DNA from: Parvivirga hydrogeniphila | Lineage (GTDB): Bacteria; Actinomycetota; Coriobacteriia; Anaerosomatales; Anaerosomataceae | NCBI RefSeq assembly: GCF_023371205.1 | Contig: NZ_JAMCCO010000002.1 | Span: 435,501-499,500 of the forward strand | Length of the DNA stretch: 64,000 nucleotides | Direction: 5' to 3' | Shown here: piece after piece, positions 1 to 64,000 of the stretch | How positions within the stretch are numbered: position 1 is the first letter of the stretch | Layout: every line of letters starts with the position of its first letter | Notes under the pieces: model-generated | What the model was told of the DNA's origin: nothing | The model's input: only the letters and a program-made list of their open reading frames with translations | Databases searched by the model: none | Program-made: the position numbers and the translations under genes

Positions 1-3000
1 CACGCGGTCACAATCGAGTACCGCGACGAGCTCTTTCCTCCGAGCCAGACGCTGATCTGGGAGCTTGAGGGGGCGCACGCCTCGGTTCTTGAACCGAACG
101 CCCTGCCGGACCCGATGCGCGGCGAACCGATGCCGCCAGAGGACTTCGACGCACTCGTGCGGGCAGCTCGCTGGACGAGCGCGATGCCGTACCTCGATCC
201 GGACGGCTCCGGTCCGCTCGGCCGGCTCCCGTTCCGAAGCCCGTTCCACGCTGCGGTCGAAGTCGACGACTACCAGCTCGTGCCACTGCTCAAGGCACTC
301 AGGATGCCGCGCGTGCGCCTCCTGATTGCAGACGACGTGGGCCTCGGAAAGACAGTGGAGGCCGGCCTTATCCTCTCCGAGCTCCTCATCCGGCGACGCA
401 TCCAGCGCGTGCTGATTCTGACCCCGGCATCCCTACGGCTCCAATGGCGCGACGAGATGCGGGAGAAGTTCTCGCTCTCCTTCGAGCTCGTCGACCGTGA
501 GCAGACCGAACAGCTCCGCCGCCGCCTAGGCATGGATGCGAACCCGTGGAGAGCGTTCCCCAGGATCATCGCATCGTACCACTACTTGCGCCAGCCTGAC
601 ATCCTCGAGCAGTTCAACGCGGCGTGCAGAACACCGGACGACTCGCCGCGGCTCCCGTGGGATCTGCTCATCGTAGACGAATGCCACAATCTCATGCCGT
701 CTTCGTTCGGCAAGGACTCTGACCTCGCAGAGATGCTTCGCATCATCGCACCGCGCTTCGAGCATCGGTTGTTCCTCTCAGCTACGCCGCACAACGGTCA
801 CACGCGCAGCTTCACGGGTCTGTTGGAGATACTCGACCCAGTGCGCTTCAGCGCTACGGACGAACTTAGGCCAGCAGAGCGCGCTCGTGTCGAGCAGCTC
901 GTCATCCGGCGCCTGAAGCGCGAGATCAACGACCGGACCGACCCACCAAAGTTCTGCCGGCGCCTGGATCCCATCGCTCTCAGGCTCGACTTCTCACCAG
1001 AAGAAGCGGCGTTGACAGAAGCCTTCGACAAGTTCCGAGCGGCCATGCGGTCGTGGATCTCCCAAGGAGACGCGAAGAGGCGTCGTGCGGGCCACTTTGC
1101 CGTAGAGGTGCTCGGAAAGCGGCTCCTCTCCTGTCCCGTCGCGTTCGCCGATTCGTGGCGCCGGTGCAAAGAAGGGCTCGCGGCGCAGCAAGCGGCGACC
1201 GAGGCCGACGTCGACGTGGCGCGCAAGAGCGTCGAACGCGACACCGACGACGACCGCGAGGCCGCATCGCGCGAATCGGTCGCTGCAACGGTGGTAGGCG
1301 CATGGCTGGTGAAGGCAGCCCCGCACCTTGAAAACCACATCGCGACGATCGATCGGGCGCTTGCGCGACTCGGCCTCGACAGCGACCGCGCCGACAGCTT
1401 CGCCGACCTCGACCCCGTCCGCGACGCACGCTTCGACGCGCTCGTCACGCTCATCGAAAAGCTCCTGCGCTCAGATGGCCGCTGGCGCGACGACGAGCGC
1501 CTCGTCGTATTCACCGAGTACAAGACGACGCTCGACTACCTGGCCCGCCGACTGAGAGAGCGTTACGAGGACAAACGCGTCCTGACGCTCTTCGGTGGCA
1601 TGGACGACGCCGACCGCGAGGCAGTGAAACGGGCGTTCAACAATCCCGCAGACGCCGTGCGCGTGCTCATCGCAACCGACGCAGCCGCGGAAGGATTGAA
1701 CCTCCAGCAGACCGCACGATACCTCTTGCACTTCGACTTGCCCTGGAACCCAAGCAAGACCGAGCAGCGGAACGGCCGACTCGATCGCCACGGTCAGGCT
1801 CGCGACGTGCAGATCTTCCACTTTGCCAGCGAGACTGACGACGATCTTCGGTTCCTAGCGCACGTGATGCGGAAAGCGAACGACATCCGCGAAGACCTGG
1901 GCAGCGCGAACGAGCTCTTTGACACCGTGATCCATCGGAAGCTCATTGACGGTGAGTCCATGGGTGCGGTCGAACACGACCTTGATCGTGGGCTTACCGT
2001 CGTTCGTGGGCGCGCGAGCATCGAGGCAGACGACACGGTCGCGACGGGCGAGGAGGATGCCTCGGCCGCCCAGCAGCTGGAAGCGCTGGCCAAAGAGCTC
2101 GACCTTGACCCAGAGGCGACCCGATGCACGCTGGAAGCCGCGCTCGCCAAACGCGCGGGCCGGCCACAGCTGGAACTCTCACAAGAACCGGGGTGTTGGC
2201 GACTCATCAACCCCGACCTACCAGGCTGGCGCGAGGTCGTCGACGAGAGCCTGCGCGTTGATGCGGGCGCAGGAGGGCGCGGAGCTGTCAGGCGCCTAGC
2301 GTTCGATCCGGGCCCCTTCGTGAAGGCGATCGGCGACGGAGGCCGGACCGTCTTCAATCCGCGTGCCGACGTCGCGCTCATGCACCTCTCGCACCCGATG
2401 CTCGAACGCGCCTTCTCGATGCTGTCACGCGCACGCTTCCCGAGCAGCGGCGAGGAGGTGTCCCGCTGGACGGTCCGGGTGGGCGACGTGCCAGCGGAGG
2501 CTGACGCGCTTGTACTCCTGTCAGTCGAGGAGCTGGGCGTGAACGAGCTTCGCGAGACCTTCCACCACTGGGTACGGACCATCGCCTTCCCTGTGCGCAG
2601 CGGGCGACTCAGCAAACCGCTCGACCACCGGCCCGCGATCGCTCTCCGCAACGCGAAGCCGACGACAGACGCCGAACTCGTGGAGCGTGCGCGACAAGTA
2701 TTCGAAGACGTCGCGCCAGACTTGACGGCTTTCATCACGCAGCACGCAAGGAGACTCACTGACGCGTTGACCGCCGTGCTGTCTGAAGAGGGCCAGCAAC
2801 AGCGCCAGGAAGAGCTGGAGCGCTACCGCTCGCGTTCCGCCGAGATACTGACACTCATCAACGAGAGCACGCTTGCCAAGCTCGAGCGCGAGATCGAGGA
2901 CCTTAAGCGCCAGCAGGCTCAAGGCGTCTTGTTCGATGAAGAGGGGGCGCTCGATAGGCTGGCTGCAGACATCGAGGCGAAAGAGGCCGAAATCGACCGC

Positions 3001-3159
3001 CGGCGCCGGACCTACGAGGAAGTCCGCGAGCAACTGGAGCGCGAACGCGAGCGTATCACCAAGTTCCTGCTGCCGAAACGCTACGCCATGGCAGGCGACG
3101 CACACGTCTTCCCGGTCTGCGTTGAAATCCGTCTACCTGACCAGGGAGGCGCACGATGA
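1..3159 (+). CDS. drmD: SNF2-family helicase, DrmD-like (5' end outside window)
   Basis: The reading frame is open from base 1, so the true start lies upstream; at least 1052 residues are visible. Superfamily 2 helicase motifs are clear: motif I DDVGLGKTVEAG (about nt 331-366), a DECH box (about nt 676), SATPHNG (about nt 781), DAAAEGLNLQ (about nt 1679), and the motif VI arginines in QRNGRLDRHGQ (about nt 1765). A charged coiled coil fills about nt 2790-3080. SNF2/RapA-type proteins of this size, placed next to a large Eco57I-type methylase, match DrmD of class 1 DISARM, an ATP-driven DNA translocase acting in phage restriction. The stop overlaps the next start by 4 bp (ATGA), so the pair is coupled. 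The helicase family is certain. The DISARM assignment is inferred from family and neighbour, because drmA, drmB and drmC are not visible. Confidence 0.75.
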   Translation, partial: HAVTIEYRDELFPPSQTLIWELEGAHASVLEPNALPDPMRGEPMPPEDFDALVRAARWTSAMPYLDPDGSGPLGRLPFRSPFHAAVEVDDYQLVPLLKALRMPRVRLLIADDVGLGKTVEAGLILSELLIRRRIQRVLILTPASLRLQWRDEMREKFSLSFELVDREQTEQLRRRLGMDANPWRAFPRIIASYHYLRQPDILEQFNAACRTPDDSPRLPWDLLIVDECHNLMPSSFGKDSDLAEMLRIIAPRFEHRLFLSATPHNGHTRSFTGLLEILDPVRFSATDELRPAERARVEQLVIRRLKREINDRTDPPKFCRRLDPIALRLDFSPEEAALTEAFDKFRAAMRSWISQGDAKRRRAGHFAVEVLGKRLLSCPVAFADSWRRCKEGLAAQQAATEADVDVARKSVERDTDDDREAASRESVAATVVGAWLVKAAPHLENHIATIDRALARLGLDSDRADSFADLDPVRDARFDALVTLIEKLLRSDGRWRDDERLVVFTEYKTTLDYLARRLRERYEDKRVLTLFGGMDDADREAVKRAFNNPADAVRVLIATDAAAEGLNLQQTARYLLHFDLPWNPSKTEQRNGRLDRHGQARDVQIFHFASETDDDLRFLAHVMRKANDIREDLGSANELFDTVIHRKLIDGESMGAVEHDLDRGLTVVRGRASIEADDTVATGEEDASAAQQLEALAKELDLDPEATRCTLEAALAKRAGRPQLELSQEPGCWRLINPDLPGWREVVDESLRVDAGAGGRGAVRRLAFDPGPFVKAIGDGGRTVFNPRADVALMHLSHPMLERAFSMLSRARFPSSGEEVSRWTVRVGDVPAEADALVLLSVEELGVNELRETFHHWVRTIAFPVRSGRLSKPLDHRPAIALRNAKPTTDAELVERARQVFEDVAPDLTAFITQHARRLTDALTAVLSEEGQQQRQEELERYRSRSAEILTLINESTLAKLEREIEDLKRQQAQGVLFDEEGALDRLAADIEAKEAEIDRRRRTYEEVREQLERERERITKFLLPKRYAMAGDAHVFPVCVEIRLPDQGGAR

Positions 3160-6100
3160 TCCCGGGCTGGGAGCTCCTTCGTCACGGCGGGCTGCTGCTC
3201 GACCCACCGCGCCTGCGCCAGCTGGCCGACCATGTCGCGCCACCCCTCAGCGAATACCAGGAGCGCGAGCTACGCCGCTTGACCGACGCGCTGCTTGCCG
3301 AGACCACGGCGTCTGGCGACAGCATCTCGAAGTACGTGACTTACGTGCTGCAAGACATATGCGGCTTCGACGCTGACGCCGGCGGCACGTGGCTGCGCGG
3401 CTCTGGAGTGGGCGCCGAGTTCAGCACGAAAGCCTTCACGGGCGAGACAGTGAAGCCCCGGCACCTGTGGCGCGCCCCCGACGGCGCCCCTGCGCTGCCT
3501 GTCTTCATCGACACCGAGCGCCGCATCGGCGTGGGGCGCGGTCGTCGCGTCGTCAGCCATGCGCTCCAGTGGCTGCGCGCGAAGGGACACCGCTTGGCGC
3601 TCGTCACGAACGGTCGCCAGTGGCGCATCGTCTTTGCCGGCCTGGACTTCGACGCGTTCGCGGAAGCCGATGCTGAGCTGTTCTTCGAGGAGGGCGCCCC
3701 GAGCGATCACCTCATCGCACTTCGTACGCTGCTACAACCGGCGCTGTGGACGCCACCAGCATCCGAGGCGCCAGGACTGCTTGAGCAGGCGGTCCTCGAC
3801 GCGCGGAAGGGCCAGGCAGAGCTTTCATCAGTGCTGGGCGAGCGCGTCCGTCAAGCAGTCGAGGAGCTTGTAGAGGCGCACGCGCCCGAGCTCGCAGACT
3901 ACGTGTCCGGTCTTCCGCCTGAGGAGGCCGGCCGAGCACCCGCCGACGTCTACCGCGCAGCGGTGCGCGTCATCATGCGCCTGGTCGTGGTGCTGTTCGC
4001 CGAGTCGCGCGACCTGCTGCCGCGTGAGAATGCGCTGTACCACGAAAGCTACGGCCTCGCCGGACTGATCGACGAGCTTTCCCGCCATGCAGGCTCCCGT
4101 AGCGGCCGCCTGGCTCGAAGCTATGCGGCATGGCCGCGCATCCTCGCGCTCTTCCGTCTCGTGTACGAGGGTTCATCACACCCGGCCCTGCCCGTACCTG
4201 CGTACGGAGGAGAGCTGTTCGCCCCAGGGGACCCCTCGAGCCCAGATGGTCTCTCTCGCGCGCTCGCCATCTTCGAGCAGGCGTGCTTCAAGCGGGAGTG
4301 CGTGGCCGATAAGGATGTCTGGCGCATCCTCGAGCTCATCACACGCACGAGGGTGAGGATCCGCCAGGGCCGTGCGAGCACCTGGGTGCCGAGCCCCGTG
4401 GACTTCTCCGACCTCTCCAGCGAGTACATCGGCATCCTCTACGAAGGTCTGCTCGACTACGAGCTCAAGCGTGCCGACGACGATCCGGTGGTGTTCCTCT
4501 CCGTCGGCAACGCCCCAGCGCTGCCCCTGTCACGCCTGGAGGCGATGGACGACAAGGCCATCCGAGACCTTCTGGAGAATCTGAATAAGACTGACAAGGA
4601 CGAGGAACCCGAAGAAGAAGCGGCGGAAGAGGAGCCCGAAGGGGGCGCAGACGAGGAGGCAACGATCGGCGAGGAGGCCGAGTTGCCCGACGAGGTGGTC
4701 TCCGACGACGAGCTCGCCCCCGATCTGATCGCCGCCGAGGTCGCCGACGCCCGCCGCTCGGCCCGTGAGCGCGCGGACGCCTGGGCGCGTCGCGCGGTCG
4801 TGGCGGCCGGGCTCGTGCGCAGACCTCGCGGCGCAGACACCCCCGAACGCCGCCTGCGCCACGAACAGGACGTCGCGCGCGCCGCGCGTGCACTGCTCGC
4901 CCGCGACATCGTGCTGCCCGGCGAGTGGTACGTCGTGCGCTGGGGCGGCACGCGCAAGGGCGCCGGCACGTACTACACGCGCCCGGGTCTCGCGGTCCCC
5001 ACCGTGCAGCGCACGCTGCGCCCGCTCGCCTACGACCCGCCCACGCGCGCCGACGGCACGCCCAACCCCGACGCGCCGCCGTCTGCGTGGACGCCCAAGC
5101 GCCCTGAGGAGATCCTCGCGCTCAAGGTGGTGGACCCCGCGTGCGGCTCGGGCACTTTCCCGGTCGCGGCGCTGCGCTACCTCACCGAGGCGCTCTACGA
5201 GTCGCTGCTCTTCCACGACCGCGTCTCTGATGACGCAGGCCGTGAGCGCGCCATCGTGCGCCTCATCGAGCCGCCCGAAGGTGAGCCGACCCCTGAGGAG
5301 CGCCTCACCCAGGAGCTCGTGCCGTGCCGCAGCACCGACGCCGAGTTCGAGCCGCGCCTCAAAGCCCTGCTTCGCCGCCACGTGGTGGAGCGCTGCATCT
5401 ACGGCGTGGACCTCGACCCGCTCGCTGTCGAGCTTGCGCGCCTGTCGCTCTGGATCGAGACGATGGACCGGCAGCTGCCGTTTTCCTTCCTCGACCACAA
5501 GGTCAAGTGCGGCAACGCGCTTACAGGCGCGTGGTTCGACACCTTCCGGCACTACCCGGTGATGGCGTTCAAGAACCGCGAGGGCGGCGACAAGGGGCAC
5601 GGCAACGGCGTGCACTTCGAGAAGAACGCGCGCACCAAGGCGCTCAAGGCGTTCGCGTCCGGCCCGCTCAAGTCCGACCTCGCGCGCTTCCTGTCCGGCC
5701 CATCGCTCTTCGACCCGCGTGATACCGCCGCCGAGGCCGCGACCGTCCACGACGAGGCGCTTGCCGCCCTCGCGCGCCTGCATGAGCTTCCCGTGCACGA
5801 CGCCGCCGAGCGCGCCCGCATCTACCGCGAGGAGCTCGTGGGCTCGCCCGCGTACCGCCAGCTCAAAGAGGCGATGGACCTGTGGTGCGCGTGCTGGTTC
5901 TGGCCCGCCGACGAGCTCGAGCACGCCCCGCTTCCCACCACGCTGCACGACCCGGGCGAGCAGACCCGCGCGATCGCCCGGCGCATCGCCGCCGAGAAGC
6001 GCTTCTTCCATTGGGAGCTCGAGTTCCCGGATGTGTTCCGCGAGGCGGGAAGCGGTTTCGACGCGGTGCTCGGCAACCCGCCGTGGGACATCGCCAAGCC

Positions 6101-8411
6101 CAACTCCAAAGAGTACTTCAGCAACATCGACCCGCTTTACCGCTCCTATGGCAAGCAGGAGGCGCTGCGCAAGCAGACCGAGTACTTCGCCGAGGAGGCC
6201 GTCGAGCGCGGGTGGCTCGACTACAACGCGGACTTCCGCGCGCAGTCCAACTTCATGAAGTACGCGGCGAGCCCGTTCGGCGACCCGCAAGGCGCCGAGA
6301 CGAGCGGGGACCGCTTCGCCATCTCGCGCGGGCGCGAGAACGACGCGCTGCACGGGCGCTGGCGCGACCTTCGGCGCGCAAGCCGCGGGTACGCGGACGC
6401 CGCGCACCCGTTCCGCCATCAGGGCTCAGCAGATATCAACCTCTACAAGCTCTTCCTGGAGGCCGCCCACGCGCTGCTGCGGCGCGGCGGGCGGCTCGGC
6501 TTCATCGTGCCCTCGGGGCTGTACTCCGACCACGGCACCGGCGCGCTGCGCGAGCTGTTCTTGGACCGCTGCCGCTGGGAGTGGCTCTTCGGCTTCGAGA
6601 ACAAGGAAGGCATCTTCGACATCCACCGCTCGTTCAAGTTCAACCCCGTCATCATCGAGAAGGGCGGGCGCACCGCAGCCATCCGCACGGCGTTCATGCG
6701 CCGCGCGCTCGAGGACTGGGAGCGTGCCGAGGAGTTCGCCGTGCCGTACACGCGCGAGCAGGTCGAGCGCTTCAGCCCCAAGAGCCGCGCCATCCTTGAG
6801 ATCCAGTCCGCGCGCGACTTGGAAATCCTCGAGAAGATCTACGCGAACTCGGTGCTCTTGGGCGATGACGGCCCCGACGGCTGGGGCGTGACGTACGCAC
6901 GCGAGTTCGACATGACGAACGACTCGAAGCTCTTCCCGCCGCGCCCGGTATGGGAGGCCAAGGGCTACCGCCCCGACGAGTACAGCCGCTGGCTGCTCGG
7001 CCGCTGGCGCCCCATCGAGGAGCTGTGGGCCGAGCTCGGCGTCGACCCCGCGCGCGTCGTGCCCGCCGAGGTCGAGCTCGAGGAGTGGCTGTTCGACACC
7101 ACCGCCGGCCCCGAGCGCCGCGAGGCCGAGGAGCGGTTCGTGCACGGCCACCTGCTCAAGCCCGGCGACGTCGCGCGCACGCCGTGGCGGCTGCGCTGCG
7201 CCCAGCCACCCTACGACGCGCTGCCGATCCCGCGCGCGGAGATCCCGGCGGGAATCGTGCTCTCGCGCGAGGGGGACGCGTGGGTGCGCGAAGACGAGGT
7301 CGAGGACGTGGCGCTGCCGCTGTACCAAGGGAAGATGATTTACATCGACAACTGGGCTCTCTCGGAGGGTTCCTTCGATGTTCCTCAGAGTGATCTTGCG
7401 GATGCCGAGTATCTAATCGGCGCGGTTGATTGGGGGGTGCCGCCCCTCAGGAATACTCGGCTCGCGTTTCGGGACATAGCGCGAGCAACGGACAAGCGCA
7501 CTCTGATATCGACAGTCATCCCAGGGTTGCCGTGCGGCAACAAGGTTCCGCTGTTGACCGAAGATGATTCGCGCGATGACGCCCGCCTCGTCATGCAAGC
7601 TGTGCTCGGAACCTACTGGGCCGACTGGGCCGCCAGACAGCGTGTCGCCGCCGCCCATATTAACTGGCACGTCGCCAGTTCGTTTGCCGTGCTGCGACCA
7701 GATCTCGTGCCACCGGGGCTGGTGCGAGACGCTGCGCTACTCCTCTTCGGCGGCCGTGTCTTCGCGACGTCGGCCGTCCGGCTCGGTTTGCCCGATGCAT
7801 GCGTCCTGACTGCGCGCACTCGATTGGAACGATATCGTCGGCGCATTGCCCTCTCCGCAGTTGTTGCTTGTGCCTTAGGGCTCGACTGGGACAACGTCAC
7901 CCATATCCTCAGCGATGTCTGTCTGCCCGCAGTCAGCTCCGACCTCGACGCAAGAGGCTTCTGGCGCGTCGACAAGGACAAGGACCCCGAGCTGCGCCAC
8001 ACGGTGCTCACGCTCGTCGCCTTCCACGACCTCGAGGAGAAGATCCGCGCGTGCGGCGGCGACCGCGACGCCGGCATCGAGGCGTTCCTCGGTCAGAACG
8101 AGGGCGAGGGGTGGATGCTGCCGGAGACGCTTCGGCTCGCCGACTACGGCCTCGGCCACGACGAGCGCGCGAAGCACCCGCAGCCGGTCGCGAGCCGGCT
8201 GGGGCCGCGGTTCTACGACTGGCAGCTCGCGCAGAGCGCGGAGGAGTCGTGGCGCGAGTGCCACCTGCACGCGCGCAACCTGCTCGGCGAGCAGGGCTAC
8301 CGCGAGCTGCTCGACGAGATCGCGGCGCGCGAGCGCGGCGAGGAACCGGGGCGTGTGGAGGAGCCGCCGGCGTCGCTGCTGGATGAGGGAAGGCAGGGGG
8401 CGCTGTGGTGA
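3156..8411 (+). CDS. Large Eco57I/PglX-type adenine DNA methylase (DISARM DrmMI-like)
   Basis: A 1751-residue protein. Methylase motif I, DPACGSGTF, starts near residue 660 and the catalytic motif IV NPPW near residue 974, the order and wording of N6-adenine methylases of the Eco57I/PglX/type IIG class. Residues about 480-525 form a very acidic linker. The C-terminal part has RLAFRDIARATDKRTL, typical of the target-recognition region. It probably marks host DNA at an asymmetric site so that the partner helicase system spares it. No PD-(D/E)XK nuclease is obvious, but the N-terminal 450 residues were not assigned. The start ATGA overlaps the helicase stop. Base usage is mosaic: about nt 7340-7930 is visibly less G/C-rich at third positions than its flanks, which suggests exchange of the recognition domain. 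It could equally be a PglX relative from a BREX-like system. Confidence 0.8.
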   Translation: MIPGWELLRHGGLLLDPPRLRQLADHVAPPLSEYQERELRRLTDALLAETTASGDSISKYVTYVLQDICGFDADAGGTWLRGSGVGAEFSTKAFTGETVKPRHLWRAPDGAPALPVFIDTERRIGVGRGRRVVSHALQWLRAKGHRLALVTNGRQWRIVFAGLDFDAFAEADAELFFEEGAPSDHLIALRTLLQPALWTPPASEAPGLLEQAVLDARKGQAELSSVLGERVRQAVEELVEAHAPELADYVSGLPPEEAGRAPADVYRAAVRVIMRLVVVLFAESRDLLPRENALYHESYGLAGLIDELSRHAGSRSGRLARSYAAWPRILALFRLVYEGSSHPALPVPAYGGELFAPGDPSSPDGLSRALAIFEQACFKRECVADKDVWRILELITRTRVRIRQGRASTWVPSPVDFSDLSSEYIGILYEGLLDYELKRADDDPVVFLSVGNAPALPLSRLEAMDDKAIRDLLENLNKTDKDEEPEEEAAEEEPEGGADEEATIGEEAELPDEVVSDDELAPDLIAAEVADARRSARERADAWARRAVVAAGLVRRPRGADTPERRLRHEQDVARAARALLARDIVLPGEWYVVRWGGTRKGAGTYYTRPGLAVPTVQRTLRPLAYDPPTRADGTPNPDAPPSAWTPKRPEEILALKVVDPACGSGTFPVAALRYLTEALYESLLFHDRVSDDAGRERAIVRLIEPPEGEPTPEERLTQELVPCRSTDAEFEPRLKALLRRHVVERCIYGVDLDPLAVELARLSLWIETMDRQLPFSFLDHKVKCGNALTGAWFDTFRHYPVMAFKNREGGDKGHGNGVHFEKNARTKALKAFASGPLKSDLARFLSGPSLFDPRDTAAEAATVHDEALAALARLHELPVHDAAERARIYREELVGSPAYRQLKEAMDLWCACWFWPADELEHAPLPTTLHDPGEQTRAIARRIAAEKRFFHWELEFPDVFREAGSGFDAVLGNPPWDIAKPNSKEYFSNIDPLYRSYGKQEALRKQTEYFAEEAVERGWLDYNADFRAQSNFMKYAASPFGDPQGAETSGDRFAISRGRENDALHGRWRDLRRASRGYADAAHPFRHQGSADINLYKLFLEAAHALLRRGGRLGFIVPSGLYSDHGTGALRELFLDRCRWEWLFGFENKEGIFDIHRSFKFNPVIIEKGGRTAAIRTAFMRRALEDWERAEEFAVPYTREQVERFSPKSRAILEIQSARDLEILEKIYANSVLLGDDGPDGWGVTYAREFDMTNDSKLFPPRPVWEAKGYRPDEYSRWLLGRWRPIEELWAELGVDPARVVPAEVELEEWLFDTTAGPERREAEERFVHGHLLKPGDVARTPWRLRCAQPPYDALPIPRAEIPAGIVLSREGDAWVREDEVEDVALPLYQGKMIYIDNWALSEGSFDVPQSDLADAEYLIGAVDWGVPPLRNTRLAFRDIARATDKRTLISTVIPGLPCGNKVPLLTEDDSRDDARLVMQAVLGTYWADWAARQRVAAAHINWHVASSFAVLRPDLVPPGLVRDAALLLFGGRVFATSAVRLGLPDACVLTARTRLERYRRRIALSAVVACALGLDWDNVTHILSDVCLPAVSSDLDARGFWRVDKDKDPELRHTVLTLVAFHDLEEKIRACGGDRDAGIEAFLGQNEGEGWMLPETLRLADYGLGHDERAKHPQPVASRLGPRFYDWQLAQSAEESWRECHLHARNLLGEQGYRELLDEIAARERGEEPGRVEEPPASLLDEGRQGALW

Positions 8412-9049
8412 GCCTGAATCTCAGTCCGGAGCAGGCGCGGATCTTCCGTATCACTCACATCGACAACATGCCGTGGATTCTGCGCAACGGACTGCACTGC
8501 CCCTCATCGGCCACGCGCGATCCCAACTTCGTGATGATCGGCAACCCGGACATCATCGGCAAGCGCACTTCCAAGTGCGTGCCGATTCCACCAGATGGCG
8601 TCCTCGAAGACTACGTGCCTTTCTACTTCACTCCATGCTCAGTGATGCTCTACAACATCGTGACGGGCTACAACGGCCTCACTCGCCGGGACCCGGACGA
8701 CATCGTGATCATGGTGTCCTCAGTCGCTCGACTCCAAGAGTGTGGCGTGGACTTCGTCTTCACGGACCGGCACGCCTTGGTGCAATACGCCAAGTTCTTC
8801 AGCGATGTCAGCGCCCTCGATACAATCGACTGGGAGCTGCTGAGGGCACGGGATTTCGCCCGCTCGGACAAGGACCCGGGCAAGGTTGAGCGCTATCAGG
8901 CCGAAGTCCTGGCTCATCAGTCGGTGCCGGTCGAAGCGCTGCTGGGCATTGCCTGCTACTCTGAAGCGAGCGAACGACGGGTGCTGATGATGCTCGCGGC
9001 GGCAGGATCCGACCTGAGGGTAGAAGTGAAGAGGGACTGGTTCTTCTGA
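8405..9049 (+). CDS. darT: DarT: DNA thymidine ADP-ribosyltransferase toxin
   Basis: A 214-residue DUF4433 protein. DarT uses NAD+ to ADP-ribosylate thymidine in single-stranded DNA and so blocks replication of host or phage. The N-terminal ITHIDNMPWILRNGL, the NAD-binding stretch IGNPDIIGKR near residue 53, and YQAEVLAHQSVP with the likely catalytic Glu near residue 167 are all family hallmarks. The start is one of two tandem GTG codons (8405 or 8408) that overlap the methylase stop, so the toxin is translationally coupled to the upstream methylase. It overlaps darG by one base (TGATG). Length is normal and no damage is seen. Confidence 0.93.
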   Translation: MVSLNLSPEQARIFRITHIDNMPWILRNGLHCPSSATRDPNFVMIGNPDIIGKRTSKCVPIPPDGVLEDYVPFYFTPCSVMLYNIVTGYNGLTRRDPDDIVIMVSSVARLQECGVDFVFTDRHALVQYAKFFSDVSALDTIDWELLRARDFARSDKDPGKVERYQAEVLAHQSVPVEALLGIACYSEASERRVLMMLAAAGSDLRVEVKRDWFF

Positions 9050-10143
9050 TGATCACCTACACCACCGGCAACCTGTTCGAGGCTCAAGCTGACGCCCTTG
9101 TGAACACCGTCAACGAGGTAGGCGTGATGGGCAAGGGCGTCGCGTTGCAGTTCAAGGAATCCTTCCCGGGTGCCGCGTGTTCTTACATCGACGCGGCGAA
9201 GCGAGGCGATGTTAAGGTCGGGCGAGTGTTCGTCACTGAGAGCCATAGTCTCTCCGGGCCTCGCTGGATCATCCACTTCCCGACCAAACGTCATTGGCGG
9301 CATCCGTCCAAGCTGGAGTGGGTACGGGAAGGCCTGGATGACTTGAGGCGCGTGATTGTCGAGCTTGGGATCAGCTCGATCGCCCTGCCGCCGCTGGGTT
9401 GCGGCAACGGGGGGCTTGACTGGGCGGATGTCAGACCCGTGATCGAGAGCGCGCTCGGAGACCTGGAGGGCGTCGAAGTCGTCGTGTACGAGCCGTCCGC
9501 TCGATACGCGACGGCACCGAAGCAGCATGGTGTCGAGCAGCTTACGCCGGCGCGTGCACTTGTGGCCGAGATGGTCCGGCGCTATTCGGTGCTCGGAATG
9601 GGATGCACCAACCTCGAGGTGCAGAAGCTTGCGTGGTTCCTGCAACGTGCGTTCACAGCGCTCGGAACCAAGGACCCGCTTCGCCTGCGATTCGCGGCCA
9701 ACAAGTACGGCCCCTATTCGGACCAGTTGCGGCATCTCCTCGATGCGATCGATGGCAGCTACCTGCACAGCGAGAAGCGCCTCAGCGAGGCAGGGCCGTT
9801 CGAGCCGCTGCACTTCGTGGACGAGAAGCGTGAACTCGTGAAGCGCTATCTGGAGGACGAGGCCCAGGAGTATCTGCCAGCGCTCGAGGCGACGACGCAC
9901 TACATCGATGGATTCGAATCACCGCTTGGCATGGAACTGCTTGCCACGGTGGACTGGCTTGTCACTCAACAGCATTGTGAGGCGCGAGCGGACGCGATTC
10001 GCTCGGCGCTCGGTTCGTGGCCCGGGGGCAGGTCTGCCGGCACGCGCAAGCAGCAGATGTTCGACGACGCGATGATCGAGGCGGCGCTCGAGCGAGTCCA
10101 AGAGGGCATACAAACAGGTCAACCACAACTGCCGCTGTTCTAG
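9049..10143 (+). CDS. darG: DarG: macrodomain DNA ADP-ribosylglycohydrolase antitoxin
   Basis: A 364-residue two-domain antitoxin. Residues 1 to about 155 are a macrodomain (TGNLFEAQADALVNTVN, then GVMGKGVALQF, and PPLGCGNGGLDW), which removes ADP-ribose from thymidine. Residues about 165-364 match the helical C-terminal domain that binds and blocks DarT (MVRRYSVLGMGCTNLEVQKL; KYGPYSDQLRHLLDAIDG). It starts inside the darT stop, the usual toxin-first order of darTG. Together the two genes form an abortive-infection-type unit. Confidence 0.93.
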   Translation: MITYTTGNLFEAQADALVNTVNEVGVMGKGVALQFKESFPGAACSYIDAAKRGDVKVGRVFVTESHSLSGPRWIIHFPTKRHWRHPSKLEWVREGLDDLRRVIVELGISSIALPPLGCGNGGLDWADVRPVIESALGDLEGVEVVVYEPSARYATAPKQHGVEQLTPARALVAEMVRRYSVLGMGCTNLEVQKLAWFLQRAFTALGTKDPLRLRFAANKYGPYSDQLRHLLDAIDGSYLHSEKRLSEAGPFEPLHFVDEKRELVKRYLEDEAQEYLPALEATTHYIDGFESPLGMELLATVDWLVTQQHCEARADAIRSALGSWPGGRSAGTRKQQMFDDAMIEAALERVQEGIQTGQPQLPLF

Positions 10144-10154
10144 GCGAGGGCCCG

Positions 10155-10670
10155 ATGCACGCGGTTGATGGGTGCGAAAGAACCTTCCGCGAGCTTGCGG
10201 ATGAGGTACTGCCTGGCCACATGGCCGAGCTGTATCGTTGCATGGCTTCGCCCCGCCCGATGCTGGACTTCGCACAGAAGGGGATCGGTGTGCGGACCCT
10301 CTTGCGAGAAGCAGGCCGCGCTTCGGACTTCCCTGGCTGCTACGTGATGCTTGACGCGGGCCGCCCGTTCTACGTCGGCATTTCGCGCAAGGTGTTCACG
10401 CGCCTTCGGCAGCACGTCCTCGCGGACACTCACCACAGCGCGACGCTGGCGTACCGCATGGCGGCCAAGTGGACGGGTCACTCGATGCGGCGCTCGGAAG
10501 CCATGGCGGACCCCGATTTCAAGCGCGAGTTCGACCGGGCGCGAGAGAAGATCCGCTCGCTTGACGTGGCGTACGTAGAGATCGATAACCCTCTGGTGTT
10601 GCACGTGTTCGAGGCGTACGCGGCGCTCGAGCTTGGCACCGGGGAGTGGAACACGTTCGAGACTCACTGA
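10155..10670 (+). CDS. GIY-YIG-like domain protein
   Basis: A 171-residue protein starting at the ATG after a GAGGG site. The core GCYVML...FYVGISRKVFTRLRQHV reads as a GIY-YIG fold: GCY in place of GIY, YVGIS in place of YIG, and the following Arg. A C-terminal VFEAYAALELGTGEWNTFE may carry the metal-binding Glu of this nuclease fold. It may cut DNA, but the first motif is degenerate and activity is not assured. It lies 11 bp after darG and 24 bp before the DUF262 gene, so it is probably co-transcribed with one or both. Length and fold fit the many small GIY-YIG genes found in defence islands. Confidence 0.65.
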   Translation: MHAVDGCERTFRELADEVLPGHMAELYRCMASPRPMLDFAQKGIGVRTLLREAGRASDFPGCYVMLDAGRPFYVGISRKVFTRLRQHVLADTHHSATLAYRMAAKWTGHSMRRSEAMADPDFKREFDRAREKIRSLDVAYVEIDNPLVLHVFEAYAALELGTGEWNTFETH

Positions 10671-10694
10671 GACCGGCTACCTAAGGGAGGACCC

Positions 10695-12482
10695 GTGGCA
10701 TTCCAGACACCAATCACCATCGATCGCGCCCTGCAAGGGATCACAACGCATGAGTACGTCCTCCCCGCCATCCAGCGTGAGTTCGTCTGGAAGCCTGAGC
10801 AGATCTGCGCGTTCTTCGACAGCCTGATGCGCCGATATCCGATCGGGTCGTTCTTGTTCTGGGAGATCCCGGTCGCCGATCTCGGCGACTACGTCTTCTA
10901 TGACTTCATCCGTGCCTACCACGAGCAGCGCAGCGCCCACTGCCCGGTCGTTCGTTCTGATGAATTGCCGACCGGCAAGCCGGTGACCGCGATCCTCGAC
11001 GGACAGCAGCGCATGACCGCGATCAACATCGGGTTGCGGGGAAGCTATGCCCGGCGTCTGCCGCGCAAGTCGTGGAACAACCCGGATGCGTATCCGGAGA
11101 AGCGTCTCTATCTCAACATCGCAGCACCCGCGCAGGACAACGATCAGAAGCTCGCGTATGACTTCCGCTTCCTCACGGAGAAGGAGGCCAAGGAGGGCAA
11201 CGCGGAGGATGGTGCTCACTGGTTCTTGGTGCCGAAGATCCGCGAGCTGACTGACGGCACCGACTCGGTGGGCATCTTCTCCTACATCCAGGAAGCAGGA
11301 CTGGCAGCTGACAACAAGTTCGCATTCCAGGCGCTCGATCGGCTCCGCCAGCTGGTCTTCCAGGACGGCGTGATCAGCTACTACGCGGTCGAGGACCGCG
11401 AGCTGGACAACGTGCTCGACATCTTCATCCGCGTGAACAGTGGCGGTACCGTGCTGTCCTACTCAGACCTGCTGCTCAGTATCGCCACCGCGCAGTGGAC
11501 GGAGCGCGATGCTCGTCAGGAGATCCACGCGCTCGTTGACGAAGTCAACGCGACCGGTCAGGGCTTCGGCTTCACCAAAGACGTCGTGCTCAAGGCGGGG
11601 CTCGTTCTTAGTGACATCGGCGACATCCGGTTCAAGGTCACCAACTTCAACCAAACGAACATGCACCTGCTCGAGCAAGGTTGGGACACGATCGGGGCGT
11701 CGCTTAAGCTGGGAGCGAAGCTGCTCGCGTCATTCGGGTTCAGCGAGCGCACCCTCGGCGCAGACTACGTGTTGTTGCCCATCGCCTACTACGTCAGGCA
11801 TCGCGGCCTGGATGAGACGTACCTGTCGTCAGAGGCGTATGCGAGCGACCGAGAGCGACTGCGGGCATGGGTGCTGCGTTCGTTGCTCAAGCCCGGCGTG
11901 TGGGGATCGGGTCAGGACACGCTGTTGGGGGCGCTACGCAAGGCCATTCGCGACCATGGGTCGGCCGGTTTCCCTGTCGATCAGATCGAGGCCGCGATGG
12001 CCGGACTGGGCAAGAGTCTGCGGTTCGGTGCCGAGGAGATCGACGCGCTGCTCGACTTGCAGTATGGCAAACCCCGGACGTTCGTGACTCTGTCGCTGCT
12101 GTACCCCAAGTTCAGTTTCGAGAGCGAGGTCCACGTCGATCACGTCTTCCCACAGAAGATGTTCTACAAGAAGTCGCTCGCAGCCGCAGGCGTGCCGCAG
12201 GCGCACTTCGACGACTACTTGGCTCTGATGAACGGCCTACCGAACCTGCAGCTGCTGCCGGGCAAGGCCAACATCAAGAAGCAAGACATGATGCCTCGCG
12301 ATTGGATCGAGTCGCTCGACTCAGGGAGCGACGAGGCCCAGGCGGCGGCGCGGCGCGAAGCATACCTCACTGAGCATGATCTTCACGGCCTGCCCGATTC
12401 GATGCTCAAGTTCCCCGAGTTCTACGAGACTCGCAAGGCGCGCATGCGGGAACGGCTGGAGCGGCTCCTGGGAGTGCGGTAG
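10695..12482 (+). CDS. DUF262/DUF1524 protein, GmrSD-type single-chain restriction factor
   Basis: A 595-residue protein starting with GTG after a GGGAGG site. The N-terminal half is DUF262: LPAIQREFVWKPEQI near residue 20, and the ILDGQQRMTA motif near residue 100 that binds and hydrolyses nucleotide. Near residue 480, HVDHVFPQ followed by LPNLQLLP is the HNH-type nuclease motif of DUF1524. In GmrSD (type IV) enzymes the S (DUF262) and D (DUF1524) parts fuse in this order and cut DNA with glucosylated or other modified cytosines. No partner methylase is needed, which fits its place among unrelated defence genes. The exact substrate cannot be read from sequence. Confidence 0.85.
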   Translation: MAFQTPITIDRALQGITTHEYVLPAIQREFVWKPEQICAFFDSLMRRYPIGSFLFWEIPVADLGDYVFYDFIRAYHEQRSAHCPVVRSDELPTGKPVTAILDGQQRMTAINIGLRGSYARRLPRKSWNNPDAYPEKRLYLNIAAPAQDNDQKLAYDFRFLTEKEAKEGNAEDGAHWFLVPKIRELTDGTDSVGIFSYIQEAGLAADNKFAFQALDRLRQLVFQDGVISYYAVEDRELDNVLDIFIRVNSGGTVLSYSDLLLSIATAQWTERDARQEIHALVDEVNATGQGFGFTKDVVLKAGLVLSDIGDIRFKVTNFNQTNMHLLEQGWDTIGASLKLGAKLLASFGFSERTLGADYVLLPIAYYVRHRGLDETYLSSEAYASDRERLRAWVLRSLLKPGVWGSGQDTLLGALRKAIRDHGSAGFPVDQIEAAMAGLGKSLRFGAEEIDALLDLQYGKPRTFVTLSLLYPKFSFESEVHVDHVFPQKMFYKKSLAAAGVPQAHFDDYLALMNGLPNLQLLPGKANIKKQDMMPRDWIESLDSGSDEAQAAARREAYLTEHDLHGLPDSMLKFPEFYETRKARMRERLERLLGVR

Positions 12483-12650
12483 ACATCTGTGGCCCAACCC
12501 GTGTCTATAGCACAATCTTTAGGCAAGCACCCGAGGCGACAGCGCGTGCCTCTACGAAAGACCCAGGAGCATGTAGATTGCGCGCGACGGGGCTTGCGCC
12601 GACGCGACAGCGACCCGGCGCAGTAATGCTCGGTGTTGTGCTATCCTCGT

Positions 12651-12672
12651 AATGCGTAAAAATCTACGCATT
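12651..12672 (+). promoter_or_regulatory. Palindromic operator and promoter of the abiE operon
   Basis: Perfect 8-bp arms AATGCGTA (12651-12658) and TACGCATT (12665-12672) flank AAAATC. A weak -35 (TTGTGC, 12636-12641) and an A-rich -10 (TAAAAAT, 12657-12663) place the palindrome across the -10 and transcription start. AbiEi proteins repress their own operons by binding inverted repeats at this location, so this is the likely AbiEi site. It also argues for the GTG start at 12683 rather than the TTG at 12671. The gap 12483-12650 shows no gene. Confidence 0.65.
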
Positions 12673-12682
12673 GGGAGACTGC

Positions 12683-13483
12683 GTGAACACCAACACAGGG
12701 TTGACGACGCTCCGCTTCCTTGAGAGCCACGAGGTGTTCACTCTCGACGACTTCATGGAAGCCGTGGGCCAAGGCACGTCCGAGCGCACCCGCTACGCCA
12801 ATCTCTGCAACGCCGTGCGCCGCGGCCAGGCATATCGGATCAGGCGCGGGCTGTACGCCTCGAACATCGGCGCCTATCGCGACAGAGTCCCCAATGTCGC
12901 GCTCGTCGCATCGAAAGCAGCACCGGATGCCGTCGTGAGCCACCACTCGGCGCTTGAGGCGCACGGTGTGGCGCATTCACCGCTGCGAACCGTCTACTTC
13001 ACTGCCCCGACCAAGGTGTCGGACTTCGAGGTGCGCGGCTATCGGTTCCACCGGGTCGCGCCGCCTGATGTCTCGCCCGAGCTGCTGTGCGAATTCGTGA
13101 CCCGCGTACGCGTGGGTGACGTGCTCGTGCCGGTGACCAGCCGGGAACGCACGCTCGTCGAATGCCTCGCCAACGTCAAGCTCGCCGGTGGACTCGAGGA
13201 GCTGCTGCGCAGTCTCGGCGGCTTCACTACGATGTCCGCCGATCGCGCGTGGCGCTATGCTGCTGCGCTCGGCTCCCCCACGGTGGCGGCTCGGCTGGGT
13301 TGGACGCTGGAGCTGTTCGGCGATCTTTGGGAGCCGGATGCTCGCGTTCTCGACGAGATGCGCGCATTTCTTGGGAGAGGCACCTATCGGCTCGGGGACG
13401 TCCGGTCGCCGAGCCGCTTCGTGTCGCGGTGGCGACTCTACGTCCCCGACGGCGTACCGTACGAGGATTGGGTGCGAGGATGA
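12683..13483 (+). CDS. abiEi: AbiEi-type antitoxin and autorepressor
   Basis: A 266-residue protein from GTG 12683, preceded by GGGAGA (short spacing). An N-terminal winged-helix part (VFTLDDFMEAVGQ, then AVRRGQAYRIRRGLYASN) is followed by the AbiEi body (VVSHHSALEAHGVAH; TSRERTLVECLAN). AbiEi represses the abiE promoter and, in the type IV mechanism, counteracts AbiEii without direct binding. Its stop overlaps the abiEii ATG (ATGA). A TTG at 12671 in frame is a poor alternative because it lies inside the operator. Because four more defence genes follow without a break, this repressor probably sets expression of the whole downstream operon. Confidence 0.85.
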   Translation: MNTNTGLTTLRFLESHEVFTLDDFMEAVGQGTSERTRYANLCNAVRRGQAYRIRRGLYASNIGAYRDRVPNVALVASKAAPDAVVSHHSALEAHGVAHSPLRTVYFTAPTKVSDFEVRGYRFHRVAPPDVSPELLCEFVTRVRVGDVLVPVTSRERTLVECLANVKLAGGLEELLRSLGGFTTMSADRAWRYAAALGSPTVAARLGWTLELFGDLWEPDARVLDEMRAFLGRGTYRLGDVRSPSRFVSRWRLYVPDGVPYEDWVRG

Positions 13484-14421
13484 CGCGCCCGATCCTTAAC
13501 GCGCCGGTCGGGTTCTCCAAGCCGGTCATCGACAAGGTCGAGCGGCTGCTCGAGATCCTTTCGGCGCTCCATGATGACCCCATGCTGACAGACGCGTTCG
13601 TGCTCCACGGCGGCACGGCCCTGAACCTCTTCCACGACGACGCTCCGCGCCTCTCTGTCGACATCGACCTGCTCTTCGTCGCCGAGCCCGAGCTCGCGGC
13701 CATGCGCCGCGCACGGCCCGATGTCGATGCTCGATTCCGGCGCGTGGTCGAGGGGCTTGGCTACCTCGTACAGGGAACGAATGACGAGCACAGCGGGCAG
13801 ACGTACCGCGTGAAGTACCCGGGCGATTACGTGAAGGTCGATGTGAGCTACCTGGCTCGGGTGCCTCTCCTGCAGCCCGAGCTGCGGGTCTGCACTCTTT
13901 CGGAACCTCACGTTCCGTTCCCGACCCTCCGCTTTCCAGAGCTTGTTGCAGGAAAAGTGAAAGCGCTCTTGGAGCGGACGGCCGCACGTGATCTCTATGA
14001 CCTCTGGAGAATCGCAGTGCGGCACCCTTTCCACTTCGTGGACCCGCTCGCTCGAGCCTGTGCAATCTACGCGATGAGCGCGTCCGATCCCTTCCCATAC
14101 ACAAAGCGACCCGCCGATGCGCTGGCCCGGTTTGAGAACCCGGCGGCCGACCTCGCAGAGCCGCTGTACGCGATGCTGCGCCCGGGTGATACGCCTGAGT
14201 TCAGCGAGATGGTCTCGGTGGTCCGCTCGTGGCTGGCGCCCCTCGGCAACACGACGCGCGCAGAAGCGGAGTACATGCGGCTTCTCGAAGACCGTGCCGA
14301 ATTCAGACCAGAGCTGCTGTTCGGCGAAGACTCCGAAACGGCCTCGCGGGCGCTCCAAGACCCGGTGATGGCGTGGAAGGTCCAGAACCTCGCGAAGCGT
14401 GGACAGGGAGGCGGCAGATGA
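13480..14421 (+). CDS. abiEii: AbiEii-type nucleotidyltransferase toxin
   Basis: A 313-residue protein from ATG 13480. The nucleotidyltransferase motif is intact: HGGTALNLFHDDAPRLSVDIDL (its end gives the metal-binding DxD near residue 60), then VKYPGDYVKVDVSYLAR, and the later conserved GKVKALLERTAARDLYDLWR. AbiEii/MenT-type enzymes transfer nucleotides to RNA (tRNA acceptor ends in studied MenT members) and stop growth. Its stop overlaps the following methylase start (ATGA). Length is normal. Substrate is inferred from the family only. Confidence 0.88.
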   Translation: MTRPILNAPVGFSKPVIDKVERLLEILSALHDDPMLTDAFVLHGGTALNLFHDDAPRLSVDIDLLFVAEPELAAMRRARPDVDARFRRVVEGLGYLVQGTNDEHSGQTYRVKYPGDYVKVDVSYLARVPLLQPELRVCTLSEPHVPFPTLRFPELVAGKVKALLERTAARDLYDLWRIAVRHPFHFVDPLARACAIYAMSASDPFPYTKRPADALARFENPAADLAEPLYAMLRPGDTPEFSEMVSVVRSWLAPLGNTTRAEAEYMRLLEDRAEFRPELLFGEDSETASRALQDPVMAWKVQNLAKRGQGGGR

Positions 14422-15521
14422 ACGCCTCTGCCCTCGCGTCCCACCCTCTTAATACTGTCGCGCCGTACTACACGATGTTCCGCCCGGAGTTCCCGCTGGC
14501 AGCGCTCGAGGGCGCGAGCGGCTGGGTGCTCGACCCGTTCTGCGGCCGCGGCACCACCAACTTCGCTGCCCGGCTGCTCGGGCTGCCATCAGTCGGCATC
14601 GACGCGAGTCCGGTCGCTGTGGCCATCGCCTCGGCCAAGCTGGTTTCGGTCGATGCTAAGCGGGTCGTCGCCCTCGCTCACGATCTCATCATGCAGCACG
14701 CAGACGCCGTCGAGCCTCCAGCCGGAGAGTTCTGGGAGCTCGCGTACCATCCCGACACGCTGCGTGAGCTGTGCGCGATCCGCGAGGGGCTGCGCGCCGC
14801 CGATTCCGCCGACCCCACGGCCGTGATGCTGCGAGCGATCATGCTCGGCGCGCTTCACGGACCCTGCGGCAAGCACGTGCAGAGCTACCTCTCGAACCAG
14901 ATGCCGCGCACCTACGCCACCAAACCGGCTGGCGCCGTGCGTTTCTGGCGAGCACGCGGCATGCAGCCGTCACGCATACCAGTGCTCGACGTGGTTGCCA
15001 GGCGCGCCACCCGAGCGTGCGACAGCACACTCCCCTCGGCACGCGGCTGCATCCTTCACGCCGACGCGCGAAGGATAGAGATGCCGCCCGGAGCGGGCCC
15101 CTTCTCGCACATCGTGACTTCGCCGCCGTACTACGGCATGCGCACCTATGTCAGCGACCAGTGGCTGCGGCACTGGTTCCTAGGCGGCCCGCCGCGCCCG
15201 GACTACGCGGCTGACCGCCAGCTCGAGTCGGCGAACCCCGAGCGCTTCGCCGCAGATCTGGCGCTGGTCTGGAGCCGCGTCGCACAGTGGGCCAGGCCCG
15301 GATGTCGCCTCACTGTCCGCTTCGGTGCAGTCCCGAGCGTTCCGTCCGAGCCCGAATCTCTCATCGTCAGCTCTTTGGAGAGCTCGGATGCCGGCTGGCG
15401 CATCATGCGGGTCTCCACTGCAGGTGCAGCTGACAGAGGAAGACGCCAGGCTCAACAGTTCGGATTCGTGCGGAGCAAGCCGATAACAGAAATCGACGTG
15501 TTCGCCATGCTGAGGGGGTAA
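14418..15521 (+). CDS. SAM-dependent DNA methyltransferase (DPFCGRGT ... SPPY type)
   Basis: A 367-residue enzyme. Motif I DPFCGRGTT begins at residue 39 and catalytic motif IV TSPPYYGMRTY near residue 234. SPPY suggests amino-methylation (N4-cytosine or N6-adenine) of DNA; the motif I-then-IV order differs from the common beta class. No target domain was recognised. The start overlaps abiEii and the stop lies 2 bp before nurA, so it belongs to the same transcript as the AbiE, NurA, HerA and helicase genes. A protective methylase for that machinery is the simplest role. An RNA-methylase relative (TRM11-like fold) cannot be excluded. Confidence 0.78.
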   Translation: MNASALASHPLNTVAPYYTMFRPEFPLAALEGASGWVLDPFCGRGTTNFAARLLGLPSVGIDASPVAVAIASAKLVSVDAKRVVALAHDLIMQHADAVEPPAGEFWELAYHPDTLRELCAIREGLRAADSADPTAVMLRAIMLGALHGPCGKHVQSYLSNQMPRTYATKPAGAVRFWRARGMQPSRIPVLDVVARRATRACDSTLPSARGCILHADARRIEMPPGAGPFSHIVTSPPYYGMRTYVSDQWLRHWFLGGPPRPDYAADRQLESANPERFAADLALVWSRVAQWARPGCRLTVRFGAVPSVPSEPESLIVSSLESSDAGWRIMRVSTAGAADRGRRQAQQFGFVRSKPITEIDVFAMLRG

Positions 15522-15523
15522 CC

Positions 15524-16690
15524 GTGCTCAACCCTGAAGACATCGAGTCCGTGCGCGACGCCATACGCTCGTGCGCGCAAGCAGACGAACGCGTCTTGGA
15601 GGCGCTCTGCAGGGAAGTCCGCGTGCTCAAGCCTGGTGTGCGCGTCATCCGGCCTCGAACCACGACCGCCGTCTCGCTGGTAGCGAGCGACGGGGGCAAC
15701 AACCGGCTCGAGTTCGACCCGTTCCTCTTTCAGATGGTCAGGGTCGTCGATTCGTGCGGGAAGCAGCTTTGCCTCGACGTCATTTCCCCCACAACCGATA
15801 CGGACGCGCTGTCCCGCCGTCAGTTCGATGAACAACATCGACCTGTGACCGATCTCGGATTCCTCATGGAAGAGCTGGGCGTTCGCACGCATCACCTGCA
15901 CGACCTCAGCCCGATGATCCCGTGGGGCGCCAAGGTGCGCGAACAGCCGGAGAAGGTCGGCACCTCGTGGGTGCAGGTGTACCGGGACCTGGTCGAATGG
16001 GCAGTGCTGTACCGGCTGATAGTCGACCGCAGGTTCGGAACAGACACGCTGATCGTCCGCGACGGCTTGTTGAGAAGCAAGGTCTTCGCCGGCGACCTGT
16101 TCATCAAGATGATGCAGCGTATCGAGCAGGCCATCGAGCGCGTCCGGACCGAGGACAAGCGCAACGTCTACCTCGTCGGTGTCGCAAAGCACTCCAAGGT
16201 CCTTCAGCGCTACCAACTCGCCATGGCTCTCGAAGACGTCCTCCCTGGCGGCGAGGCGCGCTTCGTCGAGATTCCTGCAGATCTCGAAGCGAAGGCCTAC
16301 AAGTGGGACGAGTGGGCGCGTGGGCGCACCGAGGCCGAAGAAGGCGGCGAGGCCGCGAAGTTCAAAGCGGGTCAGATGTACTTCGTCCGGTTCGGATCGC
16401 GCGTGTCAGACCCCGTATGGACAATAGACTTGCTCGAATCCCAGACGGATCGCGCACAGGAGGTGTTCGGTTACTTGCTTGCGGACGCCATCAACGGTTT
16501 CCCCGTGCCGTACTACCCCCGATGTCTCCAGAGCGCCCACGAGCATGCCCAGGTGGCCGGCTTCGATTCAGCGATCCTCCAGCACGAGGTACTGGAAGCG
16601 ATACGTGACCTGCTTCCAGACCAGAGGCGACCTATCCTCGACCGAGCACAGCTTGATGCTGGCGACATCTCAGAGCGGAGGTACGGATGA
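15524..16690 (+). CDS. nurA: NurA-domain nuclease
   Basis: A 388-residue protein, GTG start after GAGGGGG. NurA signatures: ASDGG with the metal-binding Asp near residue 56, LIVRDGLLR with Asp near residue 180, and YLVGVAKHSK near residue 220; the C-terminal VPYYPRCLQSAHEHAQV region ends with a conserved Asp/His set. NurA is a 5'-3' DNA nuclease that works as a ring on HerA and is best known from archaeal end resection. The herA start overlaps its stop (ATGA), the classic pair order in defence-type loci. The family call is good; the degradation target (phage DNA) is inferred from context. Confidence 0.82.
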   Translation: MLNPEDIESVRDAIRSCAQADERVLEALCREVRVLKPGVRVIRPRTTTAVSLVASDGGNNRLEFDPFLFQMVRVVDSCGKQLCLDVISPTTDTDALSRRQFDEQHRPVTDLGFLMEELGVRTHHLHDLSPMIPWGAKVREQPEKVGTSWVQVYRDLVEWAVLYRLIVDRRFGTDTLIVRDGLLRSKVFAGDLFIKMMQRIEQAIERVRTEDKRNVYLVGVAKHSKVLQRYQLAMALEDVLPGGEARFVEIPADLEAKAYKWDEWARGRTEAEEGGEAAKFKAGQMYFVRFGSRVSDPVWTIDLLESQTDRAQEVFGYLLADAINGFPVPYYPRCLQSAHEHAQVAGFDSAILQHEVLEAIRDLLPDQRRPILDRAQLDAGDISERRYG

Positions 16691-18831
16691 AGCTCTTCCC
16701 GAAGGACAAAGTGGCGGGCGCGTTCCTTGGCTTCTCTGAGGGAGGGCTCGAGTTCCACGCCGACCTCGTGCTGCCGTATCAGAGCGAGTATCAGAAGACG
16801 CCGATGCATGGCCAGTTCTTGATTGTCGCCCTCGAGCATGAGAACGAGGCCGTGCTCGGCCGTATCACCTCGATGTCCGCCCAGGGACGCCTCGCGTCGA
16901 GCGCTGGCGAGGACTTTGCGCTCCGTGCCATCCACGACGATCGCGAGATCCCAGAGGACCTTCGGACCAGTTATCTGAAGTATCGGGTCAACATCCGCGT
17001 GCTCGGCGTGTTGAAGGTCGTTGGCAGCAAGCTCGAGTTCGTGCCCTCCCATCGCCGTTTGCCGCACGTCGGCAGCAAGGTGGCTTTCCTTTCGGACGAA
17101 GTGCTCCGTGAGGTCGCCGGACACAATCTGGAGGGAGCCGATCTCGGCTTCTTCGCGCTCGGCGAATTCGTCTACTCCGGAGAAGATCCTCGGGTCGAGC
17201 TCGGACCGGGAGCGCAAGCACTGTACCCGGCCGTCGTGCCCAAGTTCAATGAGCGGCACCTGGTTTCGAGACGCACCTTTGTCTTCGCGCGCGCTGGTTT
17301 CGGCAAGTCGAACCTCGTAAAGCTGCTGTTCAGCAACCTGTATGAGGAGACCCCGACGGTCGAGAAGCGCGGTGGGTATCGCGCCAAGGTCGGCACTGTC
17401 ATCTTCGACCCTGACGGCGAATACTTCTGGCCAGACGACAAAGGACGACCGGGGCTGTGCGACGTACCTCATCTGCAGGACAAGCTCGTGGTGTTCACCG
17501 ACCGTCAAGCGCCGAGCCCCTTCTACGACTCGTTCACAGCCGCTGGAATCAAGCTTGACATCAGACGCCTCAAGCCCAGCGACGTGGTTTCCATCGCGTT
17601 GCCCCCTGAGAAGCAGGACCAGCAGAACGTCCGTAAGCTGAGAGGGATGAGCTCAGAACCGTGGGCCAAGCTGGTAGACGAGATCTATCGCAACGGGAAC
17701 AACGCGGACCCGGAAGTCCTGCGCCCGCTTCTCAAGCTCGAACAGGGGCAGGAGGCGGAGCTTTATGCAGCTCGGGCGAACATGACACAGATCGTCCAGA
17801 TGCTGCACGACCCAAGCTCCACCATGCTCGACATGCTTTTGAAGGCGCTCGGCGAGGGCAAGCTCTGCGTGGTGGATGTGTCGCGCATGCGCGGACAGCC
17901 GGCGCTCATCCTGTCAGGGCTGATACTCTCGAAGATCTTCGCCCACAACCAGGAGCAGTTCACGCGGAAGGACTCGAAGACCATACCGACCATCGCGGTC
18001 GTCGAAGAGGCCCAGTCCGTGCTCGGGCAAGGCGCCACAGAAGGCCCGTACGTGTCGTGGGTCAAGGAGGGTCGAAAGTACGACCTCGGCGCCGTGCTCA
18101 TCACCCAGCAACCGGGAGCGATCTCCAACGAGCTCCTCAGCCAGGGCGACAACTGGTTCTCGTTCCACCTGCTTTCGGCTGGAGACCTGTACGCCATCAA
18201 GAAGGCCAACGCCCACTTCTCCGACGACATCCTCAGCTCCTTGCTGAACGAGCCGATCGTCGGCCAGGGCGTGTTCTGGAGCAGCGCCGGAGGCACACCG
18301 TATCCGATACCGCTTCGGGTGCTGTCCTTCGAGAAGATGTTCGAGGCGCGCGATCCGCATTACTCGGGACCCCCTGTGGAGACGCACGCCGCCCGGATGA
18401 AGGCGGAGTTCGCCGCAGCGCTCCGCGGCGGCGCCATGGCCACGATTTCCCCCTCCCCGGATGTGTTCGAGGAGCAAGGCGGCGGTTATGTGGCGGACAG
18501 CGGGGGCGAGGACCAAGGACCGGCCGCATCGGGCGTCGATGTGCGCGAGACGCAAGTGCGCAGGGCTGTTGCAGCGCTCAAAGCGGACAGCGCCCTGTTG
18601 GCAAGGCTCAAGTCCGGCGACGGCGTCAGGTGGTGGGACGTCCAGCGGAAGCTCATCGAGGCCTTGCCAGACGTCATGACATGGGATGAGCGTAGACAGC
18701 TCGCCTACGAGATTGTGACTCGCGCTCTTGACGAGATAATCGGCCCTGGTCAATGGGAAACGCACCACCCAGTGTTGCCCGATGGGTCCCGCGACAAGGC
18801 CTGGATTCGCGCAACGGGAGGAACCGAATAG
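16687..18831 (+). CDS. herA: HerA-type hexameric ATPase/translocase
   Basis: A 714-residue FtsK/HerA-family motor. A beta-rich N-terminal HAS-type barrel (about 1-170) precedes Walker A ARAGFGKSN at residues 201-209. The first Gly of the usual GxxxxGKS is Ala here, which is slightly unusual. Walker B is VVEEAQ with Glu 440-441, followed by LITQQPGAISNELLSQ, the sensor region of HerA/VirB4 relatives. HerA pumps DNA through its ring to the partner NurA. The last 150 residues are extra and unassigned. The stop overlaps the next GTG by one base. Confidence 0.87.
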   Translation: MKLFPKDKVAGAFLGFSEGGLEFHADLVLPYQSEYQKTPMHGQFLIVALEHENEAVLGRITSMSAQGRLASSAGEDFALRAIHDDREIPEDLRTSYLKYRVNIRVLGVLKVVGSKLEFVPSHRRLPHVGSKVAFLSDEVLREVAGHNLEGADLGFFALGEFVYSGEDPRVELGPGAQALYPAVVPKFNERHLVSRRTFVFARAGFGKSNLVKLLFSNLYEETPTVEKRGGYRAKVGTVIFDPDGEYFWPDDKGRPGLCDVPHLQDKLVVFTDRQAPSPFYDSFTAAGIKLDIRRLKPSDVVSIALPPEKQDQQNVRKLRGMSSEPWAKLVDEIYRNGNNADPEVLRPLLKLEQGQEAELYAARANMTQIVQMLHDPSSTMLDMLLKALGEGKLCVVDVSRMRGQPALILSGLILSKIFAHNQEQFTRKDSKTIPTIAVVEEAQSVLGQGATEGPYVSWVKEGRKYDLGAVLITQQPGAISNELLSQGDNWFSFHLLSAGDLYAIKKANAHFSDDILSSLLNEPIVGQGVFWSSAGGTPYPIPLRVLSFEKMFEARDPHYSGPPVETHAARMKAEFAAALRGGAMATISPSPDVFEEQGGGYVADSGGEDQGPAASGVDVRETQVRRAVAALKADSALLARLKSGDGVRWWDVQRKLIEALPDVMTWDERRQLAYEIVTRALDEIIGPGQWETHHPVLPDGSRDKAWIRATGGTE

Positions 18832-21800
18832 TGGCTCTGAATCCCATAGCCTTTACCGAGAATGTCGTGAAGAACTTCCTCCGTTACCAGTACACGACTT
18901 ACGCACTGGCAGACGATCGGCTTGCGCAGCAGATGCGCGATTTGCTCTCGCTGGGCGCCGCCCGGCGCTCCCCCCTTCTGCGCGGACCCTACATCAGTCT
19001 CTCGCGCCCGTTTCGCGAGGGTTGCTCGATAGAGGATGCCATCAATGAGGGTCTGCTCCATCCTGCGCTTCGCCAGCGGATTCCCGCCGGAGTGACTCAC
19101 CTGTACGGTCATCAAGAAGAGGCGATCCGCGCCATCGCCGCGGGGCGCACGACACTTGTCTCGACGGGAACAGGCTCGGGCAAGACCGAGTGCTTCCTCT
19201 ACCCGATCGTCTCGAAGTGCCTGACCCTGCGGGACGAGGGGGCTCCGCCCGGCATCAGCGCCGTGATCGTCTATCCCATGAACGCGCTGGCAGAAGATCA
19301 GCTCATGCGCCTCAGATCGCTCCTTGCCGGAACCGGCATCACCTTCGGCATGTATGTGGGCAAGACTCCTGAGTACGAGCGCGATGTCACGGGCATTCGC
19401 CTCCCCGCTGGTGCGTCTCGTGCCGACTACGAAGCGAAGTTGCGCGAAGTGAGAGAGCGCGGGTCTGGTGAGACGATCTATCCGCACGAAGAGGTCTGCT
19501 CGCGTGAAGCGATGCGTACGCACGGCGGCCAACCGCGCATACTCCTCACCAATGTGAAGCAGCTTGAGCTGCTCTTGACGCGGCAAAAAGACGTGGAATT
19601 GTTCAACGGGGCCAGGCTGGACTTCCTCGTTTTCGACGAAGCGCACACCTTCACCGGTGCCCTGGGCTCTGAGACAGCGTGCTTGATACGGCGCTTACGC
19701 GCGTTCTGCGACCGCACAGCCGAAGAGACAGTGTGCGTAGCGACTTCGGCCACAATCGTCGACCCCGAAGAGCCCGACGCAGCGCGACGCTTCGCCTCGC
19801 GCTTCTTTGGCGTAAGCCCAGATCAGATAGTCACCGTCGGCGAGGACTACGAGCGAGAGACGTGGGCCGACGATCGCTTCGTGCCGCCTGCCCCCAAAGA
19901 AGACGCAGTCGGCCTTCTTGATGATTGCGTCCGTGCCGTCGATCTCCCTGAGCCCGAGCGCGCTCATGCAATCGAACAGGTTTACGGCAGGCTTGCCGGA
20001 CGCGAACTTCCGTCGGGCGAGTGGCAAGAGGTCTTGAACGAGGAGCTCTCGCACTGCGAGATTGCGTATCAGTTGAGCGAAGTGCTGGCTCAGCCTCGTT
20101 CGCTGTCAGAACTGCCACCGATGATGGAATCTCACATCGGCCGGCCGATCACGGAGGCCGAAATCCTTGCGTGGCTGACCCTAGGCGCTGCAGCGCGGCA
20201 CGAGGGCCGCCCACTCCTTCGTCCCGTGGTGCATCTGTTCATCCGTGGCGTGGGCGGCGCGGTTGTTTCATTTCCGGAAGGCGACAAACCGCTCCTGCAC
20301 CTCTCAGCCGAAGAGGAGAGCACAGAAGAGGATGCCTTTGTACACCTTCCGATTCTCACCTGCACGGTGTGCGGTCAGCATTACTACGCCGCCGCCTGCA
20401 AGGACTTCGAGTTCACCGGCAAGCGTCCATCTGGAGGCGAGGCCGTCGGCGACTCCTCGTACTGGGAACCACTCGACGAGGCACAGGGTGGCAAGCGCGT
20501 CGTGCTCGTGGATCGCATCATCGGCGCGGACGATGACGAGAGCCTTGACGATGTCGGGAGGCTCTCGAATGTTTGGATGTGCCGACACTGCGGAGCGCTG
20601 CACCCCAAGAACGCGGATCGCTGCTTGCACTGCGGGCAAGCCGGCGAGATGGTTCTGCTCTACGCGATACGTCAATCGAAAGACAACCCCGGACGGCTTA
20701 CGAGCTGCCTCTCCTGCGGCTCCAACGGCAGGCGCTTGAGTGGGTTGTATCGCGAGCCAGCAAAACCCGTCCGAGCCGTCAACGTCGCCGACGTGCATGT
20801 TCTGGCTCAAGAGATGATTCAGCATTCCGAGCGTCCACGGCTGCTCGTTTTCTGCGACAACCGTCAGGACGCTGCGTTCCAGGCCGGCTGGATGAAGGAT
20901 CACGCGCGGCGGTACCGGCTACGCGCTCTCATGGCCGAAGCCCTGCGAGCGGGCCACAACACGGTAACCAACATCACACGCTACATCGACGAGATGCTTG
21001 ATAAGGACGAAAGCGCGTCGATAGCGCTGCTGCCCGAGGTGTGGTCCCGGTTCCGCAAAGAGAAAGTCACCGGACGCCACGAAATCGAGCGGTACAAGTA
21101 TCTCCGCATACAGGTCTTGCGCGAAGTCACTGCCTCTTCCAGGCAGTCAATCGGTCTGGAGCCGTGGGGCCGGCTCCGGGTCAGATACCACAATCTCAGC
21201 ACCGCCACGCCATGGGTTCGCGAGAATGCGAAGGGTCTCGGCCTACCGGCAGAGGATCTGCTCGAAGGCATCTCCTCTATCCTCGACTATCTTCGACGCA
21301 AGCGGGCCCTGTACGATCCGGAGTCCCAGGTTTTCAGCAAGTACTGGATGGACGGCGACCCCGAGGTTCAATGGGGCTACCTGCCGCAGCTTGGGAATCC
21401 AGTCGCCACGAAACTTCGACGCGCAGCCAACGAGAAGCCTGAGCTGGTAGTGCAGTGGCTAAGCGGCCGAGGCGACACCACCATCCGACAAATCGCTGGG
21501 AAGTGGGGGGTCCCGCCCGATTCTGTCGACGAGTTCCTCGCTGACCTGTTCTCAATGCTCAAGGACAGCAAGGTCTTGACACCTGTGAAGCTCACAGGCT
21601 CGAAAGGCACGCCGCTCCCGGGTGTGAGTGAGGTCTACCAGGTCCACGCGGACCATCTCGTCCTCGAGCCCGGCAACGGCGTGTACCAATGCAGATCGTG
21701 CCGCCGACGCTATACAAGACGCACCCCACATCTGCGCTGTCCATCGTGGCACTGCAACGGGACCCTCCAATGGCTCCCTGAGGATGCAGACAACTATGAC

Positions 21801-24233
21801 CTCCATGTACTGGACGGCGACTATCGGATGCTGCGTCCCGAAGAGCACACAGCGATGGTCCCTGCTGAAGAGCGCGAGCGCTTGGAGAACCTCTTCCGAG
21901 GCGAGTCCGACGCCGTGAACGCACTTGTTTGCACACCGACGCTCGAACTAGGCGTGGATATCGGGAGGCTCGACACGGTCTTGATGCGCAACGTGCCCCC
22001 CTCACCCGCCAACTACTGGCAGCGCGCTGGACGCGCCGGACGACGTCACCGCATGGCTGTCAACGTCACGTACTGTCGACCGACATCGCACGATCGCGCG
22101 TACTTCTCTGAGCCTGCGAAGATGCTTTCCGGCCGGGTTGACCCCCCTGCGTTCAACTTGAGCAACGACATCATGGTTGCAAAACATGTTCACGCAGCAA
22201 TGCTGACACGGCTGCACCAATACACGCGTGATGTTCGCCGTTCCGAGGTGGACCGCACACGCATTCGCGCGGTGTTAAGCGAATGCCTTCCTGCCACAGT
22301 TCGAGATTACCTCTTCGACTCGAATGGGGCTGTGCGCGTCGCACCTTTCGACCTCTCTCCACTGGCAGTCGTAATCGACGAGAACAAGGAAGACTTGCTC
22401 AGGTACGTGAGCGGCATCTTCGGCCAAGGATGGCCGGAGTCTGACGCGAACGTCGTGCTGCCCGAAAGACTTCAAACGTACATCGAGCAATTCATCCAAG
22501 AACTCGATGCGGTGCTGGACAGACTGCGACGCCGACTGACATGGGCGATGCACGAGATGCAGCGGCTCCACAGGATTCGCGAGTCGCAGGGCGTTCTGGA
22601 TTCCGAAGACGAGGCGCTCCTACGGCTCTGCACGACCCTCGTGAAGCGCCTGAAAGGAACCGCCAGCCGAAGCAGATTCGAGGCAGAAGGATACAACGAT
22701 GCCGCCACTTTCGGTGTGCTCGCCGCTGAGGGATTCCTTCCTGGATACGGGCTCGAGGTCGGATCGGTCCTCGCAACTGCCGAGATTCCCTACTGGACGT
22801 TAGGGGCGAAACGATTCACGCTGCCTCGGCCACCGAGTGTGGCCCTGCGCGAGTACGTGCCCGGCAACTTGATCTACGCGAACGGCAACCGCTTCGTTGC
22901 GCGGGTCTTCCATCGTGATATCGACGAGAAACGGGAAGAGGTTCCCGTGTTCGAGGTGGCGCTTCAGCGTCAGGCAATCAAGGAAGTACGAGCGCACGGC
23001 AATGCATCTTCTCTCGGCACAGAGGTGCTCCCAGCCATCGCTGTGTGCGACGTGGACCTCATACACCAGTCGCACATCTCGGACGACGAAGTGCTGCGGT
23101 TCCAGCTCGGTGTCGGTATTCACGGGATTGAACGAGGGCAGCACGACGGCGGTGTCGCATACTCTTGGGGCACACAGCCGGTTCACTTCCTCAAGAACGA
23201 CCGCCTACGGCTCGTGAACATCGGGGCTTCGGCGGCAATCAGCCGCTCAGAGCCGCTCATTGGCTACCCGGTTTGCACGGTATGCGGACAAAGCCGCTCG
23301 CCGCTCTCGTCGAAGAAGGAACTAGAACGATTCAAAGAGGATCACGCCGAACGTTGCGGCAAACCCGTGCGTAACGTTGGATTCTACGCAGACATTACCG
23401 CAGATGCTCTCGTGTTACGGGGGGTGGCAGACCAGGCTGCTGCCTACAGCGTGCTTGAAGCGATTCGAATGGCGGCAGCAGAGGTGCTGGATATGCACGT
23501 CGAAGACCTGCAGGTCCTCGTCATCGGCCATGTCGACAGGGACGATGTCGACGGCTACCTGTGGGATCCTATGCCAGGCGGATCTGGGCTCATCCGACAG
23601 ATGTGCGAACGATGGACGGATGTCATCCACATCGCGAGGAACATAGTGTCGGGATGCCCATCGCGTTGCGCCTCATCCTGTATTGATTGCCTTCAAACGT
23701 TCCGCAATGGGTACTACCACCGGTTCCTGGACCGGTTCGTAGCAGATGAACTCATGTCGCAATGGGGCGACGATATCGTCGAGTCTCACCCTATCCCGCC
23801 AAGACAGCCGAGCAGCCCAGCGCAAGACGCCGGTATGCCCGCGAACGTCGCAGAACAGCGGCTCAAGCACTTGCTCACTGCAGCGGGTTTCCCTGAGGGC
23901 CGATGGGGCGAGCAGCTTCGTCTCGGAGCCGGCATGGGCACGACAACGCCGGACGTGATCTACCGGACTCAGCATCATGATGATGACAGCGGCATCGCAA
24001 TCTACCTTGATGGGCTGAGTAAAGGAATCCATGGCGACCCGCGCCGCGCCGCACAAGACCGTGAAATCCGCGACTGGTTGCGCAATAACGGGTGGGATGT
24101 CATCGAGATTGCCGCGAGCGACCTTTTCGATGAGGCGAAAATGGCAAGCCACTTCAGGCGCCTCGCGCGTTACCTCGGCGATGCAAGACTCTCGGATACC
24201 CTCCGAGAGGACCATAGCTGGTTCATGGGATGA
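18831..24233 (+). CDS. Giant DEAH-box helicase with zinc ribbons, DUF1998 and nuclease-like tail
   Basis: An 1800-residue protein from GTG 18831, overlapping the herA stop. Helicase motifs: I STGTGSGKTE (residues 111-120), II DEAH (269-272), SATIVDP, then after a long insert DIGRLDTVLMRNVPPS and WQRAGRAGRR. Cysteine clusters (CTVC...; CRHCG...CLHCG; CRSC...CPSWHC) suggest several zinc ribbons. DUF1998 ends with CPSRCASSCIDCLQ near residue 1610, as in MrfA/YprA, DruE and DrmB relatives. The last 150 residues (PDVIYR ... IAIYLDG ... RDWLRNNGWDVIEI) resemble a Vsr/PD-(D/E)XK nuclease fold. It is probably the DNA-unwinding core of the HerA-NurA-methylase system. Size recalls Druantia DruE, but the neighbours differ. 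Confidence 0.85.
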   Translation: MALNPIAFTENVVKNFLRYQYTTYALADDRLAQQMRDLLSLGAARRSPLLRGPYISLSRPFREGCSIEDAINEGLLHPALRQRIPAGVTHLYGHQEEAIRAIAAGRTTLVSTGTGSGKTECFLYPIVSKCLTLRDEGAPPGISAVIVYPMNALAEDQLMRLRSLLAGTGITFGMYVGKTPEYERDVTGIRLPAGASRADYEAKLREVRERGSGETIYPHEEVCSREAMRTHGGQPRILLTNVKQLELLLTRQKDVELFNGARLDFLVFDEAHTFTGALGSETACLIRRLRAFCDRTAEETVCVATSATIVDPEEPDAARRFASRFFGVSPDQIVTVGEDYERETWADDRFVPPAPKEDAVGLLDDCVRAVDLPEPERAHAIEQVYGRLAGRELPSGEWQEVLNEELSHCEIAYQLSEVLAQPRSLSELPPMMESHIGRPITEAEILAWLTLGAAARHEGRPLLRPVVHLFIRGVGGAVVSFPEGDKPLLHLSAEEESTEEDAFVHLPILTCTVCGQHYYAAACKDFEFTGKRPSGGEAVGDSSYWEPLDEAQGGKRVVLVDRIIGADDDESLDDVGRLSNVWMCRHCGALHPKNADRCLHCGQAGEMVLLYAIRQSKDNPGRLTSCLSCGSNGRRLSGLYREPAKPVRAVNVADVHVLAQEMIQHSERPRLLVFCDNRQDAAFQAGWMKDHARRYRLRALMAEALRAGHNTVTNITRYIDEMLDKDESASIALLPEVWSRFRKEKVTGRHEIERYKYLRIQVLREVTASSRQSIGLEPWGRLRVRYHNLSTATPWVRENAKGLGLPAEDLLEGISSILDYLRRKRALYDPESQVFSKYWMDGDPEVQWGYLPQLGNPVATKLRRAANEKPELVVQWLSGRGDTTIRQIAGKWGVPPDSVDEFLADLFSMLKDSKVLTPVKLTGSKGTPLPGVSEVYQVHADHLVLEPGNGVYQCRSCRRRYTRRTPHLRCPSWHCNGTLQWLPEDADNYDLHVLDGDYRMLRPEEHTAMVPAEERERLENLFRGESDAVNALVCTPTLELGVDIGRLDTVLMRNVPPSPANYWQRAGRAGRRHRMAVNVTYCRPTSHDRAYFSEPAKMLSGRVDPPAFNLSNDIMVAKHVHAAMLTRLHQYTRDVRRSEVDRTRIRAVLSECLPATVRDYLFDSNGAVRVAPFDLSPLAVVIDENKEDLLRYVSGIFGQGWPESDANVVLPERLQTYIEQFIQELDAVLDRLRRRLTWAMHEMQRLHRIRESQGVLDSEDEALLRLCTTLVKRLKGTASRSRFEAEGYNDAATFGVLAAEGFLPGYGLEVGSVLATAEIPYWTLGAKRFTLPRPPSVALREYVPGNLIYANGNRFVARVFHRDIDEKREEVPVFEVALQRQAIKEVRAHGNASSLGTEVLPAIAVCDVDLIHQSHISDDEVLRFQLGVGIHGIERGQHDGGVAYSWGTQPVHFLKNDRLRLVNIGASAAISRSEPLIGYPVCTVCGQSRSPLSSKKELERFKEDHAERCGKPVRNVGFYADITADALVLRGVADQAAAYSVLEAIRMAAAEVLDMHVEDLQVLVIGHVDRDDVDGYLWDPMPGGSGLIRQMCERWTDVIHIARNIVSGCPSRCASSCIDCLQTFRNGYYHRFLDRFVADELMSQWGDDIVESHPIPPRQPSSPAQDAGMPANVAEQRLKHLLTAAGFPEGRWGEQLRLGAGMGTTTPDVIYRTQHHDDDSGIAIYLDGLSKGIHGDPRRAAQDREIRDWLRNNGWDVIEIAASDLFDEAKMASHFRRLARYLGDARLSDTLREDHSWFMG

Positions 24234-24312
24234 GCGAAGCACGGAACCGCGACGGCAACAGCTGCCCTCGCCCTCTCCTCAGCCCGCCCCCGATGGCTGC
24301 CCCCCAACGCAA

Positions 24313-24338
24313 ACGGCCGGGACATCGGTCCCGGCCGT
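24313..24338 (-). terminator. Strong hairpin after the initiator tRNA
   Basis: A perfect 11-bp inverted repeat (ACGGCCGGGAC / GTCCCGGCCGT) with a 4-base loop. It lies 10 bases downstream of the tRNA on the - strand and is followed there by TTTGCGTTG, a weak U-rich run. It can also stop transcription from the helicase gene arriving on the + strand, although no T tract follows on that side. Confidence 0.6.
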
Positions 24339-24348
24339 CGATAGTGCT

Positions 24349-24424
<76 letters not shown>

Positions 24425-24655
24425 TCGCTGAGCGAATGCGTATGCTAGCACGTGCGCCCGCGTCGCGCAACCCCGATTCCGCCGGCCACTCGTCGCCCGC
24501 CGCTACCGCTCGCGCCGCAATCCTGCCGCTCGTCGTCGGCATTGCCGTTCATCGCCCCGTTTGTGCCTTCCGGAACATGGCTGCTCAGGCGGGTAATCTC
24601 TCGTCCAGTATCGCCCGATAATACGTGACGGAGGTATGTACACGGACGGAGCTGT

Positions 24656-25342
24656 ATGACGCTTTCCGCACGCACACCGCTTCTCGTGGCGCTGGCCGTC
24701 GCTCTCGCTGCCACGGCCTGGCTCACGCTGCGCCAGGCGGCCCCGATCGCCACGCCCGAAGGACCGCCGAGCGCGCCCGCGAAGTCACCGGCCATCGCCC
24801 CGTCCGGCAGCGCGACGGTCGACCCTGCCGTCGCAGAACGCCTCGCCGATCCCATCGCGGTGCCTCGCGATGCTGTCGCCGCCGTCGCCGCAAAGGGCGT
24901 CGGCTCGCTCGGCGCGAACGATCGCGCCGCGTACGAGCGGTACGTGGCGCACGTCGAAGACGCTGTCCACAACGACGCCTCCACGATCAAGGCCATGCTC
25001 GGCGACTACACCTCAGCGCTCGCGCGCAGAGACCTCGACGCCCTCGTGGCGATGTGGGCCTCCGACGAGGGCACCGACCCCCGCGCCGCCGCGGCCGCTC
25101 GCATCGACTCGCTGCCGCAGATCGTGAGCGCGAGGCCGCAGCAGACGGTCACGGCGTTCGCAGTCGGTGCAACCACCGTGTACGTCGGCTATGCGGTCGT
25201 CGTCTGGCGCGACGGCGGCGTCGACTCGGAGCACACCATCGCCGTGCCGATGCGTCGCACCGCGTCGGGCTGGCGGCTGACCGGGCTCGATCCGACACGC
25301 GTCCCGAGCTCCGTCGTTGTGACCACAGTCACAGGCATATAG
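24656..25342 (+). CDS. Exported protein with NTF2/SnoaL-like C-terminal domain
   Basis: A 228-residue protein of unknown function. Residues about 8-24 form a hydrophobic signal or anchor, followed by a Pro/Ala-rich linker (about 30-60). Residues about 115-225 (DYTSALARRDLDALVAMWASDEG ... VYVGYAVVVWRDGG ... SGWRLTGLDP) look like a SnoaL/NTF2-like alpha+beta domain, often a ligand-binding or scaffolding unit. The start is ATG after GGAG. It lies 37 bp before the cytochrome gene on the same strand and may be co-transcribed. The 230 bp between the tRNA and this gene hold no other gene that can be supported. Confidence 0.6.
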   Translation: MTLSARTPLLVALAVALAATAWLTLRQAAPIATPEGPPSAPAKSPAIAPSGSATVDPAVAERLADPIAVPRDAVAAVAAKGVGSLGANDRAAYERYVAHVEDAVHNDASTIKAMLGDYTSALARRDLDALVAMWASDEGTDPRAAAAARIDSLPQIVSARPQQTVTAFAVGATTVYVGYAVVVWRDGGVDSEHTIAVPMRRTASGWRLTGLDPTRVPSSVVVTTVTGI

Positions 25343-25379
25343 AATGGTACGCGCGCACCACGAGCCGGAGGTGGAGAAG

Positions 25380-28300
25380 ATGCATGGCGACCAGCGGATC
25401 CCGAGAGCAGCGCTCATGACGCTTGCTGCAGCGCTCGCCATCTCGCTGGCGGCCCCAGCGCTCGCAGCGACGCCGACGCAGCCCGTGCTGCGCGACGTGT
25501 TCGTCACGCCACGAGCCAGTCTCGTCACCTCTCCGACCGTGACGGTGCAGTGGAGCGCATCCACGGACGCGTCCGGTCACGCGCTCGTCTACGACGTTTA
25601 CCGCGACGTCATCCCGATCACCGGCGCCACCATCATCTCGCGCGGCCTGACGCCGGTCGCCTCCGGCCTGACGGGGACGAGCGCGCAGATCAACGCCGCT
25701 TCGGCCGAGACCACGCAATCGTACGTGTGGTTCTACGCCGTGGTCGCACGCGACTCGCTCGGCACGAAGTCGGCGCCGTCTTTCAACATGGCGCCGAACA
25801 TGCACGGCAATCGCAGCGATCCGAACCAGATCTCCTGTCCGCGCTGCCACCGGGTGCACGGCGCGTACCGGGTCGACTATCACCTCAAGGAGGCGTGCTA
25901 CTACTGCCACGGCTCCACCGGGGCGAACTTCGCCACCGGCGCGAAGAGCACGTACAACACCGAGGCGTCCTTCTTCGACACCTGCACCGCGACGGCCGGG
26001 TCCAAGCACCGGAACACGTACATGACCTCAACCAAGCAGGAGTGCACCGCGTGCCACACGCCGCACCGCTCGCCGTTCTTCTACGACGCCGCAGGCGTGT
26101 ACCAGGCGTCGCAGAGCTACCGCCGCATGCTCCGCATCGAGTACGCGACGAACACCTACGAGTACTACAGCCGCAACGACAACCCCGGTGGCAACGCGTT
26201 CTGCTTCTCGTGCCACGGCTCGACGGCCGTCACCTGGAACGGCAAGACCATCAACGCCCAGCAAGCGATGAGCATCGCGGGCGGCACGAGCGCGTATGCG
26301 AACGCAGGCGGCGACCACAACTACGCCGGATACGCGAGCGCGGCGCACGGACCGTCAACGGTGCTGACGAACACCACCGAGCCGAACCCGGGCATCCAGT
26401 GCCTCGCGTGCCACAACAAGCACGCAAGCCGCGCCGACAAGCTCGTGGACTACCGGTCGCAGAACACCACCGCCTCGCAGACGGGCGGCGCGGACATCTG
26501 CTTCGCGTGCCACTCCGCGACCTCGACCGACACGCGCATCGCCGGTTCGGCGGCGCCGTTCTCGTGGAACGGCCGGGACGTGAAGGCGCAGTTCACGAAC
26601 AGCGCCACCTACATCTCGCGGCACCCGTACCGGATCGTCGCCGGCTCGTGGGTGACCGACACGATGACGGTGCTTTCCCACACGACGAAGTCCGAGTTCG
26701 ACACGTACTCGCTCGTCAACGCCGCCACCACCGATTCCGCGGGCGGCGAGATCCAGCTCGCCCAGTACACCACCTCGATCCAGGTGCCCGTGGTGTTCGG
26801 CATGTCGGGCGGCAGCACCACCTTCGACGAGTACACGCCGAGCGCGAATGCGTGGAACACGCTCTACAACCCCGCCAGCAGCACGCTGGGGTGGAGCCCC
26901 GGAAGCGGCTCGAGCGCATTCGTCGTCAACAACCGCGTCTACATCACCCGCGGAGGCAGCAACACCACCCAGGGCTACTACGACATCTCCAGCAACTCCT
27001 GGAGCGCCGGCCAGGCGCTCCCGAACTCCATCGGCCAGGGCGGCGACACCGCCGTGAATCCGCGCTCTGACTCCACCTGCGTATACTACACCCGCGCGAA
27101 CGGTCAGTCCGCCATCATGTGGTGGAACTACACCGGCACCGGCACGGGCTCGTTCAACTTCCAGACCGGCGGCTCTGCAAGGACCCTCGGCATCGGATCG
27201 GCAATCGCGTTCGCGCCGGTGGCCAACCGACTCTTCGTGATCTACCAGTCGGGCACCAACGGCGATGGACGCCTGTACTACAGGTCCTCGCCAGGCCGCT
27301 CAACGACGTCTGTTGACTTCACGCAAGGGGTCCAGGTGACCAGCGATGTGAACACGCGCTACGCCCGCATGACGTACTTCACCAAGAACGGCACCGAGTA
27401 CCTGATGATCGTCGGCCGTGACACCGGAGACAACCGTGACACGATCATCGTCTCGAACCTGGCTGGGACGCCGACTATCACCAACCTCAACATCGATCCG
27501 TTCGGAGCCGATCTCGGCGACGGCTGCGACCTCGAGTGGGACGGCGGCGACTACATCTACGCGATCCGCGGCGGCGGCCAGGCAGGCTTCGCCCGGATTC
27601 TCATCCCCGACGATCCCGCGAGCGCGGCCTCGTGGGACGCCTGGCAGTCGCTCGCCAACCCCCCGTGGGGCTCCAACTGGAACACTGGCTCGTCCATCGC
27701 TCCGGCGGCCTACACGACGACAGGGCTCGCGTACCGAACAAGCGGCACCGCGACGACCCCGGATATCACGCCTGACGCGTCCGTGCATCACTGGGGCACG
27801 GTGTCGTGGACCGAAGATGAGCCCGTCGGGACGGGCCTGCGCGTCAGCGTGCTCGGTTACAACGGCTCCTCGTGGACGACGATCGCAGCGTCGGTCGATG
27901 ATAGCCCGATCAGCCTCGCCGCGTACGCCACCAGCGCATATCCGAGGATCCGCCTGGTCGCCGAGCTTTCCACGAGCGACAATCAGAAGACGCCGACGCT
28001 GTACGACTGGACGGTCACGGGCCTCTACGACCGGTACGTCACCGCGACCGGATCGCTCACCTGCGCGAACTGCCACAACGTGCACTACGTCGGGAAGGGC
28101 ACGGCGGGCACCGCGTGGAGCATGGCGCGGGCGAGCGACCCCGACAACACGAAGCTCGCAGCGCCCTCCTCGCCCACCGACTTCTGCCTGCGCTGCCACG
28201 ACGGCGCGGCTGCTCCCGCTACGACGACGGCGACCTCCATCGTGCCGTACTCCGCGGCGTTCAGAGACGTGACGGCCCCCTTCTTCCCCGGGTGGAACAA

Positions 28301-29624
28301 GGCGGCCTCCGGCGTGGACTTCGCCTCGAGCGGCCACAAGGAGACCACGATCCAAAAGCTCACGGGTCAGTTCGGCTGCCAGACCTGCCACGACCCGCAC
28401 GCGTCGCAGAACCAGCGCCTGACCGCTATCACGCAGATCCCTGACGGCTCCACGAGCACCGGCCACCTCAACGTCTCGCGCGACAACAGCACCACGTGGT
28501 CGGAGCAGGCGCTCTGCTACGGCTGCCACGACGGACGACGCAGCGGCACGTGCTCGTCGACCGGCTGTCACAACACCGACATGAGCTGGCTCAACGTCTC
28601 GGGCGCCTTCGGCCAGACCTACCGTCACCCCGTGGAGCGCTCCGGCCGTCACACCGACACCGAGACCGCCTCGCAGCTCGGCGCCTCGAACCGCCACGCG
28701 GAGTGCGTGGATTGCCACGATCCGCACGTCGCACGGCGCGGGCGTCACACCACCGGCAGCTCGCTTGCAGGCGAGGTCTTGCGCGGTGCCACGGGCGTGA
28801 AGCCGACGGCGTGGCCGAGCAACTGGACGGCGGTGCCTTCCGGCAACTGGACGACAGAACGGCTGAACGGCGAGACCTCCGACTACGAGGCGTACCTGTG
28901 CTTGAAGTGTCACAGCTCGTACAGCGGACAGCCGTTCACGGCGACCCGCAGCAACAACGCAATCTACACCTCTACAGACCAGGCGCTGGAGTTCAACCCG
29001 AGCAACTTCTCGTACCACAACGTGCTCGGCCAAAGCACCGGCATGCAGTCGAGCTTCACCTTCGTCGACAGCGGCGGCACCACGCGCAACGTGACGTGGG
29101 CGGTGCCGACCGTGAGCTTCTTCGTGAGCGGGTCGTCGTGGACCGTGAACTCGATGATGACCTGCACTGAGTGCCACACCAACTCCACCGCAAGCGCGAA
29201 GGGCCCGCACGGCTCGAGCGTCGAGTGGCTGCTCGACCCCAACTACACCACCGACTGGAAGACCGCATACCTGAGCAACACGACGAACGGCATGAGCTCG
29301 ACGACGATCATCTGCGCGAAATGCCACGACCTGAACGGCCCATCCGGCACGTGGAGCAACAACGTGCACTCCACGGGAGACCACCAGGGGAACTTCACCG
29401 ACGGTGGCTGCGTGAAATGCCACATCAAGATTCCGCACGGGTGGAAGCGGCCGCGACTGTTGGTGCGGGTCACTGCAGACGGAACGTATGCGGGCAGCAG
29501 CTCCGGCCTGACGGCCGTCGGCATCTCGAACATCACGCTCAGCGGCGGGCAGGCGCAGTGGAGCAAGAACAACTGCTCCACGAACTGCGGTGAGCACGGC
29601 TCGATATCGCCGTACTGGCCGTGA
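25380..29624 (+). CDS. Secreted 16-heme c-type cytochrome with propeller-like insertion
   Basis: A 1414-residue protein from ATG 25380 (GGAGG eight bases upstream; an in-frame ATG at 25344 lacks such a site and would spoil the signal peptide). Order: signal peptide ending near ALAA, a fibronectin type III-like domain (about 35-140), six CxxCH motifs (residues about 153-378), a heme-free region (about 430-890) with Kelch-like FGMSGGSTTFDEYTPSANAW and a lectin-like part, then nine CxxCH plus one CX4CH (CSSTGCH, about nt 28551) to residue 1348. The many hemes suggest long-range electron transfer outside the membrane, such as to minerals or partner cells. No sortase motif or C-terminal membrane segment is seen. 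Confidence 0.9.
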   Translation: MHGDQRIPRAALMTLAAALAISLAAPALAATPTQPVLRDVFVTPRASLVTSPTVTVQWSASTDASGHALVYDVYRDVIPITGATIISRGLTPVASGLTGTSAQINAASAETTQSYVWFYAVVARDSLGTKSAPSFNMAPNMHGNRSDPNQISCPRCHRVHGAYRVDYHLKEACYYCHGSTGANFATGAKSTYNTEASFFDTCTATAGSKHRNTYMTSTKQECTACHTPHRSPFFYDAAGVYQASQSYRRMLRIEYATNTYEYYSRNDNPGGNAFCFSCHGSTAVTWNGKTINAQQAMSIAGGTSAYANAGGDHNYAGYASAAHGPSTVLTNTTEPNPGIQCLACHNKHASRADKLVDYRSQNTTASQTGGADICFACHSATSTDTRIAGSAAPFSWNGRDVKAQFTNSATYISRHPYRIVAGSWVTDTMTVLSHTTKSEFDTYSLVNAATTDSAGGEIQLAQYTTSIQVPVVFGMSGGSTTFDEYTPSANAWNTLYNPASSTLGWSPGSGSSAFVVNNRVYITRGGSNTTQGYYDISSNSWSAGQALPNSIGQGGDTAVNPRSDSTCVYYTRANGQSAIMWWNYTGTGTGSFNFQTGGSARTLGIGSAIAFAPVANRLFVIYQSGTNGDGRLYYRSSPGRSTTSVDFTQGVQVTSDVNTRYARMTYFTKNGTEYLMIVGRDTGDNRDTIIVSNLAGTPTITNLNIDPFGADLGDGCDLEWDGGDYIYAIRGGGQAGFARILIPDDPASAASWDAWQSLANPPWGSNWNTGSSIAPAAYTTTGLAYRTSGTATTPDITPDASVHHWGTVSWTEDEPVGTGLRVSVLGYNGSSWTTIAASVDDSPISLAAYATSAYPRIRLVAELSTSDNQKTPTLYDWTVTGLYDRYVTATGSLTCANCHNVHYVGKGTAGTAWSMARASDPDNTKLAAPSSPTDFCLRCHDGAAAPATTTATSIVPYSAAFRDVTAPFFPGWNKAASGVDFASSGHKETTIQKLTGQFGCQTCHDPHASQNQRLTAITQIPDGSTSTGHLNVSRDNSTTWSEQALCYGCHDGRRSGTCSSTGCHNTDMSWLNVSGAFGQTYRHPVERSGRHTDTETASQLGASNRHAECVDCHDPHVARRGRHTTGSSLAGEVLRGATGVKPTAWPSNWTAVPSGNWTTERLNGETSDYEAYLCLKCHSSYSGQPFTATRSNNAIYTSTDQALEFNPSNFSYHNVLGQSTGMQSSFTFVDSGGTTRNVTWAVPTVSFFVSGSSWTVNSMMTCTECHTNSTASAKGPHGSSVEWLLDPNYTTDWKTAYLSNTTNGMSSTTIICAKCHDLNGPSGTWSNNVHSTGDHQGNFTDGGCVKCHIKIPHGWKRPRLLVRVTADGTYAGSSSGLTAVGISNITLSGGQAQWSKNNCSTNCGEHGSISPYWP

Positions 29625-29648
29625 TCCGCACGACCTGCACGACCTTCC

Positions 29649-29675
29649 GCAGAGCCGGCCGCGCGCCGGCTCTGC
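29649..29675 (+). terminator. Hairpin after the multiheme cytochrome
   Basis: An 11-bp perfect inverted repeat (GCAGAGCCGGC / GCCGGCTCTGC) with a 5-base loop, 24 bases past the cytochrome stop. There is no T tract, so it may be a factor-assisted terminator or an RNA-stabilising hairpin. Confidence 0.5.
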
Positions 29676-29719
29676 GTGCGTGCGCGCCTGGCACGCCGCG
29701 TGCTAGAGTACGCAACGCC

Positions 29720-30841
29720 ATGGGTCTTCGGGGCCGATACACACTCATCTTCCGTGCGCTTGCCGCGTCGCTGCTCGTCTGCTCACTCGCGACGCCTGCT
29801 CTCGCGCTGCCAGGCGAGACAGCACAGCACGCCGCTCCCGCTCGCGATCTGGCGTCGCTTCAGGCGCAGGTCGATGCGCTCAAGGCCGAGCTCGACGCGC
29901 TCGACCGTGAGCTTGGGATCGCCGCCGAGGAGTACAACGCCGCGCGCGACCAGCTCGCGCTCGCGCGCGCTCGCGCCGAGGCCGCCGTGGTCGACCTCGC
30001 GGCCGCCGAGGTCGCCCTCGCCGAGCAGCAGCGACTGCTGGAGAGGCGGGCGGCCGCGGTCTACCGCGATGGCGCCGAGCACCCGCTCGCGACCCTGCTC
30101 GCATCGGAATCGCTGTCGGATCTCATCGCGCGCCTGCGCTTCTTGGGCGCCCTCGGGGAAGCGGACGCTCGCGCCGCCGCTTCGCTCGAAGCGCAGCGAG
30201 ACTTCGCTCGGCGCACCGCTGAGGAGGCCGAGCAGGCCGCCAAGCGCGCTGAAGAGCTCGAGTTCGAGCTTTCGGCCCGCAAGATCGAGATCGAGCTCCG
30301 CATCCAGGAGCGCCAGGAGATGCTCGCGAACGCGCAGGCAGAGGTGCTCACGCTGCTCGCTGAGGAGTCCGCTGAGCGCCAACGCGAGGAGGCGGCGTTC
30401 CTGCGGCAGCTCCTCGCGGGCTCTGAAGGCACCATCACCGTGCAGCCGGGCTCGCCCGTCGAGACCGCCCTTGCCTACATCGGCGTCCCGTACGTGTGGG
30501 GCGGGGCAAGCCCGTCGGGCGGCTTCGACTGCTCCGGCCTCGTCATGTACGTGTTCGCGCAGCACGGCGTGCGTCTGCCGCACTACTCGCGCGCGCAGTT
30601 CGCCTTGGGCGAGCGCGTCGCTCCGGCAGACCTCCGCCCAGGCGACGTGGTATTCTTCGGCAATCCGGTGTACCACGTGGGAATCTACGTGGGCGGAGGC
30701 TGGTTCGTGCACGCGCCGCGCACGGGGGACGTGGTGCGCGTGGCGAGGCTCGCTGACCGGTCGGACTACGCTGGCGCCCGCCGGTACGCCTGGAGCCTCC
30801 GCACGGGAGCACCGCTGCAGGCGAGCGCCTCGCAGCCGTAA
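29720..30841 (+). CDS. NlpC/P60 peptidoglycan hydrolase with N-terminal coiled coil
   Basis: A 373-residue secreted protein from ATG 29720, with a signal peptide (about 1-33, ending ATPALA). Residues about 45-235 are a long heptad coiled coil like those of CwlO/RipA-type enzymes, which often keeps the enzyme regulated by FtsEX-like partners. The C-terminal NlpC/P60 domain has the catalytic triad Cys271 (FDCSGL), His319 (YHVGIYVG) and His331 (FVHAP) and cuts gamma-D-Glu-diamino acid bonds in stem peptides. A -10-like TAGAGT lies 11 bases upstream of the start codon, which would give a very short leader. An in-frame start at 29621 would place the signal peptide internally. Confidence 0.88.
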   Translation: MGLRGRYTLIFRALAASLLVCSLATPALALPGETAQHAAPARDLASLQAQVDALKAELDALDRELGIAAEEYNAARDQLALARARAEAAVVDLAAAEVALAEQQRLLERRAAAVYRDGAEHPLATLLASESLSDLIARLRFLGALGEADARAAASLEAQRDFARRTAEEAEQAAKRAEELEFELSARKIEIELRIQERQEMLANAQAEVLTLLAEESAERQREEAAFLRQLLAGSEGTITVQPGSPVETALAYIGVPYVWGGASPSGGFDCSGLVMYVFAQHGVRLPHYSRAQFALGERVAPADLRPGDVVFFGNPVYHVGIYVGGGWFVHAPRTGDVVRVARLADRSDYAGARRYAWSLRTGAPLQASASQP

Positions 30842-30856
30842 CGAGAGAGGGGGACC

Positions 30857-32299
30857 ATGCGCGACATCGCCCTGGCGGCGCTCGACGCCGCCACGCTCGC
30901 GGGCGCTTCGTACGCCGACGCCCGCGTCGTCCTTGAACGCTCCGAGACCGTCTCGGTGCGCACCGGCCGCGTCGACGCCATCGCCTCGAGCGAGAGCCAC
31001 GGGCTCGGCGTCCGGGTGATCGCGGACGGCGCGTGGGGATTCTCGGCCACCGCAGATCTCTCGCCCGATGGCATCCGGCAGGCGGCCCGCGAAGCGGTGG
31101 CGCTCGCGCGCGCGGCCGCTCGCACCTGGAGCGCGCCCGTGCGCGTCGCCGACGCACCGGTCGTCACCGACCAGTGGCGCGGCCGGTGCGAGATCGACCC
31201 GTTCGCCGTGTCCCTCGGCGACAAGCTCGCGCTCCTTCTGACCGCTGACGAGGCGATGCGCGCTGAACCGCTCGTCACGGTGACCGCGGGGTCCATCGAC
31301 GCGTTCGGCGTCGACAAGGTCTTCGCTTCCACGGAAGGCTCGGTCATCGAGCAGTCGTACACCGAGGTCGGCGCCGGCATCGTGGCGTACGCGATCACCG
31401 ACGGCGAGGTGCACCCGCGCTCGTACCCGAACTCGCACGGAGGACAGACCGTGCAGGCAGGCTGGGAGGCTGTGCTCGCGCTCGACCTTGCCGGCAACGC
31501 CCCGCGCATCGCAGAGCAGGCGGCTGCGCTCACCCGCGCGATGCCGTGCCCGAGCACCACCACCACCGTCATCCTCGACGGCAGCCAGGTGGCGCTGCAG
31601 GTCCACGAATCCATCGGGCACCCCACCGAGCTCGACCGCGTCTTGGGCGACGAAGCGGCCTTCGCGGGCACCTCGTGGGTGCGAGCCGCCGACCTGAACG
31701 CGCTCACCTACGGCTCCGAGCACCTGAACGTGGTGGCCGACGCCACGACCCCGGGCTCGATCGGCAGCTTCGGCTACGACGACGAGGGCGTTCCGGCGCA
31801 GCGGTTCGACATCGTGAGACGAGGCGTGCTCACAGGCTTCCTGTCGTCTCGTGAGTCAGCAGCCGCCATTGGTCGGTCGAGCACCGGCTGCGCGCGAGCG
31901 AGCGAGTGGAACCGCATCCCGCTCGTCCGCATGACGACGGTGTCGCTCGAACCAGGCATCTGGGACTTCGACGATCTGGTGGCCGACACCGACGAGGGCA
32001 TCTACATGGAGACCAACAGCTCGTGGTCGATCGACGACAAGCGGCTGAACTTCCAGTTCGCCTGCGAGATCGGCTGGGAGATCAAGGGGGGCAAGCTCGG
32101 CCGCATGATCAAGAACCCGAACTACACCGGCATCACGCCTGCGTTCTGGGGCTCGCTCGACGCCGTGTGCTCGCCGAAGCACTGGCAGGTGTGGGGCGTC
32201 CCGAACTGCGGGAAGGGCGAACCGATGCAGGTGGCGCACGTGGCGCACGGCGCTGCGCCGGCCCGCTTCCGCAACGTCCAGGTGGGGGTGGCGCGATGA
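30857..32299 (+). CDS. tldD: TldD-family metalloprotease subunit
   Basis: A 480-residue protein whose zinc motif HESIGH (HExxxH, residues 250-255) marks the catalytic subunit of the TldD/TldE heterodimer. This pair degrades unfolded peptides and matures some ribosomal peptides such as microcin B17. The start follows GAGAGAGGGGG. Its stop overlaps the tldE ATG (ATGA). No precursor peptide gene was noticed beside it. Confidence 0.92.
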   Translation: MRDIALAALDAATLAGASYADARVVLERSETVSVRTGRVDAIASSESHGLGVRVIADGAWGFSATADLSPDGIRQAAREAVALARAAARTWSAPVRVADAPVVTDQWRGRCEIDPFAVSLGDKLALLLTADEAMRAEPLVTVTAGSIDAFGVDKVFASTEGSVIEQSYTEVGAGIVAYAITDGEVHPRSYPNSHGGQTVQAGWEAVLALDLAGNAPRIAEQAAALTRAMPCPSTTTTVILDGSQVALQVHESIGHPTELDRVLGDEAAFAGTSWVRAADLNALTYGSEHLNVVADATTPGSIGSFGYDDEGVPAQRFDIVRRGVLTGFLSSRESAAAIGRSSTGCARASEWNRIPLVRMTTVSLEPGIWDFDDLVADTDEGIYMETNSSWSIDDKRLNFQFACEIGWEIKGGKLGRMIKNPNYTGITPAFWGSLDAVCSPKHWQVWGVPNCGKGEPMQVAHVAHGAAPARFRNVQVGVAR

Positions 32300-33639
32300 G
32301 GCCGCACGAGATCGCTGCCGGGATCGCCGAGCAGACGCTCGCCCTCGCCCAGGGCGACGAGGTCGAGGTGCTCGCCACCGTCGAGCGCTCTGCGCTCACC
32401 CGCTTCGCCAACAACCGCATCCACCAGAACGTCGCCGAGCGCTCAGCGAGCGTCTCGGTGCGCGTCGTCGTCGGCTCGCGGCAGGGCTGCGCGTCCACCG
32501 ACCGCGTGGACGCCGCGTCGCTCGCGCGCTGCTGCGAGCGGGCGCGGGAGGCCGCGCTGCACGCGCCGGACGACCCCTCGTTCCCGGAGCTGCCCGGACC
32601 TGCCGACGCTCCGACCGTGCTGGAGCGCCCGCTTCCCGACCTGGACGCCTTCGACGCCGACGCGCGCGCGCAGGCCGCTGCCGCCATCATCGCGCAGTCC
32701 GCCGAGCGTGACCTCACGGCCGCCGGAACCGTCTCGGCAAGCGCAACAGGCATCGCCGTCGCGAACTCGCGCGGCGTCCATTCGGCCGCCACGACCGGTG
32801 CGGCGCGCGCAACCGTCCTTTCGATGCACCCGAGCGGTGCGAGCGGCTGGGCGTCGTGGCTGGGCGCAGACCCCTCCGGGCTTCCCGCCGCCTCGCTCGG
32901 CGACCGCGCGGCGCTGCTCTCAGAGCGCTCCGTGGGCGCCGAGCCGCTCGAGCCCGGCGAGTACCCGGTCGTGCTCGCGCCTGATGCGGTCGCGGACCTG
33001 CTCGACTTCCTCGGCTACACCTCGTTCGGCGCGCGCGCGTACTTCGAGCGCTCGTCGTTCATCGCGCTGCACGAAGGCGAGCAGCTCTTCCCCGCCTCGC
33101 TCACGATCGTCGACGACGCGCGTACGCCGGAAACCGTCGGGCTGCCGTTCGACTTCGAGGGCGTCGCCAAACAGCGCGTCGCGCTCATCGACCGCGGCGT
33201 GCCTGCGGGCATCGTCACGGACTCGTACTGGGCCGCCAAGCTCGACCGCGCGAACACCGGGCACGCGCTTCCAGCGCCCAACCCCTGGGGCCCGATGCCG
33301 CTCAACCTCGCCATCGAGCCTGGCGACGCCACGATCGACGAGATGATCGGGAGCATCGAGCGCGGCGTGTACGTGACGCGCTTCCACTACGTGAACGTCG
33401 AGGACCCGGCGGAGGTGCTGCTCACCGGCATGACGCGCGACGGCACCTTCCTCATCGAGGACGGTCGGCTGACGCGCCCGCTCACCAACGCGAGGTTCAC
33501 GCAAAGCGTGGTCGAAGCGCTCACGGGGCTTCAGGCGATCGGCCGCGACCGCGAACTCATCGGCACCGAAGAAGGCGGAGCCTGCCTCGCGCCGGCGCTT
33601 GCGCTGGCGTCGTGGCGCTTCACGGGACAGACGGGCTAG
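32296..33639 (+). CDS. tldE: TldE/PmbA-family protease partner
   Basis: A 447-residue PmbA/TldE protein from ATG 32296, lacking the HExxxH of TldD as expected for the non-catalytic partner. Recognisable parts are LTRFANNRIHQNVAE (N-terminal), FDFEGVAKQRVALIDRGV and FHYVNVEDPAEVLLTGMTRDGTFLIEDG (C-terminal). It is translationally coupled to tldD. Its stop codon shares CTAG with the stop of the convergent ATPase subunit D gene, so there is no room for a terminator between them. Confidence 0.92.
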   Translation: MRPHEIAAGIAEQTLALAQGDEVEVLATVERSALTRFANNRIHQNVAERSASVSVRVVVGSRQGCASTDRVDAASLARCCERAREAALHAPDDPSFPELPGPADAPTVLERPLPDLDAFDADARAQAAAAIIAQSAERDLTAAGTVSASATGIAVANSRGVHSAATTGAARATVLSMHPSGASGWASWLGADPSGLPAASLGDRAALLSERSVGAEPLEPGEYPVVLAPDAVADLLDFLGYTSFGARAYFERSSFIALHEGEQLFPASLTIVDDARTPETVGLPFDFEGVAKQRVALIDRGVPAGIVTDSYWAAKLDRANTGHALPAPNPWGPMPLNLAIEPGDATIDEMIGSIERGVYVTRFHYVNVEDPAEVLLTGMTRDGTFLIEDGRLTRPLTNARFTQSVVEALTGLQAIGRDRELIGTEEGGACLAPALALASWRFTGQTG

Positions 33640-34292
33640 CCGGCGTCGGCGGCGGCGTCCTCGGCCGTGCGCTGCTGCTCGAGCATGTCCTTCACCTTCA
33701 TCAGCCGGGTGAGGTTGCCGCGCTCGGCCTCGTCGAGCTTCATCTGCACGCTCTTGATGGTCTCGACGATCGACGGGATGAGCACGTGCTCGAGCGCGTT
33801 CACGCGCCTGCGCGTGCGCTCGATCTCCGCCGCGAGAAGCTCGATGGCCTTCTCGCGCTCCGCAAGCTCGATCATGAGCGGAAGCGTCTCTGCGAGCGCT
33901 TCGAGCGCTTCGTCGAGCACCGCCGGCATCGTGCCGAGCGAGTACCCGCCCGGCTGCGGGATTGCTTCTGCCTCGATCTCAGGGACGCGCACGCTCATCA
34001 CGTTGCGCTCCGCCGTCGTCAGGAGCTCCGCAGGCTCACCGGCGAGCAGCGCCTGGGCGAGGTCGGTGCGCCCGGCCTCTGCGCGCGCCACCGCGAGCAG
34101 CGCGTAGGCATGCGCGAGCCGCGCTTCCACCTCGCGACGCAGACGGCGGCTGTCTGAGATACGCGCCAAGAACTCCTTCAAAAGCTCGTCGAACTTGTCC
34201 TTGAGCAGCTTGTGGCCGCGCTTGGCCACGTCGCGCCTGCGCTTGAGATTCAGCAGCTCCATCCGGTTGGGGTTGACGCGCAGCACGCTCAT
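33636..34292 (-). CDS. ntpD: V/A-type ATP synthase subunit D (central stalk)
   Basis: A 218-residue, strongly helical protein beginning MSVLRVNPNRMELLNLKRR and containing VNALEHVLIPSIVETIKSV, both standard for subunit D. It forms the rotating shaft inside the A3B3 head. It is the last gene of the operon and ends 3 bp into the convergent tldE stop. Confidence 0.93.
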   Translation of the reverse strand: MSVLRVNPNRMELLNLKRRRDVAKRGHKLLKDKFDELLKEFLARISDSRRLRREVEARLAHAYALLAVARAEAGRTDLAQALLAGEPAELLTTAERNVMSVRVPEIEAEAIPQPGGYSLGTMPAVLDEALEALAETLPLMIELAEREKAIELLAAEIERTRRRVNALEHVLIPSIVETIKSVQMKLDEAERGNLTRLMKVKDMLEQQRTAEDAAADAG

Positions 34293-34295
34293 CGG

Positions 34296-34508
34296 CTACC
34301 TCCGCACCAGCGCCGAGACGACGATCGCCGCCGCGACGAGCAGGAGGATCGCGTTCATCACGCGGATGATGACGACGCCGGTCGGCGCCGTCGCGCCGGC
34401 CCGCTTGTACATGCCGGCCATGTACGCGTTGAACGCCACGAGCGCCAGGAAGAACAGCGCCATCCCCACGACGAGCGCGATGCGCAGCGACTCGACGAGC
34501 CCGCTCAT
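34296..34508 (-). CDS. Small two-helix membrane protein inside the ATPase operon
   Basis: A 70-residue protein with two hydrophobic helices (about 7-32 and 45-68) joined by a short basic/Gly-Ala turn (MYKRAGATAPTG). It sits with 4-base gaps between subunits B and D and must be co-expressed with the ATPase. I do not recognise a named family. The Enterococcus ntp operon has small extra genes (ntpH, ntpJ) after ntpD, but similarity to them is not visible. An assembly factor or accessory Vo subunit is possible. Confidence 0.65.
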   Translation of the reverse strand: MSGLVESLRIALVVGMALFFLALVAFNAYMAGMYKRAGATAPTGVVIIRVMNAILLLVAAAIVVSALVRR

Positions 34509-34512
34509 CGCC

Positions 34513-35940
34513 CTACGCCTCCCCCGCGCCCGCAGCCTCGGCGGTGGGCAGGTACTTCTCCACGTACGCGTCTTTGATGCGCTTCAGTTCGCTCCGCGGC
34601 AGCATCGCCGCCAGCTCCCAGCCGATGGCGAGCGTCTCGGCCACCGAGCGCTCCTCGTGCTTGCCTTGGCGGATGAAGCGGTCCTCGAACGCGTCCGCGA
34701 ACGCCACGAACGCCTTGTCGGTCTCCGAGAGCGCCGCCTCGCCCAGGATGACCGCGAGCTCCTTCGCTTGCAGACCGCGCGCGTACGCGCCGAACAGCTG
34801 GTTCGAGAGGTCCGCGTGGTCCTCGCGCGTCTTGCCCGGCCCGATGCCCTTCTGCTTCAGGCGCGAAAGCGACGGCAGCACCGCGACAGGCGGGTAGATG
34901 CCGCGCCGGTGCAGGTTGCGGTCCAAGATGATCTGGCCCTCGGTGATGTAGCCGGTGAGGTCCGGGATCGGGTGCGTCTTGTCGTCGTCGGGCATCGACA
35001 GGATCGGCACCTGCGTGATCGACCCGCGCTTGCCCTTGATGCGCCCCGCGCGCTCGTAGATGGTGGCGAGGTCGGTGTAGAGGTAGCCCGGGTACCCGCG
35101 GCGGCCCGGCACCTCCTTGCGCGCGGCCGAGACTTCGCGCAGCGCCTCGCAGTAGTAGGTCATGTCCGTGAGGATGACGAGCACGTGCATGTCGCACTCG
35201 TACGCGAGGTGCTCCGCTGCCGTGAGCGCCATGCGCGGCGTGGCGATGCGCTCGACGGCCGGGTCGTCGGCGAGGTTCAAGAACAGCACCGCGCGCTCGA
35301 TGGCAGAGGTCGTGCGGAACTCGTTCTTGAAGAACTCCGCGTCCTCGAAGGTGATGCCCATCGCCGCGAAGACGACGGCGAACTCGCCTTCCATCTTCTT
35401 GCCGACCTCGTCGGGCCGCTCGCTGCGCACGAGCACCGCGCTTTGGCGCGCAATCTGCGCCGCAAGCTCGTTGTGTGGGAGCCCCGAGCCTGAGAAGATC
35501 GGCAGCTTCTGACCGCGCACGAGCGGGTTCAGGCCGTCGATGGCCGAGATGCCGGTCTGGATGAAGTCGTCCGGGAAGTCGCGCGCAGTGGGGTTGATGG
35601 GCGAGCCGTGGATCGGCAGCCGCTTCTCGGGGATGATCTCGGGCCCGCCGTCGATGGGGCGCCCCAGCCCGTCGAAGACGCGGCCGAGCATGTCCCGGCT
35701 GACTCCGAGCTCGAGCGGGCGGCCCAGGAACTTCGCCTTCGTGCCCGCCGGGTTCGAGCCGCGCGTCCCCTCGAACGCCTGCACGAGCGCGACCGAGCCG
35801 TTGACCTCGAGCACGTTGCCGAGCGAACGCGTGCCGTCCGGGTATTCGAGCTCGACGAGCTCGCCGTAGGTGACGTCGACGACGCTGTCGATGAGCAGGA
35901 GCGGGCCGACGATCTCGCGCGTGGTCATGTACTCGCGCAT
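34513..35940 (-). CDS. ntpB: V/A-type ATP synthase subunit B
   Basis: A 475-residue regulatory nucleotide-binding subunit of the A3B3 head. Typical stretches are [55 protein letters not shown] and [19 protein letters not shown]. The P-loop is replaced ([15 protein letters not shown]), as expected for B. The start overlaps the subunit A stop (ATGA on the - strand). Confidence 0.96.
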
Positions 35941-37733
35941 CAGCGCTCACCTCCCGCATACACCGAGGCTCGGTCCTCTTCCTCGCCGCCCACGAGCTGC
36001 GTCTCGATCTCGGATGCGATCGCGTCGAACTCCGCGAGGTCCTCGGCGCTCAGGTACTTCGCGCGCGCGATGCGCTCGCGCACCGGGGCCGAGAAGATCG
36101 CGTCGAGCGCGGCCCCGCGCGAGAGCGCCTCCAGCGCCTTATCGCGGAAGAGCAGGATCACGCGCAAGAGCGCGTCTTGCTCGGCAAGCGACGAGAACTG
36201 GTCGTCGTCGCGGAACGCGTTCTGCTGCAAGAAGTCCTCGCGGATCGACTTGGCGGTCTCCATGAGCACGCGCTCCTCCGGCGAGAGCGCCTCGACGCCC
36301 ACGAGGCGGACGATCTCCGCCAGTTCGGCCTCGCGCTGCAGGATCGCCATCGCCTCGTCGCGGCGCGCGCGGAACTCCGGCGAGACGCGCTCGGCCCAAA
36401 ACGGCGTCACCTTGTCGAGGTACAGCGAATACGACGTGAGCCAATCGATCGCCGGGAAGTGGCGCTGGAACGCCAGCTGGTCTTGGAGCGCCCAGAACAC
36501 CTTCACGACGCGCAGCGTATTCTGCACCACCGGCTCCGAGAGGTCGCCGCCCGGAGGCGAGACGGACCCCACGACCGTGACGGAGCCCTCGCGTTCGTCG
36601 CTGCCGAGCGAGCGCACCTTGCCCGCGCGCTCGTAGAACGACGCGAGACGCGTGCCGAGGTACGCCGGGAAGCCTTCGTCGCCGGGCATCTCCTCGAGGC
36701 GGCCGGAGATCTCGCGCATCGCCTCGGCCCAGCGGCTCGTCGAGTCGGCCTGCAGGACCACGTTGTAGCCCATGTCGCGGAAGTACTCGGCCATCGTGAT
36801 GCCCGTGTACACGCTCGCCTCACGAGCGGCGACCGGCATATTGGAGGTGTTCGCTACGAGCACCGTGCGCTTCATCAGCGGCTGGCCCGAGTACGGGTCG
36901 GTGAGCTCGGGGAACTCCATGAGCACGTCGGTCATCTCGTTGCCGCGCTCGCCGCAGCCGATGAACACGACGATCTCAGCGTTGCTCCACTTCGCGATCT
37001 GGTGCTGAGTGACGGTCTTGCCCGCGCCAAACGGCCCAGGGATGCACGCCACGCCGCCTTTCACCACCGGGAAGAAGGTGTCGATGACGCGCGTTCCCGT
37101 CACGAGCGGCTCAAAGGCGGACAGCTTCTCGCGGTACGGCCTCGGCACGCGCACCGGCCAGACCTGCATCATCGTGAGGTCGTGGACGGTGCCGTCGACC
37201 GCGCGCAGCCGCGCCACCGTGTCGGTCACGGTGTGCTCGCCCTCGCGCACCTCGACGATCTCCCCGGCCAGGTGCGGCGGCACCATGATGCGGTGCTCGA
37301 TGACGACGTTCTCCTGCACGACGCCGATGACGTCGCCGCCTGCGACCGCGTCGCCGGCCTTCACGCGCGGCTCGAACGCCCACAGCCGCTTCCTGTCGAG
37401 CGCGGGAGCGCTCAGGCCGCGAGCGATGAACGCGCCTGCTTGCGCCTGCAGCACGTCGAGGGGCCGCTGGACTCCGTCGTAGACCTGCTCGAGCATGCCC
37501 GGCCCCAGCTCCACCGACAGCGGCGCGCCCGTCGAGACCACCGGATCGCCCGGGCCGAGGCCCTCGGTCTCCTCGTAGACCTGGATCGAGGCGCGGTCGC
37601 CGCGCATCTCGATGATCTCGCCCATGAGGCCCTCGTCGCCCACGCGTACCAGGTCGTACATCTTGGACTCGACGAGGCCTTCTGCGACCACGAGCGGCCC
37701 CGCGACCTTGATGATGCGCCCTTGCTCCATCAC
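35940..37733 (-). CDS. ntpA: V/A-type ATP synthase catalytic subunit A
   Basis: A 597-residue catalytic subunit with Walker [15 protein letters not shown], the A-specific non-homologous region (about 110-180: [20 protein letters not shown]), and [17 protein letters not shown]. It hydrolyses or makes ATP, coupled to ion flow through the membrane ring. The start overlaps the stop of the F-subunit gene by 4 bp. Confidence 0.97.
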
Positions 37734-38059
37734 GCTTCCTCTTCCCGAATAAGTGTGCTCGTACCGACGGCGCGCTCGATAGCGCGCGCGAGCTTCGCTT
37801 CCCCGACCCCGCCCGGGCTTCCGGCCCCCGGGATGACCGTCACGGCAGGCACCGGCCTGTCGGCGATCGTGGCGATTTCCTCCGCGAGCTCCGCGTACAC
37901 CGGCTCGGTGAGGAACACGATGCCGTACGCGCCGCTCGCCACCTCAGGCCAGATCGCGTGCGCGTCGGCCGGCTCCGCCACGGGGAACACGGCGAGTCCG
38001 AGCGGCCGGAAGCCGGCCACGCTCGTCGAGTCGCCGATGATCGCTATCTTCTCAGCCAC
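37730..38059 (-). CDS. ntpG: V/A-type ATP synthase subunit F
   Basis: A 109-residue Rossmann-like stalk protein (KIAIIGDSTSVAGFRPLGL; YGIVFLTEPVYAELAEEI). It binds subunit D in the central stalk and tunes catalysis. In Enterococcus nomenclature this subunit is NtpG. It overlaps ntpC upstream (8 bp) and ntpA downstream (4 bp). Confidence 0.9.
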   Translation of the reverse strand: MAEKIAIIGDSTSVAGFRPLGLAVFPVAEPADAHAIWPEVASGAYGIVFLTEPVYAELAEEIATIADRPVPAVTVIPGAGSPGGVGEAKLARAIERAVGTSTLIREEEA

Positions 38060-39101
38060 GGCTCACGTACACCTTCCTCAGCCGCGCGCGCAGCTCGTCT
38101 GCGCTCAGCCCGGCGATCTTGCCGATGAGCAGCACGCGCAGCTGCCGGACCTCGGCCTCGCGTGCGAGGACGTATGCGACGACGGGCTCCGCTCCGAGCG
38201 GCACTGCGCGGCCCGCGCGCATCATGCGCACCGCAAGCGCGTCGGTGGCGACGTCGAGGCGGTCGAGCGCGAGCAGGTCGTCCGCCTGCACGCCCCGAAG
38301 CGCTCGCTCCTTGGCGAGGCGCGCTGCGAGCTCGTCGAGCGGAAGCGCGTACAGGCCCGCGAGGCGGTCGCGCGCGATGCGTCCGCCGTCCAGCAGCGAC
38401 GGCTGTACCTCAGAGAGCGGTACGCCGCGCCGCTTCGCGCGCACAACGCGCTTGACGTTCGCGAGGTCGACGGAAAGCGCCACGTACTCGGCGAGGAACT
38501 CGCTTCGCGCGGCGCGTGCGAGCGAGGCGAGCTCCGCGTACATGGCGCGCTCGACGACGCGGTCGACCGCCTCCAGCTTCGCAAGCATGCCGGCCTCGGC
38601 ACCGCGACGTTCCGCGTCGGCGTCGAGCGCCGCGAGCGCGTCGAGCGCCTCCTCCGCTGCGCGGCGCAACCACTCCGGCAGCTCCTCCACCGGCCCGGCC
38701 ACGACATCGGGCGGCACGGTGCCGAGCGACGAGAGGTCGCGTTCCACGGACGCGTCCAGCACCTCGCCTTTCAGGCGTGCGCGCAGGTTCGAGAAGTCGT
38801 GCCGCACGCGGAAGAACCGCGCCATGCTCTCCGGCAGTCTGAACTCGGCCACAAGACCGTAGACGGACTCGAGCGCCGCCTCGAGCCCGCGCTCCACGTC
38901 GTCCGCCGTCTGCGCGTCTTCGAGGTACCGGCCGTAGGCGGTGTCCGAGAGGATCTTGCGCTGCTCGGCGAAGCTCGGCGCGTCGACGAGCCGTTCGTAG
39001 GTAGCGTCACGGAACACGCGCGCCTCGAGCGCACGCACGCGCCCGACCGCGTACCCGTAGCGGACCGAGTCCTTGACGGCTTTGAGAAGCGGAGGCCGCA
39101 T
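38052..39101 (-). CDS. ntpC: V/A-type ATP synthase subunit C (d-type funnel)
   Basis: A 349-residue helical protein of the V-ATPase d/AC39 family, start ATG (KDSVRYGYAVGRVRALEARVF). Conserved SMARFFRVRHDFSNLRARLKG and VREAEVRQLRVLLIGKIAG-like segments are seen. It caps the proteolipid ring and joins the stalk to it. It begins 2 bp after ntpE. Confidence 0.92.
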   Translation of the reverse strand: MRPPLLKAVKDSVRYGYAVGRVRALEARVFRDATYERLVDAPSFAEQRKILSDTAYGRYLEDAQTADDVERGLEAALESVYGLVAEFRLPESMARFFRVRHDFSNLRARLKGEVLDASVERDLSSLGTVPPDVVAGPVEELPEWLRRAAEEALDALAALDADAERRGAEAGMLAKLEAVDRVVERAMYAELASLARAARSEFLAEYVALSVDLANVKRVVRAKRRGVPLSEVQPSLLDGGRIARDRLAGLYALPLDELAARLAKERALRGVQADDLLALDRLDVATDALAVRMMRAGRAVPLGAEPVVAYVLAREAEVRQLRVLLIGKIAGLSADELRARLRKVYVSRG

Positions 39102-39103
39102 CG

Positions 39104-39718
39104 TTACGAGCCGTCTCCTTCGCTTGTCCGGAACAACGCAGCCGCGAACCGCGCCACGAGGCGGTCGCGCTCGGCTTCGATGAGTCCTTCCACCGACAGG
39201 TCGACGCTCTCGCGGTCGCCTCGCAAGACGACGCCGTGCGCGACGGGCGCCGGCTCATCTGAGAACCGAAGCTCGAGGCCCTCACGCCCCGCTTCCCGCG
39301 CCGCAGCCTCGACTGCATCGGGAAGCCCCGCGAGCCGCTCCCGGTCCGCCGCAGCGACGAGCACCTCCTCGCCTCCGCGTGCCGCGCGCAGGATGCGCCG
39401 CGCGATGAACCGCGCGTACCGGGAAGGTTCGAGCGACGCGAGCCCCGCCGCGACCGCTTCGAGCGCCTCGTCGATGAGCGCCTGCTTGACCGCGAGCGTG
39501 TCGTCGCGCGCACGCAAGCGCGCCGACGCGCGGACGGCCTCGGCCTCCCGGCGCGCGTCGGCCTCCGCCTCGGCGAGGACGCGCGCCGAGCGCTCGGACG
39601 CGCGCCTCTCCGCCTCGCGACGGACCCGTGCGGCCTCCTCCTTAGCGCGCTCGACGATCTCGCGCGCTTCGGCTTCGGCGTCTGCCGCAATCTGCTCGAG
39701 GATGTCAGCGAGCGCCAC
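39104..39718 (-). CDS. ntpE: V/A-type ATP synthase subunit E (peripheral stalk)
   Basis: A 204-residue protein with a long Ala/Glu/Arg coiled coil (about 1-85) and a globular C-terminal part (RYARFIARRILRAARGGEEVLVAAADRERL). Together with the H/G-type subunit it forms the peripheral stator. It lies 8 bp after ntpK in the same transcript. Confidence 0.9.
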   Translation of the reverse strand: MALADILEQIAADAEAEAREIVERAKEEAARVRREAERRASERSARVLAEAEADARREAEAVRASARLRARDDTLAVKQALIDEALEAVAAGLASLEPSRYARFIARRILRAARGGEEVLVAAADRERLAGLPDAVEAAAREAGREGLELRFSDEPAPVAHGVVLRGDRESVDLSVEGLIEAERDRLVARFAAALFRTSEGDGS

Positions 39719-39726
39719 GGCTCCTC

Positions 39727-40224
39727 CTACAACGCCTGAGCGGCGCTCTGGAGCCCGAGCAGCATCAGGATGGTGACGATCAGCGCGAGAACCGCGTAGG
39801 TCTCCACCAGCGCCGGGAAGATGAGGGCCGGGGCCGGCTGGTCCGCCGCGACGATGCCTGCTGCGGCAGCGCCGGTCATGCCCTGGTAGATCGCACTCAC
39901 CAGACAGAGGAACGCCACCGGCAGACAGGCCAGGAACACCTTGAAACCGATGGTCGCGGGCAGATCCACCTTGCCGCCGAGCACGTTGAAGAAGATCACG
40001 ACCAGCACCGCCGCGATGAAGCCGTAGATCCCCTGCGTACCTGGCATCGCAGCAAGCGGCAGCAGCTTGCCGAACTTGCTGCCGTCCTCGGACAGGATGC
40101 CGGACGCCGTACTCGACGCGATGGTGATGCCGATCGCAGACCCGATGCCGCCCAGCACCGCCGCGATACCGGCACCGAGCAGCGCCCAGTCAGTGCCGGA
40201 CATCCCAAGGATTGCATCCTTCAC
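39727..40224 (-). CDS. ntpK: V/A-type ATP synthase proteolipid (K/c), Na+-type signature
   Basis: A 165-residue, four-helix (duplicated hairpin) proteolipid starting with GTG 40224, nine bases after AAGGAGG and overlapping the ntpI stop (GTGA). The open frame continues far upstream but only as a shadow of ntpI. Residues matching Na+ ligands of Enterococcus hirae NtpK are present: Thr63-Gln64 (PGTQGIYGF), Gln114 (YQGMTGAAAAG) and Glu141 (LVETYAVL). Only the last is the ion-carrying acid, so each subunit carries one ion. This suggests a Na+-coupled ring. Confidence 0.93.
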   Translation of the reverse strand: MKDAILGMSGTDWALLGAGIAAVLGGIGSAIGITIASSTASGILSEDGSKFGKLLPLAAMPGTQGIYGFIAAVLVVIFFNVLGGKVDLPATIGFKVFLACLPVAFLCLVSAIYQGMTGAAAAGIVAADQPAPALIFPALVETYAVLALIVTILMLLGLQSAAQAL

Positions 40225-42407
40225 GATCGCACGCCTCCTTCCTGCTGCGCCCCCGCTGGGTGCAGCACGACTGCCTGTGTCTTGTACGAAAGCGGCAGGA
40301 ACGGCTTGCCGCCGTTGTCGTAGAACTTGCTGAAGAACTCCACGAACTGCAGACGCGCCGGGTGCACGAATGCGCCGAGCAGGTTGATGACGACGTTGAA
40401 GACGTGCCCGCCGACGAACACGAGCGCGGCGAGCACCGCCACGACCGCGCCGAACACGATGCCCGCGGGACCCTTCGAGAACAGCCCTGCGGCCCCGCTC
40501 CAGACGAGCTTCGCCAGGATGTTGAAGACCATGCCGACGAGCGAGCCGGAAAGTCCGAGCGCAGCAAGCCGCGTGTAGCTCAAGATGTCGCCCAGAAACG
40601 ACGTCATGCCGTACACGGCGTACGCGCCGCCGAGCAGACCGACGACCGCACGCCGCACGCTTCTCGAGGCCGCGAGCCCAAGCACCGTGGCGCCAGCGAG
40701 AAGCCAGCCGATCGCCGCCGGGCCGTCGAAGGACAGCGCTCCCAGCCACGCCACGAACAGCACGACCCATGCCGCGCCGAGCGCACGGTCCCAGCCTGGC
40801 ACCGCCTCGTCCCGCGCGAGCGCCGCCTCCAGCGCGTGACCCTTGAGCAGCATCGTGACGCCGAGCCCGAGCGCGAGCGCCCACCCTGCCGCTCCCGGCA
40901 CCGCCGCTGCAACGCCGATGAGCGCCGCCAGAAGGATCGTCGAGAGCTGGTCGCCCACCGCAGAGGCCACGTCGCGGCGCCGAGCAGCGTCGTAGGCGGC
41001 CACGAGGACCCCGAAGAACACCTGCACCATGCCGATCACGACCGTCAGCAGGAGGAACGTCGTGAGCTCTCCGAGCGGGTCGAGCAGGCGCGGAACGGGC
41101 ACCGCAGCTCGCACGACGTCGTAGTCCAGCGCGAAGTACGACCCGAACGCCACGCCCACGACGATCGCGCCCGCACCGCCGAGCATCATCAAGTCGCAGA
41201 ACCGCTTGACGCCCGGTGCCACGTCGATACGGTTCTTGATGTACCAGAACCCGGCGATGAGCATGAGCCCGTAGCCCACGTCCCCGATGCAGATCGCGAA
41301 GAACAGCAAGAAGAACGGTGCGAGCAACGGCGTCGGATCGATGTCGCGGTACTTCGGCCGGCCGTAGAGGTCGGTGAGCAGCTCGAAGGGCCTGACGAGC
41401 TTCGGGTTCTCGAGCGCGACCGGCGGCTCCTCCTCGGGAAGCGGGTCTCGAAGCTCCCAGTCCACCAGGTCGCTTACGGCGGCAAGCGAGGACTCCAGCT
41501 CCGCGCGACGCTTCGCGAGCACCCAGCCCGTCACGACCACCGTGCGCTCGGTCGCGCCCATCAGCCCGCGCGAGGCGACGGCGTCGCGCTCTGAGACGAG
41601 CGCTTCTTGGAGCGCCACGACGTCTACGTAGCGGCCCAGAGCGAGCTCGCGCAGCCGCTCCTCGAAAAGCTCGCGCTCGCGCGCGATGGCATCGATGCGC
41701 TCCAGCGCGACCGCGATCTCCTCGGCCGGATAGCCGGTCACGCCCTCAGGGAAGGTCACGTCGCGGTACGCGGTGGCCGCGAGCGCCGCGCGCGTCTCGT
41801 CCACGACCGTGCGGTGCGCGAGCACGACCCACGCCGCGCGCGAACCCACGGGGCCCAGCTCCTCGACGGAGATGAGCGGCGAGACCTCGCGCAGCCGCTG
41901 ACGGATGGCGGCGCCCTGCGAGGCCGGCACCGTGCCAGTCATGAGACGCACCTGCGCGGTATCGCGCAGCCGTTCGACTTGCAGGTGGAGATCACGCCAC
42001 GGCTCCAGTTCGGCGACGAGGTGCTTGAGCCGCTCGCGCTCGCGCTCGCCGGAGGCCATCTTGTCGGTGATCGTCAGGCACTCGCGGTACAGCGCCTGGA
42101 ACTCAGCGTCCGGCGCGAGCGCCTCGAACCGCGCGGCGTCGATGTGGATCTTCTCGGAGACGAACGCTGCAAACGGCCGGTCGTCCTCACGATGCTTCGC
42201 CAGGACTTCGACCACGAACTTCGCGTCGGCGATCTGCTCGTCGAGCCGCTGGAGGCGCTCCTCGTCTTCGCGCGTGAGCGCTGGCGCAAGCTCGTACGGC
42301 GTCGTCGAGACTTCGAGCGCGCCGACGGCCTGGAGCCTGTCGATGACGTCCTCGACGGCCGCCTTGTGCGCCACCACGGTGGCTCTGAGCATGCGCGCCA
42401 CTGCCAT
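40221..42407 (-). CDS. ntpI: V/A-type ATP synthase subunit I (membrane a subunit)
   Basis: A 728-residue protein. A soluble N-terminal half with helical arms (about 1-390) joins the stators; the C-terminal half has multiple membrane helices (FFLLFFAICIGDVGYGLMLI; FLGDILSYTRLAALGLSGSL; VINLLGAFVHPARLQFVEFFSKFY), which holds the essential Arg channel region facing the proteolipid ring. It starts 3 bp after the H/G-type gene. Confidence 0.94.
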   Translation of the reverse strand: MAVARMLRATVVAHKAAVEDVIDRLQAVGALEVSTTPYELAPALTREDEERLQRLDEQIADAKFVVEVLAKHREDDRPFAAFVSEKIHIDAARFEALAPDAEFQALYRECLTITDKMASGERERERLKHLVAELEPWRDLHLQVERLRDTAQVRLMTGTVPASQGAAIRQRLREVSPLISVEELGPVGSRAAWVVLAHRTVVDETRAALAATAYRDVTFPEGVTGYPAEEIAVALERIDAIARERELFEERLRELALGRYVDVVALQEALVSERDAVASRGLMGATERTVVVTGWVLAKRRAELESSLAAVSDLVDWELRDPLPEEEPPVALENPKLVRPFELLTDLYGRPKYRDIDPTPLLAPFFLLFFAICIGDVGYGLMLIAGFWYIKNRIDVAPGVKRFCDLMMLGGAGAIVVGVAFGSYFALDYDVVRAAVPVPRLLDPLGELTTFLLLTVVIGMVQVFFGVLVAAYDAARRRDVASAVGDQLSTILLAALIGVAAAVPGAAGWALALGLGVTMLLKGHALEAALARDEAVPGWDRALGAAWVVLFVAWLGALSFDGPAAIGWLLAGATVLGLAASRSVRRAVVGLLGGAYAVYGMTSFLGDILSYTRLAALGLSGSLVGMVFNILAKLVWSGAAGLFSKGPAGIVFGAVVAVLAALVFVGGHVFNVVINLLGAFVHPARLQFVEFFSKFYDNGGKPFLPLSYKTQAVVLHPAGAQQEGGVRS

Positions 42408-42410
42408 GGG

Positions 42411-42716
42411 TCAGCCTGCCAGCTCCTCCACCGCGCCGGCTACGGCGTCCGGCAGCCGGTCGCGCGCATCGGCGATGAGCCGCTCGCGGGCCTCGGCGGC
42501 CTCGCTGAGCATCGCCTCGGCCTCGGCCTGCGCCGCGGAGATGATCTCGGCAGCGCGCTTGGCCGCCTCCGCGCGTGCAGCGGCCTCGGCGTCGCGCACG
42601 ATCCGCTGCGCCTCCTCGCCGGCACGCGCCCGCAACCGCTTCGCCTCCTCGCGCGCGGCCTGTACGCGCGCACGGGCTTCGTCTTCCGCACGAAGCACGC
42701 TTTCGAGCCGCTCCAT
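42411..42716 (-). CDS. ntpF: V/A-type ATP synthase small stator subunit (H/G type)
   Basis: A 101-residue coiled-coil protein from ATG 42716 (AAGGGGCGG upstream); an in-frame ATG at 42764 lies in the promoter region and is unlikely. MERLESVLRAEDEARARVQ followed by repeated Ala/Glu/Arg heptads is typical of the small peripheral-stalk subunit, the first gene in ntp-type operons. Short, low-complexity proteins are hard to assign alone, but position supports it. Confidence 0.85.
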   Translation of the reverse strand: MERLESVLRAEDEARARVQAAREEAKRLRARAGEEAQRIVRDAEAAARAEAAKRAAEIISAAQAEAEAMLSEAAEARERLIADARDRLPDAVAGAVEELAG

Positions 42717-42754
42717 AGACCGCCCCTTCTGGAATCCGAGCACCGTGTCGCATG

Positions 42755-42760
42755 ATTCTA
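42755..42760 (-). promoter_or_regulatory. Likely -10 box of the ATPase operon
   Basis: TAGAAT on the - strand, 39 bases before the first ATPase start codon. No good -35 was found; instead one of the two 19-bp repeats ends exactly at this box, so activation by a bound factor is possible. Confidence 0.45.
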
Positions 42761-42778
42761 GCACTGCAGGAGCGTTTC
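42760..42778. repeat. 19-bp direct repeat, copy 1 (ATPase/capA gap)
   Basis: AGCACTGCAGGAGCGTTTC, identical to the copy at 42804-42822. Both are followed after one variable base by GCGG. Copies are 44 bp apart (about four helical turns) in the gap between the divergent ATPase and CapA genes, and each contains the palindrome CTGCAG. The likely role is a regulator binding site. Confidence 0.7.
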
Positions 42779-42803
42779 AGCGGACACCGCATCGCACGAA
42801 ACG

Positions 42804-42822
42804 AGCACTGCAGGAGCGTTTC
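42804..42822. repeat. 19-bp direct repeat, copy 2 (ATPase/capA gap)
   Basis: Second perfect copy of the repeat at 42760-42778, 27 bases before the capA-like start codon. No third copy was noticed in the window. Confidence 0.7.
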
Positions 42823-42849
42823 GGCGGGCTTCTTGGTACCCTACGTGCT

Positions 42850-44058
42850 ATGCCGCAGAGCATTGGTCCTGTCGACACCAGCAGAGGCGCCGCTGCACGC
42901 GCCCGGGCCTCCGCGCGCGCACGGCGCGTCCGCGCCATCGCTGCCGTCGCGGTCGTCCTTGCGGCGCTCGCCGGGGCGGGCGTCGCTGCGGTTCTCGCTG
43001 CGCGGTCTGGCAGCCAGCGCGCGCTCGCGCAGGCCGCCGTCCCGCTTCCGGCGCCGCTCCCGTCGATCGACGCCTCCGCCGCGGTCCGCCACACGTCGCG
43101 ACCCACCACGGTGACGGTCGCTGCCGTCGGCGACATGATTTTCGACAGGCGGGTCCGCACGCTCATCGCCACGTCCGGCGGCGCTGCGCCGCTCGCTCGC
43201 GTGGCACCGCTTCTGGCTGCAGCCGACATCACCGTCGGAAACCTCGAAAGCCCGCTTTCCTCGCGCGGCGTACGCAATGAGCAGAAAGACGTCACCTTCC
43301 GCGGCGATCCGCGCGGCGTCGAGGGGCTCGCCAAGGCGGGCTTCGACTTCCTGTCGGTCGCGAACAACCACGTGCTCGACTACGGGCCTGACGCGCTCGA
43401 AGACACGATCGCGCTTATCGATGCGCGCGGGATCGGGCACGCGGGCGCAGGCGCCGATCGCGCCGCTGCGTGGCGGCCCGCCGTCGTGGAGCGCAACGGC
43501 GCCCGCATCGCGTTCCTGTCGTTCTCGCACATCCTGCCTGCCGGCTTCGTCGCCACCGACGCACGCCCTGGGCTCGCCCGCGGACGCGGGAACATGGACG
43601 CCGTCTGCGCGGCGATCCGCGAGGCAAAGCGCGAGAACGACTACGTGCTCGTAAGCTTCCACTGGGGAGTCGAGTACCAAGACGACTGCAACGCCGAGCA
43701 GGTCCGCGACGCGCACGCCGCGATCGACGCGGGCGCCGACATGGTGCTCTCGCACCACCCGCACGTCATCCAAGCGGTGGAGCGGTACAAGGGCCGCCTC
43801 ATCGCGTACTCGCTCGGCGACTTCGTGTTCGACCACTACTCGCGGAAGACCGGCGAGGCGTTCGTGCTGCAAGCCGACCTGGGGCCTGGCGGCGTCGGCG
43901 CCGTGCGCGTCGTGCCGGTGTACCTCGACACCGAAGGCCGCCCAGAGGTCGTCAGCGGGGAGGCTGCGCGCAGGATCCTCGAGCGCTTGCGAGCGATCTC
44001 TGCCAAGCGTGGCACGACGGTGGTCCTGCGCGGCGATACGGCCGAGGTGGCGCCGTGA
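42850..44058 (+). CDS. CapA-family metallophosphatase-like protein, membrane-anchored
   Basis: A 402-residue protein from ATG 42850. An N-terminal basic stretch and membrane helix (about 28-50) lead to a CapA/PgsA domain: TVAAVGDMIFDRRV, ADITVGNLESPLS, FDFLSVANNHVLDYG, SFHWGVEYQ and VLSHHPHVIQAVERYKGRLIAYSLGDFVFD. These are the metal-binding blocks of the calcineurin-like fold. CapA proteins take part in poly-gamma-glutamate export, but many relatives occur without capB or capC, which are absent here. The stop overlaps the next gene's GTG (GTGA). Confidence 0.85.
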   Translation: MPQSIGPVDTSRGAAARARASARARRVRAIAAVAVVLAALAGAGVAAVLAARSGSQRALAQAAVPLPAPLPSIDASAAVRHTSRPTTVTVAAVGDMIFDRRVRTLIATSGGAAPLARVAPLLAAADITVGNLESPLSSRGVRNEQKDVTFRGDPRGVEGLAKAGFDFLSVANNHVLDYGPDALEDTIALIDARGIGHAGAGADRAAAWRPAVVERNGARIAFLSFSHILPAGFVATDARPGLARGRGNMDAVCAAIREAKRENDYVLVSFHWGVEYQDDCNAEQVRDAHAAIDAGADMVLSHHPHVIQAVERYKGRLIAYSLGDFVFDHYSRKTGEAFVLQADLGPGGVGAVRVVPVYLDTEGRPEVVSGEAARRILERLRAISAKRGTTVVLRGDTAEVAP

Positions 44059-44903
44059 CGCCCGAGCGCCCCCTCACGGTGCGAAGCCCTCGCTACCGGC
44101 GGCGGCGCGCTCGCCGGCCGGCAGGAGTCTATGGGCTTGCGGGCGTCGCGATCGTGCTCGTCGCGGCCGGAGCCGGGCTGCTCTCACACGACCGTTCGAC
44201 GCCGCCGCCCCGGACCGCCGCTCCGGTCGCCCGGGCGGCCGCGGCTGCTGATGCGACCGCGCCGCCGCGCGAACCAACGCCCCTCCTTGCCCGCTACGGG
44301 TCGCTGTACCTGCGCCTGCCCGTCGATCCGAGCGCGGTCACACAGGTGGCCTTCCACCAGGCCTCAGGCGACAAGGCGGTGCACCTTGAGGCGCTCGTCC
44401 CTGACACGAGCGTGAAGGCGGCCGCAAAGGCGCGCGCGGTGGTGCAACCGGCGACCAAGCCTGCTGCCGACGACGAGGAGGCCGCCACCATCTGGGACGG
44501 TAGCGTCATCCGCCTGTGGCGGAGCAACCGCCGCGGGGCTCCCGACACGGCGATCGATTGCGGCGCGGACCCCGGGATGGACGTCTTCGCGCCGCTTTCG
44601 GGGGTCGTGGTCGCGGTGCGTCCCTACAAGCTCTACGGCCGATACGACGACTTCGAGATCCACCTCCGGCCGGACGGATTCGACGACTTCGACCTCGTGC
44701 TCATCCACGTCGACGACGTGAGCGTGAGGGCGGGCGACCGCGTCGAAGGAGGCGTGACCCGCATCGCGTGCGTGCGGAAGATGTCCGACAAGACCGACCT
44801 GCAACTCGCCGCCTACACGAAGAACGGCGGGGACCACGTGCATGTTCAGCTCAACCGCGTCGAGCCGTCCTCGGCGCCCTCCGCGCTCGACGGCGAATCT
44901 TGA
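44055..44903 (+). CDS. Membrane-anchored protein with degenerate M23-like domain
   Basis: A 282-residue protein starting at GTG 44055 inside the capA stop. One membrane helix (about 27-43) follows a very basic N terminus. The C-terminal half (DCGADPGMDVFAPLSGVV ... LVLIHVDDVSVRAGDRVEGG ... GGDHVHVQL) has the layout of an M23/LytM or biotinyl-like barrel: the DVFAP turn, HVDD and a final HVHV pair. The first zinc His of HxxxD is missing, so it is probably non-catalytic. It is coupled to the CapA-like gene and may bind wall or polymer. Its 3' end overlaps DUF951 on the other strand by 58 bp. Confidence 0.6.
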   Translation: MTPERPLTVRSPRYRRRRARRPAGVYGLAGVAIVLVAAGAGLLSHDRSTPPPRTAAPVARAAAAADATAPPREPTPLLARYGSLYLRLPVDPSAVTQVAFHQASGDKAVHLEALVPDTSVKAAAKARAVVQPATKPAADDEEAATIWDGSVIRLWRSNRRGAPDTAIDCGADPGMDVFAPLSGVVVAVRPYKLYGRYDDFEIHLRPDGFDDFDLVLIHVDDVSVRAGDRVEGGVTRIACVRKMSDKTDLQLAAYTKNGGDHVHVQLNRVEPSSAPSALDGES

Positions 44904-45115
44904 GCGGCGGCGTCTGACTGCGAACGCTGCACGTAGCCGCGAAACCTGCGGTCGAAGTCGTAGCGCACGAGCCGCACCGACCGGCCGCATCCGCGGCACT
45001 TCAACCCGATGTCCATGCCGAGCTTCGTGACCTCCCACTCGTTCGCGCCGCACGGGTGCGGCTTCTTCAGCCGGACCACGTCGCCGACTCGAACGGGCAC
45101 GATCGGTATGGCCAC
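44846..45115 (-). CDS. DUF951 zinc-ribbon-like small protein
   Basis: An 89-residue protein from GTG 45115 after AGGAGG. VGDVVRLKKPHPCGANEWEV and GLKCRGCGRSVRL are the DUF951 signature, with Cys residues that could bind zinc. Function is unknown; the family is widespread in Firmicutes and Coriobacteriia-type genomes, often next to ribosome-related genes. The last 20 residues are Ser/Ala-rich and overlap the M23-like gene. A shared GTATAC core at 45173-45178 may serve promoters in both directions. Confidence 0.85.
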   Translation of the reverse strand: MAIPIVPVRVGDVVRLKKPHPCGANEWEVTKLGMDIGLKCRGCGRSVRLVRYDFDRRFRGYVQRSQSDAAAQDSPSSAEGAEDGSTRLS

Positions 45116-45214
45116 GAGACGACCTCCTCGCACTGGACGCCCGGCCGCGCGGTTGCGCGACCCACCTCGCGAGTATACCGTGGTGCGGCAAGAGCCCAGG
45201 AGGAAGGACCGCCC

Positions 45215-45490
45215 GTGAAGATACGCGCCATCCTGTCCGTGCTCGGCGAGGACCGCGTCGGCATCGTCGCCGCCGTCTCTGCCGCGCTCGCATCGTGCGG
45301 CGTCAACATCGAGGACATCCGCCAGACGATCCTCTCCGGCGTCTTCTCGATGACGATGCTCGTGACGGTCGACGAGGACGCTTGCCCGTTCGACCGCGTG
45401 CAAGCCAAGCTCGCCGAGGTCGCGAACGACCTGGGGCTGCAGATCACGCTGCAGCGCGAGGACGTCTTCCGGTTCATGCATCGAATCTGA
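45215..45490 (+). CDS. ACT-domain regulatory protein
   Basis: A 91-residue single ACT domain (ILSVLGEDRVGIVAAVSAALASCGVNIEDI), GTG start after AGGAGGA. ACT domains bind amino acids or other small ligands; this UPF0237-type protein is usually found directly before a UPF0210/DUF711 gene, as here (4-bp gap). The ligand is unknown. Confidence 0.9.
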   Translation: MKIRAILSVLGEDRVGIVAAVSAALASCGVNIEDIRQTILSGVFSMTMLVTVDEDACPFDRVQAKLAEVANDLGLQITLQREDVFRFMHRI

Positions 45491-45494
45491 GGGG

Positions 45495-46868
45495 GTGATC
45501 GCCGTGCTCCAGCTCTCGCCAGAGGAGATCGCCGAGACCCTCACGATGATCACCCAGCAGCACTTCGATATCCGCACCGTGACGCTCTCGCTGTCGCTCA
45601 CGGGTTGCGCGGCCGACTCCGTCGAGGCGGTCGCTGACCGGGTATACGACCGCGTCGCTCGAAGCGCAGAGCACCTCGTCCCGACGTGCGAGCGACTCGC
45701 GCGAGAGTTCGGGGTTCCCATCGTGAACACGCGCGTGGCCGTGACCCCGGTAGCGGAGATCGCACCCGATGGCGCGGGGGACCTCGCACCCATTGCACAC
45801 GCGCTCGAGCGGGCCGCTGCCGTAGTCGGCATCGACTTCATCGGCGGCTTCTCGGCGCTCATGCACAAGGGCATCGGCACGGCAGACCGCGCGCTCATCG
45901 CCTCGCTTCCTGAAGCGCTCTCTTCCACCGAGCGCGTGTGCGCATCGGTGAGCGTGGCCTCCACACGAGCGGGCATCAACATGGACGCCGTGCTGCTGAC
46001 GGCAGAGGCCGTCCTCGCGACGGCGCAGGCGACTGCGGCCCGCGACGGCGTCGGCTGCGCGAAGCTCGTCGCGTTCTGCAACATGGTCGAGGACAACCCC
46101 TTCATGGCAGGCGCCGTCCACGGTGCTGGCGAGCCTGACGCATGCGTGAACGTCGGCATCTCCGGCCCTGGGGTGGTGCGCGCGGTCGTGCAATCGCTTC
46201 CCGAAGACGCCGACCTCACGCAGGTGGCTGAAGCCATCAAGGCCACCGCCTTCAAAATCACGCGCGCCGGCGAGCTCGTCGCTCGCGAGGCCGCTTCGCG
46301 CCTGGGCGTCGAGATGGGCATCGTCGACCTGTCGCTCGCCCCGACGCCTGCCGAAGGCGACAGCGTCGCAGACATCATCGAAGCCATCGGCGTGAAGCGC
46401 TGCGGCGGACCCGGCACCACGACCGCGCTTGCGCTTCTGAACGACGCCGTCAAGAAAGGCGGCGCGATGGGGACCTCCAGCATCGGCGGGCTTTCGGGAG
46501 CGTTCATCCCCGTCTCCGAGGACGCCGGCATGTCCCGCGCGGCCGCCTCAGGCGCGCTCACCCTCGAGAAGCTCGAGGCGATGACGGCCGTGTGCTCCGT
46601 GGGGCTCGACATGATCGCGGTCCCCGGCGACACGCCCGTCGAGACGATCGCAGCGATCATCTCGGACGCGTGCGCCATCGGCGTCGTGAACGGCAAGACC
46701 ACGGCTGCCCGCCTCATCCCAGTGCCCGGGAAGCGCCCGGGCGACACCGCGGTCTTCGGCGGGCTCCTCGGCTCTGCGCCCGTCATGAGCGTGAGCGAGT
46801 GGGCAGGATCCACGCTCGTGCGACGCGGCGGCCGTGTACCGGCTCCGCTCTCGAGCCTCAGGAACTGA
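45495..46868 (+). CDS. UPF0210/DUF711 (PFL-family) protein
   Basis: A 457-residue protein with the UPF0210 sequence throughout (TLTMITQQHFDIRTVTLSLS; FIGGFSALMHKGIGTADRAL; NMVEDNPFMAGAVHGAGEPD; GLDMIAVPGDTPVETIAAII). The fold is distantly like glycyl-radical enzymes, but the activity is not established. GTG 45495 follows GAGGGGG; a second GTG at 45504 is possible. It pairs with the preceding ACT gene, suggesting ligand control of this protein. Confidence 0.9.
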   Translation: MIAVLQLSPEEIAETLTMITQQHFDIRTVTLSLSLTGCAADSVEAVADRVYDRVARSAEHLVPTCERLAREFGVPIVNTRVAVTPVAEIAPDGAGDLAPIAHALERAAAVVGIDFIGGFSALMHKGIGTADRALIASLPEALSSTERVCASVSVASTRAGINMDAVLLTAEAVLATAQATAARDGVGCAKLVAFCNMVEDNPFMAGAVHGAGEPDACVNVGISGPGVVRAVVQSLPEDADLTQVAEAIKATAFKITRAGELVAREAASRLGVEMGIVDLSLAPTPAEGDSVADIIEAIGVKRCGGPGTTTALALLNDAVKKGGAMGTSSIGGLSGAFIPVSEDAGMSRAAASGALTLEKLEAMTAVCSVGLDMIAVPGDTPVETIAAIISDACAIGVVNGKTTAARLIPVPGKRPGDTAVFGGLLGSAPVMSVSEWAGSTLVRRGGRVPAPLSSLRN

Positions 46869-46880
46869 GGCTGCGTCGCC

Positions 46881-46919
46881 GACGAACGGCTGCCAAGCGG
46901 CACAACTGTGCCGTTCGTC
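46881..46919 (+). terminator. Nested hairpins after UPF0210; outer arms match LytTR-like sites
   Basis: Outer 10-bp arms GACGAACGGC (46881-46890) and GCCGTTCGTC (46910-46919) compete with an inner hairpin CGGCAC (46898-46903) / GTGCCG (46908-46913). Either could end the UPF0210 transcript, although no T tract follows. The right outer arm is also the conserved upstream box of the next promoter, so these may be protein-binding sites instead. Confidence 0.4.
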
Positions 46920-46977
46920 ACGTTATTCCGACATTCGGCAGAAACCGCTGTGAGCGGGTCTCGCGCGTACCGATATA
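46911..46977 (+). promoter_or_regulatory. Promoter P1 of the surface-protein regulon
   Basis: Upstream box CCGTTCGTCACG (46911-46922) and -10-like CCGATATA (46970-46977), start to start exactly 59 bp apart, as in P2 and P3. Between them TATTCCG...CGGCAGA is shared with P2. No usual -35 is seen, which fits an activator-dependent promoter. Confidence 0.6.
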
Positions 46978-47017
46978 TGGGACAACTGCCCGGACAGGAC
47001 AGCGCCGGAAGGCTTCG

Positions 47018-49693
47018 ATGAGACCCCGTGGATCCCGCATACGCACCGCGGCCAAGCGCCGCTACAAGCGCCCGCGCTCCGGCGCGCTCGCGCTCGCGCT
47101 CGTCGTCACGCTGCTTGCTCCCGCGCTCCCCGGCCTGGCGCTCGTTCGGACGACGATCGCCATCGACGGGGCCTTCGATGACTGGGCGCGTGTGTTCGAA
47201 GACCCGGCGAACTGCGTCTACGACGCCAGCGGCGATTCCTCGAGCGCGAACACCGACCTCACCGTGCTTGCCGCGACCTACGACGGCACGTACCTGTACC
47301 ACTACATCCGCCGCGCAGCGACCGGCGGCGGCGCCGCAGCGCCTACCTACACCGTCTATCTCGATCTCGACGGCGACGGCCGCATGGAGAGCACGGACAT
47401 GGCGGTCGTCTACAAACTCACTGGAGGCAACGCCTTTTCGTCCGGCACGCTCTACCGCTACGTCCCAGCCGACGCGACCAACGGGGATCCGATGCCGGGC
47501 GACGCCGGAAAGCCCGCAGGCGCGCTCGGCACGCAGGTCCCAGCCGCCATCGCTGGCGCGGGTGCTTCGGGCGGCGTCGAGCTCGAAACCTGCATCCCAT
47601 GGAGCGCGCTCGGCGTGCCCTCTGACACACCCGTGGGGATGCAGTTCACGTCCGCCCTCGGCAGCGCAACTGACAGCGCAGGCGTCATCTTCATGCGTCG
47701 ATACGGCGTTTCGCTCGACCCAGACCGCGCTTCCGGCGCGTCGGCAGACACCACCGTGACCTACGTCCACACCCTTACCAATCTCGGGAACACGCCTGCG
47801 ACCTTCGACCTCTCGGCGTCCTCGTCGAAACGGTGGCCGGTGACCATCACGATCGCTGCGACCGGCGAGACGGTCACCAGCGTGACACTCACACCAGGTG
47901 CGTCGTTGGAGATCGCCGTGCTGTTGCACGTACCCGCGAACACGCCGGACGGCACCCGTGACACGCTCACGGTCACAGCGACGCACGGCCAGGCAGACGG
48001 CGTATCGGATACGGCAACCGACATCACCAGCATCGGACCAGTGCTCATCATCCCCGACCAGTACGGATCGATGGCTCCGGGCCAGACGATCGCCTACCGC
48101 AACACCGTTACGAACAACACCGAGGAAACGCGCACCATCGCGCTCTCGGCATCATCGGACAAGGGCTGGCCGGGCGAGATCCGCGACGCAGACGGCGCGT
48201 CTACCGTCACGTCGCTCACGCTTGCGCCGCACGAAAGCAGCACCGTCACCGTGCTGGTGACGGTGCCGTCGGGCGCAACGATCGGCACAGTCAACGTCAC
48301 GACCATCGCAGGCCAGGTCGTCGGCTCGCCCAACCTCAAGGGGAAAGGCTACGACACCACCACCGCACGCGCGGCGCTGAGCGTCAGCCCGGTTGCCGCT
48401 TCCGCTCCTGCGGGCGCGGGCAGCACGGTCGCGTACCGACACACGGTGCAGAACAGCTGGCCGACCACCCGCACGATCTCGCTTTCGGCGGCATCGTCGT
48501 GCGGCTGGACGGTCCAGATCCTCGCGTCTGACGGCCTCACCCCGATCTCGACGCTCACGCTCGGGCCGAACGGCGAAGCGGCCGACGTCATCGTGAGGGT
48601 CCGCGTCCCGGCAGGCACGCCTGCGGGCACCATCGACGACACCACGCTCACCTGCACCGCGGGCCCGCACACGGCGACTGCCGCCGATCGCACTACGGTG
48701 AGCTCCCTCGCGACCTACGGCGTGGGCGGCTTCGGCGCTCCGCAGAACACCTTCCAGCTCGGCGATACAGTGTATGCGCGCGGCATGGGGCTGGCTGCCG
48801 GCACGCAGGTGCGGTTCCGTTGGTCGGATCCCTCGGGCACCGTCGTCCGCACCTCGAACCTCATCAACGCGGACTCCACTGGCATCGCACAGGACGCGTG
48901 CGTCATCCCTGCAACGGAGCCGATCGGCACCTGGACGGTCACGCTCCTCAGCAGCACCGGCACGGTCATCGCCAGCGTGCCGTTCTACGTCGGGTACCGG
49001 GCGAACATCAGCGCCATGACCGTCTCGGGCGGAGATGCCGTGGAATCCACGCTCACGATCGCCACCACATTCGAGAACGAGGGCGCCGTGCCGCTCGCGG
49101 ACACTGCGGCCCAATGGGTGATCTGGCGCGACGAGGACTCCGACGGAACCTTCGGTCCGGGCGACGGCTACCTCGCGCCTGACGGCTCGTGGGCGGTGTA
49201 CGGATCGGGAGACGGGTACACCCACGAGACAGCGGGGATCGCCGTCGGCACAGGCGCTGCCACGCTCGTTTCGTGGACGGCTCCCACCATGAACCTTCCG
49301 TCTGCAGGCGAGTACCGCCTCAGCGCCACGTGGACGGCCTCGACGGGCATGACGATCGCCACCGCTGCCACGACGTTCACCGCCGTTCCCGGCGCCCCCT
49401 GGATCGAACTCACGCTCTCGGAGAACGCGATCGACTTCGGCACCGTCGTGCCGGGCGTCGTCTACGAGCATCCGAACCTCGGCGTGCTCGTGCGCGCGAA
49501 CGTCACCTTCGACCTCGTTCGCACGCTCAGCGGCCCCGCGTCTGCCCTGGGCCTCTCGACGCAGCTCGGTTCGCTGTTCAGCCAGGCGAGCGGCGAGCGG
49601 ACGTACACCGACGCTGTCAGGATCGACGTTCCGTGGGACACCGACCCTGGAAGCTACAGCGCCGAGGTCGTCTACACGGTGATCGCACGATGA
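47018..49693 (+). CDS. Large secreted repeat protein with NEW3/DUF11-like beta domains
   Basis: An 891-residue protein from ATG 47018 (GGAAGG five bases before). After a signal peptide (about 20-42), an IDGAFDDWARV ... VYLDLDGDGRMESTDM domain resembles DOMON/CBM9-like ligand-binding folds. Three beta repeats of about 100 residues follow (TYVHTLTNLGNTPATFDLSAS; AYRNTVTNNTEETRTIALSA; AYRHTVQNSWPTTRTISLSA), like NEW3/DUF11 surface repeats, then a CARDB-like part and a last domain (AIDFGTVVPG ... YSAEVVYTVI) similar in plan to the small protein encoded next. It is a candidate cell-surface or fibre protein under promoter P1. No LPxTG or membrane anchor is seen. Confidence 0.75.
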   Translation: MRPRGSRIRTAAKRRYKRPRSGALALALVVTLLAPALPGLALVRTTIAIDGAFDDWARVFEDPANCVYDASGDSSSANTDLTVLAATYDGTYLYHYIRRAATGGGAAAPTYTVYLDLDGDGRMESTDMAVVYKLTGGNAFSSGTLYRYVPADATNGDPMPGDAGKPAGALGTQVPAAIAGAGASGGVELETCIPWSALGVPSDTPVGMQFTSALGSATDSAGVIFMRRYGVSLDPDRASGASADTTVTYVHTLTNLGNTPATFDLSASSSKRWPVTITIAATGETVTSVTLTPGASLEIAVLLHVPANTPDGTRDTLTVTATHGQADGVSDTATDITSIGPVLIIPDQYGSMAPGQTIAYRNTVTNNTEETRTIALSASSDKGWPGEIRDADGASTVTSLTLAPHESSTVTVLVTVPSGATIGTVNVTTIAGQVVGSPNLKGKGYDTTTARAALSVSPVAASAPAGAGSTVAYRHTVQNSWPTTRTISLSAASSCGWTVQILASDGLTPISTLTLGPNGEAADVIVRVRVPAGTPAGTIDDTTLTCTAGPHTATAADRTTVSSLATYGVGGFGAPQNTFQLGDTVYARGMGLAAGTQVRFRWSDPSGTVVRTSNLINADSTGIAQDACVIPATEPIGTWTVTLLSSTGTVIASVPFYVGYRANISAMTVSGGDAVESTLTIATTFENEGAVPLADTAAQWVIWRDEDSDGTFGPGDGYLAPDGSWAVYGSGDGYTHETAGIAVGTGAATLVSWTAPTMNLPSAGEYRLSATWTASTGMTIATAATTFTAVPGAPWIELTLSENAIDFGTVVPGVVYEHPNLGVLVRANVTFDLVRTLSGPASALGLSTQLGSLFSQASGERTYTDAVRIDVPWDTDPGSYSAEVVYTVIAR

Positions 49694-49754
49694 AGCGCAG
49701 ACCGACACGCCTGTTGCACTTGCCGCGAGATGCTCCGCTCATCTCCGCTGTGTG

Positions 49755-49821
49755 CCGCTCGTCACGCTATTCCGCCGCACGGCAGACGAGCGTCAAGCGG
49801 GGTGGTGCGTAGGCCGATACA
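49755..49821 (+). promoter_or_regulatory. Promoter P2 of the surface-protein regulon
   Basis: Box CCGCTCGTCACG (49755-49766) and CCGATACA (49814-49821), again 59 bp apart. An inverted repeat GGTGCGT/ACGCACC encloses the -10 region (49804-49827), and CGCTCGTC/GACGAGCG (49756-49792) flanks the middle. The leader to the next start codon is about 70 bases. Confidence 0.6.
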
Positions 49822-49898
49822 CGCACCAGAAGGCCACAGGGCCGAAAGACTCGGAAGAAAGCCCAGGAAGGGCATAGGAAAAAAGAAAGGGACCTACC

Positions 49899-50309
49899 AT
49901 GAAGAGGACGATTCTGATCGCAGTCGCAGTCGCGGCGCTCGTGTTCGGCGTCGTGGCCTACGCGAACGCCGCCACCAGCGGCACGGTCACCGTGAGCGCC
50001 ACTGTGCAGCCGCAGATGGAGATCACCGTGCCGGCCACCGTCGATCTCGGCGCCGTGGATCCGTACACGCCCGCTTCGGGCACCGTGACGGTAACCGGCA
50101 AGTCCAACAAGACAGCGACTCTCTCGGCCTCGGTCGATCCGGGCACCTTCACCACGCTGAGCAGCACCGCTGCAGCTGCGACGCCGATCGCGTGGGGCAA
50201 GGGCGGCAACCTCTCCTACGACGATACGGTCACCGGAACGGTCGACTGGAGCATCGATGCTGGCACGGTCGTGAGCGGCCAGGTCACCTACACGATCGCG
50301 CAGCCGTAG
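49899..50309 (+). CDS. Small secreted beta-sandwich (WxL/pilin-like) protein
   Basis: A 136-residue protein from ATG after AAAGGGA. A signal peptide (about 1-24, ending ANA) precedes a Thr/Val-rich beta domain (SGTVTVSATVQPQMEITVPA ... ATVDLGAVDPYTP ... SGQVTYTIAQP), the pattern of WxL or fimbrial subunit folds, though no WxL motif is present. High Thr/Ala content and no Cys. Its own promoter (P2) and terminator make it a single-gene unit that could be made in large amounts. Function unknown. Confidence 0.7.
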   Translation: MKRTILIAVAVAALVFGVVAYANAATSGTVTVSATVQPQMEITVPATVDLGAVDPYTPASGTVTVTGKSNKTATLSASVDPGTFTTLSSTAAAATPIAWGKGGNLSYDDTVTGTVDWSIDAGTVVSGQVTYTIAQP

Positions 50310-50331
50310 CACCCGCACAGACGTACCGACG

Positions 50332-50364
50332 AGAAGCCCCTGCTGACGCGGGGGCTTCTTCTTT
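50332..50364 (+). terminator. Rho-independent terminator
   Basis: AGAAGCCCC (50332-50340) pairs perfectly with GGGGCTTCT (50351-50359) across a 10-base loop and is followed by TCTTT. It ends the transcript of the 136-residue secreted protein. Confidence 0.85.
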
Positions 50365-50407
50365 GCGCCCAGATCTATCTCGCCACATCCCGAAGCACTC
50401 CGAAAGG

Positions 50408-50476
50408 TACCGTTCATCAGATAAACGGTATGCGTAGCCGTTTATCGCTCAAATCCTACCGTTTAGTGCCGATATA
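50408..50476 (+). promoter_or_regulatory. Promoter P3 with four LytTR-consensus sites
   Basis: Box CCGTTCATCAGA (50410-50421) and CCGATATA (50469-50476), 59 bp apart. Four matches to the LytTR-type site ACCGTTNAT/G occur: 50409-50417, 50421-50429 (reverse), 50437-50445 (one mismatch) and 50458-50466. The last two are in direct orientation 21 bp apart, the spacing known for LytTR dimers. The regulator gene lies 1.1 kb away. Confidence 0.7.
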
Positions 50477-50504
50477 GAAGGCAGGGCGGAAGGAGGCGAG
50501 GACG

Positions 50505-50801
50505 ATGAAGCGGGCCACGAAGATCGCAGCAGCGGTCACAGCTGGGATCCTTGCGGCGCTCCTCGTCGCCTCCACCGCCACGGGAACAAGCGGCACCGCG
50601 ACCATCACCGCTCGCGTCCGGGCGTTCGCAGCCGTCACCCAGACCGATGCGCAGCACGTGCTCGTCAAGGCGAACACACCGTGGACGCTCGAGGTCGTCA
50701 CCGCGACCGGTCACAGGATGCGCATCGAGGGCGCCAAGACCACCGGGACCCCGGTCGAACTGCCCGACGATGCGGTCGCCTACTCTGTGGCGTGGGACTG
50801 A
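50505..50801 (+). CDS. Small secreted protein
   Basis: A 98-residue protein starting MKRATKIAAAVTAGILAALL (signal peptide about 1-27) after GGAAGGAGG. The mature part (TATITARVRAFAAVTQ ... WTLEVVTATGHRMRIEG) is short and beta-rich and shares the GTxTITARV opening with the 136-residue neighbour. Expressed from P3 with a short leader. It overlaps the convergent DUF916-like gene by 22 bp. Function unknown; probably a partner or subunit in the same surface structure. Confidence 0.65.
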   Translation: MKRATKIAAAVTAGILAALLVASTATGTSGTATITARVRAFAAVTQTDAQHVLVKANTPWTLEVVTATGHRMRIEGAKTTGTPVELPDDAVAYSVAWD

Positions 50802-51844
50802 TCGGGGTCGTCGAGCTCCACGAGCTCCCTCTGCGCACGACGCGCCTGCTCACGACGTGCTTCGCGCCGCTCTCGCTCGATCTTGCGCATCGCGGCCTTC
50901 ACGCTCGCACGCCACGACGCCCATATCGCAAAGCCGCCTGCGACCACGACCACGGCGATCGCCAGCCACAAGGGCACCACCCATACAGTGCGCTGCTCGG
51001 TGAGGCGCTCCGGGATGTCCGTCTGCGCGCCCTCCCGCGGGTACTCGACGTCCAGGCGCACGGTGTACTTCCCGAGCATCGTCCCGCCTGGCCGCAGGAC
51101 GCCGGCGTTCTCCGATATGGCTCCGGCGTACACCGTCGTCTCCGTCGCCTGCTGGCTCACCAGCTCGCGGCCTGATGGCGCCTGGAGGGTGACCGTTGCC
51201 CGCACGATCTTGTCGATGTTCCCCTCGTTGCGCACGGCATACGAGTACGGCACGCGGTCGCCGATGATGAACGAGCGCACGACGAACGGCTTGATGAGCA
51301 GCCGCTCCACGATCTCGCCCTTCACACGGATGTGGATGCGCGACGCCAGCCGTCCCGCCACCACCGCGTGCGCCTTGTCCGCGCTCACGTTCTTCGGCGG
51401 CGCCATCTCGAAGAACAGCAGGATCTGGTGGTCCCCGGGTGGGACGCCTTCCGGCACCTCGAAGGTGAACTCCACCTGCTTGCGCTCGTTCGGAGCCAGC
51501 TCGATGTACGGGACATTGCCGCGCGATTTCATCTCGCTCGACATCTTCACCTGCAGCCACGAGGCAGGGTTGTCGATACCGCCCATCTCGCCCGGTTTCG
51601 GTATCTCGAAGGAGATGCGCCCTTCCTCGTCAACGACTTGGTTTCCCGCGTAGATGAAGACCTCGATCGGCTCCTTGCTCGGGTTCATGACGATGACCGA
51701 GCCCTCGCCCTTCTGCCCGGCCGCGACCTGGAACTCGAACGAGCCTGTCGAGAGCGCCAGCGTGCGTTCCGCGGACGCTGCAGCGGGCGCAAGCAAGACG
51801 AGCGCCGCTACCAGCAACGCAAGCCCGCGCCCCATCGCTCTCAC
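50780..51844 (-). CDS. DUF916-like (WxL-interacting type) membrane protein
   Basis: A 354-residue protein; GTG 51844 overlaps the regulator stop (GTGA), ATG 51835 is the alternative. Signal peptide (about 1-25), two beta-sandwich domains (FEFQVAAGQKGEGSVIVMNPSKEPIEVFIYA; PGDHQILLFFEM; VPYSYAVRNEGNIDKIVRATV), one C-terminal membrane helix (about 292-312) and a highly charged cytoplasmic tail. This is the plan of DUF916/DUF3324 proteins that bind peptidoglycan and WxL proteins at Firmicute surfaces. Its place beside the small WxL-like genes supports that role. It is co-expressed with the LytTR regulator. Confidence 0.72.
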   Translation of the reverse strand: MRAMGRGLALLVAALVLLAPAAASAERTLALSTGSFEFQVAAGQKGEGSVIVMNPSKEPIEVFIYAGNQVVDEEGRISFEIPKPGEMGGIDNPASWLQVKMSSEMKSRGNVPYIELAPNERKQVEFTFEVPEGVPPGDHQILLFFEMAPPKNVSADKAHAVVAGRLASRIHIRVKGEIVERLLIKPFVVRSFIIGDRVPYSYAVRNEGNIDKIVRATVTLQAPSGRELVSQQATETTVYAGAISENAGVLRPGGTMLGKYTVRLDVEYPREGAQTDIPERLTEQRTVWVVPLWLAIAVVVVAGGFAIWASWRASVKAAMRKIERERREARREQARRAQRELVELDDPDQSHATE

Positions 51845-52584
51845 AGCCCCACCGCTTCCTTGAACTGCTTGAGGTGGCGCCGCGCGACGGGGATCTGGGT
51901 CTCGTCGCGGTCCATCACCACCACGACGAACGCGCCGTCGACGCGCAGGATCTCCTTGATCTTCTCGAGATTCACCATGAAGCTGCGGTGGACGCGCTCG
52001 AACCGCTCTTTTGCCAGCCGCTCTTCGAGCTCTGTGAGCGTCAGGTCGACGAGGTACTGGTTCTCGTAGGTGTGCACGTACGTCGACTTGTTCTTCGCTG
52101 AGATGTACACGATGTCGTCGATGCCGAGAAGCACCGTCCGCCCGCCCTTGCGCACAGCGAGCTTCCGGAACTCGCTTTCGCCGTCACGCACGCGCACGGC
52201 AGCACGCGGCCGCGTCTTCGCGAGGCTCTGCACGCGCGCGGAGAGCTCCATCAGGTTGAACGGCTTCGTCACGTACTGCTGGACGCCTTGCTTGAACGCC
52301 AGGATCTTCGCGAGGTCCTGCGTCTTGGCCGTGAGCATGATGACCGGGACGTCGGCGGTCTCCGGATTGTTCCTGATCTCCATGAGAGCCATCCAGCCGT
52401 CCACCCTGGGCATCATGATGTCGAGCAGGATGACGTCCACCGCCTCGCGTGCGAGCACGTCCAGCGCTTCTCCACCGTCCCCCGCAGACAGCACCTTCAT
52501 GCCGTCCGCCTCGAGGCCCATACGGATCATGTCGACGATGGCCGGGTCGTCATCGACCACGAGCACGGTGATGGGCTCGTCCAT
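51841..52584 (-). CDS. LytTR-family response regulator (orphan)
   Basis: A 247-residue regulator. The receiver domain (about 5-120) has the acidic pocket Asp11-13, phosphoacceptor Asp55 (ILLDIMMP) and Lys of VTKPF. The C-terminal LytTR domain (about 145-245: IDDIVYISAKNKSTYVHTY; RVHRSFMVNLEKIKEI; DETQIPVARRHLKQFKE) binds direct repeats and usually controls surface or signalling genes. No histidine kinase is nearby. The downstream gene is translationally coupled. LytTR-type sites in P3 and the shared boxes in P1 and P2 make it the likely regulator of the adjacent secreted proteins. Confidence 0.92.
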   Translation of the reverse strand: MDEPITVLVVDDDPAIVDMIRMGLEADGMKVLSAGDGGEALDVLAREAVDVILLDIMMPRVDGWMALMEIRNNPETADVPVIMLTAKTQDLAKILAFKQGVQQYVTKPFNLMELSARVQSLAKTRPRAAVRVRDGESEFRKLAVRKGGRTVLLGIDDIVYISAKNKSTYVHTYENQYLVDLTLTELEERLAKERFERVHRSFMVNLEKIKEILRVDGAFVVVVMDRDETQIPVARRHLKQFKEAVGL

Positions 52585-52696
52585 CCGCGATCCTTCCGAC
52601 GACCGGATTCCGCCCGTTCAGGCCGCTCATCCCCCAGAAGACACCGACGAGCGCGCCCGCCGTGCGGCGAGTATACCGCACGTCGCACGATGGCCG

Positions 52697-54124
52697 CTAG
52701 CCGCGCTCCCGCAGGTACCGGTCGATGGCGCGCGCCGCCCGCTTGCCTGCTCCCATCGCGAGGATGACGGTCGCCGACCCCGTCACGATGTCGCCGCCCG
52801 CGAACACGCCAGGGAGGCTCGTCGCGCCTTCGTCGTCGGTGAGGACGTAGCCGCGCGATGAGACCTCGAGCCCAGGCGTCGCCTTGGTGAGCAGCGGGTT
52901 CGCGCGCGTGCCCACCGCCACGATGACGGTGTCGCACTCGATCGTGTGCTCCGAGCCGACGACGCACACCGGCGAGCGACGGCCGCTCGCATCAGGCTCT
53001 CCGAGCTGCATGTCGGTCACCACCATGCCCGTGACCCAGCCGTCCTTGCCGACGATCTCCTGCGGCGAGCACAGCATCTTGAACTCGATACCTTCCTCGC
53101 GTGCGTGATGCACCTCTTCGCGGCGCGCCGGCATCTCCTCTTCAGAGCGGCGATAGACCAAGAACACCTGCTCGGCGCCCAGCCGCTTGGCCGTGCGCGC
53201 GGCGTCCATCGCGACATTGCCGCCGCCTACCACTGCGACCTTCCTGCCGCGCCTCACCGGCGTGTCGGCCTTCGGGAACTCGTAGGCGCGCATGAGGTTC
53301 ACGCGCGTAAGGAACTCGTTGGCCGAGTACACCCCGTTCAAGTTCTCGCCCGGAACGCCGAGGAACACCGGCAGGCCGGCCCCGACGCCGATGAAGACGG
53401 CGTCGAAGCCCTGCTCGCCCATGAGCTCGTCGAGCGTGTAGGTGGCGCCGATGACCGCGTCGGTGACGAGCTCGACACCCATCATCGCGAGCGCCTCGAT
53501 CTCCGCGGCCACGATCGTCTTCGGGAGCCGGAACTCTGGGATGCCGTACGTGAGCACGCCTCCTGGCGCGTGCAGCGACTCGAACACCGTCACGGCGTGT
53601 CCGAAGCGCCGAAGCTCGCCCGCGCACGCGAGGCCGGCGGGACCCGAGCCGATGACCGCCACCTTGTACCCGCTGTCCGGCCCGACCTCCGGCTGGCACC
53701 GGTGCTCGAGGTCGCAGGCGAGATCGAAGTCGCCCAAGAAGCGCTCGAGCCGCCCGATCGCCACCGGCTCGCCCTTGCGCGCGAGCACGCACGCCGCCTC
53801 GCACTGCTCCTCTTGCGGACAGACGCGACCGCACACCGCGGGAAGCGCGTTGCGCTCCTTGATGACCGCTACGCCGCCCGCATAGTCACGCTCGAGGATC
53901 CGCGCGATGAACGACTTGATGTCGATGTTGACCGGACACCCGGCGATGCATGTCGGATTGGCGCACTGCAAGCAGCGGTCCGCCTCAGCGAGCGCCTGCT
54001 CTTCGCTATATCCGAGCGCAACTTCCTCGAAATCGCGCGCGCGCTCGATGGGGTCGCGCTCCGGCATCGGCGTGCGCGGTGCGCGTGACGGGCGCCTGCG
54101 ACCGCTCGCATCTACAGGTGGCAT
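52697..54124 (-). CDS. nfnB: NfnB/GltD-like flavin and iron-sulfur oxidoreductase subunit
   Basis: A 475-residue protein from ATG 54124. N-terminal cysteine clusters CLQCANPTCIAGC and CGRVCPQEEQCEAAC hold two [4Fe-4S] centres; then FAD (GSGPAGLACAGEL), NADPH (GGGNVAMDAARTAKRLG) and the terminal FAGGDIVTGSATVILAMGAGKRA. This is the layout of GltD/NfnB/SudA. Paired with NfnA it forms ferredoxin-NADP+ oxidoreductase, which in studied anaerobes bifurcates electrons between NADH, ferredoxin and NADPH. The gene overlaps nfnA by 13 bp. No glutamate synthase large subunit is present, favouring Nfn over glutamate synthase. Confidence 0.88.
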   Translation of the reverse strand: MPPVDASGRRRPSRAPRTPMPERDPIERARDFEEVALGYSEEQALAEADRCLQCANPTCIAGCPVNIDIKSFIARILERDYAGGVAVIKERNALPAVCGRVCPQEEQCEAACVLARKGEPVAIGRLERFLGDFDLACDLEHRCQPEVGPDSGYKVAVIGSGPAGLACAGELRRFGHAVTVFESLHAPGGVLTYGIPEFRLPKTIVAAEIEALAMMGVELVTDAVIGATYTLDELMGEQGFDAVFIGVGAGLPVFLGVPGENLNGVYSANEFLTRVNLMRAYEFPKADTPVRRGRKVAVVGGGNVAMDAARTAKRLGAEQVFLVYRRSEEEMPARREEVHHAREEGIEFKMLCSPQEIVGKDGWVTGMVVTDMQLGEPDASGRRSPVCVVGSEHTIECDTVIVAVGTRANPLLTKATPGLEVSSRGYVLTDDEGATSLPGVFAGGDIVTGSATVILAMGAGKRAARAIDRYLRERG

Positions 54125-54951
54125 CGGCACTCCTTGCTGTACTCGGCGTCCGCCTCGCGCTCCATGTCCGAATAGACGCGCTGACGGCTCATCAGCTCCT
54201 CGAAGTCCACGAGGTGCCCGTCGAAGTCGGGCCCGTCGACGCACCCGAACTTCGTCTCGCCGCCCACTGTCACACGGCAGGCGCCGCACATGCCCGTCCC
54301 GTCGACCATGATGGGGTTGAGCGACACCATGCACGGGACTCCGTGCTCCTTGGCGGTCTGGGCGCAGAACTTCATCATGATCGCCGGCCCGATCGCCATC
54401 GCGTGGTCGATCGCTCCCGCTTGGCACAGCCGCGCGAGCGGCGCGGTGACGAGCCCCTTCTCGCCCGCCGACCCGTCGTCGGTGACGACGATGAGGTCCT
54501 TCAAGGGCATCTCTTCGAACTCGTCGATCAGGATGAGGAGGTCTTTGGTGCGAGCGCCGACGATGACCGTGACCTCGTTACCCGCTTCCAGCATCGCGCG
54601 CGCGACCGGATAGGCCACCGCGGTGCCGACCCCGCCGCCGACCACCGCGACCCGCCCGAGGCCCTCCACGTGCGTGGGGGTTCCGAGCGGCCCGACGACG
54701 TCAGCGAGCGCCTCGCCGGGCTCCATGTGCGACAGCAGGTGCGTGGTCTTGCCCACGCGCATGAAGATGAAGCGGATCCAGCCCTCCTCGACCGACCAGT
54801 CGCTGAAGGTGAGCGGGATGCGCTCGCCCCCCTCGGCCACGCGCAGCATCAGGAACTGTCCTGCACGCACCTTGCGCGCGATCTGCGGCGCCTCGACGCC
54901 CATCTCGAAGACGGACTCGGACAGCTGGCGCTTGTGCACTATCGGGAACAT
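54112..54951 (-). CDS. nfnA: NfnA-like ferredoxin-NADP+ reductase subunit
   Basis: A 279-residue protein from ATG 54951 after GGGAGAG. FAD-binding beta barrel (about 1-100, IPLTFSDWSVEEGWIRFIF), NAD(P) domain (VVGGGVGTAVAYPVARAM) and a C-terminal [2Fe-2S] motif (MCGACRVTVGGETKFGCVDG), as in NfnA/PyrK/SudB. It channels electrons to the B subunit. An open frame upstream to 55377 is a shadow of apbE on the other strand. Confidence 0.88.
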   Translation of the reverse strand: MFPIVHKRQLSESVFEMGVEAPQIARKVRAGQFLMLRVAEGGERIPLTFSDWSVEEGWIRFIFMRVGKTTHLLSHMEPGEALADVVGPLGTPTHVEGLGRVAVVGGGVGTAVAYPVARAMLEAGNEVTVIVGARTKDLLILIDEFEEMPLKDLIVVTDDGSAGEKGLVTAPLARLCQAGAIDHAMAIGPAIMMKFCAQTAKEHGVPCMVSLNPIMVDGTGMCGACRVTVGGETKFGCVDGPDFDGHLVDFEELMSRQRVYSDMEREADAEYSKECRCHL

Positions 54952-55024
54952 CGCTCTCCCAGTCTTCCGATGGATCGGTGCTGACCAGTATATACTCGCA
55001 ACGGTCGACGGGAGGTGGGCACGC

Positions 55025-56080
55025 GTGAGATCACGGAACGCACGGCGAGCGCTTGCGGTGCTCGTGACCGCCCTTGTCGCCGCAAGCGGGGCCGCCTGCG
55101 CGCCGGCACCGTCTTCCGTCCGTGAGACGAGACCCGCCCTCGGAACCATCGTCACCGTTGAGGCGTACGGCGCCGACGAGCGCGCGACGCGCGACGCGAT
55201 CGACGCGGCCTTCGGCGCCATCGCTGAAGTGGAGCACGCGCTGGACGCGTACAGCGCCACCTCGACGATCGCCTCCTTCAACGCCCGCCCGTACGCCGTG
55301 CAGGAGCTGCCAGACGAGGCCGTCGAAGTGCTGGACGAGGTCGAACGGCTCGGCGTGGGTGACGCGTTCTCGCCCACGCTCCTGTCCGTGGTGCGCCTCT
55401 ATGGCTTCGACTCGACGCCTGCGGTTCCCTCGCCAGACGACCTCGCGCTCGCGGTCGCTGCCGCCCAGCGGTTCTCGCGCCCGACGTCTGCGACCGCGAC
55501 CTTCGGCAGGCTGCCCGTCGCCGATCCCCGCCTCGATCCCGACGGTCCGCTCGCGCCTGGGTTCGACTTCGGCGGAGCGGCCAAGGGGCTCGCGCTCGAC
55601 CGCGCACGCGACGCCCTGCGCGCGCGTGGCGTGCGCGCCGCGATCGTCACGGCAGGCAGCACGACCGTCACTCTGGGGACCAAGCCTGACGGAACGCCGT
55701 GGCGGATCGGGGTCGAACATCCGCGCGCGACCGGCGAGGTGATGGCGGTCGCTGAATGGGCGGGCGACGGCGCGCTGTCAACGTCCGGCGACTACCAGCA
55801 GTTCTTCGAACGCGACGGCATGCGGTACCACCACGTCCTCGACCCGAGGACGGGACAGCCCGCCCACGGCCTTCAGTCGCTCACCGTAGCAGGCAGGCTC
55901 TCGGGCCTTGCAAGCGACATCCTGTCGACCGCACTGTTCGTCCGAGGAGCGCGCGGAGCGCTCGCCTACGCACGCGAGCGCTCCGTCTCGGTCTGGCTCA
56001 TCGACGCTTCCGGCCGTGTCGCGACGCACGACGGCGCAGCCTCCTCGGGCGTGACGATCCGCAGCGCGGACACGCCTTAG
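55025..56080 (+). CDS. apbE: ApbE: FAD:protein FMN transferase (lipoprotein)
   Basis: A 351-residue lipoprotein, GTG start after GGGAGGTGG; lipobox ASGAAC with Cys25. ApbE blocks: RPALGTIVTVEAYG, GFDFGGAAKGLALDRA, STSGDYQQFF and HHVLDPRTGQPAHGLQS (FAD and Mg2+ binding). It attaches FMN covalently to exported electron-transfer proteins such as RnfG/D, NqrB/C or extracellular flavoproteins. It may serve the respiratory chain suggested by the multiheme cytochrome; no target was identified. A -10 TATACT lies at 54991-54996. Its 3' end overlaps the DUF4870 gene by 4 bp. Confidence 0.93.
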   Translation: MRSRNARRALAVLVTALVAASGAACAPAPSSVRETRPALGTIVTVEAYGADERATRDAIDAAFGAIAEVEHALDAYSATSTIASFNARPYAVQELPDEAVEVLDEVERLGVGDAFSPTLLSVVRLYGFDSTPAVPSPDDLALAVAAAQRFSRPTSATATFGRLPVADPRLDPDGPLAPGFDFGGAAKGLALDRARDALRARGVRAAIVTAGSTTVTLGTKPDGTPWRIGVEHPRATGEVMAVAEWAGDGALSTSGDYQQFFERDGMRYHHVLDPRTGQPAHGLQSLTVAGRLSGLASDILSTALFVRGARGALAYARERSVSVWLIDASGRVATHDGAASSGVTIRSADTP

Positions 56081-56442
56081 ACGAACTGCTTCACGAGGTC
56101 GTAGATGACGGGCATCTCGTAGTACTCGCCCTGCCACGCCTTGATGATGCCGAGGATAGCGAACACGAGCACCGCGAGGCTGACGAGCGGACCGGCGATC
56201 CAGCCGATGACCGGTATGGCCAAGACGATCTGCGCGACGATCCCCACAACGGCAAGGCCGAGCGCCTGGACCGCGTGGAGCCGCAGCCACTTCTCGTTCT
56301 TGTACGGCTCGATGAGGATCGCGATGATCGCCACGATGCCCGTCAAATAGCCGAGGACCGCGAGGATCTTGCTCGTGTCGCTCTCGGGGCCTGGACGGCC
56401 CTCAGCGGACGGCCCGGGAACCTGGTTGACTTCGTCTGACAT
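56077..56442 (-). CDS. DUF4870-type small membrane protein
   Basis: A 121-residue protein: a polar N-terminal tail (about 1-22), then three to four membrane helices (ILAVLGYLTGIVAIIAILI; ALGLAVVGIVAQIVLAIPVIGWIAGPLVSLAVLVFAILGII). Pattern YKNEKWLRLHAVQAL is characteristic of DUF4870/Tic20-like proteins. Function unknown. It shares a 131-bp divergent gap with the M23 gene. Confidence 0.85.
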   Translation of the reverse strand: MSDEVNQVPGPSAEGRPGPESDTSKILAVLGYLTGIVAIIAILIEPYKNEKWLRLHAVQALGLAVVGIVAQIVLAIPVIGWIAGPLVSLAVLVFAILGIIKAWQGEYYEMPVIYDLVKQFV

Positions 56443-56487
56443 GGCGCTCCCCTTCTCTCGGTGTCCCTCCTGGCGCTGCGCGCCTCG

Positions 56488-56517
56488 TTTGCAGTATATG
56501 CCCCACGCTGCTAGAAT
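56488..56517 (+). promoter_or_regulatory. Promoter of the M23 peptidase gene
   Basis: TTTGCA (56488-56493), 18-bp spacer and TAGAAT (56512-56517), 57 bases before the start codon. AGTATA inside the spacer reads TATACT on the other strand and may be the -10 of the divergent DUF4870 gene. Confidence 0.5.
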
Positions 56518-56573
56518 CCCAGCGGAGCGCCTTCCGGCGGACGGACACGACCTCCCCCCGGAGGAGATGCAGC

Positions 56574-57800
56574 ATGAGACACAGACGCGCTTTCATCTCG
56601 CTCGTCGTCCTGTCACTCCTTGCGACGCTGACGGCTTCTCCTCTCGCGCACGCGTACACGAAAGACGACCTGGAGGCGCACCAGAAGGCCGCTGAAGAGG
56701 CGCGCAAAGCAGCAGCCGCGGCCGAGGCGCGCGCGAAAGACCTCGCGAGCCAGATCGACGGGCTCGAAGAGCGCATGGCCAGGATTGAGGCCGACATCGC
56801 TGGGCTCGCCGATGACATCGAGCGTGCGACTGAGCGCACGAACCGCCTGAACGCCGAAGTCACGGACTTGCGCACGCAGGTTGCGGCCAAAGAGTCCGAG
56901 ATCGCGTCCGTGCAGGCCGAGTACGACCGCACGAGCGCGCTCCTCGCGCAACGGCTCCAGGAGACCTACAAGCAAGGCGAGCTGTTCTTCGTGCAGTTCC
57001 TGCTCGACGCACAAAGCATCGAGGACCTTCTTGCCAGGACCTCCCTCGTCGAGCGCGTGATCCGCGACAACCAGCAGACAGCTGCCGAGCTCGAAGACAC
57101 GCAGCACCGGTTGGAGGCCGCGAAGACCGAGCTCGCACGCACGCTCGAAGCGGTCGACCTCAAGCGGAAAGAAGCCGCTGCGGAGGAGAAGCGGCTGCGC
57201 GACCTCCGCGCGCAGCACCGGGCTCGCCTCGCTGAACAAGAGGCCGTCAAGCGCCAGAAGGCCGACCTGATGGCGAAGAACAAGGCGGAGGCCGAGCGGC
57301 TGCGCAAGCTCGCGGAGGAAGAGGAGGCCGAGTCCCAGCGCATCGCCGCCGAGCTCTACGGCCACGGCTCAGGCCGATTCGCCGGCGTGATGGCGTGGCC
57401 GGTTCCGGGCTTCTACCGCATCTCGTCGCCCTTCGGATACCGGATCCACCCGATCCTCGGCGTCCGGAAGCTCCACACCGGCATCGACATCGGGCGGGAC
57501 CTCGACCCGCCGCGCTCCATCGACGGCGCCACCATCGTGGCCGCGGGCGGAGGCACGGTGATCTACGCCGGGTACCGGGGCGGCTACGGCAACACCATCA
57601 TCATCGACCACGGAGACGGTGTCGCGACGCTGTACGCGCACCAGCGGAGCGGCTCGTTCCGCGTGGGCGTCGGTGACCGCGTGACCAAGGGCCAGGCGAT
57701 CGGAGCCGTCGGAAGCACCGGGCTGTCCACCGGTCCGCACCTGCACTTCGAGGTGCGCATCAACGGCACTCCGGTCGACCCCATGCCGTACCTGCGCTAG
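56574..57800 (+). CDS. M23-family peptidoglycan peptidase with coiled coil (EnvC-like)
   Basis: A 408-residue exported protein (signal peptide about 1-27, ending AHA). A long Ala/Glu/Arg coiled coil (about 30-265) precedes the LytM/M23 domain with complete zinc ligands: His301 and Asp305 (HTGIDIG), and His389/His391 (HLHFEV). Architecture matches EnvC/CwlO-type septal or elongation hydrolases. The start follows GGAGGAG. A short hairpin (AGCCGC/GCGGCT, 57804-57820) separates it from the convergent pth gene. Confidence 0.9.
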   Translation: MRHRRAFISLVVLSLLATLTASPLAHAYTKDDLEAHQKAAEEARKAAAAAEARAKDLASQIDGLEERMARIEADIAGLADDIERATERTNRLNAEVTDLRTQVAAKESEIASVQAEYDRTSALLAQRLQETYKQGELFFVQFLLDAQSIEDLLARTSLVERVIRDNQQTAAELEDTQHRLEAAKTELARTLEAVDLKRKEAAAEEKRLRDLRAQHRARLAEQEAVKRQKADLMAKNKAEAERLRKLAEEEEAESQRIAAELYGHGSGRFAGVMAWPVPGFYRISSPFGYRIHPILGVRKLHTGIDIGRDLDPPRSIDGATIVAAGGGTVIYAGYRGGYGNTIIIDHGDGVATLYAHQRSGSFRVGVGDRVTKGQAIGAVGSTGLSTGPHLHFEVRINGTPVDPMPYLR

Positions 57801-57818
57801 AGGAGCCGCTCGGCGCGG

Positions 57819-58385
57819 CTACGAGCCGTTGAACTCCTGCATGGCCGCTTCCGGGCCGTGCTCGACGACGTACATCACGGCAGCCGCAGCGTGCGGCACC
57901 GCTCCTGCGATGCGTTCAGCTGCGTCGCCACGCATGGGCTCCAGCACGAAATCCGCCGGGTCTTGACGTCCCGGAGGCCTCCCGATGCCCAGACGGACGC
58001 GCACGAATTCGCCCGTGCCGATCGTCTCGACGATCGACCGCAGCCCGTTGTGGCCGCCGTGGCCACCGCCGCGCTTCACGCGCACGACCGCTTCGGGCAG
58101 ATCGAGATCGTCGTGGACCACGATCGTGTCTGCGACCGTGGCGTCGTACCGCTCGAGCAGCCGCTTCACGGCGCTGCCCGAGCGGTTCATGTACGTTTGC
58201 GGCTTCGCAAGGATGAGCTCGCGGTCGTCGAGCCGCACCACGCCCACGCGCGCGCCGCACTCCTCACGCCAGTACGACACGCCCAGGTTCTCGGCGAGCA
58301 GGTCGACCACCATGAAGCCCGCGTTGTGCCGTGTGCGCGCGTACTCCTCGCCAGGGTTTCCCAGCCCCACGATGAGGCGAGCCAT
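57819..58385 (-). CDS. pth: Peptidyl-tRNA hydrolase
   Basis: A 188-residue enzyme with IVGLGNPGEEYARTRHNAGF (catalytic His20), KPQTYMNRSGSAV, VVHDDLDLP and KRGGGHGGHNGL. It frees stalled peptidyl-tRNA. It follows rplY by 9 bp in the order prs-ctc-pth(spoVC) known from Firmicutes. Confidence 0.97.
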   Translation of the reverse strand: MARLIVGLGNPGEEYARTRHNAGFMVVDLLAENLGVSYWREECGARVGVVRLDDRELILAKPQTYMNRSGSAVKRLLERYDATVADTIVVHDDLDLPEAVVRVKRGGGHGGHNGLRSIVETIGTGEFVRVRLGIGRPPGRQDPADFVLEPMRGDAAERIAGAVPHAAAAVMYVVEHGPEAAMQEFNGS

Positions 58386-58394
58386 CTGGCGGCG

Positions 58395-59030
58395 CTACTC
58401 CTCTTCCGCGGCCTTGCCGATGACCTCGGGCTCGGCGGCCTCCGCAGCTGCCTCTTCCTCGGCCTCGACGCCCTTCTGCGGCGTGGTGACCGAGCAGACG
58501 ATCCCTTCGGGGTCGTCCAGGATGGTCACGCCTGCGGGCGGCTGCAGGTCGCGCACGTGCAGCGAGTCGCCCACCTCGAGCCCCGTGGTGTCGACGTCGA
58601 CGTGCTCAGGCAGATCGGCAGGAAGCGCCTCGATGTGGACTTCGCGAAGCTCGTGCAGCATGACGCCGCCAGCCTTCTCGCCTGCTGAGGGACCGATGAA
58701 GTTCAGCGGCACCACGGTGGTGACCGGCTGGTTCATCTTGATCGCCCAGAAGTCGACGTGCAGGAGCGTGCCTTTCACCGGATCGTGAGCGATCTCTTTG
58801 ATCATCGCATTGACCGGCTTGTGGCCGTCCACAGACAGCTTGAAGAGCGTCGCGGTCACGGCCTCACGGGACGCGATCTGCTCGAAGTCGTGCCGATCGA
58901 GCTGGATCGGCTTGGAACCGACGCTGGTGCCGTACAGCACCGCGGGGAGCTTGCCTTCCCGCGCAAGTGCTTTGGCGCTCTTGCCGATCCTGGTGCGCGA
59001 CTCAGCAGCGATCTCGATGGTCTCAGTCAT
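58395..59030 (-). CDS. rplY: 50S ribosomal protein L25, CTC type
   Basis: A 211-residue long-form L25 (general stress protein Ctc): N-terminal 5S-rRNA-binding domain (RTRIGKSAKALAREGKLPAVLYG; HVDFWAIKMNQPV) and the CTC C-terminal beta domain, ending in a Glu/Ala tail. It binds 5S rRNA in the large subunit. Confidence 0.95.
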   Translation of the reverse strand: MTETIEIAAESRTRIGKSAKALAREGKLPAVLYGTSVGSKPIQLDRHDFEQIASREAVTATLFKLSVDGHKPVNAMIKEIAHDPVKGTLLHVDFWAIKMNQPVTTVVPLNFIGPSAGEKAGGVMLHELREVHIEALPADLPEHVDVDTTGLEVGDSLHVRDLQPPAGVTILDDPEGIVCSVTTPQKGVEAEEEAAAEAAEPEVIGKAAEEE

Positions 59031-59071
59031 GTCTCCGACAACCTCCTCGTATCATCGCAACCGCGTGGCTG

Positions 59072-60034
59072 CTACAGCTGGAAATCGGGATCGAACAGCT
59101 CCGACACCGACTCGTCGTTGTATACGTTCTGGATGGCGTGAGCGAACAGAGGCGCCACCGACAGCACCCGGATCTTGCCGTGGCGACGCTCCTCGGGAAC
59201 CGGCATGGTGTTGGTCACCACAACTTCTTGGATCGGCGCAGAATCGATGCGGTCGTACGCAGGCGGCGAGAAGATGCCGTGCGTCGCGGCGACGTACACC
59301 GCCACCGCCCCTTTGTTCACGAGAGCGCGAGCGCCTTCGGTGACCGAGCCAGCCGTGTCGATCATGTCGTCGGCGATGATGCAGGTCTTGCCCTCGACTT
59401 CTCCGATGACGTGCGTGATTTCGGCGACGTTGTGCTCTGGACGACCCTTGTGCATGATGGCGAGCGACGCACCGAGCATGTCGGCGAGCTTCTTGCATAC
59501 CTTCACACGGCCTACGTCCGGAGAGACGATCGTCAGGTTCTCCAGATTCAGGCTCTCGAAGTAGTCGGCGAGGATCGGCAGCGCCGTGAGGTGGTTCACC
59601 GGCTGATTGAAGAAGCCTTGGATCTGCCCCTGGTGCAGGTCCATCGCGATGACGCGATCGACGCCAGCGACCGTGAGCAGGTCCGCCACGAGCTTCGCGG
59701 TGATGGGCTCGCGGGCCGCCGACTTCTTGTCCTGCCGGGCGTACGCGTAGTGTGGGATGACGGCCGTGATCGTGCGTGCGCTCGCACGCTTCGCGGCGTC
59801 CACCATGATGAGCAGCTCCATGATCGACGCGTTCACGGGCTGGCACATCGACTGCACGAGAAAGACGTCGGCTCCGCGCACGCTCTCGAGGTAGCGCACG
59901 TAGATCTCGCCGTTGGCGAACTTCGATATCTTGATGTTGCCGAGCTCGATTCCGAGGTGCTTGACGATGCCTTCTGCGAGCTCCCTGTTGTGGGTGCCCG
60001 AGAACACCATCATCCGCTTGCCGCTCTCGCCCAT
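59072..60034 (-). CDS. prs: Ribose-phosphate pyrophosphokinase (PRPP synthase)
   Basis: A 320-residue class I enzyme: FANGEIYVRYLESVRGADVFLVQS, YARQDKKSAAREPITAKLVA (ATP and catalytic loop), DLHQGQIQGFF and the PRPP loop IIADDMIDTAGS. It makes PRPP from ribose-5-phosphate for nucleotide, His and Trp synthesis. It lies 12 bp after glmU. Confidence 0.97.
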   Translation of the reverse strand: MGESGKRMMVFSGTHNRELAEGIVKHLGIELGNIKISKFANGEIYVRYLESVRGADVFLVQSMCQPVNASIMELLIMVDAAKRASARTITAVIPHYAYARQDKKSAAREPITAKLVADLLTVAGVDRVIAMDLHQGQIQGFFNQPVNHLTALPILADYFESLNLENLTIVSPDVGRVKVCKKLADMLGASLAIMHKGRPEHNVAEITHVIGEVEGKTCIIADDMIDTAGSVTEGARALVNKGAVAVYVAATHGIFSPPAYDRIDSAPIQEVVVTNTMPVPEERRHGKIRVLSVAPLFAHAIQNVYNDESVSELFDPDFQL

Positions 60035-60046
60035 CAGCGTCCGCTC

Positions 60047-61423
60047 CTATTCGTCGTCGCTCTGCTCACGCCTGCGCTTCGCCCAACCGTCGATCACGCG
60101 CTGCTCCGACCGCTCCACCGCAAGCGCGTCGGCCGGAACGTCGCGGGTGATCGCGCTGCCCGCTCCCGTGACGGCTCCTGCGCCGATGCGGACCGGCGCC
60201 ACGAGCATCGTGTCCGAGCCGATGAACGCCCCGTCTTCGATGACGGTCCGGTGCTTCGAGCGGCCATCGTAGTTACACGTTATCGTACCCGCGCCGACGT
60301 TCACACCGACGCCGATCTCGGCATCGCCGATGTACGAGAGGTGTGGCACCTTGCTCCTCTCGCCCACGATGGAGTTCTTGATCTCGACGCTCGTGCCCAC
60401 CTTCGCGCCCGGTCGCACGACCGTGCCTGGCCGCAGATAGGCACGCGGACCGATGCGCGCGCCCTCGCACACGCACGAGCCTGTGACGATGGAGCTGTCC
60501 ACCACGGCGTCCGGGCCGACCACCGAGTCGACGATCCGGGTGTCTGGGCCGATGGCGCAGCCCTCGCTCACAGTCGTCTCGCCCAGCAGGAAGGTCATCG
60601 GCTCGAGCGTCACGTCCCGCGCCAGCGTCACGCGCGGGCCGATCCACACGAGGTCCGGGTCGGTCATGGTCACGCCAGCGAGCATGTGCGCGCGGTTGAT
60701 GCGGCGCTGCATGACCTTCGCGGCCTCCGCAAGCTGGACGCGGGTATTGATGCCGAGCGTCTCGAGCGGATCGGCAGCCGCCATCGCCACCACCGGCAGG
60801 TCTTCGCGGCGGAGCAGCTCAAGGACGTCGGTGAGGTAGAACTCCCCCTGGGCGTTCGCGTTGTCGAGCTTGTGGACGTGCTCGAACAGGACGCGGGCGT
60901 CGAAGCAGTAGAAGCCCGTGTTCACCTCGCGGATCGCGCGTTCCTCGTCGCTCGCATCCTTCTCCTCGACGATGCGCGAAAGCCCGCCCGACTCGTCGCG
61001 CACGATGCGCCCGTAACCCGCTGGGTCCTCCAGCACCGCCGTGAGCACCGCGGCCGCCGCTCCCGACGATTCGCGAGCGGCCACCAAAGCACGCACGGTG
61101 TCTGCTGTGATGAGCGGCGAGTCGCCCGAGAGCACGACGAGCGAGCCGTCGGCGCCGGCGAAAGCGGCCTCCGCACACTGCACCGCATGGCCGGTACCGA
61201 GCTGCCGTTCCTGGCGGACGGTCGTCACGTCTTCCAGCAGCGGCTCGACCACCTCAGCGCCGTGACCGGTGACGACCACGACAGGATCGCATCCGCCGCC
61301 CCGGGCCGCCTCGACCACGTACCGCACCAGAGGAACGCCCAGGATCTCGTGCGCGACCTTAGGGAGACGGGACCGCATCCGTGTGCCCTCGCCTGCGGCG
61401 AGGATCAGAGCCGACGCGCCCAT
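60047..61423 (-). CDS. glmU: Bifunctional GlmU (UDP-GlcNAc synthesis)
   Basis: A 458-residue protein from ATG 61423 (GGAAGG five bases upstream; a GTG at 61429 abuts that site). N-terminal uridyltransferase (LILAAGEGTRMRSRLPKVAHEI; SGDSPLITADTV) and C-terminal left-handed beta-helix acetyltransferase (AYLRPGTVVRPGAKVGTSVEIKNS; GAGTITCNYDGRSKHRT). It supplies UDP-GlcNAc for cell-wall synthesis. Confidence 0.97.
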   Translation of the reverse strand: MGASALILAAGEGTRMRSRLPKVAHEILGVPLVRYVVEAARGGGCDPVVVVTGHGAEVVEPLLEDVTTVRQERQLGTGHAVQCAEAAFAGADGSLVVLSGDSPLITADTVRALVAARESSGAAAAVLTAVLEDPAGYGRIVRDESGGLSRIVEEKDASDEERAIREVNTGFYCFDARVLFEHVHKLDNANAQGEFYLTDVLELLRREDLPVVAMAAADPLETLGINTRVQLAEAAKVMQRRINRAHMLAGVTMTDPDLVWIGPRVTLARDVTLEPMTFLLGETTVSEGCAIGPDTRIVDSVVGPDAVVDSSIVTGSCVCEGARIGPRAYLRPGTVVRPGAKVGTSVEIKNSIVGERSKVPHLSYIGDAEIGVGVNVGAGTITCNYDGRSKHRTVIEDGAFIGSDTMLVAPVRIGAGAVTGAGSAITRDVPADALAVERSEQRVIDGWAKRRREQSDDE

Positions 61424-61459
61424 TCGCACCTTCCGTGTGGGTCCGACGATGAAGCCAGC

Positions 61460-61533
61460 TGGCTGGGGCGGTAGGATTCGAACCTACGATCGAGGATCCA
61501 AAGTCCCCTGCCTTGCCGCTTGGCTACGCCCCA
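61460..61533 (-). tRNA. tRNA-Gln: tRNA-Gln (TTG anticodon)
   Basis: A 74-base cloverleaf with encoded CCA. Acceptor TGGGGCG pairs with CGCCCCA, the anticodon loop is CTTTGGA (anticodon TTG), and the T arm GTAGG/CCTAC is perfect. A -10 TATACT on the - strand (61579-61584) lies 46 bp upstream. It lies between spoVG and glmU. Confidence 0.95.
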
Positions 61534-61610
61534 GCGCTTGCGCGAGCGCGCATCTGCGCGCGCATGGCGAGCGCACGGAGTATACCACACGGCCAGGCCG
61601 GAGCCGTGGC

Positions 61611-61910
61611 TCAGCTCACGCTCTCGAGCGCCTGCGCGGCGGCCCGGAAGGCCTCGATGCCGCCTTCGGCTGCGAACTGCTGGAGCACTGCGTCTTGGAT
61701 CATCTGCCGGGTCTCCGTGTTGATCGGATGGCAGATGTCGCGGAACTCCCCGCTCGGCAGTTTCCGGGACGGCATCGCGACGAAGAGCCCCTTGTCGCCG
61801 TTGACCACCCTCAGGTCGTGGATGACGAACTCGTCATCGATGACGATGCTCGCGATGGCGCACACCTTGTTCATCGCGACAGGACGCAGCGTGACCTTCG
61901 TGACTCTCAT
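61611..61910 (-). CDS. spoVG: SpoVG family RNA/DNA-binding regulator
   Basis: A 99-residue protein from ATG 61910 (GGGAG upstream; longer frame has no site). MRVTKVTLRPVAMNKVCAIA, FVIHDLRVVNGDKGLFVAMP and the DICHPINTETR segment define SpoVG. It is a global nucleic-acid-binding regulator; in sporulating Firmicutes it affects septation, but the family also occurs in non-spore formers. Confidence 0.96.
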   Translation of the reverse strand: MRVTKVTLRPVAMNKVCAIASIVIDDEFVIHDLRVVNGDKGLFVAMPSRKLPSGEFRDICHPINTETRQMIQDAVLQQFAAEGGIEAFRAAAQALESVS

Positions 61911-61987
61911 GCGATCTCCCTTTGCATGGCCCCTACACAACGAGTTTCGCCGGCTCAGGGAGAATCCCTGCATGTTTGAGATACGGC

Positions 61988-62878
61988 TCACACGGTCGAG
62001 ACCACACGCACGCCTTCAGGCGAGGCTCCGCACGAGCGCGCCCACCAGCCGGCCGCGCGGGCGTCGCTCTCGACGCGCTCCGCCGCGACCGCAGACGCGC
62101 ACAGCCCGAAGACGCACGATCCGCTCCCGGTGACCGCAGCCCCGAGCACGCCGGGCAGCGAGGACAACCACGCCTCGACCTCGCCGACGCTCGGCACGAG
62201 CGCCTTTGCGGCCTCGGCAAGGTCGTTGTGAAGCAACCCGGCCGCTCCTTGAACGTCGCCTGCCTGAAGAGCGCGCAGAAGCGGCTCGGGACCCGGGGCC
62301 GGCGGGCTCAGGAGCCGGTCGTGGAGTGCGTACGCGGCCCCGGTCGGAACTGGCTCGCCAGCGGTGATCACGACCAGGTGCATCTCAGGAGTCGGAAGGT
62401 CACGCACGCGCACGTCGCCTTTGCCTGCGTACAGCGCCGTCCCGCCTCCAAGGAAGAACGGCACGTCCGCACCGAGCGAGCGCGCGCAGCGGAGCACGAC
62501 CTCGCTTCTCGGGTCGACGCCCCACAGCACGCTCGCGCCCACGAGCACGGCGGCCGCGTCCGCGCTGGCGCCCCCGAGGCCGCCCCCGGCGGGGATGCGC
62601 TTCTCGATGGCGATGCGCACAGGCAAGGAGGCGCCCGTGGCCTCCGAAAGCATCTTGGCAGCCTTCAGCGCGAGGTTCTCTGATGGAGGCACTCCTGCGT
62701 CAGGGCGCATCTCGATCGAGAAGCGATCGGCCGCTTCGACCTCGACGGTGTCCGAGAGCCGGTCGTCCAGCGCCTGGAACACGGTGACGAGCTCGTGGTA
62801 CCCGTCGTCAGTGCGCGCCCCGACGGCCAGGTACAGGTTCACCTTGGCAGGAGCGACGAGTGCGACCCGCTCAGGCAC
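61988..62878 (-). CDS. ispE: 4-diphosphocytidyl-2-C-methyl-D-erythritol kinase
   Basis: A 296-residue GHMP kinase: APAKVNLYLAVGARTDDGYH and the ATP loop IPAGGGLGGASADAAA, with a C-terminal GSGSCVFGL. It phosphorylates CDP-ME in the MEP isoprenoid pathway, so the cell uses the MEP route. Confidence 0.96.
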   Translation of the reverse strand: MPERVALVAPAKVNLYLAVGARTDDGYHELVTVFQALDDRLSDTVEVEAADRFSIEMRPDAGVPPSENLALKAAKMLSEATGASLPVRIAIEKRIPAGGGLGGASADAAAVLVGASVLWGVDPRSEVVLRCARSLGADVPFFLGGGTALYAGKGDVRVRDLPTPEMHLVVITAGEPVPTGAAYALHDRLLSPPAPGPEPLLRALQAGDVQGAAGLLHNDLAEAAKALVPSVGEVEAWLSSLPGVLGAAVTGSGSCVFGLCASAVAAERVESDARAAGWWARSCGASPEGVRVVSTV

Positions 62879-62923
62879 AGAACGCCTTCCGAAGATCAGG
62901 CCGGCCCGATGCGGCCGAAGCCC

Positions 62924-63205
62924 TCAGTTCATCCAAGGGAAGAGGCACTCGCCCGTCTCGCAGTGCGTGAGCTCAACGGTGCCGGTGAGGATGTCCACGT
63001 AGCTGTAGGAGACGCGAGCCGTTCTTCCGCGCTTCTCGTCGATCCGCAAGACGAACAGGCTCGGATGCGTCTGCTCCAGCGTGGCCTCGCGCTCGAACAC
63101 CTTTGAGCGGCCCATGTTCGCCTTGAGACGGACGCGCTGGCCGGTGAGGTTCTCGAGATCGCTCTTGATCCGCCCCACGACCTCGAGCTGGTTCATAGAC
63201 TCCAT
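62924..63205 (-). CDS. veg: Veg family protein
   Basis: A 93-residue protein from ATG 63205 (AGGAGGA upstream). IKSDLENLTGQRVRLKANMG and RVSYSYVDILTGTVEL are the Veg signature. Veg is linked to biofilm matrix control in Bacillus; its biochemical role is unclear. It sits between rsmA and ispE as in Firmicutes. Confidence 0.93.
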   Translation of the reverse strand: MESMNQLEVVGRIKSDLENLTGQRVRLKANMGRSKVFEREATLEQTHPSLFVLRIDEKRGRTARVSYSYVDILTGTVELTHCETGECLFPWMN

Positions 63206-63254
63206 GAGACTCCTCCTCAAGTGGAGGTAACCTTACCATAATCGGCTGGAAAAC

Positions 63255-64000
63255 TCAAGGTAAGAGGCCGTGAAGCCGCAGCGTCCGGCCCATCCGGACG
63301 AACGCCTCCGGCGGGAACGTCTCGGCGCGTGCAAGCGGATCGAGGCCCTCGGCCACCAACGCCTCGACGACTGCATCGGGGGGAGTGCCGAGCCACCCAG
63401 CGATGGCGTTGCGGACGGTCTTGCGCCGCTGCGAGAAGGCGGCCTCTGCTGCGGCACAGCCGATGGCGACATCGTCGGCCGACCACGCGCGCACGCGGTC
63501 AAGCCGAATCACGGCCGAGTCGACCCGCGGGGGCGGCAGGAAGCACGCACGCGGCACCGCGAACCGGCCCGCAGGTCTCGCGTGCAGGTGGAGCTTCACC
63601 GTGTACGCGCCATACGACCTCGTCCCAGGTGCGGCCGCCATCCGGTCCGCAACTTCCGCTTGCACCATCACGGTCACAGATTCCAGCGATTCCACCTCGC
63701 TGAAGAAGCGGAGCACCACTGTTGCAGCTACCGAGTACGGAAGGTTCGCCACCATCACGTCCGGGAGGGCTCCCGACACGTCAGCCAACATCTCTGCTGC
63801 GACCTGGACCGCATCGGCATACACCACCCGGACGTTCGGCCACGTCTGCTCGATCTCGCGCAGAGCAGGGGCGAGCGCCTCGTCCCGCTCGATGGCGACC
63901 ACGCTGCGCGTCCGCGCCGCGAGCGCGCACGTGAGCGTCCCGATGCCAGGGCCGACCTCGAGCACTCGCTCTTCGCCGGTGAGCGCGGCAAGCTCGAGGA
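63255..64000 (-). CDS. rsmA: 16S rRNA dimethyladenosine transferase RsmA/KsgA (5' end outside window)
   Basis: At least 248 residues are visible; the frame stays open to the window edge, so the start lies beyond. SAM motif LEVGPGIGTLT and catalytic NLPYSVAATVV (NLPY) are intact, with the C-terminal PPPRVDSAVIRL and AFSQRRKTVRNAI. It dimethylates two adenines in the 16S rRNA 3' hairpin. Confidence 0.96.
   Translation of the reverse strand, partial: LELAALTGEERVLEVGPGIGTLTCALAARTRSVVAIERDEALAPALREIEQTWPNVRVVYADAVQVAAEMLADVSGALPDVMVANLPYSVAATVVLRFFSEVESLESVTVMVQAEVADRMAAAPGTRSYGAYTVKLHLHARPAGRFAVPRACFLPPPRVDSAVIRLDRVRAWSADDVAIGCAAAEAAFSQRRKTVRNAIAGWLGTPPDAVVEALVAEGLDPLARAETFPPEAFVRMGRTLRLHGLLP

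Follow-up and report, generated by a model that had tools for sequence, protein, structure and literature searches.

We analysed a window of 64,000 nucleotides from Parvivirga hydrogeniphila that contains a cassette of three genes for secreted proteins, each with its own promoter (P1, P2 and P3), together with the genes for a WxLIP-like membrane protein and an orphan response regulator (Table 1). A fourth promoter, P4 (24486-24621), is located about 25 kb upstream of the cassette in front of a multiheme-cytochrome operon. The regulator matches PF00072 with 96.6 bits and PF04397 with 93.5 bits, and no histidine kinase gene was found beside its gene. The initial annotation placed the LytTR gene next to the promoters, which holds for the gene cluster as a whole, but the WxLIP-like gene separates it from the P3 gene.

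The C-terminal domain of the P1 product is homologous to the P2 product (hhalign 98%, E 1.9e-13), which itself resembles Ig-like domains and chaperone-usher pilins (Foldseek E 2e-3, Z up to 8.4, mixed families). A fold search with the P3 product gave no clear match. We deduce no function from these folds. The WxLIP-like protein has a single span besides its signal peptide. Like the WxL cluster, which encodes small WxL, large WxL and WxLIP proteins (PMC10599100), the cassette combines a small secreted domain protein, a large protein ending in that domain and a WxLIP-type anchored protein. Judged from its predicted products, the cassette is akin to a WxL cluster that lacks the dual Trp-x-Leu (W-x-L) motif: the motif is absent from the P2 product and the P1 C-terminal domain, the cassette products match neither PF13731 nor DUF3324, and the regulator operon lies on the opposite strand. 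An Rfam scan of the region for riboswitches yielded no family at the gathering score. Each of the P2 leader sequences showed local hairpins, but their alignment gave three pairs and no compensatory change, and a conserved fold is therefore not claimed.

Table 1. Predicted features of the cassette and of the P4 operon (window coordinates).
Position	Strand	Feature	Details
24486..24553	+	P4 LytTR-like boxes	At 24486, 24506 (weak), 24526 and 24545; 20/20/19-bp steps
24594..24620	+	P4 WhiG-like promoter	TAAT-N17-CCGATA
24656..25342	+	P4 gene 1	228-aa membrane-anchored or secreted protein
25344..29624	+	P4 gene 2	1426-aa multiheme cytochrome c, 15 CxxCH
46889..46897	-	P1 upstream inverted LytTR-like box	CCGTTCGTC (GACGAACGG on +); about -90 of P1; first base approximate by a few bases
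46911..46919	+	P1 LytTR box	CCGTTCGTC; begins 59 bp 5' of -10
46970..46975	+	P1 -10	CCGATA; no recognisable -35
47018..49693	+	P1 gene	891-aa secreted protein, Ig-like repeats; Pfam FixG_C, NPCBM_assoc
49735..49743	+	P2 distal LytTR box	CCGCTCATC; 20 bp 5' of -59 box
49755..49763	+	P2 LytTR box at -59	CCGCTCGTC
49774..49783	+	P2 proximal conserved block	GCCGCACGGC (GCCGTACGGC in relatives); centre 35.5 bp 5' of CCGATA
49814..49819	+	P2 -10	CCGATA (GCCGATA); TCAAG-N15 upstream, 1 bp longer than pilin promoter
49899..50309	+	P2 gene	136-aa secreted Ig/pilin-like beta-sandwich protein
50331..50365	+	Hairpin and T run between P2 and P3 genes	Likely terminator (sequence, hairpin)
50410..50418	+	P3 LytTR box at -59	CCGTTCATC
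50420..50428	-	P3 inverted LytTR box	GATAAACGG on +
50438..50446	+	P3 LytTR box at -31	CCGTTTATC
50449..50474	+	P3 WhiG-type promoter	TCAA-N15-GCCGATA
50459..50467	+	P3 LytTR box	CCGTTTAGT; 21 bp past 50438 box; between -35 and -10
50505..50801	+	P3 gene	98-aa secreted all-beta protein
50780..51844	-	WxLIP-like membrane protein gene	Overlaps regulator gene end; PF06030 (WxLIP_PGBD) 29.3 bits, cutoff 27.3
51841..52584	-	Orphan response regulator gene	Receiver (D55 conserved) and LytTR domains
52623..52631	+	Putative LytTR box in regulator's own 5' leader	GATGAGCGG on regulator's strand

A promoter layout with fixed spacing

At each cassette promoter the word CCGYTCRTCA begins 59 bp before CCGATA (CCGTTCGTCA at 46911 and CCGATA at 46970 for P1, CCGCTCGTCA at 49755 and CCGATA at 49814 for P2, CCGTTCATCA at 50410 and CCGATA at 50469 for P3), and all three pairs had been located correctly in the initial annotation. 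The genome scan that it had proposed for CCGYTCRTCA-N49-CCGATA returned exactly these three matches in the whole 1.84-Mb genome, each before a secreted-protein gene, compared to 0.003 expected from base composition. No further matches were obtained at 0 or 1 mismatch, and reversed-pattern controls gave 0 matches at 0 mismatches. Allowing gaps of 46-52 added C1:671154, which was dropped as unrelated (61-bp offset); a match at C2:357783 was dropped because it lies inside a coding sequence. All promoters share a GCCGATAA-like -10 element with the core CCGATA. The longer form GCCGATA, also suggested earlier as the -10, applies to P2, P3 and the type IV pilin promoter described below; P1 has an A before CCGATA, so that two of the three cassette promoters carry the full GCCGATA.

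These same three promoters had supplied the motif, so the real test lies in other genomes. Among 99 relatives the exact fixed-spacing pattern occurred 20 times, compared to 0 in the control, and 18 of these matches fall in the homologous cassette (the other two are G039:C12 and G032:C11). Around the homologous regulator in Anaerosomatales, 33 promoters of homologous genes were compared, and in 25 of them the best upstream word was found exactly 59 bp from CCGATA. When the search used just the upstream block as anchor (at most 4 mismatches), CCGATA lay at +59 in 14 of 15 matches. By these sequence comparisons, the 59-bp layout is not due to chance.

P4 holds the highest-scoring tandem box of the window. 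The promoter is conserved in two congeners, and its last strong box starts 70 bp 5' of CCGATA in all three congeneric species. The presence of this promoter before the cytochrome operon speaks against the earlier description of the regulon as self-contained, as does the distribution of the regulator. The WxLIP gene was detected in 41 of 61 genomes, all of which also encode the cassette regulator (adjacent in 40 of the 41); the regulator is likewise present in 14 of the 20 genomes without the WxLIP gene, the remaining six having neither. Its retention without the cassette implies that it has other jobs. No common second target was identified in the relatives, where tandem boxes elsewhere precede assorted genes with no common theme.

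LytTR boxes and the sigma factor WhiG

The LytTR word of the cassette is identical to the core site of AlgR, CCGTTCGTC (PMC4064291). In 69 genomes, tandem boxes were found 26 times, compared to 4 times in the control, and 16 of the 26 pairs are spaced by 20-22 bp. LytTR repeats are known to be separated by 11-13 bp (PMC6193735), and the box steps of 20 bp in P2 and 21 bp in P3 fit 9-bp direct repeats with such gaps; the P2 proximal block represents one more 20-bp step along the series. The earlier count of four LytTR-consensus sites in P3, two of them 21 bp apart, proved correct (50438 and 50459). The regulator's leader box was found at -66 to -42 in 32 of 47 loci (8 of 13 among those without the cassette), with a chance expectation of 0.006 per locus. 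It sits 3' of a SigA-like -10 (TATACT), a position that would be better suited to repression. Word identity, tandem steps and a leader box that occurs even without the surface genes all support the reading of these sites as putative LytTR boxes.

The initial annotation also called for a check for a sigma-28 gene. One protein scores above the FliA/WhiG cutoff (TIGR02479, 285 bits, cutoff 189.6), and the sigma factor of this genome also exceeds the WhiG equivalog cutoff (NF004935, 369.5 bits, cutoff 343). Among solved structures, the WhiG-type sigma chains 6pfj/6pfv come closest to it (2e-92), and the stretch DELRALDW[VI]PRSVR is near-identical in them. WhiG scored above the cutoff in 58 of 61 relatives, and a flagellar gene search detected FliF in 0 of the 61. 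On these profile matches, WhiG, a relative of FliA/sigma-28, is encoded here without flagella. Comparison thus shows that the promoter elements exist, how they are spaced and conserved, and that both the sigma factor and the regulator are encoded.

Upstream of the type IV pilin gene, a promoter that mostly reads T[AC]AAG-N14-GCCGATA was present in 28 of 30 Anaerosomatales loci, the background for CCGATA being 0.08 per 330 bp, and in most relatives it takes the full form TAAA-N15-GCCGATA. All 28 of 28 pilin promoters match at least three of the four TAAA letters, whereas only 5 of 20 class A cassette promoters do so, which is close to shuffled sequences (Fisher 1e-8, shared ancestry ignored). 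In the present cassette, P3 has TCAA-N15 (three of four letters), P2 has an off-spacing TCAA-N16 and P1 has no -35. The assignment of CCGATA as a WhiG -10 rests on its identity with the pilin promoter, since class A lacks a -35 and the base before CCGATA outside the genus is mostly C, not G. A genome-wide scan for TAAA-N15-GCCGATA alone was not enriched (8 matches versus 6 in the control); a perfect copy lies at C1:311484, between citrate-synthase-like and kinase genes.

Without a better-than-chance -35, class A promoters should be weak unless helped, and the LytTR sites seem to take the place of one half of a flagellar-type promoter. Sigma-28 had been put forward as an alternative explanation to LytTR control. 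The sigma factor is indeed encoded, and a textbook WhiG promoter precedes the pilin gene across the order; the two readings are better taken as two halves of one mechanism.

A model for joint control and its relation to known systems

We propose, with a probability of roughly 0.55, that P1 to P4 are WhiG promoters activated by a LytTR regulator, likeliest the cassette's own, with surface equipment as the output. These promoters would have an intact WhiG -10 and a poor -35, off-spacing also in P4. A LytTR response regulator would bind direct CCGYTCRTC repeats 20-21 bp apart at a fixed helical phase, with box starts 59 or 70 bp upstream of CCGATA, and would recruit WhiG-RNA polymerase, making the promoters activator-dependent. 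The orphan receiver-LytTR protein is the likeliest candidate and probably also controls itself via its leader box, while the pilin gene of the same genome would be transcribed by WhiG alone from a nearly full -35. The products would comprise the WxL-cluster-like secreted beta proteins, the WxLIP-like anchor and the multiheme cytochrome operon. Here the signal is inferred, and so are the binding of the cassette regulator to these boxes and its role as an activator instead of a repressor. More tentatively, there may be two grades of WhiG promoter in this bacterial order: a complete one for type IV pili, and one with a degenerate -35, whose contact is taken over by a helically phased LytTR regulator. 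The cell would then produce surface proteins and multiheme cytochromes solely when WhiG is joined by a phosphorelay signal, in a coordinated programme for mineral contact or extracellular electron transfer.

The boxes could instead be used by a second LytTR regulator, encoded at C1:363789 with its own kinase gene adjacent, or by both proteins, the cassette regulator being a mere neighbour. This second protein could bind the same word, and two genomes in which no cassette-type regulator was found carry one tandem site each. We nevertheless consider this unlikely, given the near-invariant adjacency of the cassette regulator to the WxLIP gene, the absence of that gene from all six genomes without the regulator, and the box in the regulator's own leader across the order. 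It is rather improbable that WhiG drives these promoters and LytTR binding switches them off: the boxes at -59 and -70 and the tandem 20-bp steps correspond to activator positions, and the class A -35 is no better than chance. The P3 boxes do extend into the -35/-10 spacer (50459-50467), where repression could take place, and the leader box, lying 3' of a -10, also fits such a role. Very doubtful, finally, is that CCGATA is part of a larger operator with the housekeeping sigma factor transcribing from another start. The missing class A -35 would agree with this, as would the overlap of the CCGATAAACGG stretch with an inverted box in some relatives (L045, L050, L079). However, the bases 3' of CCGATA at P1 and P2 vary freely, P3 of one relative (L041) is a perfect TAAA-N15-GCCGATAT, and GCCGATA accompanies a full TAAA before the pilin gene order-wide.

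The proposed joint control by WhiG and a LytTR activator shares features with several known systems. In a unicellular actinobacterium, type IV pilus genes likewise have TAAA/GCCGATA promoters served by WhiG; in contrast, a second promoter class with a poor -35 and LytTR boxes is present here, and its targets are the surface cassette and a multiheme cytochrome. We know of no case in which the LytTR family is paired with a sigma-28/WhiG sigma factor. Few activators are known to act directly on sigma-28-family promoters; one is CRP, which activates aer and trg of E. coli from -49.5 (PMC2859248), and the conserved block of P2 would be centred near -47.5. Common to both cases are a classical activator, a fixed upstream distance and identical spacing between promoters (both aer and trg in E. 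coli). Here the activator belongs to the LytTR family, the boxes are tandem and the layout is conserved order-wide; moreover, aer still requires a TAAA -35, whereas class A has none above chance. AlgR of Pseudomonas aeruginosa is also a LytTR response regulator with this core box and controls surface structures including pilin-like genes (PMC4064291). The likeness is one of box and family; the phylum and the sigma factor differ, the tandem spacing is fixed here, and the adjacent cognate kinase of the AlgR type is absent at 51841-52584. As in LytTR regulatory systems (LRS; PMC6193735), a LytTR regulator gene is followed by a membrane protein gene and self-regulation via repeats is predicted. 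The LRS, however, pair a LytTR regulator with a membrane inhibitor and differ from two-component systems. The cassette regulator falls outside them: it has a receiver domain, its partner is an extracellular Ig-like protein with one span besides the signal peptide, and its leader box lies 3' of the -10.

If true, the model would describe an activator on sigma-28-family promoters conserved across an order. It would also give Anaerosomatales their first regulatory rule that can be tested, in which a multiheme cytochrome, surface proteins and pili would all depend on one sigma factor. The present data suggest that, in a group of non-swimming anaerobic actinobacteria, a single sigma factor acts jointly with a single regulator to switch on cell-surface equipment. 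Cultured Anaerosomatales are non-motile, and one of them forms pili-like appendages only on ferrihydrite, not on soluble iron (PMC9686372).

A fixed 59-bp promoter layout in the surface cassette

The initial annotation had noted CCGYTCRTCA 59 bp before CCGATA at three promoters (P1, P2 and P3), each in front of a gene for a secreted protein, and re-reading of the sequence proved all three pairs of positions exact. A scan of the genome for CCGYTCRTCA-N49-CCGATA, as it had proposed, gave three matches, all at P1-P3, and no others with at most one mismatch, compared to 0.003 per genome expected from base composition. Since this pattern was derived from P1-P3 themselves, independent tests were run in relatives of the source genome (1.84 Mb in 9 contigs, placed in the Coriobacteriia; G+C 67% in the window). 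Judged by the regulator protein, Coriobacteriaceae bacterium EMTCatB1 (96%) is among the nearest named relatives, the others being MAGs of which several carry the label Anaerosomatales, an order whose cultured members are non-motile rods (PMC9686372). Among 99 relatives the exact pattern was found 20 times versus 0 for the reversed control; 18 of the 20 matches fall in the homologous cassette, the other two on G039:C12 and G032:C11. Around the homologous regulator, 25 of the 33 cases found (16-bp search range) had an offset of exactly 59 bp. We also searched with the upstream block only (27 fixed bases, GTGCC-N5-TCACACTATTCCGCCGTACGGC, at most four mismatches) and read out the sequence 59 bp further on, which was CCGATA in 14 of 15 matches and CCGATG in the remaining one, common ancestry of the loci lowering the count of independent events. 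Because the flanks are intergenic and diverged, the elements are, judging from this comparison, under selection, and P1-P3 can be regarded as sharing a promoter architecture that is real and extends across the order.

The P2 gene is separated from the P3 gene by a hairpin with a run of T, and P3 therefore probably forms its own transcription unit. The P1 product (891 aa, with Ig repeats), the P2 product (136 aa) and the P3 product (98 aa) each have a hydrophobic N-terminus resembling a signal peptide, and the P1 protein ends in a domain homologous to the P2 protein (hhalign 98%, E 1.9e-13). The cassette is completed on the opposite strand by a receiver-LytTR response regulator gene, its end overlapped by a WxLIP-like gene (PF06030 above cutoff). 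This resembles WxL clusters, which combine a small protein, a large protein with the same terminal domain and a WxLIP (PMC10599100). Unlike in those clusters, neither a W-x-L motif nor a PF13731 match was found, so that the cassette, though it appears to work like a WxL cluster, is not assigned to that class. Two relatives, L049 (7427-5022) and L067 (2319-97), each encode a homologue of the large P1 protein beyond the regulator gene, on its other side. At P1, the inverted repeat might form either an operator pair or the stem of a terminator. For most relatives, folding of the P2 leader gives two short hairpins, and no compensatory pairs were seen in the alignment.

Features of the promoter set (window positions unless a genome is named; box offsets in bp before CCGATA)
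Feature	Position	Description
P1, class A	46911/46970	boxes in ~20-bp steps, then CCGATA
P2, class A	49755/49814	as P1; boxes at -79 and -59, block GCCGCACGGC at -40..-31
P3, class B	50410/50469	boxes at -59, -31 and -10, one inverted box
P1 inverted repeat	46880-46919	GACGAACGG...CCGTTCGTC, directly 3' of DUF711 gene
P2 leader	49820-49898	~80 nt
WxLIP-like gene	50780-51844 (-)	
Cassette regulator gene	51841-52584 (-)	
Regulator leader box	52623-52631	AlgR-like, downstream of SigA-like TATACT, conserved across order
P4 strong boxes	24526, 24545	window scan
P4 further boxes	24486; 24506 (weak)	
P4 TAAT-N17-CCGATA	24594/24615	3' of boxes
P4 region	24486-29624	promoter and operon
Pilin promoter TCAAG-N14-GCCGATA	G000:C2:82069-82094 (L145)	source genome, 5' of type IV pilin gene
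Box and GCCGATA in L201	G053:C49:4245-4285	CCGTTCATCACAC, 60 bp before GCCGATA
Row of four CCGTTCGTC boxes	G066:C15:2959-3028 (L197/L203/L204)	relative; 20-21 bp steps

Probable LytTR boxes, their putative binder and a fourth promoter

The box CCGYTCRTC includes the AlgR core site CCGTTCGTC (PMC4064291), and LytTR operators consist of 9-bp direct repeats separated by 12 bp in most cases and by 11 or 13 in some (PMC6193735). When 69 genomes were scanned for pairs of CCGTTCRTC with gaps from 8 to 30, 26 matches were obtained versus 4 for the control, and 16 of these pairs are 20-22 bp apart from start to start (binomial 1e-8; 2e-7 without overlapping repeats). We therefore predict with considerable confidence that the boxes are LytTR sites.

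The cassette regulator is their likely binder, its main rival for this role being a second LytTR protein, which is encoded in the genome together with its own kinase. The WxLIP gene, in a count made by hand from search tables, occurs in 41 of 61 genomes, every one with the regulator and 40 with the two adjacent; 14 of the 61 have the regulator alone. Of 47 loci, 32 carry an inverted box in the regulator's own leader (-66..-42), among them 8 of the 13 that lack the cassette (0.006 expected per locus); thus, the regulator accompanies the box word even where the surface genes are absent. The placement of this box suggests self-repression or feedback. The regulator's receiver keeps the acidic residues and D55, and phosphorylation by an unlinked kinase is therefore likely.

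The window was scanned on both strands for boxes in 19-22 bp steps, and the top-scoring chain on either strand was the strong pair of a fourth promoter, P4 (score 26.4, versus 25.0 for P2; 0.025 chains scoring at least 24 expected per strand). P4 lies between tRNA-Met and the gene for a 228-aa anchored protein, followed by that for a 1426-aa multiheme cytochrome with 15 CxxCH. Contrary to the earlier reading, the regulon is hence not self-contained. The last P4 box starts exactly 70 bp before CCGATA, as it does in the homologous operon of two congeners (L205, L206), that is, in three species. As the two distances, 70 and 59, differ by about one helical turn, both would fit a bound protein having to face the polymerase. 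The membrane-protein gene downstream of the L201 box, outside the cassette, is a possible further target.

WhiG-type -10 elements and a proposed combined mechanism

The -10 had also been likened to the sigma-28 form, and a FliA/WhiG protein is indeed encoded in the genome; it scores above the WhiG equivalog cutoff, and its closest solved relatives by alignment are WhiG-type sigma chains. FliF was found in none of 61 genomes, which argues that WhiG does not serve flagella. In Rubrobacter, TAAA/GCCGATAA promoters of type IV pili are inferred to depend on WhiG (PMC8325347), and the pilin gene in Anaerosomatales is preceded by the same layout. The form T[AC]AAG-N14-GCCGATA, counting a few variants with one base less or T before CCGATA, is present in 28 of 30 pilin loci of the order (CCGATA expected by chance 0.08 per 330 bp) and was taken as the local WhiG-promoter standard. 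Several second pilin-like genes nearby also have a WhiG-type promoter.

Compared to this standard, the cassette promoters keep CCGATA, which is very probably a WhiG -10. At least three of the four TAAA letters of the -35 are found in 28 of 28 pilin promoters but in only 5 of 20 class A promoters (shuffles, 115 of 1450), so the class A -35 is little better than shuffled sequence. P3 is intermediate, with TCAA-N15-GCCGATA in the source genome and a perfect TAAA-N15-GCCGATAT in L041. Pilin promoters have no LytTR boxes save weak words, which appear to fall within the final part of the coding region upstream.

The LytTR and sigma-28 explanations, which had been offered as alternatives, are both supported and would combine in one mechanism. 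WhiG would recognise the -10 at all promoters of the set; at pilin genes its -35 contact would be enough alone, and at the surface cassette and cytochrome operon the LytTR array, at fixed phase, would provide the missing contact. This is the simplest model using all parts: the elements, their spacing and conservation, the sigma factor and the regulator are observed, and from there we infer the binder, the signal and the sign of regulation, which is probably activation. We give the whole model a probability of about 0.55, because its single steps are not independent. A precedent is CRP, which near -49.5 assists sigma-28 polymerase at aer and trg (PMC2859248), and the conserved proximal block of P2 is centred near -47.5 if the start is placed as at aer.
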